DNA from: Pyrenophora tritici-repentis
Taxonomy: Eukaryota > Ascomycota > Dothideomycetes > Pleosporales > Pleosporaceae
Direction of reading: 5' to 3'
Assembly (NCBI RefSeq): GCF_003171515.1
Contig: NC_089391.1
Span: forward strand, 1,488,001 to 1,552,000
DNA length: 64,000 bases
A program made the translations under genes and the position numbers. The notes beneath the pieces were generated by a model. That model was not told the DNA's origin. It searched no databases and worked only from the letters and a program-made list of their open reading frames with translations. This document shows, one piece after another, positions 1-64,000 of this stretch; positions within the stretch are counted from its first letter, which is position 1; every line of letters starts with the position of its first letter.

Positions 1-1432
1 CATTCGTGATGAATCCCCATTATCCGATGGCCGAGAGATGCGCGATGGAGAGGAGAATGTTGGAGGTGAAGAAAGTGATGACACCGGCATGTTCTTCCAA
101 TCAAACATGCCTAACGTCTTCAACCCAAAGCGTCCGTCTCGCTTTCAAAACCGAAGACAAAGAAAACAAGAGACTGAGAAGGTCAGCTTGTCTGCTCTAC
201 TAGATCAGGGCGAAAGTTTTGCAGAGTCGTCCCCGCCCATGGCAACAAAGAAAGTATCAGGGATAACAAAGACAAACCCATTCATCGACACACCGCCTCG
301 CTTCCAAGCTCTTATGAGCTCCCCAAAGAAGAGCAGTCCTTTGAGGCGGGAGCTTCATAGTGCCGACATTTCCACTAGCTCAGTGCAGCAGTTTGAGGAG
401 TCCACGCTACCACTTGCGCAAAGTTCGCCGTTTCGCACCATTGTTGACGGAGACAGTAAGATTTCTGCAGCATCCGATCAGCAACAGTTTCGTCGGGAGA
501 TGGAAGGTAACACTGCGTCTACTATCGTACGAGTGCGCGAAGAAGCAAACGAGTACCTTGACGCGTATGAACCACAAGAACGCAGCCTAAACGAAATTAC
601 AGAGGTTACCGAACCGAGCCGGACGCACCAAGAGCGGAGTCTTCTACCTTCCAGTCCGCCAAAAATGCAGCGACGATTTGAGCAGAACTTGCTTTCTGCA
701 CGCAAGCCATCGTCTCTTTCCAAAGTTACTCCCCAATCGGACAAGGCGTCGACCCCCAAAACACAACCATCCTCATCCCGTTCCAGCAGACCCCAGAAGG
801 TCGATACCACCCCAGAGAGTTCATCGAGCGCATCGAGCGAGGACTCAATACCTCCTCAAGAGCAGTCTGGCCTCCTGTCGCGCCTCAAATCCGCCATCCT
901 ACCCGCCCCACCAGCACCGCACCCAATCCTCTCCCGACTGACACCTCTTCCAAAGATCGAGCCCTGGACAAAAACCCACTACAAAGCGCTCGATAAGCTT
1001 TACAACACACACCTCAAACACCCAGCTCTCTTCTGCCCCTCCATCGTTCCCCCAACACCCCTCTCAAACACAAACGGCTACCTGCTTCGCAAGTTCGTCT
1101 CCGCCAATGGCAACATGCCTTTGGTCGGCGCCAAATTCCACGCTTGGGGGTACAGCATGGTCATGACCGAGGAACTCATCGTCCTGTGCAGTGTGTTCAT
1201 GCAGCTCATGAGCCTGAGGAATATCGACGAGTACGAAGAGGTAGCTGGGAAGAGGATCCAGATGGGTGATTGCGCGCCTGGTAGGACGGGTGATTTGATC
1301 ACCGGCGCTGAGGTGCTGAAGCGTCTTGCTACTGTTGTCATGGGCGAGGATGTGCGGAGAGATGAGAGCGAAGGGAAGGCGATTGATCGCACTCTTGGCT
1401 TGGAAGTTGAATGGCCAAGGCAGGGTCGATAA
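1..1432 (+). CDS. Uncharacterised fungal protein, 3' part of gene
   Basis: The reading frame is already open at base 2 and runs to the stop at 1430-1432, so the 5' end of the gene lies outside the window. The first internal Met is at 38, but nothing marks it as the true start. The N-terminal two thirds is Ser/Pro/Arg-rich and looks disordered. The last 150 residues or so look folded: a Trp-containing segment (PWTKTHYKALDKLYNTH, near 961-1010) is followed by a hydrophobic stretch around 1130-1220 (AWGYSMVMTEELIVLCSVFMQL). I do not recognise the family. The layout, a disordered region followed by a conserved C-terminal domain, is common in fungal nuclear proteins, but no function is assigned. 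Confidence 0.75.
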   Translation, partial: IRDESPLSDGREMRDGEENVGGEESDDTGMFFQSNMPNVFNPKRPSRFQNRRQRKQETEKVSLSALLDQGESFAESSPPMATKKVSGITKTNPFIDTPPRFQALMSSPKKSSPLRRELHSADISTSSVQQFEESTLPLAQSSPFRTIVDGDSKISAASDQQQFRREMEGNTASTIVRVREEANEYLDAYEPQERSLNEITEVTEPSRTHQERSLLPSSPPKMQRRFEQNLLSARKPSSLSKVTPQSDKASTPKTQPSSSRSSRPQKVDTTPESSSSASSEDSIPPQEQSGLLSRLKSAILPAPPAPHPILSRLTPLPKIEPWTKTHYKALDKLYNTHLKHPALFCPSIVPPTPLSNTNGYLLRKFVSANGNMPLVGAKFHAWGYSMVMTEELIVLCSVFMQLMSLRNIDEYEEVAGKRIQMGDCAPGRTGDLITGAEVLKRLATVVMGEDVRRDESEGKAIDRTLGLEVEWPRQGR

Positions 1433-1694
1433 GTTTGAGTTGTTTTGGCTTGTATCTCAGGCGTTTAGGATTGTGTGTATAGTGTGGGTTGTAATTATTT
1501 TGTATAATCTCGGTCGGTCACAGGCTTGGAGTTTGTAGGATACCATGATACCTCAATGTCGTAATTTGTACTATACATCTTGACTTTACCTTTACTTTGC
1601 TATCCTGTCTATGCATCTATTATTCTACCCACGCTTCCTACATTCGCAAAAAAAAGGATAGCAGGACCTCTACATGTCCTTCCTCCATACCCGC

Positions 1695-1710
1695 AAAAAA
1701 GGCAAAAAAA
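1695..1710 (-). terminator. Pol III oligo-T terminator of tRNA-Pro
   Basis: On the minus strand, T7 (1710-1704) and T6 (1700-1695) follow the tRNA 3' end by 12 nt and more. This is the expected Pol III termination signal and suggests the locus is or was transcribed as a tRNA. Confidence 0.75.
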
Positions 1711-1741
1711 GAAAGTAATAGCGGGCTCAACCGGGATTTGA

Positions 1742-1792
1742 CTAACACATGTTAGAGGTTGATATACTGGAGATTCGAACGCTGGGACTTAC
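1742..1792 (-). other. mRNA-type intron inside the tRNA-Pro T loop
   Basis: This 51-nt insertion lies between T54 and T55. It starts GTAAGT (1792-1787), has CTCTAAC with the branch A at 1752, and ends TTAG at 1742. Removing it gives a perfect T arm, CCGGG-TTCAAAT-CCCGG. It interrupts the native B-box promoter but carries a B-box-like sequence of its own. Confidence 0.8.
1770..1781 (-). promoter_or_regulatory. B-box-like element inside the T-loop intron
   Basis: The minus strand reads CGTTCGAATCTC, close to the Pol III B-box consensus GGTTCGANTCC. The gene's own B box is split by the intron that contains this copy. Whether TFIIIC uses it is inference. Confidence 0.5.
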
Positions 1793-1809
1793 ACCCGGGA
1801 CCTCCTGCA

Positions 1810-1827
1810 CTCGTGTTTTCTGAATAA
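1810..1827 (-). other. Canonical tRNA intron of tRNA-Pro
   Basis: These 18 nt lie between G37 and T38, the standard position for eukaryotic tRNA introns cut by the tRNA splicing endonuclease. A CAGA run within it can pair with TTTG of the anticodon loop once the larger insertion is gone. UGG proline tRNAs are known to carry introns here in other fungi. Confidence 0.75.
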
Positions 1828-1830
1828 CCC

Positions 1831-1888
1831 CTAATAATTTGTTAGAATTGATTGCTGTCTTGGTATGGAACCAATGTTGCAAACTTAC
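1831..1888 (-). other. mRNA-type intron inside the tRNA-Pro anticodon
   Basis: This 58-nt insertion sits between anticodon bases T34 and G35. It starts GTAAGT (1888-1883), has a TTCTAAC branch-site match with the branch A at 1842, and ends ATTAG at 1831. Its removal restores loop TTTGGGT next to the 18-nt tRNA intron. Length, donor, branch site and acceptor match introns of protein genes in this window. Removal by the spliceosome is inferred. Confidence 0.8.
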
Positions 1889-2409
1889 AAAGCAGGAATC
1901 ATACGACTAGACCATTGAGCCGGTTATATTGTTTGATGACTAATCTTCGGGTTAGAAATAATATGTAGATGGGGGCAAAGTGGGTAGAAGCACTTGTATC
2001 TGAGGTGCTGATGTTGGATATACGGTGTGCGCTGGAAGCGAGACGCGTGCAGGTGGAGAGGTGTGGAGAATGGCGGGGAGACGTGCGGCGGTGACTCAAC
2101 AGTTTTGAGGGTAAGATCGGGATAGCTCGTATTTATCATTTGGATCACGAGCATTGGTATGTTATGAAGACAGCTATCATATTGCGATTCAATGATTTCT
2201 GAATTATTCATTCGTGTATCAAGGTCTATGAGTGTACTTCCGCTTCTCCAAAGCCTGACCCGTGAGCTCAGCGACGGCGGCTATGCGATTGCACGCTGAG
2301 CCTCACTTGAAGCTGGTTACTCGCTTGCTATTCGCTTTTGATGACGGAACCAAGGAAAAATGCACGTAGGGGCGTGGGTCATAGCCATGCCCACCTGTTC
2401 TTCATTGCA

Positions 2410-3765
2410 TCACTTCATCCTCCCCTTTTCCCTCTTCTCCTGCAAATACCTCCACGTCTTTGTCCACCCAGCGGTGAAAGGTCCCTTCAACGTTTGTACA
2501 GTTGAAGGCCATTTCACCGTTTGATTGATCGCTTTCGTGACCATTTGCGGGATATCATCTTCCTTTGCTATCCGCCTATCGAAGTCACTAGTAATCTGCT
2601 TCTTCATTATACCGCTAGCGGTCTCGTCCTTGTTCGCCTCCAGCATTTCTTGGTAGTCTCGACCTGAGATGCCAAACTTGCCGCGGTATTGAAAGTACAC
2701 TTTCTCGCGGAACTTCTTGGGCAATCGCCTGACCATGTTGGCGCGTCGCTCGGGATCCGTATCTTGTGACATCTTCTGATTTAGACCCTGATCCTCCATC
2801 CAGCCGGGGCTATGGAGCGCAGAGTCATCGGCGTATCGTATGTTGGGTAGGGACACTATGAGATCGTGGTATAGGTATCGAAAGTTCTTTATTTGATGTG
2901 TAACGATGTTATCGATCTTCCTAGGATTCTCGCTGCCATACTGCATGCGCGGATCACCCTGGTAACTCAAGCCTGTAATTGTCGAGTACAGTTCCTTCTC
3001 GGTAAAGGTTTCGGGGAGTAATAGGAGCGCGCATCGTACGGCAGATAGGAGATTACGTTGGTTCGCGACGCGGAGGTTGGGCTCTTCGTGGAGGATCTTG
3101 ACAGGCTTGTGCAAGCGGCCGGCGAAATATAGGGTATCCCATTCGGTGAGATCGCGTAGTAGGGTTTCGTAGTTGACAACAGCATACTTGATCAATGTTC
3201 CGTTCACTACGACATACGGATTGAAGTAAGCGCCTGCGCCATACTTATCCTGCACATGGCTAACGACCCCTGAGCCGAGCGACCCAAGGAACGAATAGTG
3301 GTCTCTGTGATTGCGCAAATTAAGCGAGTGGAAGTGTTGAGAGAAGCGGGGGGTCAGGATGAAGTCAATCATCTTGCCCCCGCCCTTTTGCCATTTCAGT
3401 ATTGCCTCGGGAGGGTTCGGATGAGGTGATTGCGTCGTGCGCGAAGCTGTCGCAGCCGATTGAGGGAAGACACCAGAGCCATAGGCGAAGGCGTACGTGA
3501 CTGGCGGGAATTTCCGAAGAATTGCTCTTAATGCTCGTTTGAACTCTTCATTCGTTTGTATCAGCTGATTCTTCCCAAAGTCTTTGGGCAATTGCGTAAA
3601 GTCGTCGAGTGATGGAGCTTCATCTTCCCAGTCCGGCGGCAGCGATTGGAACTCATGAGGCGAATCGATGGGTTGTGTCTTCTCAGAAGATATGAAGCGG
3701 CGATTGGACTGTACAAGAGGTCTCCGACACCAAGCTATCCGGAATGCTGACTGTCGTCGATACAT
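2410..3765 (-). CDS. tam41: Mitochondrial CDP-diacylglycerol synthase Tam41
   Basis: A protein of 451 residues in one exon. Tam41 makes CDP-diacylglycerol from phosphatidic acid and CTP on the matrix face of the inner mitochondrial membrane, the first step toward cardiolipin. The family is recognised from the nucleotidyltransferase segment YAFAYGSGVF (residues 91-100), then KMIDFILTPRF and HRDHYSFLG, and the later GRLHKPVKIL block. The open frame continues upstream to 4173, but the Met at 3765 is preferred: it gives an Arg-rich, acid-poor N terminus typical of a mitochondrial presequence and avoids overlap with the divergent Bir1 gene. Length fits the fungal family. Confidence 0.92.
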   Translation of the reverse strand: MYRRQSAFRIAWCRRPLVQSNRRFISSEKTQPIDSPHEFQSLPPDWEDEAPSLDDFTQLPKDFGKNQLIQTNEEFKRALRAILRKFPPVTYAFAYGSGVFPQSAATASRTTQSPHPNPPEAILKWQKGGGKMIDFILTPRFSQHFHSLNLRNHRDHYSFLGSLGSGVVSHVQDKYGAGAYFNPYVVVNGTLIKYAVVNYETLLRDLTEWDTLYFAGRLHKPVKILHEEPNLRVANQRNLLSAVRCALLLLPETFTEKELYSTITGLSYQGDPRMQYGSENPRKIDNIVTHQIKNFRYLYHDLIVSLPNIRYADDSALHSPGWMEDQGLNQKMSQDTDPERRANMVRRLPKKFREKVYFQYRGKFGISGRDYQEMLEANKDETASGIMKKQITSDFDRRIAKEDDIPQMVTKAINQTVKWPSTVQTLKGPFTAGWTKTWRYLQEKREKGRMK

Positions 3766-4066
3766 CTTGTACCGACGTCGATGCCTGATGTTCGGCAAAG
3801 TGAGAGGGCGGATGACGTAAGCGCGGCGCGGCTGCTTCCGTAAAATCGCGTTGCTTGCGTAACCGCAACCCCGTCTTGGCGCAGCAGATGTTTGTGTCCC
3901 GCCTGCCGCGTCCAGACGCGACTTCCTCCCAATACCGCTCATCCCACACCACACCATTCCAGCAGCACTCGGTCTTGCACGGCAACTCAGCCGCGACCTG
4001 TAACAATTGAGCAGAACACAGAAAAGATTTCTATAACCCCCGGCTACCCTTACGGCAGTCGACACT
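3766..4066. promoter_or_regulatory. Divergent promoter region, tam41 / bir1
   Basis: About 300 bp separates two head-to-head start codons, so both promoters must lie here. No specific factor site is claimed. Confidence 0.5.
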
Positions 4067-5416
4067 ATGGACGCCGCGCTGGCCTCGTACCACGCGCGTC
4101 TCGCGACTTTTGAGGGAGCAGCCACGACTGGCAAGGGCAGACGAACCAGCAGCAGATCAAAAAAGGCAGGCACAAAGTCAAAAGCTGCTTGGCCATTACA
4201 TGCGCCCTCGGCCCAGGACCTGGCCTACGCCGGGTTTGTGTGGAAGCCAACAAGCGCCAGTCCAGACAATGTCCAATGCTTCAGCTGCGAATGCCAGCTC
4301 GATGGCTGGGAGGAGGAGGACATACCTGCATTCGAGCATCTTACGCATTCACCAAGCTGTGGCTTTGCTGCTATCGCTTGCATTCGTCTGCGCACAGGCG
4401 ACCCAGGCAGGACGGAAGATGACCCTACATCAGACTCAATGGTGGCTGCGCGCCGGTCAACATTCGCCGACATGTGGCCTCTCGACCCTTCTGCCGGCTA
4501 CCCTACCGTAGACCAGATGGTGGCTGCGGGATGGTTTTACGATCCCTCAACAGACACACCCGACGGGGTGACCTGCCCCTATTGCGCCTTGGCTCTGGAT
4601 GCATGGGATATTGGCGACGACCCTATGCAAGAGCACCGTCGCCGCTCACCCGAATGTCTCTTCTTCACCCTATCTAACATCTACAACAAGCCAGTGCCAG
4701 TACCAAAGAAGGGAAAGCGGGCATCCACAAAGAAGCGTGCATCAGCACGTTCTTCAACCGCGTCGACCGCGAGTAGGAAGGGCACCCGTGGCAGAAAACG
4801 AACAAGCGATGCTATGGAAGAGACTACCATGGAGTACTCCTCAGTCACTCAATCTGAGATGATGCAGTCTGAGATTACACAGCCAGAAACCACTCAGCCA
4901 CCACCCAAACGACTTCGATCTTCCAGTATTGAAAGCTTTCCCAGTGACCTTCCCGTCGGGACACCTAAGAAGACGCCGACAGGATTGCGGGAAACTCGTG
5001 CATCGAGCATGGACATGTCAAGTCTACCTGCAGATCTACCAGTTGGAACACCTAAGAGGACGCCACCTATGATGAGCGAAGCAGACGAGCCTCGCGAGAC
5101 TCTGGCCTGGAAGCCAGCAGACATTGATGCCCTCTTCTCTTCTCACGAGGAAACTCATGGCTTTATGAACGACATCCTCATCGACTCCGGCCTGGACAAC
5201 ATCGAGGTCGCCGGTCTAACACCTGAACGCCTTTATGAACTAGTCTCGGCAGGTCTTACGGATCACGAGAAGGGAATGACTATCGAGCAGTGGGTCCTAT
5301 ATAACGCAAAGAGGGGCGAAGAGAAGCTCCGGATGGCCTGTGAACAGCAAATCCTTGCGTTCGAGGCAGAAGGACGACGAGCCATGGCCGTCTTGGAAGG
5401 GATCCCCACGCTTTGA
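4067..5416 (+). CDS. bir1: BIR-domain protein, Bir1/survivin-like
   Basis: A single-exon protein of 449 residues with two BIR zinc-binding domains. The first has Cys71, Cys74, His91 and Cys98 (C-x2-C-x16-H-x6-C). The second, about residues 131-195, contains TCPYCALALDAW followed by EHRRRSPEC. Fungal Bir1/Pbh1 is the survivin-like subunit of the chromosomal passenger complex with Aurora kinase and INCENP, acting at inner centromeres and the spindle midzone. The middle is basic and Ser/Thr-rich, with a duplicated motif DLPVGTPK (twice, near 4950 and 5035) holding possible CDK sites. The C-terminal block from about 5110 looks conserved. It is much shorter than the yeast proteins (over 900 residues). 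Confidence 0.9.
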   Translation: MDAALASYHARLATFEGAATTGKGRRTSSRSKKAGTKSKAAWPLHAPSAQDLAYAGFVWKPTSASPDNVQCFSCECQLDGWEEEDIPAFEHLTHSPSCGFAAIACIRLRTGDPGRTEDDPTSDSMVAARRSTFADMWPLDPSAGYPTVDQMVAAGWFYDPSTDTPDGVTCPYCALALDAWDIGDDPMQEHRRRSPECLFFTLSNIYNKPVPVPKKGKRASTKKRASARSSTASTASRKGTRGRKRTSDAMEETTMEYSSVTQSEMMQSEITQPETTQPPPKRLRSSSIESFPSDLPVGTPKKTPTGLRETRASSMDMSSLPADLPVGTPKRTPPMMSEADEPRETLAWKPADIDALFSSHEETHGFMNDILIDSGLDNIEVAGLTPERLYELVSAGLTDHEKGMTIEQWVLYNAKRGEEKLRMACEQQILAFEAEGRRAMAVLEGIPTL

Positions 5417-5974
5417 TTTCTACAGACGTTGATGAGGGTTGGAGTACTTTGGAGTTCGGTCGTTTATGATACCCCGTTATGAGAGGTGGGCACGTTGGCT
5501 TCCACAGGCGTTTTTGTTGATGAAGATGTGTTCAGTTGGTGGTAACCGCATATCCCCTTCCCCTTCTCTTGGGCTTAAGGTGAACCCCATGGTTGTAGCC
5601 GCCTGCGAGGGCTGGCTCCTGTGGGGTGATCTGTCGTAGCCTAGAGTCGGGGTTGGGGTAGGCACGTTTGTTTAATCGTGTTAATTCAGGCACTGTTTGT
5701 CTTGCACTGTACGATATGTGGAATGAGAATAATCACGCACGTTTTAGATTTACTCAGTGGCATGAGGATAGCTCGCGATGGTGATGTACTATCGTGACTT
5801 GCTCTGGTTAGACACTAGCCAGCAATAACTTGACCCGATGATCATGCAGCAATTCCTACCTCTGACGTAGGTGAAGATCGACGTGCTTTTTGCCGCTGTG
5901 TTTCACCGAAATACCACACGTGTTCACGTGATCACCTACAGAGACGCCGATCGTAGACTAGGTAGAAGCATTCT
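5417..5974. other. Convergent intergenic region
   Basis: This is the 3' flank of both bir1 and the COG7-like gene. Only short unsupported ORFs are present; nothing else recognised. Confidence 0.5.
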
Positions 5975-7009
5975 TCATTCCACGAAACCTCGTATCCTCT
6001 GTAAATTCTCCAGGAACCCACCGCTTTTCTGCTGCTGAGGCTGCTGTTGTGGCTTTGACACACTGCTACTCCTAGCTGGCTTCTGCTGACCTCGTTCCTT
6101 GTCCTCGTCTTTTTCCTTTTCCTGCTCTCTTTGCTTCTCTTCCGCCAGCTTGACGAGACCATCGACGAACTTTGTTCTTGCCTTCTCCTCTGCTGTACCC
6201 TTCCAGACCCGCGCCAGGTCTCTTAGCGCCTGTATCCGTGCCTCGGCCTTCTCTATGCCACCTTCAGGATCACCGGTGATGAGATCGGCAATCTCGGAGC
6301 GTAGTGAGGCAGCAAACTCCTTGCCCTTTTGCTCTCGGGAGGCGTTGTCTGTGCCGGGCTCAGGAGCTGAGACACTGATGAGGGAGGCGCCCAGGGACAC
6401 CTCGGACGGCGGTAATGTCCAGTGCATGGCTTCACCGAATACCTTGATCACTGTCTCGAGCCGCGAGCGGACCGTACTGAGAGTTCGGAGGTCGGAAATG
6501 TATTCCGGTGTAGTGTCTTTGTCTCCTACCAACGCCATCGGCGGCCGTTGATCTCCATCTTGTGCATCTGCAGGTATGGCTGCCGGGCTTGCGACACCAT
6601 CGTCTATTGATTCTGTGTTCACCTTGATGCCACCTGGCAAGAATCTCTGGACATCGCTCTTCAATCCATCTGTCAGGGTTTCCGTAAGCCCTATCGCCTC
6701 TCCCCGCAGCACCTCGACCTCGTAAGCCAGTCGCCCACCGCTTCGCAATATGTCATCGGTCAACTGTGTCAGTATCGCCGATAGCCGCGTTGTATGCGCA
6801 TTGAGCTGCGAAAGGAGGTCTTGCGTCTGCGAAGAGAGCTCAGCCAACGAAGCGGCACTGCCGGGCTTTGGCCTGGAGGCTAGCGAGAGCGATGGAAGCG
6901 TGGCATTGAGATAGTCGGCAGGGTCAAAGCGTTCCTGGAGGAATGGCGCAAGCGCAGGATCGGCTACGTGTGTAGATTTGGGTGCCGTCTTTTGGTCTGA
7001 TACTGCCAT
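5975..7009 (-). CDS. Probable conserved oligomeric Golgi complex subunit 7
   Basis: A single-exon protein of 344 residues. The N terminus (ERFDPADYLNATLPSLS, about residues 27-43) is followed by a long helical region with YEVEVLRGEA and SDLRTLSTVRSRLETVI segments. This pattern resembles the COG7 N-terminal half, and yeast Cog7 is similarly short. COG7 would be part of lobe B of the COG tether for retrograde vesicle traffic within the Golgi. The C terminus is a charged Glu/Lys-rich coiled coil and a Gln/Ser-rich linker. The assignment rests on family resemblance recalled by eye; another small tethering subunit is possible. Confidence 0.55.
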   Translation of the reverse strand: MAVSDQKTAPKSTHVADPALAPFLQERFDPADYLNATLPSLSLASRPKPGSAASLAELSSQTQDLLSQLNAHTTRLSAILTQLTDDILRSGGRLAYEVEVLRGEAIGLTETLTDGLKSDVQRFLPGGIKVNTESIDDGVASPAAIPADAQDGDQRPPMALVGDKDTTPEYISDLRTLSTVRSRLETVIKVFGEAMHWTLPPSEVSLGASLISVSAPEPGTDNASREQKGKEFAASLRSEIADLITGDPEGGIEKAEARIQALRDLARVWKGTAEEKARTKFVDGLVKLAEEKQREQEKEKDEDKERGQQKPARSSSVSKPQQQPQQQKSGGFLENLQRIRGFVE

Positions 7010-7763
7010 GCTGCTTACGGAGGCCTAAGGAGCTATCGTAGGCGTTCCTGGACAGGGCTGGAAATAGTGCCGAGATCTCGGGATCTTGGCCAGAAGTGCT
7101 TCGCTCCCGCACCTAAAAAGTGGGGGAGGGGTACGCTACTTTGCATCTTGAAATGACGGCATCCCTCGCCCATCCAGAGCCATTTGCTTGTGTGTTGTCA
7201 TCGTCGTCTATTCAGCAGGGACGGATATACGCCCCGCTACTCGCACCAGGGAGTCCACGTTGAATGGCTCGCTGGTTAACCCTGTGGAAGTGATGGCGGG
7301 GGTCCACGGGCGGCTCAGTCAAAGCTCCACTTCTCCAGGCAACACAAGCTCCATCCATGCATCATCACCACAATTGCTGTTGACCATCAAGCCAGGCAGC
7401 CTTGCACAGGTACATCCTTCCCTGACAAGCGTCTGTGGCTGTAATTCCGCCTGCATAGAGGGCATTGATCACTCACTTTCTCCCCTTTCTCTCCTCTCTC
7501 TCCATTGTTTGGCTCGCTCTTTCCATGGCCCCTAGTAACCCTTTCCGCGTTTGTTTTCTCACACAATCTGGAAGAGGTGCATAGATTGACGTCACCTACT
7601 GTTTCCTACGCGCTCTACGCGTATTTCACCACCTCCATAAAGGACCACATCTTTCTACGTTTCCACCGGCCTGCGCACTTGCTCAATCGCCGCCCTTGGC
7701 CAACCCGCAAGCAGACTCCACTTCAACTGATTCTTCGAAGAACTTGTACCGAACTTGCCCAAA
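7010..7763. other. Divergent intergenic region
   Basis: This lies between the COG7-like and PARP/E2 starts. 7470-7560 is pyrimidine-rich, as is common in fungal promoters. No gene is supported. Confidence 0.5.
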
Positions 7764-10700
7764 ATGCCGCGGCGGCAATTCCAGGCCGACTTGCAGAAGG
7801 CTGCGGAGACCATATCGATAGCGGGAATCTCAGATGTGCGCCCAGGCGGCGACGACGGCGAATTTACCTTCATGTGCATGGCAGACGGCCAGAAGCTGCA
7901 GATTTCTGCCCTTATACCCGGTAGGATCATGTCCCAAACCGTGTCTGAAGCGCGAGCGGCCTCTTGATGATTCCAAAGGCTTCGCAGCAAGATATACTAA
8001 CTGAATACAGATGTCTCCGACTATCCTTCTAGTCACACCTGCATGATCTTTGGAGCCGACAACACCTCCGCCAGCGTCGCTGCAGCCCTGAACGATATTA
8101 CCATCAACGCGCAAACTGTTCCTGAGATCCTTGAGCTGGTTTCCATCCGCCTCAAGTCGACCGACGATGACGGTGACCGCCAAATGCTTGATTCTCAAGA
8201 GTTCGACGAGTTCGACGACGAGGATGAAGACGAATATTTCCCTGGGGACGAGGAGTTGCTACCGTCAAAGCCTCGGATCGCAGACTATGCAGCAGTACCC
8301 GGTGAGGGCTCTACAGAAGCTACAGCTGCATTCCGTAAGCGCGTCCGGAATGATCTCTCAACTGCGAAGAGCCAAGGTTTCAAGGTGGGCCATCTCGGTG
8401 GTTTAATGAGCGGCCAAGCATGCTATGTCTCTCTTGCGGTCCGCATTAGCAAGCTCGGCATCTCAGAAGAAGCTATGCAAGCATGGCAGGTGGAGCCGTC
8501 AGAGTACCTCGTAGCTATCCTCCAATACCCGTCAGGGTATAGAGATATGGACGAAGTGAGGTCATATGATGCTCGTCAAGCTCGCCGAAGTCTCGGTATC
8601 CGTGTCGGCATATGTACCACATACAAACCAACCATCTCTGAAGCCGTAGCAGCATTCTCCGTCCTCAGCCACGAAGACGCGAAGCGACAAGAATCTCAAT
8701 CGTTCGAACCACAGAGCGCATTCACAACGTTACCTACAGGCTTTCGAAACTCTTTCATCTCTAGGGCCCTGAACGAGTTGTTAGACCAGCGCTTTCACAT
8801 GCTCCTCAAATACCGATACGGAGGTATGCCATGGCAGGGTGCTGAAATGTTTTACAACGATCAGGTCCTGAAAGCATCACATACGGATAAAGATGCTTCG
8901 CACGACAAGTACTACGCGGAAGAGAAGATCTGCAACGCGTGGCCCAAAATCGTCACAGACGACCACATCATTTCTTCATTCAGCGGACAGCATTCTCTGC
9001 CTCTAGTCGCCATGCAATTTGTGCTCCGACACTTTGTGAGGTGCACAGAGTTTTGCCTAATCTGCTTCAGCAAGATGCCTGATGACTTACAGGCCATCAA
9101 GCCTTATGTCTGCGACAACCCTCTGTGTCTGTACCAGTACATGTCACTAGGATTCGGCCCGAGTATTGAACATGAAATACTTTCTCAACCCAAAGTCGTC
9201 GACTTGCTCATCAGCTTCTGCTACATGAGTGCGCGCGGTGGCGCGCTCAAAGACTTTCCTACTGGTCTTAGCCTAGCAGTACCACCTCCAGTAACTTTCG
9301 AGAAGGACTATGGGCCGATTACTGCAAGCTATGCTGCAACAATCGTGCCTGAACAAACGCGAATCGCGACTGTAGCTACGCCCGCGAAAAGCACGCGATA
9401 CAATGCAGTCACACGCGAGATGTTGTTTGATGATCACACGCGGGCGTGTCCTGTCTCAAAAGGTCACTGGGTCGTTATTCGTATGATGGATAACTATCAG
9501 AAAGCTCTGCATTGTCGTGTTGTAGATGCATCGTACTATCCGGCAGTCAAGCTATCTAATCCGATCAGTCCACTGCTGGAAACATATGAGGATGAATCAC
9601 ACATATCGCGCACTGATCGACAGCAGGCCGCACAACCGCAAAAGCAGATGCCAGTTCCGCCTCCCTTGAACGAGTTCCGGCCCGCAACCTACCACCTTTA
9701 CGATCACAACTTCGACGACCTCCAGGATTACGACAAGTCGCAGGCTATACTGGGTCTGTTGGACTTGTTACCCCCTATACAGGAGATGAGGGAGTATCTC
9801 ATGCGGAAACACCAGTCTACGCTTAGCGCATGGGTTGATCGCCTTTCTCCGGCTGCCGTTGGGATACTGCGTTGGGTCATTGCCTCGAATCGAGCTTGTA
9901 TCCTACAGGTTGATGACGGAGACCCTGCAAACGGTCGAAAATCTGAAGAGAGGCTATACGGTATGAGCGGTTGGGCACAGTTCCGTTTTGCAATGGGTGC
10001 TCCCGACAAGGAACGCCGATTCATTCAAGCGGTGCAACAAACTACTAGCAGACTTGGCCTACAGTATCCCACTCTATTTGCATGGCACGGGAGTCCCCTT
10101 AAGAACTGGCATAGTATTATTCGAGAGGGCCTTCATTTCAACCAAACTCTCCACGGTCGAGCCTTCGGCCATGGGGTCTATCATTCCCAAGAAGTTCAGA
10201 CAAGCCTCGGGTATTCCGGCGGAAATAGTGGATATAATATTGTCTCCGGTTGCTGGCCGAGAAGTGAGCTAAAAGTTCAACAGGCTTTGGCCCTGAACGA
10301 GATTGTCAATGCAACATCGGAGTATGTCAGCCATTCGCCACATCTAGTGGTAGCTCAGTTAGATTGGATTCAGACTCGTTACCTCTTTGTGAGGACCCGA
10401 GAAGGCAACTGCAATTTTGCTACTGCAACTGGAGCTGCAACTGGAAACGCAGCAGGAGCCAGCAGACAGGACAGTAGGCCGCTCGCTTGTGTAGACCAGG
10501 ATCCGAACCATACTCCTCGCGGCGTCGATGGTCCACTCATTATTCCAATCCATGCCATTGCCGCCTCTCGTCGGCCAAAGGCAAAAGCTACTGGGGTGAG
10601 CGATCCACAGGGAACTCTGGAGGCCTGGCTAAACATTCCGCAGAAGCATAAACGCCAGAAAGCTTCGGGCAAAAGCAAGTATGACCCCATCGAGATTGAC

Positions 10701-11558
10701 GACGACGACGAAACTGCGAGCGTTGCTACCCTTGAGGAGGATCGTGCCATTTTCGAAGAGAACGAAGAAGACCAGTTTCAACAGACCACCGGCTTCCTCC
10801 CCACACCGAATTCACTGCCCGGGGACAAGGGAAAGTCGAAAATGGGTTCCCTATCGTCATTGTCGTCCAAGCTCTTTGGAAAATCCTCGTCCTCAAAGCC
10901 GCTTACCGATTATGTCCCCGGTACCCTAGACTATAGTACCCTACCCATGCTACAGATGCCTGCATGGGCTACCTCGGCTGCTACCAGACGTTTGATGAAG
11001 GACTTCAAAGATCTCATCCAGATCCAGAACAAAGAACCACTTCATGAATTGGGCTGGCACATTGATGAAGACAGGGTTGAGAACATTTACCAGTGGATCG
11101 TGGAACTCCATTCTTTCGAAGCTAGTCTCCCCCTTGCACAAGACATGAAGAAGCACGGCGTCAAGAGCATCGTACTGGAACTGCGCTTCGGTAAGGATTA
11201 TCCTATGAGCCCGCCGTTTGTTCGCGTTATCCGGCCTCGTTTCCTCGGATTTGCCCAGGGTGGAGGTGGTCACGTCACTGCCGGTGGTGCCATGTGCATG
11301 GAACTCTTGACGAATGATGGCTGGAGTGCTGTATCTTCGATCGAGTCGGTTCTTCTGCAGGTCCGCATGGCTATTTCTAGTCGCGATCCAAAGCCCGCGC
11401 GCCTGCAGTCAGGGTCCATGGCAAACTACGGCGTTGGTGAAGCGGTGGACGCGTACATGCGTGCTTGTGCAATACACGGGTGGACTGTACCCGCCGGCTT
11501 TAGAGAGATGGCATATGGAGGAGCGGAGAGCGCAAGTGGCGTTCAGGGCCCTGTCTAA
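7764..11558 (+). CDS. PARP-like ADP-ribosyltransferase fused to a UBE2Q-like E2 domain
   Basis: Exons 7764-7920 and 8011-11558; the 90-bp intron has branch site ACTAAC. The join restores LIPDVSDYPSSHTC in frame, giving 1234 residues. The N terminus looks RWD-like. A PARP catalytic fold spans about 10070-10390: FAWHGS (His), GHGVYHS (Tyr), and YLFVR where classical PARPs have the catalytic Glu. An E2 fold lies at the C terminus (about 10960-11400), with the predicted active Cys in AMCMELLTNDGWS as in UBE2Q enzymes. The linker is acidic and Ser-rich. PARP/E2 fusions are known in filamentous fungi but their role is unclear. Lack of the Glu suggests mono-ADP-ribosylation, as in PARP6/8/16. Confidence 0.9.
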
Positions 11559-11779
11559 GTATCTCGGTTATGGTCCACAGGCGTTCCGGTAAAGGTGCAT
11601 TGGGTGGGAGCTCTTCGATACCTCGTACCTGTTAGGTCATAAAGAGTCACGTGGACAATGAGCGTGGTTCATGAAAATGGATATGAAAGGCAATACAACA
11701 TACTTGATGAAGATTTACTTGCAGTGGGTATCATTAACGTGAGAACAGGCGTTGTAACGGCCTATGAGAAGTTCGTAAA

Positions 11780-12963
11780 CTACATAGATTCTATCCAGCT
11801 GCCAGCAAGCCATATTCCCGCACAGCCAGCCAATGCAGCAGCACCATATGCTTGCTTTGTCCAGCCTTGCTCCTCGCCAACCTTCCAAGCACCTTCTCTC
11901 CGTACGCTACGCTGTGCAGACTTCTCTGTGCTCACATTCTCAACGCTCTGATCATGAGACCTAGCCACCTTGACAACACCCTCCGCCTCTTGCATCCACG
12001 CCGTCTCATTCCGACCCTCCACCTCAACATTTTGCACATTGCCAAAGAAATCCATGACCCTCCTATTCCTCGCCTCCTGTTCGCCGCCCCTAAACAAATC
12101 GTACCTGATTCCAGGACGGCTATGAATCTTCTCCTCGTCGTAGCTGTCGAACAAATCGCCCATTGTGAGTTTACTAGTCGGGTCCTTGACCTGGTTCTCC
12201 AGGAATTCGAGGTTGTAGTATGTGTAGCGGTCGATGACGGCGACACCGACGTCGTTGTCGGCGTGGTGGGAGTAGGACGACTGGTCGATTTCTGAGGAAC
12301 CTGTTGCGAGAATGTTGGGAGAGTAGAATTTCGAGTACATGGTGTTTGCTTGGCAGGTATCTATCATGAAGAGGATTTCGTGGTATCTACAATACTTTGT
12401 TAGTGGGTGTTTCGTGGCGAGGAAGGACTGGGAGGGGGAACATACCGTTTCTTCTCCCACATCTGACCAAATGCATCTGCAAGATCGAATGCGCTGATTT
12501 CCTCGGCGTCTTGGAATTTCAAGAACTCGTTGCCGCCGTGGCCGGTCATGTAGACTAGGATGTTACTCCTCTCGTCCGTCATTAACCGCTTGCTTCGTGG
12601 CATGTCCTCGCCCACTCTGTCTGTCATCAACCTGATGAAGTTTTCCACTGTGACTTCGTAGCCTCTGTAGTCGACTTCAATATTGTCGCCGTATAAGTCG
12701 AGTGCGCGATCCGCGTTGTTGTATACAGTGCCGGGGAAGGCGTTGCGCGGGTTGCAAGCCATGTCATCGGGGAGCATGAGGATGATTTGCGAGTCAGGGA
12801 TTCCAAGGCGCTTTACGGTACGGTAGAGAGACAGGACATTGGCAAGGTGACGGTAGTTGAACCAGAAGCGGGATGTAGACACGAGAACAGCCCAGTTGGA
12901 GGTATGTTCGCTGGCGACGAAGGGCGTCGCCAGTAGCGGCAGGAGGGCTTTTGAGAACTTCAT
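11780..12963 (-). CDS. gpi8: GPI-anchor transamidase catalytic subunit Gpi8
   Basis: Exons 12963-12446 and 12386-11780 flank a 59-bp intron (GTATGT, branch CACTAAC, TAG), giving 374 residues. It has an N-terminal signal peptide ([18 protein letters not shown]) and a C13-family cysteine protease fold. The catalytic His is in [10 protein letters not shown] and the catalytic Cys in [10 protein letters not shown], just after the splice junction. A hydrophobic segment near the C terminus ([15 protein letters not shown]) fits a membrane anchor. In the ER, Gpi8 cleaves the C-terminal signal of proproteins and attaches the GPI anchor. It starts about 370 bp from the divergent transporter gene. Confidence 0.95.
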
Positions 12964-13331
12964 CGCATACGTAGTCGACTATAGCCGTCTGCGGGGATGT
13001 GTGGAGTAGTAATTGATAAAGTGTACGGCCCGCGACGCGCCCCCCTGGTGGTTTGGCCAGTTCGCGATGCACATTAGAGAGGTAGCGGGCCCCATCTGAC
13101 AAATCGGAGATAAGCTCAAATCCGGCCAATACCTGACAGCCGGCCATCACGTGTGGGGCTAGCCAAGCGTCATCTTGTGCACATGGCCAAGCACGCCATC
13201 TGATATCGAAGGGGCTGTTATCTAGGCGCATATATCAGAGAAGGATCATCTGCCCTTGGTCGTTTCTTTTTTCATGCTTCCTCTCCTCCTTCAAACTGGC
13301 TGAGTCTATTCAGCTCCAGGATCTATCGAGC
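12964..13331. promoter_or_regulatory. Divergent promoter region, gpi8 / OPT transporter
   Basis: 368 bp between two start codons, with a CT-rich tract at 13258-13300 ahead of the transporter. Core promoters are inferred from position only. Confidence 0.45.
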
Positions 13332-15605
13332 ATGGCGCCAGACCGAGGATCCGCATCGCTGGAAAATGAAAGAGTTGGACGTGATGGTGAGGCGCTGGAG
13401 GACGACGCGCTTAGCCGCAGTAGGACGGAAGCACGCGCATATCTAGCGGATCAGGCGTCGCAACCGCAGAACTTTACGCTGAGAGGTGTTTTGGTCGGCT
13501 TGGTTATTGGTGTGGTCATTTGTTTCTCCAATATGTACTTTGGGTTGCAGACGGGTTGGGTTTCGGGTATGGCTATGCCTTCTGCGCTTATTGGGTTCGC
13601 GTATTTCAAGGTTGTTGCAAAGACACTCAAGTTGCCGTTTACTCCTGTGGAAAATGTGCTTATTCAGTCTGTTGCTGGGTCCGTTGGTACGATGCCACTT
13701 GGATGCGGATTCGTGGGCGTTATTCCTGCGTTAAACTACCTTTTGAAGCCGGAAGAGAATGGACCACTGGATATCAGTCTTTGGAAATTGATCGTATGGT
13801 CTGTGGGGATCTGCTTCTTCGGAGTCGTATTTGCGGTACCGCTGCGGAAAGAGATGATTATTCGGGAGAAGCTGAAGTTTCCGAGTGGAACTGCAACTGC
13901 GCTTTTGATCAAGGTGCTTCATGGGGATGAGAAGTCAAAGACAATGATAGCTCGCGAGAGACGCAAGGCCGGAGACGAGTATTCGGATGATGAAGAGGAG
14001 GTACAAGGGTTGTTGCAGGGGTCAAGTGCACAGCGGGAGGAGCATGACTTGAGGCCATCACTCGACCACGGTGTGAAAGAACCGGCTCAGGAGCTTGAAG
14101 ATGACGGAGACTGGAGGTCAAAGATTAGATTACTATTGATTTCCTTTGGTGGATCCGCCCTATACACCGTTGTCTCGTACTTTATCCCGCAACTACACGA
14201 TATTCCCGTCTTCGGCCTCCCGTTGGCGCAAAACTGGCTCTGGACTCTCAACCCTTCCCCAGCATATGTAGGCCAGGGAATAATCATGGGGCCAGCCACA
14301 ACTCTACACATGCTCCTAGGCGCCATTATCGGCTGGGGCGTCCTATCACCACTCGCCAAACACAAAGGCTGGGCTCCAGGCCCGGTATCAGATTGGACTA
14401 ATGGTTCAAAAGGCTGGATAGTGTGGATCTCGCTCGCCATAATGCTGGCAGACTCCCTCGTCAGCTTAGGATGGTTGCTTCTGCGTCCGCTCGTTACCAT
14501 CGGAAAGGCCTACTACCCCATGGCAAAGAACACGTTCCAATCGCATACCTGGAAAGAGCTCCTCACATTCAATATCGCGCTAAATCAGCAATACACGCAG
14601 CTCGATGATGGAACCTCAGCGGACCCATTGACGGCTCTCAAGCAACAGCTTGCAGAAGGCGCAGAACCAGATGCGCCACCTGAACATCTGGTCTCGAACC
14701 GCACCACCATTATCGGCCTCATCGCATCTCTGGTTCTCTGTGTCATTGCTGTCCATGTCTCCTTTCCTGGTCTCATACCTTTCCGCCTCACCTTGCTATC
14801 CCTCGTCCTCGCACTGTTTCTGTCAATCATGGGAGTGCGCGCCCTAGGCGAAACAGATCTCAACCCTGTTTCTGGCATCTCGAAGCTCACGCAACTCGTC
14901 TTCGCACTTGTCACACCAACAACAGGACCTGGCGCAAAGAATGCAGTCATCATCAATCTGGTGGCTGGTGCTATATCAGAGTCAGCAGCACTGCAGGCAG
15001 GCGATCTATTACAGGATCTGAAGTGCGGACACTTGCTTGGTGCAGCACCAAATGCGCAATTTTGGGGTCAGATGATCGGATCTGCAGTTGGTGCTGTACT
15101 TTCCGCTGTTGTTTACAAACTTTACACGCATGTATACACTATTCCAGGCGGGCTATTCGAAGTGCCGACTGGCTATGTCTGGGTGTTTACTGCGCGATTG
15201 GTCACAGGCACCGGTTTGCCGCCCATGGTCAAGGAATGGGCAAGTGGAGCGGCCGTCATCTTTGCCGTTGGCACGATGATCCGGGTCTGGGGGAACAACA
15301 GGAAGCAGAGGGGTCTGAGTGGGTGGTGGATCGACTTTGTTCCCGGTGGGATCGCCGTTGCTGTCGGTAAGTTGCTTGCGCATCATTGTGTAAAGAACGA
15401 TCGTTAACATGATGCAGGCATGTACAACACGCCGTCCTTCACTCTAGCACGCACCATGGGCGGCTTGCTCAGCCTGTGGTGGCGTCGCTGGAAGGGTAGA
15501 AGCGAGACACCCATCATCGTGCTTGCGAGCGGTCTGATCCTCGGCGAAGGTTTGTTTAGCATTGTCAATCTTTTGTTAGCCAGTCTGGATGTACCGCACC
15601 TATAA
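13332..15605 (+). CDS. OPT-family (YSL-like) oligopeptide/metal-chelate transporter
   Basis: Exons 13332-15366 and 15418-15605; the 51-bp intron (GTAAGT, branch GTTAAC, CAG) joins AVAVG to MYNTPSF in frame, giving 740 residues. There are about 14 hydrophobic segments, beginning FTLRGVLVGLVIGVVICFSNMYFGLQTGW typed here only in part (FTLRGVLVGLVIGVV, NMYFGLQTGW). The signature SGMAMPSALIGF and the later NAVIINLVAGAISESAAL block are typical of the YSL-like branch of the OPT family. These are proton-coupled plasma- or vacuolar-membrane carriers of small peptides or chelated metals. A charged cytoplasmic loop lies at about 13930-14115. The substrate cannot be told from sequence. A retrotransposon has inserted about 230 bp after the stop. 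Confidence 0.88.
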
Positions 15606-15834
15606 GATACCTAGGTATATATGCTTTCGTTCTATTCGTACTCTTCTGTCCATGCAGTCAGTTCCTGAATGCTGTCACTTTGTTTTGCCTCGAGATGTGC
15701 GCCTGTCTTGAGGCCTCGAAGCTATCGTGCAGTGTCATCTATCATACCCTTGTTGTCCTCAAGTTTTTTCTCCTCCCAGTGCAACATGCCTTGCAATCTT
15801 AAACATATCTCGTATAACAGTCATATGTCATATC

Positions 15835-16069
15835 TGTTAAGAATATGTTAGGTTCAGTCCAGGTCGGCGAGGTGAGGTTCGTGGAGTAAGCCCGAGCAGA
15901 AGGACCGACGCGGAATGATGATCTGTCATGTACGTCCTAAGATCATCATAACAACAAGTAGATAGAACAATAGCTCTTAGTGAAGTTCAATCCAATACAG
16001 GGTTACCTTTCGTACCTCTACTCGGTCGCCTATGGTAGTCATACCACCAGAGGAGACCTTGTTCTAACA
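15835..16069 (+). repeat. 5' LTR of copia element
   Basis: 235 bp, TGTTA...TAACA. It matches 20990-21224 with no difference that I can see. Confidence 0.97.
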
Positions 16070-16084
16070 GGTTATGAGCCCGGT
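16070..16084 (+). other. Primer-binding site complementary to initiator tRNA-Met anticodon arm
   Basis: GGTTATGAGCCCGG immediately follows the 5' LTR. It is complementary to CCGGGCTCATAACC, the anticodon stem-loop region of eukaryotic initiator tRNA-Met (CAT anticodon), not to its 3' end. This implies priming by a 5' half-tRNA, as known for Drosophila copia and related elements. Confidence 0.8.
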
Positions 16085-16114
16085 TGCCTAACCCAACGTT
16101 ATTGTTTTCAAACA

Positions 16115-16203
16115 CCTACCCGAGTCACGAAGGACTCAGATTCAAGAAGGAATCAAAACATCCACCCAAGTCACGAAGGACTTAGATTCAAGAAGGAATC
16201 AGA
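16115..16203 (+). repeat. Two direct copies of an approximately 45-bp unit
   Basis: The unit around GAGTCACGAAGGACT...TTCAAGAAGGAATCA occurs twice in tandem with few differences, in the untranslated leader between the primer-binding site and gag. Confidence 0.85.
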
Positions 16204-16302
16204 AAAGAAAAGAAGTCGTGTACAACGCGGTTAACACGCAATCACACTTAAATACACCGTCTCTACACCCGAGAACCGATAACGACTGCACCGCCCGCAG
16301 AA

Positions 16303-16364
16303 TATCACCCGGATCGCCCGGATCGCCCGCATCGCCTGTATCGCCCGCATCGCCCGCATCACCT
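16303..16364 (+). repeat. 9-bp tandem repeats (ATCGCCCGC/G)
   Basis: About seven imperfect copies of ATCGCCCGN lie in the retrotransposon leader, just upstream of gag. Confidence 0.8.
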
Positions 16365-16429
16365 ACACTCTTAGCATCATACCACGTACCTTGCTCGCAT
16401 AATAGTCTCACCAACTCAAAACACACAAG

Positions 16430-16573
16430 ATGGCTGTAGAGAAGGAAGAATGGAAGATTCCCCAACTTACAGCTGAAAACCACGATACTTGGTTCCGCCG
16501 AAACAAGGTCAAGCTTAAGGGAAGAAAGTCTTCTATGTCTGCGAGAAAAACCTGGTACAGCACTGCCAAATAG
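16430..16573 (+). pseudogene. Frameshifted N terminus of retrotransposon gag
   Basis: The first ATG after the leader opens a 47-codon frame (MAVEKEEWKIPQLTAENHD...) that stops at 16571-16573. A gag-like continuation is found one frame back, open from 16519. The two frames therefore overlap at 16519-16570, and a one-base loss in the A/G-rich stretch at 16519-16528 would explain it. No canonical slippery heptamer is seen, so mutation or a sequencing error is likelier than programmed frameshifting. Confidence 0.7.
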
Positions 16574-16599
16574 CAATAGCCGGTGAACTAACGGAGGCT

Positions 16600-19500
16600 A
16601 TGGAAGAGTTGGAAATTGCTGAAGCAGACAAGCATACTAAGATCCGCGTCAACATTGAAAAAAGAGACAAGTACCTAGAAGATGAAGCCACTGCAATCGA
16701 TCTCTTGTTTCGGTCGCTTACTGAAGATGACCAAGCCCTTATTGACGAATACGACACTGCCTTCCAGTTCTGGGCCTACCTACAAAAGAAGTACACCCAA
16801 ACTGACGCCACAACCGCCAACATTTACATGACCAGAATTCAAACGTTCACATTCAATCCTGGGAACACAATTGTTGGATCATGGGAAAAGCTAAAGGAAT
16901 ACCGACGCAAACTCGTAGCAGCAGACGCTGACACCAACGGAGCTTACAAGGACTCTGCACTACTACTCGTTCTTATTAGATCACTCCCGAAAGAATTTAA
17001 GACTACGATTGACACCTTAAACGCCCAACTTAACCTTACGGTTGAACAGAAACTTAAGTTTCTGGAAGAGAAGGAGGTTCGAGACCAGCAAGACGCCGAC
17101 GAAAAAGCTCTCCCAGCATTCCGGAAGACGGAGAAGTATGTTCCGCCTTACAAGCGCCGAAATCACAAGAGCTCACCACTATCGTCTGACTCCGAATCTG
17201 GTACTAAGTTTATGGTCCAATGCTTCCTTTGTGACGGAGCCCATGGCGTACGAGACTGTCCAAGACGTGAGAGAGCTCGAAAGCTCCTTAAGGAATACGA
17301 CGCTAAGAAATCATCTAAGCCGCCTATTAAGACACTCAAGCAAAGGAATTCTCACAAAAAGACTGGCAAAGCATATGGAGCCGAAGAAGTCAATTCAGAG
17401 TCAGATGAATTATCCGAGACCTCAGACTCTGAACCCGAGGAAATTGAGACATGCCGTCTCTCAAAAGACATTGTCGGTAAGGCCTCTCCATCTACTTGGG
17501 CTGCCGACACTGGCGCCTCCTCCCACATGTCTGACCAACCCTCATTGTTTAGACGAATGATCAAGATCAAGCGAAGACTAGTTCGGGTTGGAGGGGGAGA
17601 ATTATATGCAGACTGGAAAGGAGAAGCTCAAGTGGTGTGTAAAGACGGATCGTCGACATGGTTGTCAGAAGTACTGCTTGTACCTAACCTTGGAGTCAAT
17701 TTGTTATCAGGGAGAAGAATTTGCGCAGCAGGCCTGAAGGGTCGTTTCAATTCACACGTACTATGCTTCAAACTAGGAAAGGAGATCATTATTAAAGCAA
17801 CTATGGACGACGGCCTCTACGTAGTGTCACACATTGCCGATGGATACCACGAGACAGCATTCCTAGGCACGGAACCCCATACACCAGTTAAGAGCGAGCT
17901 TAAGGTTAATGAAAAGGAGAGATACCTGCTGTATCACAGACGTTTCGCACACCTAGGACCTACAAAGATTGCCAAACTCCACGAAGTTACAACTCTCCAG
18001 AAGAAGATTCAAGTTCCAGAGAAGATTGAAATCTGCGAAGTGTGTTCCCTGACAAAGATGAAGAACAGCATCCCTAAGCAGCTAAGAGAGCACAAGGCCA
18101 CGAAGCTAGCCTTAGTACAGTTTGACATTGCTGGACCCTTTCCAACATCTCTACGAGGAAACAGGTGGTTCCTCCAAATTATTGATAGCTACACGCGGAA
18201 AAACTGGGTTATCCCGCTGAAGAAAAAGGGAGACGCACAACGGGAACTCCGAATCTGGAAGACCTTTGTAGAACATCAAACTGGCGAGAAAGTCAAAGCT
18301 GCTGGAACCGACAATGCACCAGAACTTCTACAGCAAGCTGAGGAATGGAGAGTTACACAAGGCGTGGAAATTCAGCCTACAACAATTGCTTCCTCACACC
18401 AGAATGGACCAGCCGAGCGAAACATCCAAACTGCTGAAGCTGATATGAGAGCAATGTTGAAAGACGCTGGTTTACCAATTGAGTTTTGGGATGAAGCTGT
18501 CGAAGCAGACGCATACCTACGCAACCGTACAAACACAGGACCTATGATCAATGGAAAGCAAGTCAGTCCTGAAGAGGCATTCACAGGAACGAAACCATCC
18601 ATTGACCACATCCGTGTATGGGGGAGCAAATGCTATTCGTACATCAACCCTAAAACGATTCCAGCAGACCAACGACATGACAAGCTCGTGGACCGTGGCA
18701 GAATTGGAGTATTTATGGGATATTCTGAGACAACAAATAAGCAGTTCAAGTTCTATTCGCCAGAGCTTGGATACACCTCAAGGACAAGCCGATTGTCAGT
18801 GGACGAATACACCCCTGGAGGGAAAGTTGAACTACGACTGCGAAACATACCAGCTGGACCACAAGGAACGCAGAATACGATGCCAGACCGAAAACCAAGA
18901 GGAAGACCTAGGAAGGATCTAGAATTATCTCCTGCCGAACGAATGGAACCAACTCCTACCGAACGAATGGAACCATCTCCTGCAGAACCAATGGAACCAT
19001 CTCCTACCGAACCAATGGAACCATCTCCTGCAGAACCAATAGAACCAGTTTCCGAGAACCTAATGGAACCATCTTCGGCAGAGCTAACTCATGAACCAGT
19101 GAAGCGTCACAGAGGAAGACCAAGGAGGCTAACTACTATTCCTCCTACTGCACCATCTGATGAGCGGGTTCCTAATCTTGTGAACGAAGAGGGGCACGAA
19201 GAACCGTGTACCCAGTCTGTACGAGAAAAGGAGATTCCACGATACTTCACTAGACAAGCCAAACGGAAGAGGTCTAACGAAGAGATTGTTGAGGACGAGA
19301 GATTTAGCAAGATCGTTAAAGCTATGCTAGCCCAAGTTGGCCTTACAGAAGAGCAAACACGACTATCTGAGAAGGCTTTCGCAGCAACCGAGATCGCAGG
19401 AATCCAGATCCCCCAGACACACGAGCAAGCTATCAACGACCCAAAGTATGGAAAGCAATGGAAAGCAGCAATACTTGAAGAGATAATCGCGTTAATAGAG

Positions 19501-20982
19501 AATCGAACCTGGGAGGAAGTTCCAAAGCCAAAAGACGCGAACATGGTTGATTCAAAGTGGGTTTTTACAGTCAAAACGAATCTCGACGGGACTGTTGAGA
19601 GGTTTAAGGCACGCCTTGTGGCAAGAGGTTTTACGCAAGCACACGGAACAGACTACAACGAGACTTTTGCCCCGACAGTCCGCATGGACACCTTACGTCT
19701 GTTTATGGCCACTGTCGCAGCGGAAAACCTGGAATGTTTCCACTTTGACATTAAGAATGCATTCACAGAGTCGCACTTGAAGGAAGAGATCTTTCTTAAG
19801 CAACCCCAAGGAGTAGAAGTCAAAAAAGGATACGTCCTTAGAGTTCTCCGCAGCTTATACGGACTCAAACAGGCTGCTCGCGACTGGAACTTGTTGATAA
19901 AGAAAGAACTTCTGGCATGGGGATTCGTACAAAGCCTCGCAGACCCGTGCATGTTTATCCACAAAGAAAAACAACTCCGTATCCTCGTCTACGTTGATGA
20001 CATTGCTGCTGCTGCAAAAGATCGAGCTCAAATTGATTGGTTCTACGAGAAGCTTTCTGGAAGATTCAACACCAAGAACCTGGGGGAGATTCATAAGATC
20101 CTTGGAGTACGAGTTACGCGAGACAGAAAGCGCCGCACAATCTACCTCGATCAAGAACAGTACCTACACGCAGTACTTGACAAGTTTGGAATGTCTAGCA
20201 AACAACACAGAGACAAGAAGATTCCATCTGCAGATTACACTTCATTTAGGCCAGCCACTGACAACGACACCCGAATCGACATCACTGAATACCAGCAAGT
20301 GATAGGGAGCCTTATGTTTGCTATGGTTCTTACACGTCCAGACATTGCATTCACCCTCGGAAAGCTAAGCCAATACATGAGCGATCCAGCAGAACACCAT
20401 GGCCATGCGTTGAAGAACCTGCTACGATATCTAAGGTCGACAGTGACATTGAAGCTACGCTACGGACCAGGGGGAGTACACTCGCAATTTGTCATCTACT
20501 CTGATGCTGACTGGGCAAGCGACATGGTAGACCGAAAGAGCGTTTCAGGGAGCACTGCAATGTTCTACGGAGGTCCAATATCATGGTCTAGCAAGAAGCA
20601 ACGGTCTGTTGCAACGTCAAGCTGCGAATCTGAATACATCGCACTATCAACATGCTGCAAGCAAGGCCAGTGGATTGCTCAAATGTTTAGAGATCTTGGG
20701 TTCCCAAAGTACATTGGAAAAGACACCAACAAGGTCCAGATGCTAGGAGACAACCAGGGTGCCATTGCACTTACAAAGAACCCTCACCTTCACGAAAGAT
20801 CAAAGCACATCGACGTCTGTTATCATTTTATCCGAGACCTAGCAGAACAAGGCAAACTCGATGTGGCCTACGTTCCAACTGCAGACATGGTGGCTGATGG
20901 AATGACAAAGCCATTGCAGCGAGTCGCATTCGAGAGATTCAAGAACCAATTAGGAGTTGTCCTTGGACCGGACCTGCCCTGA
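16600..20982 (+). CDS. Copia Gag-Pol polyprotein
   Basis: Open for 1460 codons from the first in-frame Met; the true gag start is upstream in another frame. Domains in order: gag capsid-like region (about 1-150); CCHC knuckle (Cys208-x2-Cys-x3-His-x4-Cys); aspartic protease DTGAS (about 303); integrase zinc region (about 445-490); integrase catalytic Asp, Asp, Glu near residues 508, 570 and 605; a Pro/Glu repeat linker (MEPSPAEP units, 18936-19080); RVT_2 reverse transcriptase with YVDD near residue 1131; RNase H from DADWASD (about 1303) to the end. It encodes all functions for reverse transcription and integration. No stop codon or RIP-type nonsense change interrupts it. The stop codon abuts the polypurine tract. 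Confidence 0.96.
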   Translation: MEELEIAEADKHTKIRVNIEKRDKYLEDEATAIDLLFRSLTEDDQALIDEYDTAFQFWAYLQKKYTQTDATTANIYMTRIQTFTFNPGNTIVGSWEKLKEYRRKLVAADADTNGAYKDSALLLVLIRSLPKEFKTTIDTLNAQLNLTVEQKLKFLEEKEVRDQQDADEKALPAFRKTEKYVPPYKRRNHKSSPLSSDSESGTKFMVQCFLCDGAHGVRDCPRRERARKLLKEYDAKKSSKPPIKTLKQRNSHKKTGKAYGAEEVNSESDELSETSDSEPEEIETCRLSKDIVGKASPSTWAADTGASSHMSDQPSLFRRMIKIKRRLVRVGGGELYADWKGEAQVVCKDGSSTWLSEVLLVPNLGVNLLSGRRICAAGLKGRFNSHVLCFKLGKEIIIKATMDDGLYVVSHIADGYHETAFLGTEPHTPVKSELKVNEKERYLLYHRRFAHLGPTKIAKLHEVTTLQKKIQVPEKIEICEVCSLTKMKNSIPKQLREHKATKLALVQFDIAGPFPTSLRGNRWFLQIIDSYTRKNWVIPLKKKGDAQRELRIWKTFVEHQTGEKVKAAGTDNAPELLQQAEEWRVTQGVEIQPTTIASSHQNGPAERNIQTAEADMRAMLKDAGLPIEFWDEAVEADAYLRNRTNTGPMINGKQVSPEEAFTGTKPSIDHIRVWGSKCYSYINPKTIPADQRHDKLVDRGRIGVFMGYSETTNKQFKFYSPELGYTSRTSRLSVDEYTPGGKVELRLRNIPAGPQGTQNTMPDRKPRGRPRKDLELSPAERMEPTPTERMEPSPAEPMEPSPTEPMEPSPAEPIEPVSENLMEPSSAELTHEPVKRHRGRPRRLTTIPPTAPSDERVPNLVNEEGHEEPCTQSVREKEIPRYFTRQAKRKRSNEEIVEDERFSKIVKAMLAQVGLTEEQTRLSEKAFAATEIAGIQIPQTHEQAINDPKYGKQWKAAILEEIIALIENRTWEEVPKPKDANMVDSKWVFTVKTNLDGTVERFKARLVARGFTQAHGTDYNETFAPTVRMDTLRLFMATVAAENLECFHFDIKNAFTESHLKEEIFLKQPQGVEVKKGYVLRVLRSLYGLKQAARDWNLLIKKELLAWGFVQSLADPCMFIHKEKQLRILVYVDDIAAAAKDRAQIDWFYEKLSGRFNTKNLGEIHKILGVRVTRDRKRRTIYLDQEQYLHAVLDKFGMSSKQHRDKKIPSADYTSFRPATDNDTRIDITEYQQVIGSLMFAMVLTRPDIAFTLGKLSQYMSDPAEHHGHALKNLLRYLRSTVTLKLRYGPGGVHSQFVIYSDADWASDMVDRKSVSGSTAMFYGGPISWSSKKQRSVATSSCESEYIALSTCCKQGQWIAQMFRDLGFPKYIGKDTNKVQMLGDNQGAIALTKNPHLHERSKHIDVCYHFIRDLAEQGKLDVAYVPTADMVADGMTKPLQRVAFERFKNQLGVVLGPDLP

Positions 20983-20989
20983 GGGGGAG
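20981..20989 (+). other. Polypurine tract
   Basis: GAGGGGGAG directly precedes the 3' LTR and primes plus-strand DNA synthesis in this class of element. Confidence 0.85.
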
Positions 20990-21224
20990 TGTTAAGAATA
21001 TGTTAGGTTCAGTCCAGGTCGGCGAGGTGAGGTTCGTGGAGTAAGCCCGAGCAGAAGGACCGACGCGGAATGATGATCTGTCATGTACGTCCTAAGATCA
21101 TCATAACAACAAGTAGATAGAACAATAGCTCTTAGTGAAGTTCAATCCAATACAGGGTTACCTTTCGTACCTCTACTCGGTCGCCTATGGTAGTCATACC
21201 ACCAGAGGAGACCTTGTTCTAACA
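20990..21224 (+). repeat. 3' LTR of copia element
   Basis: 235-bp copy of 15835-16069, directly after the polypurine tract and followed by the ATATC target duplication. Confidence 0.97.
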
Positions 21225-22327
21225 ATATCCTTAGTTTCTCTCTTTGCCTCGCAACGTCAACATGTCTCAAGGCCTTGGAGCTCTGTCGCACCAGTATCAT
21301 CTATCTCTCCTCCGTTGAGCTATAATATGGATGCTTCTCAGCTATTGCATTCATCTCCACATTTGCATGTGTGTGCAGCGTTGGCGCTTTGTTGTTGTTG
21401 TTGTTGTGTGCACAGCCACCGTGCACTCCGTTGCGTCGCGTTTGCTCTCACTCTCACTCACCTCGATGCCAAAATTGCGTCCTCCACCACGACGTATATA
21501 TCGTCTATATATTTCAATTAAATGGCAATTCAATCATTAATATCAGCGGTTCTCGTATTTTCTAATCGGTGGTTGTGGTTTCATAGAGACGTCTACTCTG
21601 TCATGATTGTTGTGAAAGGACTACTTGGGCTCTGGCTCGAGCTCTCCCGAATGCCTCTTAGGTTTATAAAGTTTGTATTGGATTATTAGCTACAGCTGAT
21701 ACCCGGTGCAAGAAGGTTAGCCCTGCTTTGGTCCGACCGAACTGAGCCAGATCCGATTTTTTTGCTCTTTTTTCTTTCACCTTCATTCTTCCATGCTCTT
21801 CTGTGCTTCTTCTGCGTGTGCCAAAGCGAGTGACTCTTAATAGCTAGGTTACGATGTTGTTACGTCACTGCAACAGGCATTGAACACTACATGCATATAC
21901 GACAGTAACTGAGTGAGCTGCATGTCACAATATTTTTGCAACAGATGCAGTGCTGCTGCAAGAAGGTCTAGTACTGGCTGCATGTACAGAGTAGACTGAG
22001 TGCCTGCAACATACCACACTTTCCGCGCTCAATTACGCCGTCATACTTAATGACAACAAGCTGATGTCTTCGTCAAACAGAGATGCATGTATCTACTGGT
22101 ACACTGGTGCTGGCGGTGAGTGAGTGCTCCAGCGTGACCTGCTATAGTGGGGCCTCTCATTCACCTCACTGAGCGCCTTCCCGTTTGTGCAAACGCGGAA
22201 ATTTTGGGTTACATCTTGCTCATTTCGCACCGACAGGCCACCAAAGCTACCAAATCAATTGCTCTGCGATTGGCACTACACCAATTGCTTTTCCATCCAA
22301 TACTACCACAAGGATCATTCTGCAGAA
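21225..22327. other. Intergenic region after the retrotransposon
   Basis: No gene is supported. The first 80 bp resembles 15680-15755 on the other side of the element (see findings). 21855-22020 has several CTGCATGTNC and CTGCAACA repeats. Confidence 0.5.
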
Positions 22328-23086
22328 ATGTCCCGGCCGCTGTCAAGCGCCCCTGCACGCACTGACAAGATGTACCATGATCTCAGCCGCAGCAAGGCCC
22401 GCATCCAGTTGAGGGAAACCATCCGCGGTGAGACCTTTGACGGCGTTCAAATTACAATGCCGCCGGCAGAAATCCGTGAGAGCATGGAGACGCTGCGCCT
22501 CGTTACCGGTAGTTTCAACTTGGCAAGTCGCTATCCCGCATCTGCGTCTCTCAAGATCATCTCGGAGAACTGGGACGTGGACATGAACAACTTTCCACCT
22601 GTCCCCCGCGGCTACGGCGGGAAAACCTTTCGCCCAGCTGGTGATGCCTCGACCTGGGACCTCCGTCTACTTGCCTTCCTGGCCATCCTCGCGGACTTTA
22701 CTCCTGGTCAGGGCGAATACATCGGCACGCTCGTTAATTCAGCCGTTGAGCTCCGAAGTATAGACAAGAGGTCGAAGATAGATCTTCATACTGTTACCTC
22801 AACGGATGTCGTCAGGGTTATTCGCGACATGTTGCATTCACTTGAAGAGGAGGAGAAGAAGGAAGATATCTTGGCTGCTAGGAAGACGAAAGTCGAGTAC
22901 GATGACAAGAAGAAGGCTGAGGGAAAGATCTACAAGGAGACCGAGCAGGCCATATACACAGGTCTGGCTGTTGGTGGCAAGGAGATGGAGCAGGTCGAGA
23001 AGCAACTGAAGAAGACTGCACTGTCGGAGCAGTTGGAGTCGGACTCCGACGAGGAGATCCTGACTCACACTGAGCGCATGGAGTAA
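22328..23086 (+). CDS. Hypothetical fungal protein with C-terminal coiled coil
   Basis: 252 residues from the Met at 22328 (MSRPLSSAPARTDKMYHDLS). The frame runs upstream to 22187, but that extension looks like untranslated leader. Residues about 1-170 seem globular, with a helical hydrophobic stretch (WDLRLLAFLAILADF) near 22660. The last 80 are a Glu/Lys-rich coiled coil. I do not recognise the family. It is the first gene downstream of the retrotransposon. Confidence 0.65.
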   Translation: MSRPLSSAPARTDKMYHDLSRSKARIQLRETIRGETFDGVQITMPPAEIRESMETLRLVTGSFNLASRYPASASLKIISENWDVDMNNFPPVPRGYGGKTFRPAGDASTWDLRLLAFLAILADFTPGQGEYIGTLVNSAVELRSIDKRSKIDLHTVTSTDVVRVIRDMLHSLEEEEKKEDILAARKTKVEYDDKKKAEGKIYKETEQAIYTGLAVGGKEMEQVEKQLKKTALSEQLESDSDEEILTHTERME

Positions 23087-23548
23087 GGTTGCGAGAGGAT
23101 ACCAATGGTAAATCTCGGAGTAAGTGGGGGCTTATACATCTGCTAGATGTAGACGTCCACATAACAAGTAGTCACTGAGACAGTCAATCGATTCATGTCT
23201 CCATCAGGGCTCTGTGTTTTCTACCAAGTGGCCAAATTTATACCCCTACTTGTTATACACATCCAATTTTGAGTATTGACATGGCAGGTGAACTTGCTTC
23301 GTATACGCCAAGGCTCGTTATTGGATATGAGGTGGTATCTTCTCGGTGCCGCTTAGTCATTCACGCGTCTTCGTGTGACGACACTGCCCCGCTGAGGTGC
23401 CCGCCCGCCGCGATGCCGCCTTCCGACCAAACTTTGACTCACCCCGCAACTACACATCACAAGTGGTAATTTGTGCGCGCAACCTACATACTCGAATCGG
23501 AAGCAAGCCCTGCAAACCTGCAAATCCTTTTTATCACACTTCAGTAAA
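23087..23548. other. Intergenic region
   Basis: Short ORFs only; holds the promoter of the lso2 gene. Nothing else recognised. Confidence 0.45.
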
Positions 23549-24258
23549 ATGGCAAAGAAGGGTGGCGCTGGTGGCGGCGAGACGTCGAAGAAGGCGCAAG
23601 GTCAAGCGCGCAAAGCCGACGCCGCTGCATCCAAGCAGGCGGCAAAGAATCAACAAGTAGAAAAGGCAGAGGCAGAGGAGTGGAACAAGGGTGCCAAGTC
23701 AAATGCAAAGGCGTACGTTTCACCGTCATCCTTGCGCATCAAGTAGCTAACCATCGCAGCGAGGCAGCAGCGGAAAAGGCCGCAGAGGCAGCCCGTAAGA
23801 AGGCCGAGAAGGAGGCACTTCTCCGCGAAGAAGAAGCATCCTTACCCTCAAAGCCCAAAGGCAAGGCACCCAAAGCCGAGAAGAAGTCCCGCGGAATCGA
23901 CTCGGCACTTGGATCCTTTGACTCCAAGCCCGGCGCCCTCAACGCCACTGGTATCGACAACGCGCTCGATGCTCTAGATATTACGGGCAACAGTCAGGAC
24001 AAGGTCGACCGACATCCTGAGAGGAGGTTCAAGGCCGCCTACGCGGCATTCGAAGAGCGGAGACTGGAGGAGATGAAGGACGACAAGGGCCTGCGACGGC
24101 AGCAGAAGGTTGACCAGATCCGCAAGGAGTTTGAAAAGCATCCGGAGAACCCGTTCAATCAGGTCAACGCAAACTACAACATGTCCAAGGAGGAGATTGC
24201 AGCGCTGCGAGAGGCGGAGAAGGAGAAGAAGGAAAAGAGGCTTGTTGGTGTCAACTGA
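23549..24258 (+). CDS. lso2: Lso2/CCDC124 ribosome-associated protein
   Basis: Exons 23549-23712 and 23760-24258; the 47-bp intron has GTACGT, branch GCTAAC and CAG. The protein of 220 residues is extremely basic and alanine-rich at the N terminus (MAKKGGAGGGETSKKAQG). The conserved C-terminal CCDC124 domain includes HPERRFKAAYAAFEE and HPENPFNQVNANYNMSKEE. The family binds the 60S GTPase centre and A-site region of idle ribosomes and helps recovery from starvation. Length matches human CCDC124 (223) rather than the shorter yeast Lso2. Confidence 0.93.
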
Positions 24259-25139
24259 GCACAATTTCTGTTCACGCAAGGATGGATATCGCGGGGGGCG
24301 TTCTTGGTAGACTTGGGACTAGAGGCCTTGATGCATGATTCCGACAGGCCGAGGCATATCTCCGGGGGTTCTGCTAGGCTAAGGCTTATCGACAAGGACT
24401 TGGGTCAGTAACTCATGGTTGTATGGCTGTCCGATTAATTACGTTTGTTGCTTTTGTTGGCAACCATATCCAAGGCGTGTGGCTATGCTGCATCCACCTT
24501 TATGCAGGTACACGTCGGAAGCCGAGCTGGAGATCCGTCACACGTCAATAGTCGCCGTGCTCGATGGACAAGGCGACAGGTGACAAGGCTATTGTTAGTA
24601 GCCAGACAAAGCTGTGGCGGTTATCGCAGCTCGGAAATCACAAAGGGTTCCACGTATTGCAGACAATGAAGGACAAAGTGCCCAGGCGGCAGACCAAGAT
24701 GAAAGGCCAGAACAGCAAGCGAGCCCTGGACGTGAAACGCGCGTGCTAATGGTTGATTGGCTCGCACCAAATCTGTTCCTGAGTTTCGAAACGCCCGCCT
24801 ACGCTAACCCCTGCTGCACCCGCGCGCTCCTACCCCGGCCTTGAATTGTCGACCAACCGAGCCCCACCCGGCCTGAGCCTGATAGATTATGTATAGCCCC
24901 GGATTCACAATGTCATTGTTTCCCTCTTCACTCATTCGCTGCTTCTGCGGTATTCAATCGTTCTTTCTTCCATTTCTGCTACGACTTTCGGTCGTTTTAC
25001 ATTCTCTCAATCTTTTCTGCGCTTCTCAATCTATTGTCTGGTACAGCCCCTGCTATACAACGAGCATACCTTCGGCACTAGTTTCTATTCGAGATCGCAC
25101 ACCTTTACACTCAACCTTCCGACATTCGTTTCTACAAAC
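24259..25139. other. Promoter region of the GH76 gene
   Basis: 881 bp without a supported gene. 24905-25020 is strongly pyrimidine-rich (CTTTCTTCC runs), as is usual upstream of highly expressed fungal genes. Confidence 0.5.
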
Positions 25140-27256
25140 ATGAAGTATTTTACCACTACCGGAGCGGTGCTCTTGAGCGTACTCACAGCCACCGCTGGCG
25201 GTATTAAATTCGACCCAGAAGATGAAGGTACGTTTATTGAACGACAATGAGGGCGAGCTGTTTGCGAGGGGCGGACACATTTTCTTGTGCGCTTTGCTGA
25301 CATCAGGCTAGCATCCATTCTGAGTGCTACTAAGCAATACGCCACCAACTTGATGTCGATCTACAAGGGTGGCGCTCCAAACACAGCAAAGGAAGATATA
25401 GGAATCTGGCCGCAACCTCACTACTGGTGGCAAGGAGGTGCCGCGTAAGTAAACCTGATAATTCCCGGTACAACGCATATACTGACTTGGATAGATGGGG
25501 TGGCATGATAGAATACAGCCAGTTCACAGGCGACAACTCCTACGTTCAGGTGCTCCAACAGGCCTTGACCGCCAACTACGGGCCAGCCAACGACTTCATC
25601 CTGTCGTACCGCAAGAGCCAGACAGGCAATGACGACCAGGCTTTCTGGGCTTTGGCCGTTATGAGTGCGCTCGAGTATCAGTTTCCTGACCCCGCACAGG
25701 CGCCGGCCGACTACTTGAAGGTCGTAACCAACGCTTTCGAGAACATCATGGGGCGCTGGGACACTACTACCTGTGGAGGAGGTCTGAAGTGGCAGATCTA
25801 CCCAGAGAACGCTTACGGGTACAACTACAAGAACGCCATCTCGAACGGCTGCGCCTTTGCCCTTGGCGCCCGCCTTGCTCGCTACACTGGAGAGCAAAAG
25901 TACGCGGACTGGTCTGTCAAGATCTACGACTGGACCAAGAAGACTGGCCTCATCAGCGACAAGTTTGAGGTCTTTGACGGCACTGACGACAAGACCAACT
26001 GCGCTACGGTTTCCGACAAGACCCAGTGGACGTACAACAACGCCATGTTCCTTCATGGATCTGCGTTCATGTACGACTTTACCAAGGGCGATGAGACCTG
26101 GAAAGACCGCACGTCGGGCTTCCTCAACCACGCAGAAACCCTCTTCTTCAGGCCTTATGAAAACGCTACCGGCATCATGTACGAGTGGGCTTGTGAGACT
26201 GGAGAATCCGGAAGGCACTGCAACCTCGACCAGCAGTCGTTCAAGGCATATCTCTCCCGCTCCATGGCCAAGACTGCGATGTTGGCTCCGTTCACCAAGG
26301 ACAAAATTGTGGAGTTCTTGAAGGCCTCTGCAGTTGGTGCTGCCAAGTCTTGCTCAGGTGGTCCCGATGGCACCACTTGCGGCAGCAAGTGGTACACAGG
26401 AAGCTGGGACGGCATGTCTGGTGTTGGTCAGCAACTGTCTGCTCTCGAGGTCACTCAAGCTCTCTTGATGATCAAGAAGGGTACCCTTCCCGCGAAGAAC
26501 ACTTCTCAGAAACCCTCCACGAGTGCTGCCCCATCGTCTAGCTCGGCCCCTGCCTCGTCCACATCATCTGCCCCCTCTGCCCCCTCTGCCTCTCCATCTA
26601 GCGCGGCTGCTTCCTCCACACAGATTCCAACCAGCGAAGGTTCTGCCCCTAGCATGACTGCTCCTGCATCTAGCTCATTCAGCCAGGTTCTTCTGCCAAC
26701 CAAGATCCCGGCCAGTGAGGGTCCAGCATCCAAAGCCCCTCAAGCAGCACCGTCAAAGGTGCCCGAAGTGATTGAGGGACCTCAGTCTGTACCCACCTCG
26801 GCCGCTCCTCCTGCCGGTACATCAGTGCCTAGCTCGATCCCAGGTGGTCTAGTCGGTGGCATGAGCTCTGCCGCAAGCTCCTCCTGCGTCGCTAGCGTAA
26901 CTGTGACTGTTACCGTGCCTCCTACTCCCAAGACCACCAGCTGCACGCCCAGCGTGACTGTCACCGTCACTGTTCCTCCTAATTCGGCAGTAACACCGAC
27001 TGTACCTGCAGCCTCCTCCGTTACGCCGATTGTGCCGATCGTACCATCCATCTCAACGACGATTGTACCGGTTGTACCGTCCATCTCCACGACGATCAGC
27101 CCTGTTGCGCCGCCTGCTAATACCAGCGTGTCCGGCAACAGCACCTTGCCCAGCCCAACTGGTCCAGAGCAATTCTTGGGTGCTGCTTCAGCCCTTGCTG
27201 CCAGCACCTCCGTTCTGGCTGTGTTGGTGATGGCGACGGTCTTCACCCTCGTCTAA
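25140..27256 (+). CDS. GPI-anchored GH76 protein, Dfg5/Dcw1 family
   Basis: Exons 25140-25227, 25312-25444 and 25495-27256, introns of 84 and 50 bp; 660 residues. The signal peptide is MKYFTTTGAVLLSVLTATAGG. The GH76 domain covers about residues 30-440, with the catalytic Asp pair in TGNDDQAFWALAVMSALEY and the WGGMIEYSQFTGD block at the third exon start. A Ser/Thr/Pro-rich stalk follows, with repeated SVTVTVTVPP units. A C-terminal hydrophobic tail (ALAASTSVLAVLVMATVFTLV) fits a GPI signal. Dfg5/Dcw1 proteins cross-link GPI mannoproteins to cell-wall glucan by transglycosylation. Its anchor would be added by Gpi8, encoded at 11.8 kb. Confidence 0.92.
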
Positions 27257-28030
27257 GCGCTAATACACATACCGAACATTTGTTCTTCTTCAATTTGTAC
27301 ATATATATACCTTCTTGCTTCGTGCATACATAAGTTACGGTAGCCCGGGTTCCGAGAACCCTTTTATAAATGTATATTGGCCCATCTAAGTTTTGACATC
27401 ATCTTGTGAGTGTAACGTTACCGCTGGAGAATCATCCAAGGTAGTACATGTTGTTGGGTTATATATCTTTTATGTTGGCTACCGCACCGCTACAGCAACC
27501 CCCACCAAGAAGGGCCGCCAAGTGACGTGCAATGACATAAGACGCATCCCGCTTTCCCGACCGGTCCAGCGCCCCGTACCCGAGCCCAACAACGACAATA
27601 GCGGCCTGGTACGCGACGGCTGAGCGCCTTCGTCTCTTAGCAGTGCGAAATAAGATCCTGCTGCCCCGGGATTCGGCTATTCTAGATCCGCTGGGACGAG
27701 CTTTCCCGCAGCCTGATGTTCTTCAAAACGCGACGGCCTCAGCAGATACGAAGAGAAAGTGCTAGAAGGTGAAGGTGCGCTGCGACGCTTTGGCGTGTAT
27801 ACAAAAAGACTAACATATGCATAGAGTAGTCTAGCACCCATCATCATCGTTTCCATCCATACAAACTCGGCTCCACATCGTGTGCACGGCAACTCTCACG
27901 CCACCCCTCTATCGCTACCTCACTCTCGAGTCTACATCGCTACATACCCCCATAAGAGTTCGAGCATTGCCTTTGCTGTTTTCGATTGCAGAGTCAGGTT
28001 CTGATTTTTCTTTGCGCATTGGTCGACAAT
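27257..28030. other. Intergenic region
   Basis: No gene supported. Contains the 3' flank of GH76 and the promoter of the acyltransferase gene. Confidence 0.45.
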
Positions 28031-30392
28031 ATGGCGACCACAACGGGGACGGGCAATAGGGACGCCAAGGGCAAGAAGCTGGCGGTGATGAACGTTTATG
28101 TTTACGATGCCTTTCTATGGACCTTTTCCATCCTCGTGGAGCTCTTCTTCCGGGAAGTGCACCCGAGAAGTAGTTGGAAGGTTCCAAAAGAGGGCCCGGT
28201 CATCTTCGTGTGCGCCCCGCATGCGAACCAGGTATGTGCGTTGGGAGATGCGACGATGCAGGTACTGACTGTGGATAGTTTGTCGACCCTCTAATGTTGA
28301 TGCGAGTCGTCAAGAAGGAATCGGATCGCCGTATACAGTTTCTAATCGCCGAGAAATCCATGAAACGCAAGTTTGTAGGCGCAATGGCAGGATTGACAGG
28401 TGTCGTGCCTGTGGGAAGAGCTATGGATATGACTCAGCCAGCAACAGGCAAGATATACCTCCCGGACCCTATCAACGATCCTACGCTCGTCCGCGGTGTC
28501 GACACCAACTTTGAAGATAAGGCTTTTCAGATTGGTGGTAACATCGTACTCCCAAAAGTGGACAATAAGGCGGCCACGGCGGAGATACTAGAGATCAAGG
28601 GCCCTGAAGAGATTAGACTGAAGAGGCCTTTTAAGGGAGGCGTTGCAATGCAACAGATGACTGGCCGAAACGACATGACCAAGGACGGTCAGTTCGTTGA
28701 GGGAGCTGAGGCGAAGAAAGGCATTGCCGACGGCTACGAAGGAACGCCTTTTCAAGTTGCGCCCAAGCTTGACCAGACAGAGGTCTACGACGCTGTACAT
28801 GACGTACTTCATCATGGTGGAAGTATAGGCATCTTCCCTGAGGGTGGTAGCCACGACCGTACAGATCTTTTGCCTCTCAAAGGTACGTGATATCATGTGC
28901 TGGATGAACCCCACTAACTTCTCTAGCTGGTGTGGCTATCATGGCCCTGGGCACAGTAGCTACAAAGCCCGACTGCAACCTGAATATCATTCCGGTTGGC
29001 ATGAATTACTTCCACGCACACAAGTTCCGCTCAAGGGCCGTCATCGAATTTGGCACCCCCATCCACGTACCACCCGAGCTGGCTAAGAAGTTTGACGGGC
29101 CTGGAAGACGAGATGCAATTGGCGAGATGCTGGAAACCGTTCGACAAGGTCTCATCTCAGTCACCGTTACCACTAAGGACTACGACACCCTTCAGGTCAT
29201 CCAAGCTGTACGCCGGCTTTACAATTCTAAAGGGACCAAGCTTCCATTGCCTAGAATTGTGGAGCTTAACCGTCGCCTCGTTCAAGGCTATGAACGCTAC
29301 AAGGACGACCCTCGTATCGTCGAGCTCAAGAAAGAAGTCATCGCTTACAACGGGAAACTGAAGGCGCTTGGTGTCCGGGATCATCAGTTGCAGTATGCAA
29401 AGATGTCTCCAATCAACGCAGCCGGTCTTTTCTTTTACCGTCTTGGAAAGTTACTCTTCCTCAGTCTTTTGGTCCTTCCTGGTACCATCCTCTTCAGTCT
29501 GGTCTTTATCGTCACCAAGGCTGTCTCTATAAGGAAGGCCAGGGAGGCACTTGCTGCATCCAACGTCAAGGTCCAGGCTCGGGATGTCATGGCCACCTGG
29601 AAGTTACTTGTGGCAATGGCTGCAGCTCCAGCATCTTATGCATGGTACGTCTGTCTCGGGCTTTATTGGTACTCGTACAACCACTGCAATGGATACATTC
29701 CATGGGACATTCCAAAGCGTCACCTCATCCTCCCTCAGATCGTCCTTTACATTACTCTGACCTACGGCGCCCTTCGATTCGGCGAAGTTGCCATGGACAT
29801 ACTCAAGTCACTGGGACCTCTCTGGAAGATGATGAACCCATTCTCCAACAACGAACTGGTGAAGCTCCAAAAGCGCCGCGAGAACCTCGCCAAACGTGTC
29901 AACGACATTATCAATGAGCTTGGTCCAGAGATGTACGAGGACTTCCACTCTAAACGCATCGTTGAGGATCCCTTTACCAGGGAAAAGCAAGAGCGCCCAC
30001 GTACGCCGCCTCTCAAATCTGACCAAGATGCCCGGGAAGAGGCAGGACAGGATATCGAGACTTATGACTACCCTACTTCGCCTGGATCTATGAACGAGAT
30101 CCCACGCAATGAATCGTTCCACGATCTTGCGAACCAAGACATTTTCTCTAGTAACCCACAGACACCCAAGAGAACTAGAAGTAGAACCAACAGCAGCATG
30201 AACTTGGGCGGTTTCCAACTTAAACCATTTTCTACCATCGATGGTAACATCGACGAAGTGAAGAGGCGGTTAAAGGATGGTGTCAAGCAAAGGACGAGGA
30301 AGAGGAGGAGTAGCGGCGAGGGTAGTTGGGATGACGGTGAAGATGACGAGGGACTTGTCATGGGAAGGAAGGATAGGTCTTTCACTCAGTAA
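28031..30392 (+). CDS. gpt2: Glycerol-3-phosphate/DHAP acyltransferase (Sct1/Gpt2)
   Basis: Exons 28031-28231, 28279-28882 and 28927-30392; introns of 47 and 44 bp. The first intron falls inside the catalytic motif, so the join creates PHANQFVDPLM. The protein has 756 residues. PlsC-type acyltransferase motifs are HANQFVD, then FPEGGSHDRTDLLPLK just before intron 2. Multiple membrane segments include LGKLLFLSLLVLPGTILFSLVF. A long polar, Ser-rich C-terminal tail could be phosphorylated. Sct1/Gpt2 acylates glycerol-3-phosphate and dihydroxyacetone phosphate at sn-1 in the ER, the first step of glycerolipid synthesis. Confidence 0.93.
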
Positions 30393-30822
30393 TGTGGGTT
30401 CGCGGGCGGGCGTTGTGTGTGTTTTTATTCTGAAGATACCACTTTTCTCTTTGCTGGTTCAAAATGGGATGCGCTGGACAAGATTATCGTTTGATAAGAT
30501 ATACAGTTTCACGAGAAGATTAGTAGAAAACTTGATTAGATTCACAGCTTCTAAGTTCTTTCAACGTGAGATTTGCTAGCTATGTCCACATACATGAAAA
30601 CGTTATTTGCTACATACATTGCAGCCCTTGTCCAAAACAATACCCCCAAGAACCAAAGAAAAACTATGGATATCGATACTTTGAACCTCAAGATGCCATG
30701 TCATACCATGCCGATACCAACGCTATGCCTTTACCAAATGCGTATCTTTACTTTCCCACATCCAAAATATACCAATATCAACGACGAGAAGGGGTCCCCC
30801 CAAGAAGCCCATATAATGTAAC
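30393..30822. other. Convergent intergenic region
   Basis: 3' flanks of gpt2 and cdc45; nothing recognised. Confidence 0.45.
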
Positions 30823-33437
30823 TTACCCAACAACAGCCTTCTGACTAAGCTTCTCCAAAAACCCACTCAAATCCTCCTTTTTAATCTCAATCACACACGC
30901 TTCGAAGCTATCCATGCGTACCCTAGCACCCGTCTCACGGACGACCTCTTGGAAAGCATTTCCGAAGCGATTCCTGCCTGCGCCCCGGTGTTCATCCTCT
31001 TCTTCTTCGTCTGAGCTGTCGTTGTCTGAGGAATCTGACGCTTCGGCTTCTGATTCAGAGTCATCCGCGACCTCATCTTCATCCAGGCCTGCCGCGAGAT
31101 TGCGTGCAATGCGGGCTTTACGACGTTGCTCCCTAGCCTCCTCGCGCTTCGCTTGTCGTGCTTCCTTTGCTTTCATCTTGGCCTCTCGTTTCTGCAGACG
31201 CGACTTTGCAGATTCGGTTGCGCCGCCACCGCCTAAACCGACGACGACGTAGAGACCTCTTGAGTCGTCCAGGCCGGCCATTACGAGTTCCGAGCCCTTA
31301 TTCTTACCCTTTGTGCCGTTGAGTTCGACGATAGCTTCAGCGATCCAGAGGGCGAGTTTAGTGAGGGCGCCAGGGTGTGTGAAGAGCTGGACGTCCGGGC
31401 CTTCTTTAACGACGGCCATGCGAAAGGCGCGGAGGTGACGGATTTGCTTCTTTTCGATGAGTGCGGTTCCGGTGCGGAGGATGGCGCGATAAAGATGTTG
31501 GGCGGTGCTGATGTGGTTTACGAGCATGTCGATGTTGCCGAGGGCGTCGTAGGCGGTCCAGAAGCGGCTGGTGATGTGTTCTTGGGCGAGGTCTTGCTGT
31601 TCCTGGGTCGTGGTGGCTATTTCGTTGTTCTCGCTGTTGCCGACAAAGTTTGAGCTGTCAAAGGAGGATTGGTTGAGGCTCTTTGCGTCGCCGACTTCGA
31701 GGATGGCGCCTAGGATGACACCTGCATCGATTGCAGAGAGACAGGCTTTCCAGCCCCAGCAACGGACGAATCCCCATCCGTCTTTGGGGTCGCCTGTGCT
31801 TGATTTTGGAGGTACGAGGCCGTCGAGACCGTATTGTGGGGCGAACTTGATGAGGCGTTCTCGGAGGCCGCGCTTGAGCTCCATGTCCATATGTGTGAAG
31901 CGCTGTTTGCACTCTGTTAGAGAGACACCCATCTTTGCTAATAACTTGGCAAGACGCTTCTGCCCCGCGTCGCTCCAGATGTGTAGTTTGGCAGAGAGGT
32001 AGGGTGAGTGCAGCATGCTCTCGTATAGAGACCAGTGCCGTAGAAGGAGAAAGCGTGGTTCGGGGGATAGGCGGATGGACTTGTCTGTTGCTGAGCGGGC
32101 GGTTGTAGGAATGACACCCCACACTTCGCCCATTGTGGCCTCACGAGACATGCTTGTAGCATCTGTGACAGGGTTTAGACGGCGTACTTCGTCTCGCAGG
32201 ACTGAGCGAATATTCTCTCCTCGGTTGCCATTCCAGCCTGCTGAACCACCCTGTGCTGAGAGGGGATTCAGACCAACCCCGCTCCCCGTCCGCCCATACA
32301 GCTCCAGACTGCTGACACCGACAATGGCGTTCCATAGCAAGTCGTTGTCTTCGCGGCCGAGTTCCGATGCCAGGTTATATACGAGCGAGGAGACGGGGTC
32401 CGAGTATGAGGTGCCGAGTTCGTAGTACTTGTCTAGGGTATGTGCGTACTTATTCCGCTTCTTGATGAGCTGCCGCCGTAGGCTTTTTAGTGATTGCTCT
32501 TGTGGCGGGGCTATGGCGGGGGATACGGAGCGGCTGCGGGAGTCTGAGCGGGAGAAGTCTGAGGATCCGCCTAATTGAGCAGCGAGTAAACCCCTCTGCC
32601 GTCTCGGCTCGGGTGAAGATGGTATTGAGCCTCCCTGGATGTTGTTAGTATAACTCTAATACATGTGAATGTCGTACATACCGAATTGCTCCTCCGTCTC
32701 TGCGCTGGCCGCTCGTCATCTGTCATGTCATGATCTGAATCATCCTCCTCCCCCCATGACTTCCTTTTCTTCGGTGCTTGTCCAGAGGGCGGCTGTTCTT
32801 CCTGGTCGTCGTCGTCGTCCTCGCTCATGTCGTCTTCCTCTCCAACCTCTGGCATCTCCTCAAGACCAGCATACGCCTCCCGTTCTGCTTGTAGTTCGTC
32901 CTCGATATCGCCGTCATCGAATACTATAATGCCGCCTCTTGAGGATTGGTACGACTGCAATATCTTGCCCTTGTCTACCCCCGCTTGTCTCCGCACAAAC
33001 TCTCCTGTAGCTGGGTCGTGACTTATGGGGGCCGCAAATACATTGGTCAGGTTCCACGGCCTTCTTGCATCCAGGAGCCAGACTTCAACATCTCCAGTCC
33101 CGCCCTCTCCATTCTCGTCTACATCCAGACCCAATATCTCCTCCATGTCTACCATGCCTCCCACGCCCAGACAAATCACGACACCCCCGCTTCCGCCGTC
33201 TGTTGTCCGCATTGGCCGCACCAGCTCTTCTGCCGCTCTCGAGAGGTCGCCATATCCAGCAATTGGTTGAATCTTGTGAGGAATGTAGTCCCGCTTTAGT
33301 AATGCGGTGAGTATTCGACAGGCACAGAGCGCGTCAGGTTCGAGGGCGACTAGAAGCAGAACTGGCGGTGCGGCGGCATGTGTGCGTTTTATGAGGTTCT
33401 GGTAAAGATGCGCTATTAAGTTCCGCGGCAAGTACAT
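30823..33437 (-). CDS. cdc45: DNA replication initiation factor Cdc45
   Basis: Exons 33437-32682 and 32634-30823 with a 47-bp intron (GTATGT, branch ACTAAC, CAG); 855 residues. The N terminus (MYLPRNLIAHLYQNLIKR, then LVALEPDALCACRILTALLKRD) and the later LWNAIVGVSSLELYGR and GWGFVRCWGWKACLSAIDAG blocks identify Cdc45. Two acidic low-complexity regions are present, one before intron 1 and one near the C terminus (30985-31080), beside a Lys/Arg/Glu-rich helix. Cdc45 binds Mcm2-7 and GINS to form the CMG replicative helicase; its RecJ-like fold is catalytically inactive. Confidence 0.95.
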
Positions 33438-34066
33438 GGCTGCGGCTGTATAGAAGATATGTCCTGGGTGTTGAGAAAACGCGCGGAGAAGCGCGTCTGG
33501 GGGGTTCGAGGGGTTTGGTAGGGCGGAGTGAAGCTTATCGTATGCTCAACATTGGGTGTGAAAATAATAGAGGGTGTGATTAAAATATGAAGGCTGCAGA
33601 AGGGCAATTCGTATGTGTGGGTGCGGATGCTTGCACCGCCGCGACTCTCGACAATATGAGGACGTGACCGACGCGTTCCGCGCTAGCCTCGGAATCGGGA
33701 TGGTCTGGCGCGCCTCTGACGTGAACATTCACTTCCGCCTCGATTCCGATCGTGCTGAGCGACCTCATCTCTATCCATTGCTAATAATCGGCAGTGCAAA
33801 GTTACATCTACGGTTCTAAAACATCATATTGCGATATCACAAATCACCTTGGAAAACAACATTGATCATAAGTGAGATTCTCATTAAGATTTCCCGATGC
33901 CGAGATACATAGAGGAAGGTCCATTGTCGCTTATCAGCCAGCAAAACGAGCTTCTCAAAGGAAGTGTAGGCCCCTATCTGTTCACTTGTCTTATGTTGTT
34001 GCTTATCTGAGTCCATATGCAGCCCTGATTCCAGACCATTAGTCTAAGAAAGGACTCTAACACCGT
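33438..34066. other. Intergenic region upstream of cdc45
   Basis: Promoter of cdc45 and 3' flank of the next gene; no other feature recognised. Confidence 0.45.
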
Positions 34067-35691
34067 CTAGCGCTGGCTTTCTTCTTTCTTGCCACATTCC
34101 CCCTTGGAGAGTGAGGCTTCTTTGTGATCCATCCTCACGATGTCTGCCCAGTCTGGCGGTCCTGGTTTAGCCTCAGCAACCTCATGCTTGGGAGGAACTG
34201 CGATCTGGACGAGAGCAGGAACGATATCGTAACGATGGTCGAAGTTCTTGCCATGCATGTCACCCCACTTGGTAAGGCCAGGATTGACAATGAATGTCAC
34301 TGTTGCTTCATGGACGTCTTCGTCGTCAGTGTCCGGCATGAGTTTCATCGAGTCCATGCTGAACTTTGCTCCGACCGGGGGATAAGTGATCCGAAGACGG
34401 ATTCGCTGAAGTGACATGTTCATCGCAAACGCGAACGATTTGTTGACGATGTTCTGGATTTGAGGACCTTCGACTCCTGTAGATACCTTCGAAAGGTGAC
34501 TTCCGATGGTGTTGTATATCTCCTTCCGCAAAGCGAGGATATCAGGCTCAAGATATTGGTGCATTTCTTTTACTTTCCCATGGGTGATGACGTCTCTGTC
34601 CACGAGCGCGAGCACACTCTCTGTTGTCGTGAAACGCCATGTCTCACTGAGAGCAGTGGGTTTTGGCCACTCACCAAAGTGACCACCCAGATAGATGTTG
34701 CTCCAGGTCGCATTCAAGACTTTGCATCGATCTCCGAATATCACAAACGGTGTTTGGAACACGTTTTGGAGAAGTACGGACCAGACCCAGGCTTCGACCA
34801 AGAGTTTCTTTTGCGCGCGACCGGTCAAGTGATCGGGAGATACATTCTGCAAGAGAAGAACAGGGCCGAAGACAGTCGAAATATCCTTGGTCTCGTCAAT
34901 GCGAACTGTGCGACTCAGAGTCTTGACAAGCGCAATGATAACGCGGAATTCTTGAGCCAACTCTTCGTCGGAAGCAACACTGACCCTCTCTAACTTTGCG
35001 AGCATCTCTTTCTGGAGCGTCCTGACTTGCTCTGACAAGGAAGTGACTTCTGCAGCAGAGGAAACTGCATCAGCAGCAGAGGCATTGGCATCAGCAGCAT
35101 CCTTTGAGAGAGCTGCGGCGACCTCAAGAATAGCACTCTTAGTCCACTTAGCAGGCATAGTATCATGCTTCATCGCATAAGGACTAAGATGTTTTTGCAT
35201 TATGGTCTGGAGTACTTCGAGGGATGTCATGCCTCTGTGTTGTTCAGAAATGGTTGCAGCCTGGGCTTTGATCGTGTCCAACTGGTTCCTGTTGACTGCC
35301 AGAGCCTTGGCGTGTTTGGTTCGCTCTTCCTTGAGATCATTTTCGCATTGTATGAGCGCCTGGTGAAGCTGTGCGATGATATCCTCTGAAGAAACCCTAG
35401 GTTCTCTTACTTCAGGGTAACGCTGAGTCTCCGTGTACTGGTTCGCCGTCTTGCTTCGAGGTTGGGCTGACTGTTCAACACTGCTCATTCTTGTGGCAGA
35501 ATCTCCGGTACTGTAGTTTCCTGGGTGATTGCGCGACGCAGCGGGCGGGTTGGTACTAGGTGGAGCCATGAAGGCGGCGACCTTAAAATTGTGTTGTTAG
35601 TGGACGGAATCAACCCAGATTCAGAGACATGCATAGCACTTACTGCTCCCGATACTGCTTCGGAGGCTACAGTTTTCAACTTGTCCAGCAT
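34067..35691 (-). CDS. Hypothetical coiled-coil protein
   Basis: Exons 35691-35644 and 35581-34067; the 61-bp intron has GTAAGT, branch ACTAAC and AAG. 520 residues. The first exon gives a short amphipathic start (MLDKLKTVASEAVSGA). Then come a polar region, a coiled coil (HQALIQCENDLKEERTKH; about 35160-35390) and an Ala/Ser helix (about 35030-35120). A globular C-terminal half contains a Trp-rich block (VEAWVWSVLLQNVFQTPFVIFG). I do not recognise the family. It is divergent from the Hsp70-like gene, 277 bp away. Confidence 0.7.
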
Positions 35692-35968
35692 AGCACCAAC
35701 AAAAGCAAAGTAGAAACTTTGCTGCGCGGACCTACGCTCTAATTCGTCTGGGTGGTGAGTGTTTAGTCAGGTAGTGAGGTGAAGTGGTGAGGACGGCAGC
35801 GAAACTGTTTAAGCGCGCAAACGTACCAAGCACCTCGCACTCACTTTCACTTCAAGCAGCTAGAAAATTTTCTTGCTGCTCGCTAAAGCTTTTCTGCTCA
35901 CACACAAGACTTACTATGTCTCCTCCACCTCACACAAGCTCACCTTGCCGCTGCGCACATATCCACCA
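35692..35968. promoter_or_regulatory. Shared divergent promoter, coiled-coil gene / Hsp70-like gene
   Basis: 277 bp separates the two starts, so regulation may be shared. No heat-shock element is claimed. Confidence 0.45.
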
Positions 35969-38000
35969 TGCTCAGCAATCGCTTGGTGGTTGGCCTAGAC
36001 TATGGCACAACGTATACAGGTAAGTCTATACTAAATGGCTTTAGCAATGAGTAGCAAGTTGACCACCATACAGGTGTTGCGTTCTGCGAGACCTCTGACA
36101 CTGGAATCGTTGGAAAAGACATTTTGGTGATCAAAGACTGGCCCTCTCGACACACCAAGATCGGCACGAAGGAGAAGGTTCCGAGTGAGATTGCACTCAA
36201 AGACCGTACCAAATGGGGCTCCCTCATCGCTCCAAATGAGAAGCGCCATATGTGGACCAAGTTGCTTCTGGATCAGCCAAAGGCTGGCGAAGTGGACGTC
36301 ATCATGAAGGAGCTGTGTCTCAACGACAAGAACGGACCATCCAACAAGCCGGTCGATATCATTGCGGACTATCTAAAACACATCAAGACTCATCTAGTCA
36401 AGAATCTTGACATCCAGTACAGCAAAGGCCTCTGGTCGACCCTGCCAATGACGCTGGTGGTTACCGTCCCGGCTGTCTGGTCAGATGCTGCGAAGAACGC
36501 CACGCTACAAGCTGTCAACAAGGCCGGTTTCAACAGCATCGAGCTACCTCAGTTGAAACGCACTGTAGTTACGACTGAGCCCGAAGCTGCTGCTATCTAT
36601 ACCATTCAATCTCTTCGTGGAGGTATTCAAGATGACCAGTTCGCCATCGGTGATGGTTTCATTGTCTGCGACATGGGAGGAGGTACCATAGACCTCATCT
36701 CTTACCGTGTCGCCGAATTGAATCCGACGACCTTGGAAGAAGCTACGGTGGGAAGTGGTGATCAGTGCGGCGGTAGCTTTGTCGAGCGAGGCTTCCTGAA
36801 GTGGCTGGAACGCCGTCTAGGCACCGCCGACTTCATGTCGATCGCTGGAAATAGGAGTGAGAACTTACCTCGTACTTCATTGTCTGCGAAGCTGAGTCGT
36901 ATGGTCCAAGACTTTGTCCTTGAGGTCAAGACTGGTTTCTCTGGTTTCGAGATCAACTTTCTCCGTCTGCCCATTCCTCTGAGTTCCATTGAAGACGATG
37001 AGGATAGAGGTATCCAGGACGGCGAGATCAGGATCACTGCGTAAGTCCATCAACCCTGTCCAGTAACGACTCACTAATGATATCAGAACCGATTTGCAGG
37101 AAATGTTCGAATTTCCACTCCTTCGCACGTATGAGCTTCTACTTGGCCAGATTGAACAGGCCCGCCACACACGTAACGTGGAGCTCAAGGTATACCACAA
37201 ATTCTATTCCTCTATGCGATCTATTTGAACACTAACGACTTTAGTCTGTCTTCATGGTTGGTGGATTCTCCGAGTCGCCCTACATCTACGAAAAGGTTAA
37301 GGCATTCGCGGAGAAGAATGGTCTACAAGCAATTCGACCTCCTCATGCGTAAGTCACACTCGCCCAAACTAAGCATAAGCAGCGACTGACAAATTATAGC
37401 TGGTCCGCTATTGTTCGCGGCGCAGCTGCCAAGGGTCTTGAAGGTGACGGCCGTGCCGAGATCAAGAATCGCAAGTGTCGTAGGTACTACGGAACCAGCT
37501 ATAACGCTCACTTCATTCCAGGAAAGCACAAGGAAATCGATTCTTTCATATCAGAATTCGACGGTGTCAAGCGGGCGAGCAATCAGGTGGAGTGGATTCT
37601 GAAGAAGGGTCAAGACCTTGCGACGAAATCAGCGTCCCATGGAAGCATGAGGTTCCACCAGAACTTTTGGGTAGGTGATGAACGCTCAACGAGCTTGTCT
37701 CTTCTGGCGAGCGATTCCTACCAGGCTCCACTTCGGTCCAAGGATCAGGTATGTTGGAGCGTAATATGCAACAATGAGGATACATGGACTAATGATAAAC
37801 AGAAAGTCTACAAGGTTGCCTCACTGGCAGTTGACTTGAGTGGTGTTCCTGAGAGCGCATTCACGACTAGCCGAAGCGTGTCTGGTGGATTCTACAGTAC
37901 ACTCCACTACCAGGTCGAGATGACTATCCAGTCTTCTCTGGAGTTCTCTCTCTTGGTCAACGGCGTTCGTTACGGCGCTGTCACTGCCAACTACGCCTAG
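35969..38000 (+). CDS. Hsp70-like actin-fold ATPase (HSPA12 type)
   Basis: Six exons: 35969-36020, 36074-37040, 37087-37189, 37245-37348, 37400-37748 and 37803-38000. All junctions keep frame, giving 590 residues. The nucleotide-binding domain shows the phosphate-1 loop GLDYGTTYTGVAF (split by intron 1), a phosphate-2 motif VCDMGGGTIDL, and the adenosine motif MVGGFSESPYI. It lacks the canonical Hsp70 substrate-binding domain and EEVD tail; the C terminus is a short beta-rich region. Such divergent HSPA12-like proteins are expanded in filamentous fungi. Clients and function are unknown. Confidence 0.88.
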
Positions 38001-38489
38001 ACAACAGCAACAACTCGTGTTTCAATCGCTATGTTGGTCTCTTCGTAGACTTTCGTACCGAAGATAACGGTTATGTCGCTTGGAAGAGTAAGACAGAACA
38101 AGATGGGAGGACTGACTGGTTGCGTTGATGTAATGGCAGCGGCTATGTCCGTAGCAACACTTCACGCTCATGTTAATCACTTCCTACGATACAGATGAGA
38201 AGACAATACAATTGAGATATTCTCAATTCACTTTCCATGAAATCACCGTATGATTGATTCGTGACTGCGAAGTGATCTGTTTGTTTGCTGTAAGTCCGCT
38301 ATGGAGTACAAAACCTCATCAGGTTGTGTGGTATGCAAACTGACAACATATGTACATGCACCGGATCATCCGAGGCAGTCACTACAGCATAGTGTTGCAG
38401 GCTGGGGTATGAGATATAGATTGATCAAATCAAACCCGGTATCCTCCACCTCAAGAAGCCAACTTACACTCACCGAAAGGCTCTTGGCA

Positions 38490-38870
38490 ACACTAACCAG
38501 CATAGAAACTAGTACCAGTGACAATCACAAAGGCTGTTATCAGTGACCAGCGAAACTGTTAATATCATTCATCGGAAACTTCTCGGTATCATCGACCAGC
38601 GCAGAGGCTAGTATCACACACCTGCTCAAAGGCTTATATCATTCACCGGAATGTTCGTGGTATGAGAGACCCAAACAAGGTCAGTATCACATACTTGCTC
38701 AAAGATTGATATTACAGACCAGAACAGAGGCTAAAATCAATCATCGGAATCTTCCCGGCATCAATAACCAGCACAAGGCCAGTATCAAGGACTAGCTTAA
38801 AGGCTACTATCATCCACCAGGAACACCACTATCAAGAACCAAACAAGATCAATATACTAAACCGCCACCA
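38490..38870. repeat. Degenerate minisatellite, approximately 25/49-bp period
   Basis: The phrase ACCAGCRCARAGGCTAGTATCA recurs with many changes, at least seven times, often alternating with a CGGAAYNTTCYCGGTATCA half. The period is about 24-25 bp, or about 49 bp for the double unit. It follows the Hsp70-like gene. Confidence 0.65.
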
Positions 38871-39148
38871 TTCAATCAATCATATCGCATCCTACTTTTA
38901 CATCGATGTCACCGACGGCGGCGATCTAGGAATCCGAACCACAGGATCGATTGTAGCACCAAAACCATTCTAACTCTCGCGCCTCTCTTCGGTAGAATCT
39001 CTGAATCTTCTCGTTTCTGGATTGTTCTCGTGTTTTTCTGCCGCCTTTTTTCACGATTGAGTATCAATTTGGTTTTGCATTTTTCTCCGCAGACGTAAAA
39101 GAAGAAGACGTGCGATTTGAATGGGAAGTACTGTGTTGAAAAGAAGTG

Positions 39149-39406
39149 CTAGAAGATGTTTAGAACGATTTTAGAGAGAGATATTTCGCTGCTGTCTCGT
39201 ATTGCGATTCTCGAATTGTTCTGCGTAGCCGACGTGCTTGATAGTCCAGGATAAAGACAATTCGAATTCGATTTGTCGATATCAGAAGTCCTAGTCTTCA
39301 GAGCGGCGCAGAACGTACTCCATGTCAAGGGTTGGTTTCCTCCATTGCGTGAAACGTTAGTGGTGGTTACGCGAGATTCCTTGTCTATTTCTGGAGGCAT
39401 AGTCAT
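39149..39406 (-). CDS. Possible small ORF or gene remnant
   Basis: 85 codons (MTMPPEIDKESRVTTTNV...) with no recognised domain, in a gene-poor region. A Trp/Cys-containing segment (PLTWSTFCAALKTR) looks protein-like, so it may be a first exon or the relic of a gene. Weak support. Confidence 0.2.
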   Translation of the reverse strand: MTMPPEIDKESRVTTTNVSRNGGNQPLTWSTFCAALKTRTSDIDKSNSNCLYPGLSSTSATQNNSRIAIRDSSEISLSKIVLNIF

Positions 39407-41087
39407 GTCGTGAAGGGGAGAAGAGTAGGGAAAGGGTGTTAGAGCATATTCAATAACAGCAGATCGAGCAACAAGTCACTAGTATCAATGTAGTCGCTAC
39501 ACTATGGAAGGAATCAACGCAAAGCAGAAGATGGTTATGGCAGTAGTGGTACACGAGTACAGATTCCACAGGGCATTGGTGTTAGAACAGTATCAATATC
39601 AGGATAACCATGCTAGATTCACTCGCATTCTCCACCCCTTCCTTACTCCCCACGCAACTGCATCTACAACACTCGCTTACCGTGATTTTCCACGCAGCTT
39701 CCTGTGAGCTTAAAAGGTGTGTATGCGACAACTACGCTGTAGATCTTCTCTTACAGGCGCATCAAAGCTGATGTAGTCCACTTCCTCAACACCACGGGAA
39801 TAACTCCCTACTTCCGCTACGCCCGTCCGAACCCTCACCGGGAACACCAACTCACAAAAACCATTGACCGGTAAATCATCACATGGATTTCGTCTCACAG
39901 CCATCGTCACAGGCGCAAAGAAAGGCCGAGTACGGCATAGAAGAGCCTCCGCCTCCGCCTCGCCCTGCCCGCGCGGAAGCTCTGCCCCACAAGGCTGCAG
40001 CTGCAGCCATAAGCACTCGCCACACAACAGCGAAGGATCCAACATACACAAGGATGACAGAATACCCATGTCAGCCTTATAATATTTCGCATGCATAGCG
40101 CGGTTACCCGCGTGCCGCCAACAGCGTAGGAGACGGAAGACGGGGGAGGCGAATCACTTCCCTAAAGCGAGTAGAATCATGTAAGATTCGCAGTTGTGAT
40201 GGCACAATTCGCCACGAGCCCTTGTTGCTGCCGCGTGGACATGTGCAATACGTTTGCCTGATGGATAGGCATCTAGAATCTGTCTGCCTTGTTAACGCCC
40301 GTGTGTGTGTACCATACTAGTGCGCAGGAGGTGAATAAGTTGCCCCATCCGTTCTGTTGGGACTACGGTGTAGCCCACGCAACGCTGACTTCCAATTGTC
40401 AGCCATGCGTCGTGTATCCGGGTGAATACCAAGTGTGATGACGGGAATGCTACTGTGGGTTCGTTTGAGCTGACTCGTGCCGTGCCACAAGCCATGGTCG
40501 GTTGGGGAAATTCAGTATTTGGTTCCGATAGTAAACCTATTGGTTGTGAGATTCGCAGGGCTGGCAGGGATGTAGGAAATATCGGTACGGGCGGTAAACT
40601 GAGTATGCGGTTCAGCCTTATGACATGCAGGTCCTTCTCTAGGTCTCATAGTAGGAGTCTGGGCCCTCTCTCGTATTAATGCGGAGGCGAGATTTGGGAA
40701 TCGGTTTTCGTGATTCCAAGTGGCTTGATTGGAATAATACTGAAGACGATTGAAGCGGAACAGGTCGTGGTAACATGGCCAGCATGATGTTAGCTTGAGC
40801 AGTGTACCCAAGAGATACGCCAAAACCGAGTGATTAATACAAAACCGAGATTGCAGCGAAGACTATAGAAGGAAACATCCAGGCACTGCCCTAATATAAC
40901 ATGTGTACATCCCTTTTGAGCGTGTGTATTTGAGTAGAAGACAAAGGCGATCGTGACAACGCGAAAGAGCAAGAAATGATCTGGGATAAGGAAAACTTCC
41001 AGGCCTGTCGCACAGCGAACGAAACCTCTTAGCATAGACAATGCAGAACAATGACGATAAAAAGGAAATAAAAGACTCGCAAATGCA

Positions 41088-42840
41088 TCAAGCCTGCTCA
41101 GCGATCGTGTGTCTGGATTTGACAGCCAGGCATCGTCGAACTTGGAGCATCGTGCGTAAAGCAAATATCGTAGTATCGGCATGCTCGAAAGGAACCGAGA
41201 CGGCCGCGCGAACCGCATAGAGCGCAAAACACTTTCTCATCCACGGCAAGGATTGCAGCGTTGCTTCGGACCAGGGAACCTCCAAAGACCATGATGCCGC
41301 TGCACCTATGAGTGTGACCCATAGAAAAACGCCTGAAAGATCAAAGCCCCAGCAATTCTGTACATCTGTTCTTCCAAGAGCATCGTGTAGGGCTGAAAGC
41401 AAGGTATCGGGCCTGGATCCAGAGGTGCTTGCGTACATGGTGTTCGCCGAGTCTGCAAAGCTTGTCCCGTGAATGATGGACCGACAATAGATCAAGGCGG
41501 CCAAGCGACAGCTCTCGTAAATCCAGTCCCGTGCTAGGTCGGCGTTTGTCGAGGGCAATGAGAGAAGTCGCGAGTAAATGTGGTGGAGTTGTAATTCGTA
41601 ACTCCCCGGTCGCCGTTGTGTGCCGTCCACCTGGTTCCAACGTGCTAGAAAAGTGTGCGTGCATCTTTGCATATTATTCACAATCTCACTCGTGCCAGCG
41701 GAGCATCCACGGTATAATCGTGGAACATTTTCCAAAGGGGTAGATAGTGGAGAGATCGGGCTGGCAGTATCGGACCAGGCTTCAGCGGATGGCCGTGGGG
41801 TGAGTTCTGCTGATTCGGGTCGTCCTCTTGATATGGCAAAGGTAAGCATAACCCTACATGATGTTAGTCTGATACACTTGCCAATCTGGTTGTCACCTAC
41901 AAGGTCATGAATGTCTCAACGTTGGTGCTCAGTCCAGCCCTCGAGTTCCTCAAACATGTTGCTAGGCCTTCTTGATGTAGGTTGAATACATCTTCGTTAA
42001 GACCACCAAGTTCGCTGATGAGAAGATGTAGTATACTGATAATGGTAGCATCATCTGTGTCCAGTCCGTCGCTTACCAGTCTCAATATCATAGTCTTGCC
42101 ATATACAGTGAGCTCGCTATCATAGAGCAACCCTTCATCGAGATCCTGATAGACCAAGGAGGCATGCACATGACTGAGGAATGACAGATAGTTGTCGCAG
42201 ACATATCTCATCCACGTTTGATCTATTGTGTCAGCACATGGTGGTGAACATGTACAAGTTACTTACTGTGGCAGAAGAAGGCGGTGGTGGCGATCCAGTT
42301 GTGCTTCAAGTCCTCTAGGGGCCCAGGGCTCATTGTGTCGCGGGCTGGAAACGGGTATTCAGAAGCCCTTTCGCAAATCGGGGACGCGCTGCGAGTAGGC
42401 ACTGATCTTGCTCCGGTAAGTATCTGAGCAGCAAGCCTTCGCACCGGATTTGTGGACGGCGAAGGAGTCTGGACATCGTGGGAATCCCGCCCCCAGCTGG
42501 TATCGTACTGCCTCATGGTAGTTGAGCCAGTTCTTGTCAGGCTTGAGGAATGTGTCGTATTACGTGGGCCTCTCCGGCTGCTGCCCAAGTCCGTGGGCGA
42601 GGATCCACTGTTCTCTCGATGTTTGTACATGACGTGTGATCGTATATTCCTCATAACCTCCCCAGCTCTAAAATCGTCTGGATGAGTGGCAGTGACAAAC
42701 TGCAATGAGGGCCCTTGGGCGAGACGTGGAAGGCGACGACGCCCGGGTCTTCCTTTCGTGGGCCTTGATTCGCTTGGAGAAGCCATACCGGATGGAAACG
42801 ATCGAAGAGGATGTGAAAAGGTTGGGGCAGGTTGGGGCAA
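41088..42840 (-). CDS. Fungal-specific transcription-factor-domain protein lacking a zinc cluster
   Basis: Exons 42840-42267, 42222-41901 and 41853-41088; introns of 44 bp (GTAAGT) and 47 bp (GTAGGT) keep frame; 553 residues. A second start at 42786 (MASPSES) is possible. The N terminus has a basic stretch (KGRPGRRRLPRLAQG) and then LQFVTATHPDDF and RNIRSHVMYKHRE. This start is typical of fungal regulator-like proteins that carry the fungal transcription-factor (Fungal_trans_2-like) helical domain but no Zn2Cys6 finger. The helical part begins near NQTWMRYVCDNYLSFLSHV and continues through IYESCRLAALIYCRSI. Targets are unknown. Confidence 0.8.
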
Positions 42841-45106
42841 ATGACGATGATGATGCGAGCTTCATTATGTAGTCCCATCAAGTGATGGACAGCGGATGTT
42901 CAACTTGTGTAGGTGGTTGCAACAATGACAACGTAAGACGCAGGTACCGAACGGAGTGCTTCGACGGATTGCTAGGCTTCCCTGAAACCACGAACCACAG
43001 CCACAATGGTGACAGGCGGTGGAATGTCGACAGGGTCTGGGTTGCCGAGTCGTGATTCGACCATCGTACTGCAACGTTGGTTCGGAAGACATATCTCAGG
43101 GAACCCTCGCCTCAAAGCACACCGGCGGTAGGGATCAGGAACGCAGCAGATGGTAGCAAAGGTGGATGTACATCACTCTTGTTTAACTGTGCATCGCGCA
43201 CGCCGGCTCTACGGTCCCGTAGTTCATGATGAGAAGATGACAATCATCGGAGTACGGTCGCCTGTTCTGGCGAATGCGGTGAGGGCTCACTGTTCCGATA
43301 GGGGGCCGATATGCACCTCTACACTCCCGGTCCGTAGTATGTCGGGGGAAGAAGCGGCCTCGAGTTAGTGTGTGTGGCTGGTGCACTGATTGACACCCGA
43401 GCACCGGGATGTGGGTATGCCAGACAGCAGATACAGACCGCTACCATAGCCAAGACTCTCTACCACAGCCCTGTGGGGTGTACTAGTTCTGTAACGGGGC
43501 CACCATACGCCCGATGTCAGTTCGAATCACCTACTAGGGAGTTCACCCAATGATCATCCTCATCCTCGCTGCCAGTTGACTTTGCAAACATACCAAATCA
43601 CCGTTTCAAGCGGACTGGCATGTTTGCGGCTAATGAACCCATTTACCCAACTTAGTCCTAGCGTCTCATTATACCCCGGTCATGCATATAAGCCGCAGGC
43701 GTGTGCAATGAGAGATGGTACAGCTTTCGGCTATTGGGTCGCTGTTTAATCTGGAGACCGACTTAGTATTGCTTTGCCCTATCGTCAGCTGAACGGGAAA
43801 GCTATACGCCAAGTACGTCATGTGAGACCCAGGGATAGTTGTGAACACAATACATCAGCTAAGCGCGCCTGCTACCGTGTATCGTCAGCGAGATATTCCG
43901 CCCAAGGCCTTGCACGACATGTTTCACTAGCCACATGATTGTCATACAAAGAGTGGCTGTGACTGTCGATGGCGAGTAGCTTGCCCAGAAAAGCATATGA
44001 AGAAGCATTATGATGATGCCTCAATTGAGCTGCGGCGATGTTTGGTGACGATGAAGTGTAAGATTGGCAGGCAGCATTCGGAGTGGCCGTCTTTATGCGC
44101 AATGGAGTCACAGAATCTGCACGACAAAAAGTGTCGTTTCGAATAGCCGCGGCAGATCGTCGTCGAAGTCATTGTATGTCTCGCACAAGGCTATGAAGTA
44201 TGTGGCATCGGCTGTATGCAGGGTTAAGTGACAAGGAAAAAGCCAAGAGAAGCAGAGCATCGTCCTATGAAGCCGACAACGTGAACGGGTAGTGATTTTA
44301 GCGCGAGCTCACGATCGGGCGTCTGAAATCTGTTAGTAGATGACCCCATTGAGTTGTATTTCCGTAAAGACTTACTCGTATCTACATTAATCCAAGGGCA
44401 CTAGGACGCGCGTAGTAATCTGGCGGCGAATACGTCGCCACAATCCGATGACTATGTATGTCGATCATCTCAGGTGTGGACAGGAGATCGTGACCTCCGT
44501 CAGGACCGCCTGCAAATCTGATGTTCGTATCGAATCGTACTTTTTACTTTCAACGGAAATACTCTGACGTTGCCGAAGGAGATGAGTGACGTGAAGTTCA
44601 CACCCGTGGTGGTTAAGGGAAAGCGCGATTCGCAACAGGCACTGACTACCGAAGAAGCACAGGCCGCAACAAGCACGTCACCTTGGCAGGCCCCATAACG
44701 TTCGGAGGCAGGCACGTCAAAAGAAATTATACGTCGAGTTGACCGGAAGTCGCTTGGTTGGGTGGAGGCAGTGAGGGAAATAAACAGGACGTCACGTTGT
44801 TGCATGTTGCGGTGTTGCAAAGAAAAGCATAGAAATATGAGTCTAAACCATGAGTATCATACGCAATCGAGTATAGGTAACCGAGCGGCCCACAACTGCG
44901 CCTCCTTCCTCACAAGCCGTGCTTGAATCACGGCAAGCGACGTTAAGTGACAGTAGGAAGTGTAGAAAGACACGCGAAAAAGCCTAAGAGGAACCGAGCC
45001 GCACTTGTCCAGAGGCACAGCCCATGCTCCGGTTCGTCCATAACTTTGCAACTCAAATCCATACAAGGTGTAGCAATTCTCGCTCTGCATCCTTGTTGTG
45101 TAACAC
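42841..45106. other. 2.3-kb gene-poor region
   Basis: Upstream of the regulator-like gene and downstream of the PKA regulatory subunit. Only short ORFs without recognisable domains; no RNA gene seen. Confidence 0.5.
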
Positions 45107-46501
45107 TCATGAGGTTTCCATCTGCTGTAGCGGATCCACGTGATCGCTTTCGAACGCAGCCTTGCTGGGGTCGTTCCTCCTCATAATGCCTTCGACGGGT
45201 CCAAGCAGTCGCTGGAAGCCATTCTTTCCGAGAGTCGCAACCTTGACCTCTGTCTTGCTAACAACCGAGGCGGCACGGGGCGCATCGTTGAGCAATGCCA
45301 GCTCACCAAAGTAGTCGCCCTTGTGGTATTCCCTGACAGCGCTATCTATGCCACGCTTAAACACCTGCGCCTCACCAGACTCCAGTAGGAAGAAGGATTC
45401 GCCGACATCGCCTTCTTGGATGATGGTTGTTCCAGGAGGGTATTTCTTGGTCTCGAGTGCATCCGCAATCTTGGAACGCTCGTAGGGCGTCAGGGTCGAC
45501 AGGAGAGGGACTTCCTCAAGGAAGCCCTCGTACATGCGTCGGCGTTGGAAGGCGCTGTCCATGAGAATACGACGGAACGTAATGCGATCTAGCGCCCAAA
45601 GCGTAGAGGGCTCGATTGAAGTAACGGTTGCAGCACGGGGCGCGTTGTACATGAGAGCCAGCTCACCAAAGGAACCTCCAGATCCAACAGTGCCCACTTT
45701 GTTTCCGAGACCGTCTGGGCCAGCTTCGAGCTTGCCTGAGGGGTTGACAAAGATGTCAAACGAGCCCCGTTCAACGACGTAGAAGTAGTCTCCCACGTCG
45801 CCCTGCTGGATGACCTTTATGCCCTTTGTTGGTATCGGCTTCTCGTGCAGCGCGCCAAGCACCATGGACGACTGGTCGTCATCGAGATGTGAGAAGAGGA
45901 AGTTGCCCGAGACAGCAGACTTGAGGCGAGATAGCTGGTCCTGTGTCTTCTGGTGGAATGGCGGGGTGAAGTTGTCGGCCGAGCTCGAGGTAGGGTTGAG
46001 CGACTCTGCTGAAACAGAGGTGCGCCTGTTGGTGTTGTAGTTGCTGGGGAAGTTCTGGCCTTCACCCGTCAGGGGCGGCATCTGCGTGATGTTGTTCTTG
46101 GACGAGCCGCCGAAGCCACCAAAGTTGCCAAAGGCACTTGGGCCATTGTCGTCGTTGTTGCTGGGGCGGGGCCTGCTAAAGTCGACGTGCCCGAAGGTGG
46201 AAGCTGTGGGGGACGTCATCATGTCATGCTCCTCCTCTTCTTCGAGACGCTGCATTGTGCTTTTTGTGAAACCGCTGCCAGCGCTGGGTGAGGTGCTAAA
46301 GGGGTTGTTGCCCGGGAAGCTGTTCTCAGCACGGCCCTGTTGGTAGGAATGCTGTTGCGACAGCAGATACTCTGTTCGCTGCGACTCGAGGCGGCGGTTG
46401 AAGAAATTGGCACAGAATTGGAGAATGTCCTGGGGCCTGTGCTTCAAGACTTCGCGGTCGAGGGTGGCGATCTCGTTGGAATAGTCGGGAGGGAGGGACA
46501 T
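45107..46501 (-). CDS. pkaR: cAMP-dependent protein kinase regulatory subunit
   Basis: A single-exon protein of 464 residues from the Met at 46501 (MSLPPDYSNEIATL). The open frame continues to 46594, but that extension lacks similarity and the dimerisation helix starts here. Order: dimerisation/docking region (about 10-45, LKHRPQDILQFCANFFNRRL), a disordered linker, inhibitor sequence RRTSVSAE, and two cyclic-nucleotide-binding domains. Their phosphate-binding cassettes are FGELALMYNAPRAATV and FGELALLNDAPRAASV, each with the Glu and Arg that bind cAMP. It holds PKA inactive until cAMP binds. Confidence 0.96.
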   Translation of the reverse strand: MSLPPDYSNEIATLDREVLKHRPQDILQFCANFFNRRLESQRTEYLLSQQHSYQQGRAENSFPGNNPFSTSPSAGSGFTKSTMQRLEEEEEHDMMTSPTASTFGHVDFSRPRPSNNDDNGPSAFGNFGGFGGSSKNNITQMPPLTGEGQNFPSNYNTNRRTSVSAESLNPTSSSADNFTPPFHQKTQDQLSRLKSAVSGNFLFSHLDDDQSSMVLGALHEKPIPTKGIKVIQQGDVGDYFYVVERGSFDIFVNPSGKLEAGPDGLGNKVGTVGSGGSFGELALMYNAPRAATVTSIEPSTLWALDRITFRRILMDSAFQRRRMYEGFLEEVPLLSTLTPYERSKIADALETKKYPPGTTIIQEGDVGESFFLLESGEAQVFKRGIDSAVREYHKGDYFGELALLNDAPRAASVVSKTEVKVATLGKNGFQRLLGPVEGIMRRNDPSKAAFESDHVDPLQQMETS

Positions 46502-48270
46502 GAGGGCGGCGGTGATGAGGGGTCGAGCGCAGCTCTTTGACGTCGGTCGCGAGACGTGCAGGGATGGAAGCGGTTGCGCTGCGAGGGTCCTCACGTAGCG
46601 TCAACGCAATGAGGACGGAGATATGAGCAGCTGGATAGTTTTCGAGTATGAGCAATTGCACGTTGGAAGCTGACGTTGTTCGCAAAGCTTAGGAGCGCAG
46701 TAGTGGCGCACCGGGGGGGATGGAGGCAGGAAGAGGGGACCAACTAGAGAGAGGAAGGATCACGGGTGGGATGTGCGGGCAATGCAGTAAGGATCAAGGC
46801 ACGCTTCCGGGGGCTTATTATCTTCCAGAAGGCCTCTAGAAACACGCTCAAGCTGTAGGCACCCACTGCAACTGCGACATCAGGCGCTGCCATCCTTGAC
46901 GCAATTGGATGCCACGCCGTCACACGGCTGCATCGCGATGCTGTGACTCGGATGGGCCATGTTGTTGCGAGAGCTTCTGGTAGCTGCAAGAGCTCCAACA
47001 CTGCGACAGTTTGATACGAGGCCAGATGTGTGCTTTAGCTCCCGCATCACGGGCTGTTGGACGGCACGTGACGATACGCTAATGGTGAGAAGGGGTTCAT
47101 CACTACTGTACAACATACCATGGGCATAGAGAGAACGAGTCAATCCATCCCATGATTCACATGTCGCAGTCATGATAGCATGGTAGGTGGCCGTCAAACA
47201 CCTCAAGCCCGTACCCCCTGCGGGCAACCGCCAAAGTCACGTCCGACCATACGACGACGGGCATGATCATCTCCGACATTACTATAGCAAGAGATTGGCG
47301 GACAGACTTCCGCGCTTCCCCATCTCGCCGAGACATGTGCATTATGAAGATGTGAAGGATGGCGTAGGCACAACTGGCGGTGAGGCACAAATCAACATGG
47401 CGCGGCGATGCGGTGAATGTGTTGAGACGCGCGGTGGTGCGGGAGAGCAGCAACCTTGGAAATCTCGGATCCGGATGGATAGGCAGAGTTCCTGGAGACC
47501 TCGTATGACGGGATTGTTTACCCAGCTGGATTGGATAATCGACTGCGACAACAACTGTTCACTGTTCCTGCTCCTGTTCACATGATCATTCAACATGGGT
47601 CAACATGGGTCAACATGGGTCAACATGGGTCAACATGGGCTGCGACAAAGAAAGCGATGACGCACCTCACCACAGGCACGCAGCACGCGAGCCAGGGGAG
47701 CTGGGAGCACAGGGCTGGGGGCTGGGAGCTGGGAGCTGGAGGGGCCATGATGTAGCTTTTTTGCGGGAGACCAACACGAATTGTATGCACGGCATATTTC
47801 CATAATTGTCGTTAGCCTGCGCATGGTCAAGATTTTCAGCAATTGAACCGGTTAGAGTCGTGGTTTCGTCTGATTTCGTCATTGCACATGCCGCCCACGG
47901 TTGCAGGCCTCGCCATGAACCGCATCCCGCCAAGCTATCGTGTCGCCAACGGCGCCGTCTCAACTCGTGCAGACCAAGTGCATGTCGTGAGCCGCCGTCC
48001 AGCCTCGCCAATTCAAAAGTCCTTCACCCCTCTTAGTCTTCAGCGAGCGCGCATAAACTCGCTCCGAGCCTCTGTCAGTCGAGCGAGCCTGATAGCTGCA
48101 AGCTTCTCACGTCCCACTTTGTCCGAGCGCGCACTGCGGCCTGCTAGCTCCACCCCAAAGGCAGCTCCTGACTCTGCTCACCAACCACCTCTACAGCTAC
48201 TTCTCGTTGCGCCCCAAGACACGTCTTACTTTTCCGACGACACCTGAAACGCGTCTATTGCTGCGCTGAC
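46502..48270. other. Divergent intergenic region, 1.8 kb
   Basis: Promoters of pkaR and of the CBM gene. Long leaders are plausible. A 10-bp tandem repeat is at 47589-47638 and a GGGAGCT-rich run at 47698-47742. ORFs such as 47843-48247 show no domain. Confidence 0.5.
47589..47638. repeat. 10-bp tandem repeat GTCAACATGG, five copies
   Basis: Five head-to-tail copies; all but the first base of copy one are identical. It lies in the long upstream region of the CBM-domain gene. Confidence 0.95.
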
Positions 48271-50831
48271 ATGGGCAAATATACTTTCACCTGGTATCTT
48301 TGCGCCTACCGCCCATGCGCATCGCACCTGCTTACTTGCGCATAGGGAACATTCCGCCAATGAGGTCTACGTGACTGGCACCTTTGACGACTGGAGGAAG
48401 ACAGTCAAGCTCGAAAAGGCAGAGGATGGCGTCTTCAAAAAGACTGTCGAGCTGCCTCAAGTCCACACTCAGTACAAGGTATGCAATCCTCGGATTCTCG
48501 GCACCCCTACAGTGCACCATGTTGCCTGCCTGTTTGCGCAGACTTTGCTAACTCCACTGTCAGTTTGTCGTAAATGGCAACTGGTGTACCAATGACAGCG
48601 CGCGCAAAGAAGACGACGGCCACGGCATAATCAACAACGTCCTCTACCCCGAAGACATCGTCGACGAGGAGCCCGTCAGCACCATGTCTTCTGCTGCGCC
48701 CGAGTCGACAACCGCTGCGCTTGCGGGCGAGGTGCCCAAGGAGAGCGAGAAGAACACCTCAAACTCTTCCCTGCCTGGCGCTTTCCCCGAGACACCATTC
48801 GCAGAGACTCCCGGCAGTGAACCGCAGACTTTCAACGTCGCCCCCATCCCCACTACTTCTGGTCTCGGCAACCCCATCAAGTTGGCGCCTGGCGAGCCTG
48901 TCCCCGAGGCAAGCACCCTGACAGAGAACACGGTCGACTCGACTGTCAAGCCTGAGCCTGAAAAGGAGGCAGAGACATTCGGCGTTGCGCCTATCCCAGC
49001 TACTGCTGGCGCGGGAAACCCAATCCACCTTGAGCCTGGCGAGAAGGTGCCTGATGCGAGCACCCTCACCTCCAACACTGTCGAGAGCACTGTCAACACT
49101 GATGCCTCTTCCTACGAGAAGTCGGATGCCCTCCCCCCTCTTGCATTCACTCCCCAAGCCGAGCGCGATGCCAAGGGTGGTATGTTCGGCATCCCACCCG
49201 TCATGGGCACCATGATCCCCGAGTCCAGCCTGCCAATGGGCGTTGATGCAAAGGTTGAGCAGGACACCGGCGTCACCATCCAGTCGTCTGCCCCTGAGAG
49301 CACGACTGCCCAACTCGCTGCCCAGGTTCCCCTGGAGCCCCGTGCCGTTCCCGAGACTGTGACAGAGAGCCAAAAAGAAGCTCACGTTGACCCCGAGGCG
49401 TCCGCCAACGTAGACGCTGTCCAGGACAAGAAGGAAGTCGAGCAAGAGCTCAAGGAGACGGTTCCCGAGGCGCCTGTCACAAGCCAAGACGCTACCATCA
49501 CCGACAACGCTGGTGCTGCGGCTGCTACCGCGGCTGCTGCTGCTACTGCAGGTGCGGGCGCTTTTGCCGCTGCCATCTACGCTGCCAAGGACAAGGCTGC
49601 CGAGGCTACTGGTATGAACGGTGCCATGAACGGCCCAAGCACATCTACTGCGGACGAGGTGCCTTCAGTAGTCGCCGAGAGCCAGAACGTTAGCCATGCT
49701 GAGCCAGAGGCGGCAGCTAGCCCCGAGGTTGTTGCAGAGAAGTCGGCCATGGAGCAGGAATTGCTCAGCGAGGTCCCCAAGACCAACGAGACCGGCTCGC
49801 CAGCTCCGGCCATTGCCGTCCCCGCTGTTGTCTCTGACAGCCAGAACGAGGCGCACGTAAGCCCCGAGGCAGCCTCCAACCCAGAGGCCGTCGCCGAGAA
49901 GAAGGCTATGGAGTCTGAGCTACTGAGTGAGATTCCCAAGGCCAACGAGGCAGGCGAACCCGCGCCGGCAGTCACAGCTGCGACCACAGAGACTGCTCCT
50001 CTCGCTACTTCAGAGGCCGTTGCTCCTGAGGTCCCAGAGGTTGTTGCCGAGAGCCAACACGAGGCACACGCTAGCCCCGAGGCGGCTGCCAACAGTGAAG
50101 CCGTCACAGAGAAGGCTGCCGTAGAGTCTGAGCTGCTCGAGAAGCTTCCCAAGTCTGAGGAAGCCGGTGAGCCAGCGCCTGTCACCACCGCTGCAACCAC
50201 GGAGACTGCTCCTGCTGCGGCCACCGAGGCCGCTGCCAGCGAAGTACCCGAGGTCGTAGCAGAGAGCCAGAAAGAGGCTCATGCCAGCCCAGAGGCTGCT
50301 GCTAATGCCGAGGCCGTTGAGGACAAGAGGGCTATGGAGACTGAACTTCTCAACGAGGTCAAGTCTGTCGAGGCTACCGGTGAGCCAGCTCCCAGTGCTG
50401 CCGTTGTGGGTAGCCAGGACGCTGCTGGTCTCTCTGATGAGGCACTCGTCGACTCCAAGCCCCTCAAGTCTTCCAGTGAGCCAGATGCTCTTAACGCGCC
50501 TGCATCAGAGCCTGCTCAGCTGCCAACTTCCAAGCCCATCGACTCCACCACCGATGTTGATTTCGGCAAGGCAAAGGAGCCAACTACCACTGAGCAAACC
50601 CAGCCCACCGTCACTACTGGTGTAGAGACTACCAACACAGAGGCCACCACCTCGGCACCGTCTGCACAGCTGTCACCAGAGGCCCCCAAGCACGACCCAA
50701 GGAGAGACTCGAACATCTCTCCCAAGGGCACTCCTGGTAGCCAGAGCATCGTCTCAGGCACCGACGACAAGAAGAAGAAGCGTCGCTCATTCTTCGGCAA
50801 GCTCAAGGACAAGCTGTCCAGCAAGCATTAG
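48271..50831 (+). CDS. AMPK-type glycogen-binding-domain protein, Crp1/Mdg1-like, with repeats
   Basis: Exons 48271-48293, 48346-48478 and 48564-50831; introns of 52 and 85 bp. The 23-nt first exon completes the start MGKYTFTWEHSANEVYVTG. 807 residues. Residues about 1-85 form an AMPK-type CBM48 domain (TGTFDDWRKTVKLEK, QYKFVVNGNWCTND). The rest is acidic and repetitive: about five 40-70-residue units built on VPEVVAESQKEAHASPEAAAN...AMEXELL, and earlier paired APIPTTSGLGNPI units. It ends in a basic tail (KKKKRRSFFGKLKDKLSSKH). Yeast relatives Crp1 and Mdg1 bind cruciform DNA or act in pheromone signalling; no catalytic activity is expected. Confidence 0.85.
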
Positions 50832-51503
50832 ATGGATCGTCGTTTCCATCTCCGCATGTCTAGGCCATCTCTCCCCTTGAGATGGTCTTTTTGGCTTGGT
50901 AATACCCGGGGGACCCGTGCGCCGTGTGTGCTCTTCCCCTTCCTACATATTCATTGTTCGTCACGGAGTTTGTGCCTTTTGGTCTATACCATTTTCCTTT
51001 TGTGTGACATGTTCCGTAGCAAATCTGTTGCGTCATTTCTTGCTCATATGCATCTCGTGTGAGTTGTGTTTGGTGGGGGTTGGGCCGGTAACGGTGGGAG
51101 GTAGACGGAGGGTGGGGTTAATGGGGTCGTGGTAATAAAACATGGATTAGCTTGGCCTCCATGTCGTGGACTGAGGATAAAGGCATACAGAAAGGCTATG
51201 GAATGGGGGTGTAGTGTGTACTTAATTTGCAAAGATGGTTTGAGGCGTTTTGACTCGCCGTTTACAATGACAGATCTCTACTTTTATCTTCTATTGCACT
51301 TGGGTGATGTGGAATAGCTTGATAACACAAGCTAACTTCAAGCGCCAGATAACTACGCGTATTAGGAATTAGCATAGCGGGATTTATCTCCACTGTCACT
51401 GTTGAATGCTTCAGGTTACTTAGGTGGCGCTTGATATATTTAAAGTTTTGTTTTGTTTTGTTTTCTTATATTATTCTATCGACTTGCCTTTCCCCTCTCC
51501 TAC
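50832..51503. other. Convergent intergenic region
   Basis: 3' flanks of two convergent genes; nothing recognised. Confidence 0.45.
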
Positions 51504-52358
51504 TCAAACATCACGAGCCTTCCCCTTCCCCTTACTCGCAACCGCCACCGTCTTCCTATCCCTACGCAACCGATCCAACAACCCCATTCCCTCAAGCTTA
51601 TCCAACACCTTTTCCACAAACCTGCCCACACCACTCCCATTCTTCTTCTTCGCATCCCCCTCTTTGACCCGCACCTCAATCCCACGCGTATACCTGTCTA
51701 AATCCATGGCATAATAATCCGAATGTGCGGATAAACGCGCAGCAGACTTGTCATGCTCATGGCCGCTACTACGATGCACGTGTACAATGCGGCCGTCGTA
51801 GTCGTAGGATAAGTGCGTTTGGGCGTCGTAGCCGGCGACGTAGGGCGCGTGGTGGGTTTGCGTGGTAGGGGAGAAGCGGGGCGAGTGGTAATGGGCTGTC
51901 AAGGGGAGGTCGGGTAGGGGCTTGATGTTGAGGGGGGCTGGAAGTGGTTTGGAGGTACGATTTTCCTTGACTTGGTCGTCGTCTCCTCCGCGGTTTCGAT
52001 AGGTTACAACTGGTGTACCTGTTCCATCCCAATCTACAATCATGGTTCCTTGGCTGCCTCGTCGGGGGCGGGCGGCTGTGCCTTGGGTCCAGGCGATGTG
52101 CTCGTCGATTAAGTTGCTCAGATCGTGTTTGTCGTCCTGTGGGGGCATCAGCGGTGGGTGTCGTGTGCGACGTGTGGTGGAGCTGCTGGAGTGACGGTGA
52201 TTAGATGGCGGTGGCGATGGAGGGGGAGGATAAGTTCCCTGGGCAGAGCTGCTAACTGTAGAAGCAGTTGTAGCGCTGCTGGGGCGTTGGTGGCCCCGTT
52301 GATGCGGAAGCTTGCTCAATATCGCGTTTGTCTTCTGCACTGTCTTTGTCAGGTACAT
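51504..52358 (-). CDS. Hypothetical fungal protein
   Basis: 284 residues in one exon, starting MYLTKTVQKTNAILSKL. Low-complexity Ser/Pro and His-rich stretches fill the first third. A moderately conserved-looking middle (LSNLIDEHIAWTQGT, GTMIVDWDGTGTPVVTYRNR) is followed by a basic helical C terminus (GRFVEKVLDKLEGMGLLDRLRRDRK). Family not recognised; no membrane segment or signal peptide seen. Confidence 0.6.
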   Translation of the reverse strand: MYLTKTVQKTNAILSKLPHQRGHQRPSSATTASTVSSSAQGTYPPPPSPPPSNHRHSSSSTTRRTRHPPLMPPQDDKHDLSNLIDEHIAWTQGTAARPRRGSQGTMIVDWDGTGTPVVTYRNRGGDDDQVKENRTSKPLPAPLNIKPLPDLPLTAHYHSPRFSPTTQTHHAPYVAGYDAQTHLSYDYDGRIVHVHRSSGHEHDKSAARLSAHSDYYAMDLDRYTRGIEVRVKEGDAKKKNGSGVGRFVEKVLDKLEGMGLLDRLRRDRKTVAVASKGKGKARDV

Positions 52359-52734
52359 TTTTGCAAAGAATCTGGAAAGAATTGAGTTAGTGGCTGTTCT
52401 TGGAATGATTCTTTGTTAAGATGTTTTATGTTGAGCGGAGGAGAGTTATGCACGAGATTGTATAGTCGACGGACGTCACTGTGGTGAGTTGACAGTGGCG
52501 CAGTAGATGAGGGCACTGTGTGACAATTGTGGTGAGGTTGTGAGGAAACGTTGCTAGTGGGTTTGGATGGTATGATGTTTGCACAATGTTTGTGTAGGTA
52601 TCTAGGAAATCGTTGTAGCGAAGTGATTGTGGGGTTGGTAGTGGGTCTGCTACAGGAGATACCATTTCTAAAGATGGCGTTGTGTCCATCAAGACCTCTT
52701 CACCCTGATAAACCGAAACCATAGTTTAGTCCCC
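52359..52734. other. Intergenic region
   Basis: Contains a 98-codon ORF (52426-52722, minus) without a recognised domain. Probably 3' flank of the zinc-finger gene and promoter of the hypothetical gene. Confidence 0.4.
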
Positions 52735-53892
52735 TCATCCAGCCTGATACACAGGGTTCGCGGTCTTATAATACACAGATTTTACCGGTTGTCGTTCAGC
52801 TTTATGTTGGATTCTTGCTCGAGCAGTCGTTTCCTGCGTCTTCATCCTTCGCTCCAGCGTGGCTAGGGTGCGAAGTTGGGAGAGTGACAGATTGAGATTG
52901 GCAAGGTCACGACTGCTTTTCGTGAGGTCGCGGGATGAAGGAGTGATGTTGGTTTGATGGCAGGAGGTGTCGACAGTGGTGTCGAGAGGCTCTGCTCTGT
53001 TGGTGCTCTGGTGTTGAGTGTGTTTGGTAGAAGAGGAAGTGAGGCTTGATTTTTGCGTTTGGGTGAGTTGTGTGAGTGCTGTATTCGAGGAGGAAGGCCG
53101 GCGTCTTATGGGAATATGCCTCGCTGTGCTTGAGGGCTTGAGTCCCGTTGTCGAAACTCCAGCGTCTTCTTCTTCTTCTTGTTCTTCATTTCCACTTTCT
53201 TCTTCATCATCTTCCCAAAAATCACTCAATTCACCCATATCAATTTTACAATGTCCTTTATCCCGCATATGCGTCTGCACAGCTTGCACAGTGTTCTTCC
53301 CAGCCCCACAGTACACACACTCTCTACATTCGTAGACTAGAACCCCGAGATATGACAAAAAGCACTCCAAGTCGACAATGCGATCTAACCTTGGAATGAA
53401 GAGGCCGTGAGTTACTGACATGTGGTGTACGCTCTCGACAGGGGATGGCAAGCTGTTGAGGCAGAAAAGACATTGTGTACCCGGACTTAGATCTGGTACT
53501 GGGTCATGGTTCGCCGCTTTAGTCTTTGCACCCTTCTCTTTAACCGAGGACTGAGATATGGCTCCCACATCACGCTTAGATACAATCCTAGCTCCTCTTT
53601 TCTCCATGCGCTCTACGGAGTCGAGGAGTTCCGGGCGATGTCGACTCGTCTTTTGGGTCGCGATGTGTAAGGTATTGTATTCTTCTTCTGAGATGACATG
53701 ATTTCCAGCTACCTTCTGTCTCAGGTTGTATACACTACACATTATTAGCTATGGCCCGTAAGAGTAACGGCTTGGCCGTAGTGCTGTTTCTTACTGCCAA
53801 GGCTGTTGCATATGCGACCGCTGAAGCGCACTGCATGGGAAATTAAGAGAACAAGTGTTACATGGGAACACTGTTCGCGGTTCTGAAGCCAT
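52735..53892 (-). CDS. Rei1/Reh1-like C2H2 zinc-finger protein
   Basis: Exons 53892-53795 and 53734-52735; the 60-bp intron (GTAAGA, branch GCTAAT, TAG) joins QQPWH to VYNLRQKVAG, a hallmark of the family; 365 residues. The first finger has CNTCSLNF with HMQQPWH. The C2H2-type pair follows with CLFCLNSLPSPVESVHHMSVTHG and CVYCGAGKNTVQAVQTHMRDKGHC. A long acidic stretch then occurs (EEESGNEEQEEEEDAG). Rei1/Reh1 (ZNF622) act in cytoplasmic maturation of the 60S subunit. The expected tunnel-probing C terminus is not obvious here, so it may be a divergent paralogue. Confidence 0.8.
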
Positions 53893-54712
53893 AATGAAGT
53901 TGCTTTGTTCGTTCTTTGTGTTGTAGTGGTGTTTGGTGTAGTTTGGTGTAGTAGAGGAAGTGACTGCGCCTCTGATCTGAGGCCGTAAAGATAGGAAACT
54001 TGGGTTATGGAATGAAAATATCATGAGGCCTATATAACATATAGTATTCCCAGAAGGTTTGTGGTTACGCAGAACAAAGTCACGTGCAGCTTAATGTGAG
54101 GCGCAGGCGCTTTCAAGCCACGAATGAGTCATTATTAGTCCATGCCACTCACTTCCCGTCATGAACTCTCAACGAAAGACGACTGTCAGCTAACTTCAAA
54201 CGCAAGAGTCACTCGACAATCGTGCAACGAATCGTTTCCTAGTCTGCTTTGCAATTAAGTAATGAATCCTGTGCTTCTTCGACTTTCGTTCATCCAGTTC
54301 TGGAGGATGACTCCAACAACATAAACAAGAATCTCAATAAATATGCATCAAAGCGGAAAAGCATTCAGTCGATATTAAAGCTGTTCAAACACGCAACTAG
54401 GTGATACAAGAAAGAAGCAAGAAAGAATCGCTATGCTAGGCTAACCATGCGCCTACAGTGTACGGCCACGTGAGGCCGTGAGGGGTATACAGCTCATGAA
54501 TCATCAATTTTGGTGCCCCGATAAACGCCAGCAAGTGGAGAAAGTAAAACAGGGGACCATATCCTACAATGGTCAAGCCAACGCAATGCTATGCAAACAA
54601 TAAAAGCAACACAAAAATATAGACAAGCCCAAAGACGGAGCTTCTAACCTATTCAAACCCAGTCCAATCATGACTGGCATGTGAAAACGCCGTGATGATG
54701 CAAAAGTTGCCC
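53893..54712. other. Intergenic region
   Basis: 820 bp with no supported gene; A-rich in 54330-54640. Confidence 0.45.
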
Positions 54713-57250
54713 TTAGGCAGAGGTCGGGCTCAGCTCTTCCTCCTCAGACTCGTAGGTGAGGGTGGCGGCTGGCCAGTCTTTAGCAAGCAGCTGCTTGAAT
54801 CCGGCAGTCTGAATGAGCGCATTGTAGTCAGCCTGCTCTTCTTCGTCAAGCTCGATGGGCTGCGCTGCTGGCATATCGGCGAACATGGAAGCTACCGAAT
54901 CAGTGAGATGGGCAGGAGTGGTCAAAGGCGACGGGATGCCAGCGTCTGAGAAAACGCTAGGTGAAGGATAGGTAGCTTCGCGAAGACGAGAAGGCTTGGC
55001 AGGTGTATGCTTCATGAGCCTCTGGCGTTGGCGCTCAACCTCCGCTACTGGTTGCTGACCGGCAGGGGTGGGAGGGACATCAGAGACAGGGGCAGATGGC
55101 GTCTCAGCTGAGGGTCCTCCTGGGAGTGGAGCGTGTGCGGGGACAGGGGCAGGTGGGGGCGGCTGGGTCCAAATGGGAGCGGCTTCAGCATCGGAGGTTT
55201 CGCCGTCCGCGTTGGAATCGTCGTCGTCGTCGTCGTCGTCGTCGTCGGAATACTCAAAGGAGGCACTGAAGGAGCCACCGTCAGGGTTGTGTGGGGGTGT
55301 CTTCACCTTGACAGGACTCTTGGCTGCGTCCGCCTTCCTGAGGATTTCACGATCATTCTCACGCATCTGTGCTGCAGACTCGTGACCATGAAGCTCGCGG
55401 AAGAGGTTACCACCTTCATTGTGGGAAACGGAATTGGAGAACAGGGGTGAGGGGTCAATGGCACGGCGCGGGCGGTAGTCATAGAGGGATGCGCTCTGAC
55501 CATGGCTGTTGTACAGCTTTGGGGGCGTATGCGCGCTGTTGCTGGCGGCGTACTGCTCATCAATCGTGGGGATATCCTCACTGTCCATACTGGATCGGTG
55601 ACTCTTCTTGGTTCTCTTAGGTTTGTGTTCGACCTCCTCGGCTTTCATGTCCAGATAGATGGCCCAGGCTGGGACTGGATCTTCATCATCCAGATCGCCA
55701 AGCGGATCACCAAAGCCAGTTTCCCAGGGTTTGGAAGATGGAAAGTGTATCAGATCCTGGAAGAGAACAGTTCCCTGCAGGCGCATGCGCTTCTCTTTGT
55801 AGTTGGGGTCATTCATCAGTTCTGGAATGACTTGTTTGGCCCATTCTTCAGCCTTGCGCTTATCTCCTGGTTCGATGCCCTTCAGCAGCACTTTCATCAT
55901 GCCGTTGTTAGGCGTGCGCCTCTTCGGCGTCTTGACACGTTCACCAATAGGGGTGGGTGGGGTGGACAAGATCTCTGTGTAGGTGTTCGGGGGTGGTAGG
56001 GGCTTAGCAGTTGGAGGAGAAGGGGCCTGTGGAGAGGGTGATGGTTTAGGGGTTGAGGAGAAGAGGCGGGACTTGATGGCTGTGAAGGATCTGCTAAAAA
56101 TGTTGGAGGGCGTCGCAACGGGTCGATCAGGTGTGGCTGAAGCTTCAGTGAAAGACCTCTTGGCGGATTGTGGTACGGATTGCTGTGGGGACTGCTGCAG
56201 TGAGGGCTCCGTGACCTCATCTGGACGTGCCTCACTCTCTCGGTTGAGCGATTCGACACGTACCGTCTCTTTCGCCGCATTCTCAATTTTGTGGAGAAGC
56301 GCAAGGGCGGACTCAGTACCGTTCACGAAGACGGGCTGCGCTGGTGGAGACTCAGTCACAGCTACAAGTTCACGGTCGAATTCTGAAACATAGGTGTTAG
56401 CCGGTGTACCGTAGCTAATGTTCAAAGGACTTTGCAGACGCGAGTTTCCTTGCAGGCGCGCAATCAACTCATTTTGGTGCTCAACCTGGTGCTTGAGGCG
56501 AAGGTTCTCGTTCTCATACTCAAACAGGTGCGTGTCCTTCTCAAGGAGCAACTCTGTAAGGCTCTGATTGAGAGCCTCCAAGTCTGTCACGCGCACACGA
56601 AGAAGATCAACCTCTTTATGAATCGCACTACTCTCTGGCGCGTCCATTTTAGTGTCGCTGGGGGCTGTCTCCTCATCGATGGAGGCGAAACGAAATCTGG
56701 AATGGAATCGGCGCTTACTCTTCTTGAAGAACAGACCCTCATCCTCATCGTCGTCTTCATCCTCGTTCTCGTCATTCACTGATGCTGCTACTGAAGACAC
56801 CGACTTGCGTTTGTCAGAGGCCACCTTCTGTTGGCTTGCACCACGAATGCGCTTTACAGGCCTAGTCACGTCTAGGCTGCGTTGTGGTGAGGCTTCTCCC
56901 CCTGCTTCCACTACCTTGGCGCGACCAGCCCTGGTCCGCTTAGTGACAACAGGAGCTGGCGTCGTGGTGACAGTGGCCGATGTTGTTGTTGTTGTTGATT
57001 TCTTGGTTGCCGTAGTTGCGGGTGTTTGGCTTGCGCGTGACGTAGCGCGGGCCTTGGTCACTGTCTGTTCTGTCACGGTCTGCGACTCGACCTTTGTAGA
57101 TGCAGCCTTGGGCTTGCGACCTCGCTTCTTGGACGGCTCTGGTGGGGGGGTTTCTTCCGATGCGCTTCGCTCGGGTGCAGGCGGTGCGGGCTCAACAGAG
57201 GCTGCCGCAGCCGCCGCGCGACGCGTTGAGCGCCGAGTAGCAGTGGACAT
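54713..57250 (-). CDS. Large disordered coiled-coil protein with AT-hook-like motif
   Basis: 845 residues from the Met at 57250 (MSTATRRSTRRAAAAAASV). The frame is open to 57502, but that extension looks like leader. The N terminus is basic with KKRGRKPK, close to an AT-hook core. An acidic patch follows and then a leucine-rich coiled coil (EVDLLRVRVTDLEALNQSL...; about 56440-56610). Further on are a Pro-rich region, KTPKRRTPNNGMMKVLLKGI, and a poly-Asp run (55210-55245). The C terminus is acidic (YESEEEELSPTSA). Possible nuclear or chromatin protein; family not recognised. Confidence 0.65.
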   Translation of the reverse strand: MSTATRRSTRRAAAAAASVEPAPPAPERSASEETPPPEPSKKRGRKPKAASTKVESQTVTEQTVTKARATSRASQTPATTATKKSTTTTTSATVTTTPAPVVTKRTRAGRAKVVEAGGEASPQRSLDVTRPVKRIRGASQQKVASDKRKSVSSVAASVNDENEDEDDDEDEGLFFKKSKRRFHSRFRFASIDEETAPSDTKMDAPESSAIHKEVDLLRVRVTDLEALNQSLTELLLEKDTHLFEYENENLRLKHQVEHQNELIARLQGNSRLQSPLNISYGTPANTYVSEFDRELVAVTESPPAQPVFVNGTESALALLHKIENAAKETVRVESLNRESEARPDEVTEPSLQQSPQQSVPQSAKRSFTEASATPDRPVATPSNIFSRSFTAIKSRLFSSTPKPSPSPQAPSPPTAKPLPPPNTYTEILSTPPTPIGERVKTPKRRTPNNGMMKVLLKGIEPGDKRKAEEWAKQVIPELMNDPNYKEKRMRLQGTVLFQDLIHFPSSKPWETGFGDPLGDLDDEDPVPAWAIYLDMKAEEVEHKPKRTKKSHRSSMDSEDIPTIDEQYAASNSAHTPPKLYNSHGQSASLYDYRPRRAIDPSPLFSNSVSHNEGGNLFRELHGHESAAQMRENDREILRKADAAKSPVKVKTPPHNPDGGSFSASFEYSDDDDDDDDDDSNADGETSDAEAAPIWTQPPPPAPVPAHAPLPGGPSAETPSAPVSDVPPTPAGQQPVAEVERQRQRLMKHTPAKPSRLREATYPSPSVFSDAGIPSPLTTPAHLTDSVASMFADMPAAQPIELDEEEQADYNALIQTAGFKQLLAKDWPAATLTYESEEEELSPTSA

Positions 57251-57570
57251 GGTGCTGCGAACGAGGTTAGTGTGAGTGATGCGCAGCAGTTGCAGGGACT
57301 TACAAGGCAGTTGCGATGCAATTGTCAGCGATTTGGAGATGACTGGATGCGAAATGCAACTGCTTGGAGTATGATGGGATGGTTGTGGATACCGTGTGCG
57401 CTGTTGAGGAAGTGACGATGGACTTAAGAAAGTTGTCACTGCCGCTCCGGGATTGACGCTAGTGCATAAACACCCCAGCTCGGAAGGCGCGACACGGGCC
57501 ACGCCTTGGCATGACGACCAAGCTGGAGCTCTGTGCCTGCAACACCAGAACCGCAGACAATATCAGCATC
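57251..57570. promoter_or_regulatory. Divergent promoter region, coiled-coil gene / vma6
   Basis: 320 bp between divergent starts; promoters inferred from position. Confidence 0.45.
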
Positions 57571-58829
57571 ATGGAGGGCCTCTACTACAACGTCAAATAC
57601 GGGTATGCATCTGGTCATCTTGCTTGTTCCCGGCGCATCTAACATGTTTACACAGCTACATCGAGGGCATCGTGCGCGGCTACCGCAACGCGCTGCTCAC
57701 CAGCCAGAACTACAGCAACTTGACCCAGTGCGAGACCATCGACGGTACATCAGATCCAGTCGCAACTTCCCCGTCCTTGAACTGACGGTCGCGTAGATGT
57801 CAAGCTGCAACTATCCCCCGCATATGGCGACTTTCTCAACTCCTTGCCCCCGAACCCATCGACGTCCGCCCTTGCCGCGAAGACGACCGACAAGCTCGTA
57901 GCCGAGTTCCGCTACCTCCAGGCCAACGCCACCGGCTCTCTCGCCAAATTCATGGAGTATCTTACATATGGATACATGATCGACAACGTTGCGCTACTGA
58001 TTACCGGTACGCTGCATGAGAGGGATACTCGGGAGTTGCTCGAGAGGTGCCATCCGCTTGGCTGGTTCGAGACTATGCCTGTGCTGTGCGTGGCGACCAA
58101 CATCGAAGAATTGTACAACTCTGTCTTGATCGAAACCCCGCTTGCGCCCTACTTCAAGGGTTCCCTCAGCCACCAGGACCTCGACGAACTCAACATTGAG
58201 ATTATCCGCAACACGCTGTACAAGAACTACCTGGAGGACTTCCACGAGTTTGTCAACTCAGCCTCGGACATTGCCGGAACACCGACTGCAGATGTCATGT
58301 CAGAGGTGCTTGAGTTCGAGGCCGACCGCAGGAGCATCAACATCTCTCTGAACTCATTCGGGACCGAACTCTCCAAGGCCGACAGGAAGAAGCTCTACCC
58401 TAACCTTGGGAAGCTGTACCCAGAGGGCACGCTGATGCTCTCGAGAGCCGACGATGTGGAAGGTGTACGCATCGCTGTCGAGAGTGTCGCCGACTACAAA
58501 ATGTTCTTTGACCAGACGGGCCTCAGCGGCGGTGGTGGTGGTGTAGGTAACATGTCAGGTGGCGTTGGTGGTGAATCGAGGAGTTTGGAAGATCTTTTCT
58601 ACCAAAAGGAGATGGAGATTTCAAAGCTCGCATTCACCCACCAATTCACCCACGCCATTGTATACGCATGGGTAAAGCTGCGCGAACAAGTACGTTGTCA
58701 CCGAAAGCCATCATGGATCGGATTTGATACTAACAGCATCTGCAGGAGATCCGAAACATTACCTGGATAGCCGAGTGCATTGCGCAGAACCAGAAGGAGC
58801 GCATCGGCAACTACATCAGCGTGTTTTGA
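57571..58829 (+). CDS. vma6: V-type proton ATPase subunit d (Vma6)
   Basis: Exons 57571-57602, 57656-57744, 57797-58689 and 58746-58829; introns of 53, 52 and 56 bp; 365 residues. The spliced start MEGLYYNVKYGYIEGIVRGY and the end EIRNITWIAECIAQNQKER are characteristic of subunit d, which couples the central rotor stalk to the c-ring of the vacuolar ATPase. Other family blocks are FMEYLTYGYMIDNVALLITG and CHPLGWFETMPVLCVA. A Gly-rich insertion (GGGGGVGNMSGGVGGE, near 58530) sits in a surface loop, as in other filamentous fungi. Length is close to yeast Vma6 (345). Confidence 0.96.
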
Positions 58830-59629
58830 GCGAGTAGATTCTTGTAGTAACAGCATATTCGGGACCAAATATCGGGTGGCGTTGGGGTTCGGTTCGTATA
58901 TCCATTTTTGTTAGTTTGACCATCTTCGTGTATGTGTCCCCGTCTGTCGCTCTCATGCATGTGCCTACGTTGTATATTCTCTTTCTCGGTTGGCGTATCG
59001 TCTTCCAGCCTCCATGTGTTGCCTCATCTCACGTCTCTCTCATATCCATCTGCACCACTTCACCTTGCCTATTACCCATTCTTGTGTAGCTGAGCCCCAT
59101 CATCTGAGTGGAATCGATATACTTGGTGAAATCAACCCCACTTTCTGTAAGACGGTGTTAGCTCCTTCGCTGGACATGTTTTTCGTCCTGGCTAGGGACT
59201 TGATCAACCGCCTCAAGTCAAGCGTTTACGTCATGTCATCGATGCGAATGTAGAGTGCTTCCAGCTTCGATGTAGGCTACTGTACGTGCTTGGCGCTAGT
59301 GTTCGCTGTTCCTTTCACCTCTCATCTGTCACGGTGAAATAGCTCCTCGGTAGCAAACGAGGCGGTCCATCTTCCATTTGATGAGTGCTCTTGGACCCTG
59401 ACAGTCTGACCAGTCGCGTGAGAACACAAGCTAGCCTGCGGAAATTACAAGAAATAGTCTCCTTGTTTCGCCACAATTGTCACGATAGTCACTTATCTGC
59501 CGACTCACATATCGCCTCTCAACAACTACCTCAACACACCCATTGGCGTTATTCGATTGGATCTTGCTACTTGGATAAAAGTCACGGTACCATCATCACC
59601 AGGCGCACTTCCTAGGTTTCTCTGGCGCC
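58830..59629. other. Intergenic region
   Basis: 800 bp with no supported gene. Confidence 0.45.
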
Positions 59630-60883
59630 ATGATATTCGGACTCAGCAAATACAACGGACTACTAGCCGATGCGCACGTAATTTGCTGCCTAATAGCTGG
59701 ACTTGCAGTCGCCCTCCGGATCTTCTGTAAAATCCGGTATAACCAAGGCGTTCGGATAGATGACTGGTGTATCATGGCCGCGTTGATGCTATACTATACT
59801 GCAGCCGGAGTGGCGATACATGGCAAGTCTCTTAATTTTCCGACTAAGCAAACTTACTAATCTTTACAGCGAGTATCATGACTTTCGGAAGACTGTCTCA
59901 ATCGGAAATGATTAAGATGATGTATCGACAACCATCGCGGTTCGCCCAAGTTCTACCAAGCTATCGTCGGGTCCGTATTGTATTCGTCAAGAGTCGACTC
60001 TGCTAATCATCCCAGTTGATATTCTGGGCTTTGGCGCCTGCTGCATTCGCACAGTTCGCATGCAAGATGTCCATCCTGCTCTTCTATCGGCGCATCTTCT
60101 TCATCTCCGACCGCTACCGCATGGTCTCATTGGTCCTGATGATATTCACGATAATCTGGTTTCTCATAATCGTGGTAGTGGTTCTGTTCATTTGCAGGCC
60201 TTCTCTCAACTTCTGGGACGACAAGGGAACACCCGTGAGCCAATGTGTGCATTGGCAGGCCTTTGCGTACTCCATGCTCATTGTCGATATGGTGATTGAT
60301 GTTTTCATCCTGGTCTTACCCATCCGTACGGCTATGAAGTTACATCTGCCGCGTAAGAACAGGATTGCTGTGGCAGGAATATTCGCTTTAGGAGGTTTCG
60401 TTGTCATCACCAACGTCATACGAATCGTGTTTATGCATCTTCATGTGGAGGATGGAGAAAGTAAGACACTTGATATAATGAGCGCACATCTCGCTAAGCA
60501 TTTCCAGTATTGTTCAACAAAGCGGAGCTCTGGACTAGCATTCATCTGTAAGTACCTCTCTACCTAGGTAGTATGACCAGCTTGAGATTCATTCACTGAT
60601 GCCGCGATCAAGGGCCACTGCCATACTCTGTGCCAGCATGCCAATCTACAAATCGCTCTGGAATTCCATATCGATAGGGATCGGCGGAAAATGTTTTCGC
60701 TTCGTTGACAAGGTCAGCCCGTGTTCGACTTTCAACAAGAGACAGTCCGCCGCCTCGGCACATGCTTTGCAAGAAGTGGAACCAAAGCCGGCTTCTCCGA
60801 GGGATACGAGGTTGACATGGAATATCAATACAGTCTCAGGAGCGTCAGGGACATCTCTGCAGGGGCACCTTCTATACCCATGA
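59630..60883 (+). CDS. Rhodopsin-like fungal integral membrane protein
   Basis: Five exons: 59630-59822, 59870-59970, 60016-60460, 60508-60547 and 60613-60883, keeping frame for 349 residues. Intron 1 is GC-AG (GCAAGT...CAG) and intron 2 has a weak GTCCGT donor. About six or seven hydrophobic segments are present, such as AHVICCLIAGLAVALRIF, FTIIWFLIIVVVVLFICR and MLIVDMVIDVFILVLPI. The RIDDWCIMAAL and CKMSILLFYRRIF motifs are typical of the fungal rhodopsin-like (PTH11-related, no CFEM) family. Ligand and role are unknown. In exon 2 an alternative frame reads FYQAIVGS before LIFWALAP, so that junction is uncertain. Confidence 0.75.
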
Positions 60884-61513
60884 TTCAGGGCTGATGTATT
60901 CAGTGGGCTAAGATCTGTGGTTTGGGTAAGCACCAGGCGGAAAAGACAGGCGGAGAACGGCATTGACGATGATAAGTCTGTGAGCGATACTAGCTAATGA
61001 CTTTCACTCATAGATCCGTCTGGCAAGGAAAGCCTTGAGAATTATCCAAAGAGAACAGTTCTCCAATTTCTAGCTTCGAGCTGCAGACTAAATGTCGATA
61101 TGAAGCCTACGTGTGTGGTTCCGTCTTCACCCCAAGGCATCCAGAAGTCAGATACGTTCGAATAAACGTTACACTGCGAGAATACATGAGCCCTGTTAGT
61201 ACACGAAAAGTAGCAAAAGTGTTCTTTGGATACTTCAATTGGCCAAGGAATTGGCCAAGTAGACAACTGCATTAATGCCATGATAATCCGACTGGGATTG
61301 TAACATGATGAGGTTGTGTACAAGCAATCCCGCCTCCCATAGATGTGGAGCACATTGTAGGGATTTAGGCACCGTCCCTCGTACCAGGATATTACATAAT
61401 CACCTTGCCGAATACGCACATGAATTACGAGCATCCACCAGCCGGTAAAGTCCACAACGCCGAACTTTCGCAACAACACACTCTCCAACAAACCGCTGCA
61501 CCAATTCCCCAAA
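60884..61513. other. Intergenic region upstream of rpl33
   Basis: A 174-codon minus-strand ORF overlaps the rpl33 start and shows no domain. No other feature recognised. Confidence 0.45.
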
Positions 61514-61965
61514 ATGACCACCGAAAAGAGCCACCGCCGTAAGCAAACCCTGCTCATCGCATCCAAAAGAACCTCATTACTGACTACCCAACCTCAGTCT
61601 ATGTCAAGGGCCGCCACATCAGCTACCAGCGCGGCAAGCGCAACACAAACCCCAACGTTAGCCTCCTCTCGCTCGAGGGCGTCGACAGCAACGAGGATGC
61701 GCAGTGGTACCTTGGAAAGCGCGTTGCGTACATCTACCGGGCTCCCAGCAGCAAGGCCGAGGGACCAAGGGTTATCTGGGGCAAGATCCGCAGGACACAT
61801 GGTGCGTACATGCAAATATACTGTTGGTTAGGGATATTTGGGGCAATGGCTAATTTTCTGGGGATAGGCAACTCGGGTGTTGTGCGCGCTTCCTTCAGGA
61901 GCAACCTCCCTCCCAAGTCGTTTGGTGCTAGTGTCAGGGTTATGATGTATCCTAGCACTGTCTAG
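61514..61965 (+). CDS. rpl33: 60S ribosomal protein eL33 (Rpl33)
   Basis: Exons 61514-61538, 61598-61801 and 61868-61965; introns of 59 and 66 bp; 108 residues, close to yeast Rpl33 (107). The spliced sequence has [53 protein letters not shown] and the usual end [14 protein letters not shown]. It is a core protein of the large ribosomal subunit. The very short first exon is common among fungal ribosomal protein genes. Confidence 0.96.
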
Positions 61966-62481
61966 GTGTGAGACTCATGAGAGTGAGCATACATCGGCGT
62001 AAAATGGGTGCATTGGGACCGGAGTTCAGGCGATTATACCATGGGACATCATGATGGCTCGAGGCAGTCATGGGACAGACTACTGTAAATTACAACAATA
62101 CAATGAGTGAAATGTCAACATCATGTACTGTGAGATTGTAATCTGAGAAGTGTGAGTTGCGGTGTTGGTTGAATGGTTGCGGTGGGGCTTTCCGCGAACA
62201 TTCTAGATCACGCGACGCGGCGGCGGCCTTGCAGCTGGTAAAGTTATAGAGCGCCCCACGCCTCTCGACACTACTTCGCAACCCGGCGCATACGTATAAT
62301 CACGACAACTGTTTCACGCACAAACCATATAGATCTTTGACCGCAAAAGCTAGAACTATAATCGCTGTTCAAAGCCTCACGCTACAACCGCGCAACCGCG
62401 CAACCGCCCGATCGCCGCTGAACTGCCCGGATCTGCGAACCTCAATCCCAACTTCTCACCGTCCTACACACAACCCAAACC
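61966..62481. other. Intergenic region upstream of dim1
   Basis: 516 bp; a 146-codon ORF (62337-62777) overlaps dim1 out of frame and is rejected. Nothing else recognised. Confidence 0.45.
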
Positions 62482-62913
62482 ATGGGCTCCGTCGTCCTCC
62501 CTCACCTGCGCACAGGCTGGCACGTCGACCAAGCCATCCTCAGCGAAGAAGACCGCCTCGTCCTCATCCGCTTCGGCCGCGACTCGGACCCGGACTGCAT
62601 GTCGCAAGACGAAGTGCTCTACAAGATCGCCGATCGGGTCAAGAACTTCTGCGCCATCTACCTGTGCGACCTAGACGAAGTGCCCGACTTCAAAGCCATG
62701 TACGAGCTCTACGACCCGTGTACCGTCATGTTCTTCTTCCGCAACAAGCACATGATGTGCGATTTTGGGACGGGTAACAACAACAAGTTGAACTGGGTGC
62801 TCGAGGATAAGCAGGAGTTTGTGGATATTATTGAGACTGTTTATCGGGGCGCGAAGAAGGGGCGTGGTTTGGTGGTTAGTCCTAAGGATTACTCGACTAG
62901 GTACAGGTATTAG
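62482..62913 (+). CDS. dim1: U5 snRNP protein Dim1/Dib1
   Basis: An intronless gene for 143 residues, the family's standard size. It has a thioredoxin-like fold (LVLIRFGRDSDPDCMSQDE, AIYLCDLDEVPDFKAMYEL, TVMFFFRNKHMMCDFG) without an active CXXC pair. Dim1/Dib1 (TXNL4A) is part of the U4/U6.U5 tri-snRNP and leaves when the spliceosome is activated. It is among the most conserved eukaryotic proteins, so the call is firm. Confidence 0.98.
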   Translation: MGSVVLPHLRTGWHVDQAILSEEDRLVLIRFGRDSDPDCMSQDEVLYKIADRVKNFCAIYLCDLDEVPDFKAMYELYDPCTVMFFFRNKHMMCDFGTGNNNKLNWVLEDKQEFVDIIETVYRGAKKGRGLVVSPKDYSTRYRY

Positions 62914-63184
62914 TCAAGATGATTTGGGCACGATATTTATCTGGGTTGGATGGATGGCGGTATGAGCTTATCCTCTGGCGAGCAACTAGAAACAGCTCGG
63001 GGGTTAATTGATCGGTCTGGATCTGCCAGTATGGGAGCCGTATGGATCGAGAAAGCTGTAATGCAAGCTGGCGCATCACGAACCTAAAGGTATGGTCACG
63101 CTATGACGGCAATGATACAAGAACATTTGCTTATTACATCCTTCAGAAGTTGATCGCAACCTTGGTGATGCACACGATGGCGTT

Positions 63185-63926
63185 TCACACGCTGTCTATT
63201 TTGTCCTTTTCTCCCGTTTCCCCAACACGTGCCTTCTCTCTATCACCCTCCCACAGACTCCCCCTCACCCCTCTCCAAACCACCTCCAATACATCCCGTC
63301 TCGGCAGCAATGTCGGAAAAACGACAACGACTTCTCCCTCGCCTTCTACCACAATCATGAGGTAGAATCTCACTTCAAACCCCTTGAACGCCTCATGTAT
63401 GAAGATATCCTGGATACTGGTCGTGGGTATAAAGCGCGTTGTAGGCGCCTGGAGGTATGTAGAAGACGTGGTTGACGTTTGAACACCGAGGCCTCGAAGC
63501 ATAGTCAGGGATTCTTCTGTCGGGGTGTTAATCATAGGATAGACGGCAAAGACTCAACAGCAACGTACCCGTGTATGCACGACGAAACACCAGAAAAACT
63601 ATAAGCCATGCACCAGGTGTCAGATACCGCCATTGACAACCTTGTACCAACTTCATTACACGTCCTTCCCCCTCACTCCCGAGGATCAGGGCCAAGTAGC
63701 CCAGAGACTGTGTATTCCAAACTCGCCATTTCGCCCATAGTGCCAATATACTCGCTAGTCCGAACAGTACCCTTGCAAGGATTCCTGCATAGTAATTCAC
63801 GCGTGCAGGAAGCGTCTTGGGCACTGGTCGTGTTGAGACAGTGTAAGTGATTGTTGACGATGTGGGTTGGAGGATGTGCAGAGTTTGTGCGGGAGGGGAA
63901 TTGAGACGGTGGACGAGGCTTGGCAT
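63185..63926 (-). CDS. gpi15: GPI-GlcNAc transferase subunit Gpi15 (PIG-H)
   Basis: Exons 63926-63569 and 63516-63185; the 52-bp intron (GTACGT, branch ATTAAC, CAG) joins RRAYT to EESLTML; 229 residues. The Met at 63926 (MPSLVHRL) is preferred over the one at 63980. Two hydrophobic segments (YYAGILARVLFGLASILALW and LTPGAWLIVFLVF) precede the PIG-H domain: EESLTMLRGLGVQ, then FIPTTSIQDIFIHEAFKGFEV and VVVFPTLLPRRDVLE. The protein belongs to the ER complex that transfers GlcNAc to phosphatidylinositol, the first step of GPI synthesis. Confidence 0.93.
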
Positions 63927-64000
63927 TTTTACTATCGATGCGGATAAAGCATCATCTGAGCAACAGTGGATGATAACCAACGCCGGGATGTGGGGGCTAC

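Follow-up and report, generated by a model that had tools for sequence, protein, structure and literature searches.

Textbooks assign mRNA introns to the spliceosome and tRNA introns to an endonuclease and a ligase. The canonical introns of nuclear tRNA genes lie at 37/38 (sites are written as the two tRNA positions they separate) and are cut by the Sen endonuclease; at the other positions described below, nuclear tRNA genes are not normally interrupted. Many of the interrupted genes reported here also carry a canonical intron, but their additional introns differ from it in position, length, ends and branch motif, and none of 26 canonical introns had GT..AG ends, even with the borders allowed a shift of ±1. 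Spliceosomal introns are known from other small RNA genes. In the accounts consulted, the U6 snRNA genes of Schizosaccharomyces pombe and other fungi likewise encode a Pol III small RNA interrupted by such an intron, whereas the host here is a tRNA, with many genes and about 12 sites, and a second, unrelated splicing system would be needed wherever a gene also has a canonical intron; no intron is present in the best U6 copy of this genome. Fungal U3 snoRNA introns, in the portions of the literature consulted, are almost all GT-AG and lie in a small structured RNA, in Dothideomycetes among others, but the host is not a tRNA and the introns are nearly always in one 5' stem-loop. According to the sections consulted of a study on introns in fungal U3, no small structured RNAs other than U3 and U6 are known to carry an intron often (PMC5832005). 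The closest likeness in position comes from the tRNA introns of archaea, Cyanidioschyzon and nucleomorphs, which also occur in the D, anticodon and T arms and several to a gene (PMC4090602, as far as consulted). In the same portions of that review, insertions in the D or T arm of eukaryotic tRNA genes are mostly supposed to mark pseudogenes, the nucleomorphs and the red alga excepted, and its main text, as consulted, is without the string 'spliceosom' (PMC4090602). Among the open-licence PMC matches listed, a scope that leaves aside preprints and subscription papers, there was no earlier report of spliceosomal introns in nuclear tRNA genes, and the phrase 'spliceosomal introns in tRNA' is absent from the open-licence PMC literature. 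What would be new, then, is the presence of such introns, probably functional ones, in nuclear tRNA genes; their presence in other small RNA genes was already known. We put at roughly 0.9 the probability that at least 21 tRNA genes of the genome described here carry U2-type spliceosomal introns that are removed before the tRNA endonuclease acts.

The window analysed is a stretch of 64,000 nucleotides from Pyrenophora tritici-repentis (C2:1488001-1552000, in a genome of 40,899,269 bases in 41 contigs). It contains a tRNA-Pro(UGG) gene whose three exons measure 33, 38 and 18 nt, with the canonical intron inside the middle one (Table 1). The sequence-only reading had proposed that this gene is split by two mRNA-type introns, each GTAAGT..CTAAC..TTAG with the branch point 10-11 nt from the acceptor. 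Re-reading of the sequence confirmed the anatomy and the anticodon, and the distance from the branch A to the 3' end is 11 nt in intron 1 and 10 nt in intron 2. Its statement that every stem is paired once the introns are removed is correct for the acceptor (7 of 7), anticodon (5 of 5) and T (5 of 5) stems but not for the D stem, which is paired at 3 of 4 positions, a T-T at 13-22 being the sole unpaired position. Run on the whole window, ARAGORN missed the gene, and Rfam at its gathering score gave no entry within the window. Removal of the two inserts, which the same reading had put forward as a check, leads ARAGORN to call a tRNA, although the printed anticodon is wrong because the canonical intron is placed 3 nt off.

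Table 1. Features of the interrupted tRNA-Pro(UGG) gene in the window, and its sister gene
Feature	Position	Strand	Details
tRNA-Pro(UGG) gene	1723-1921	minus	two GT-AG introns (58 and 51 nt) and an 18-nt canonical tRNA intron
Exon 1	1889..1921	minus	33 nt; acceptor 5' strand, D arm, anticodon stem 5' strand, U32-U34
mRNA-type intron 1	1831..1888	minus	58 nt; anticodon, 34/35; GTAAGT, TCTAAC, TAG; site shared with the sister gene L033
Exon 2a	1828..1830	minus	G35 G36 G37
Canonical tRNA intron	1810..1827	minus	18 nt; 37/38; ARAGORN places an 18-nt intron there, 3 nt off
Exon 2b	1793..1809	minus	position 38, anticodon stem 3' strand, variable loop, T stem 5' strand, T54
mRNA-type intron 2	1742..1792	minus	51 nt; T loop, 54/55; GTAAGT, TCTAAC, TAG
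Exon 3	1724..1741	minus	remaining T loop and the 3' strands of T stem and acceptor; the discriminator, a C, is at 1723
T7 run, candidate Pol III terminator	1704..1710	minus	
Second tRNA-Pro(UGG) gene, L033	G000:C2:1481863-1482064	as window gene	about 8 kb away

The second tRNA-Pro(UGG) gene has introns at both of the sites used in the window gene, with diverged intron sequences and a longer canonical intron. Compared over the 71 mature positions, the pair agree at 62, and six of the nine differences form three compensated acceptor pairs, the two strands of which flank both introns on opposite sides. Position 18 is a C in the window copy and a G in its sister. Over the spliced sequence, canonical intron included, the identity is 67%, a low value because the canonical introns differ in length, and the two mRNA-type introns are 59% and 54% identical, a weak contrast when measured in this way. 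Uninterrupted tRNA-Pro(UGG) genes, one of three findings that the sequence-only reading had said would together refute it, were not found either by a search with the 5' half (all 20 matches read) or by one with the T arm (all 15 read). The proline genes found comprise two UGG and one CGG gene, all interrupted, and three AGG genes, which have no introns other than ordinary ones. Since an AGG (inosine) anticodon cannot read CCG, decoding of CCG would rest on interrupted genes.

Interrupted genes are not confined to proline. Of 64 nuclear tRNA genes read in the genome, an incomplete set, 21 carry 23 mRNA-type introns; with the window gene and a Gly(CCC) gene found by splice-site pattern only left out, 19 of 62 are interrupted. 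The total is made up of 42 genes, one more and the 21 interrupted ones, in a catalogue that is non-random and in which several amino acids were not reached. A pattern for GT..AG within a split T loop matched five places in 40.9 Mb, all of them tRNA genes (the window gene, the second Pro(UGG), a Leu(UAG) and two Leu(AAG)), against one place for the reversed pattern. A wider splice-site pattern added the Gly(CCC) gene, though its control was poor (25 places against 8 reversed) and the rest of its places held no tRNA by ARAGORN or, for L083, by eye. Searches blind to splice sites, made with a B box and T-run or with 5' halves, added Pro(CGG), Gln(CUG), Glu(CUC), Glu(UUC), two Ala(AGC), three His, Leu(UAA), Lys(CUU), two Ala(CGC), Leu(CAA) and Asp, and all of these additions bear one kind of insert, GT-AG. 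Matches against reversed controls were 46 against 2 and 115 against 40 for the B box and T-run searches (genes of the second read from among the matches listed), 20 against 4 for the 5' halves, 4 against 0 for the His 5' half, 15 against 1 for the T arm, and 11 against 1 and 4 against 6 for the Leu searches. The 46-, 25- and 115-match searches count some places repeatedly, and the 25- and 115-match searches and the 4-match Leu search are uninformative by count and inform only through the genes read.

Places that were not tRNA were dropped (L038, L042, L067, L069-L072, L081-L086, L091, L095, L101-L104, L109, L126, L130, L131, L133-L140), as were tRNA-like repeats (L040, L059, L062, L066, L141, L142), a truncated gene (L127) and mitochondrial matches. 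A tRNA-like sequence with a long insertion and an unreadable anticodon arm, in which no clear GT-AG intron was seen by eye (L057, G000:C3:2073381), is counted among the 43 other genes and excluded from the 26 canonical introns. After splicing, ARAGORN calls all 21 genes as tRNA, whereas unspliced it returns nothing for 14, a wrong identity for five and the right identity for two. With 19 of 21 missed or misread in this way, it is likely that common tRNA finders give a false picture of the tRNA genes in such fungi. In a BLAST search with the spliced tRNA, exon 1 of the window gene was all that matched; the sister gene was overlooked, so the method is too insensitive for copy counting.

All 23 introns begin with GT and end with AG; their length is 51-68 nt, and each has a CTAAY motif 10-18 nt from the 3' end. 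The 5' sites are GTAAGT, GTACGT, GTATGT, GTGAGT, GTAAGC, GTAAGA and GTTCGT. The introns fall in the D, anticodon and T arms, at 8/9, 10/11, 11/12, 13/14, 15/16, 20/21, 30/31, 34/35, 52/53, 53/54, 54/55 and 58/59, and none of the 23 is at 37/38; these sites, about 12, were numbered by hand, and some borders have up to four equivalent placements. For 17 of the introns the borders are set by the tRNA rather than by a splice-site pattern, and all 17 are GT..AG, for which the chance with uniform bases is about 6e-37 by a crude calculation allowing 1-4 equivalent placements. The sequence-only reading had also noted that the lengths in the window gene match those of mRNA introns. This is less firm, as the coding-intron candidates of the window (eight rows, seven independent), for which the search itself demanded the signals and which have no confirmation by homology, are 43-59 nt long with the branch 8-13 nt from the end, seven of the eight rows spanning 43-47 nt, and are shorter than the tRNA introns. 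Introner-like elements of Dothideomycetes represent recent spliceosomal intron gain in the class. These have many near-identical copies, whereas the tRNA introns form no family outside paralogues; among the 23 introns 3 non-paralogous of 253 pairs scored above all 60 shuffles, which is about what chance would give.

Excision of such ectopic introns by the tRNA splicing endonuclease through a bulge-helix-bulge (BHB) motif, as in archaea, red algae and nucleomorphs, has a parallel in the tRNA-Pro(UGG) of Pyrobaculum islandicum, which has two non-canonical introns and one canonical intron (PMC4090602, as far as consulted). The archaeal introns, however, need BHB-like motifs according to the portions consulted of that source (PMC4090602), and here spliceosomal signals take their place: at strict register a 4-bp inner helix is formed by none of the 23 introns, the best reaching three of four pairs. 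A T at intron position 2 together with a pyrimidine before the AG makes the first inner pair impossible in 22 of 23. A branch motif in all 23 would also be unexpected under an endonuclease mechanism. The introns of the Guillardia nucleomorph are 3-24 nt long in the same portions of the review (PMC4090602), in contrast to 51-68 nt here. Rejected on the strict register only, this mechanism seems to us extremely improbable.

Removal by the spliceosome would have to be combined with transcription by Pol III. A T-run lies downstream of all 21 genes within the 50 nt or less viewed, the first run having at least five T in 20 genes and four in one, and after splicing the B box matches at 9 of 9 positions in every gene, which together make Pol III the likely polymerase. 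Before splicing, the best B box is 6-8 of 9 in the 11 genes with introns at 53/54, 54/55 or 58/59. By site, the unspliced B box stays at 9 of 9 with an intron at 52/53, falls to 8 at 53/54 and to 7-8 at 58/59, and is broken at 54/55. Intron 2 of the window gene cuts the B box in this way and contains a B-box-like CGTTCGAATCT with a 7 of 9 match. We do not claim that the intron restores the B box: three of the six 54/55 introns reach 7 of 9, and 26, 10 and 35 of 300 shuffles equal that. The 54/55 introns break the B box at the level of DNA, and transcription could weaken as a result; upstream elements or B-like stretches within introns may substitute for it.

The genome sequence itself shows the anatomy of the genes, the splice signals, the recurrence and positions of the introns, the conserved exons and, for several isoacceptors, a lack of uninterrupted copies in the searches made; from it we infer Pol III transcription, spliceosomal removal, the order of the steps and repeated intron gain. 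In the proposed pathway, Pol III would transcribe the interrupted gene as far as the T-run, and the GT-AG intron or introns would be excised first, by the spliceosome in the nucleus. As a split T arm or anticodon prevents the precursor from folding, this removal should precede the other steps; the tRNA would fold only afterwards, whereupon its ends would be trimmed and the tRNA splicing endonuclease and ligase would take out the 37/38 intron. A pathway of this kind would point to very short Pol III transcripts as possible substrates of the spliceosome.

The counts of copies bear on whether the interrupted genes are in use. Three of three tRNA-His genes found are interrupted, all at 58/59. An uninterrupted tRNA-His gene was not found with the 5' half (up to 3 mismatches), for which the sole other match is not tRNA, nor was an uninterrupted T arm of the His type (up to 1 mismatch) among the 15 matches, which comprise 13 tRNA genes already read, a new Asp gene (L132) and one place that is not tRNA (L133). 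For leucine, the one Leu-UAA gene, the one complete Leu-UAG gene and the one Leu-CAA gene (L120) are interrupted, and the Leu searches (11 and 4 matches, all read) gave no uninterrupted Leu-CAA gene. A truncated tRNA-Leu(UAG) 5' half is also present, a relic (L127, G000:C1:1869341). Among genes met without a dedicated copy search, two of two Ala-CGC and one of one Gly-CCC are interrupted. All found copies are therefore interrupted for eight isoacceptors, six of them with a dedicated copy search, although the results on uninterrupted copies rest on patterns with limited mismatches. For seven others uninterrupted copies were found as well (Leu-AAG two of four, Ala-AGC two of four, Lys-CUU four of five, Asp four of five, and Glu-CUC, Glu-UUC and Gln-CUG one of two each).

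In most sets of paralogues the exons are near-identical and the splice signals are kept, while the intron bodies have diverged. With the canonical intron included, identities of spliced sequence against intron are 100% against 67% for Ala-AGC, 94.5% against 23% for Ala-CGC, 97% against 52% for Leu-AAG and 88-91% against 53-78% for His. Such a pattern is not what would be expected if the genes were decayed copies, that is, tRNA pseudogenes that are never processed and have received random or intron-derived insertions. That explanation would be in keeping with the uninterrupted copies of seven isoacceptors, with C18 in the window copy, and with the portions consulted of the tRNA-intron review, according to which a eukaryotic tRNA gene with an insertion in its D or T arm is mostly one of many synonymous genes and a supposed pseudogene (PMC4090602). 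However, every tRNA-His gene found and both CCG-reading tRNAs are interrupted, the exons are conserved or compensated while the introns diverge yet keep GT, CTAAY and AG, and the truncated Leu-UAG half has the appearance of a real relic. With all copies found of His, Pro-UGG, Pro-CGG, Leu-UAA and Leu-UAG interrupted, decay cannot explain the set; the eight fully interrupted isoacceptors and their conserved exons led us to reject pseudogenes as a general account, which we regard as very unlikely, although individual genes among the seven other isoacceptors could still be idle.

The Leu-AAG genes, two with an intron and two without, have nearly the same exons and a common 3' flank, which points to a recent and precise gain or loss of the intron. 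They would also suit an intermediate case, in which the introns are real and recent spliceosomal introns that are poorly removed, little tRNA is made and the cell relies on the uninterrupted copies, and the splitting of the B box by the 54/55 introns would agree with it. It fails, however, for tRNA-His and for the CCG-reading tRNA-Pro unless uninterrupted copies were missed, and we consider it unlikely. It would seem likely that the spliceosome is here an essential tRNA processor, on which all His, UUA and CCG decoding depends, that several precursors need the endonuclease as well, and that tRNA genes have repeatedly gained spliceosomal introns, in about 12 places or more. If true, mRNA splicing would be joined directly to translation, with tRNA precursors in need of both systems. 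As tRNA function fixes the exon borders exactly, these genes also offer a clean setting for studying intron gain.

Several other features were noticed. A CATCAATCA-like motif is present a short distance upstream of many tRNA genes. Downstream of an intronless U6 gene (L105, G000:C2:1204100-1204800) come a B-box-like GAGTTCGAATC and another T-run, an arrangement like that of an extragenic B box, and an inverted partial U6 copy lies about 280 bases further along. Nineteen dispersed tRNA-family matches have equal length and an equal score of 46.1 bits; two of them (L141 and L142) have a tRNA-Arg(UCU)-like head and a common AT-rich tail and are without a terminator, and this repeat is probably a tRNA-derived SINE. 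A second repeat (L040, L059, L062, L066) has a B box (GGTTCGATTCCCAACA) and upstream sequence common to all four; it gave no BLAST match to L141 or L142, and the 46.1-bit family is distinct from it. Within the window, a Copia-type retrotransposon occupies 16600-20982 (+) as a single open reading frame, and the tRNA-His(atg) called by ARAGORN at 18681-18770, inside this frame, is most likely false. The window also encodes a protein with two BIR stretches (4067-5416, +), a protein with matches to PARP catalytic and ubiquitin-conjugating domains (8043-11558, +) and an oligopeptide transporter with 97% identity to its Pyrenophora teres counterpart.
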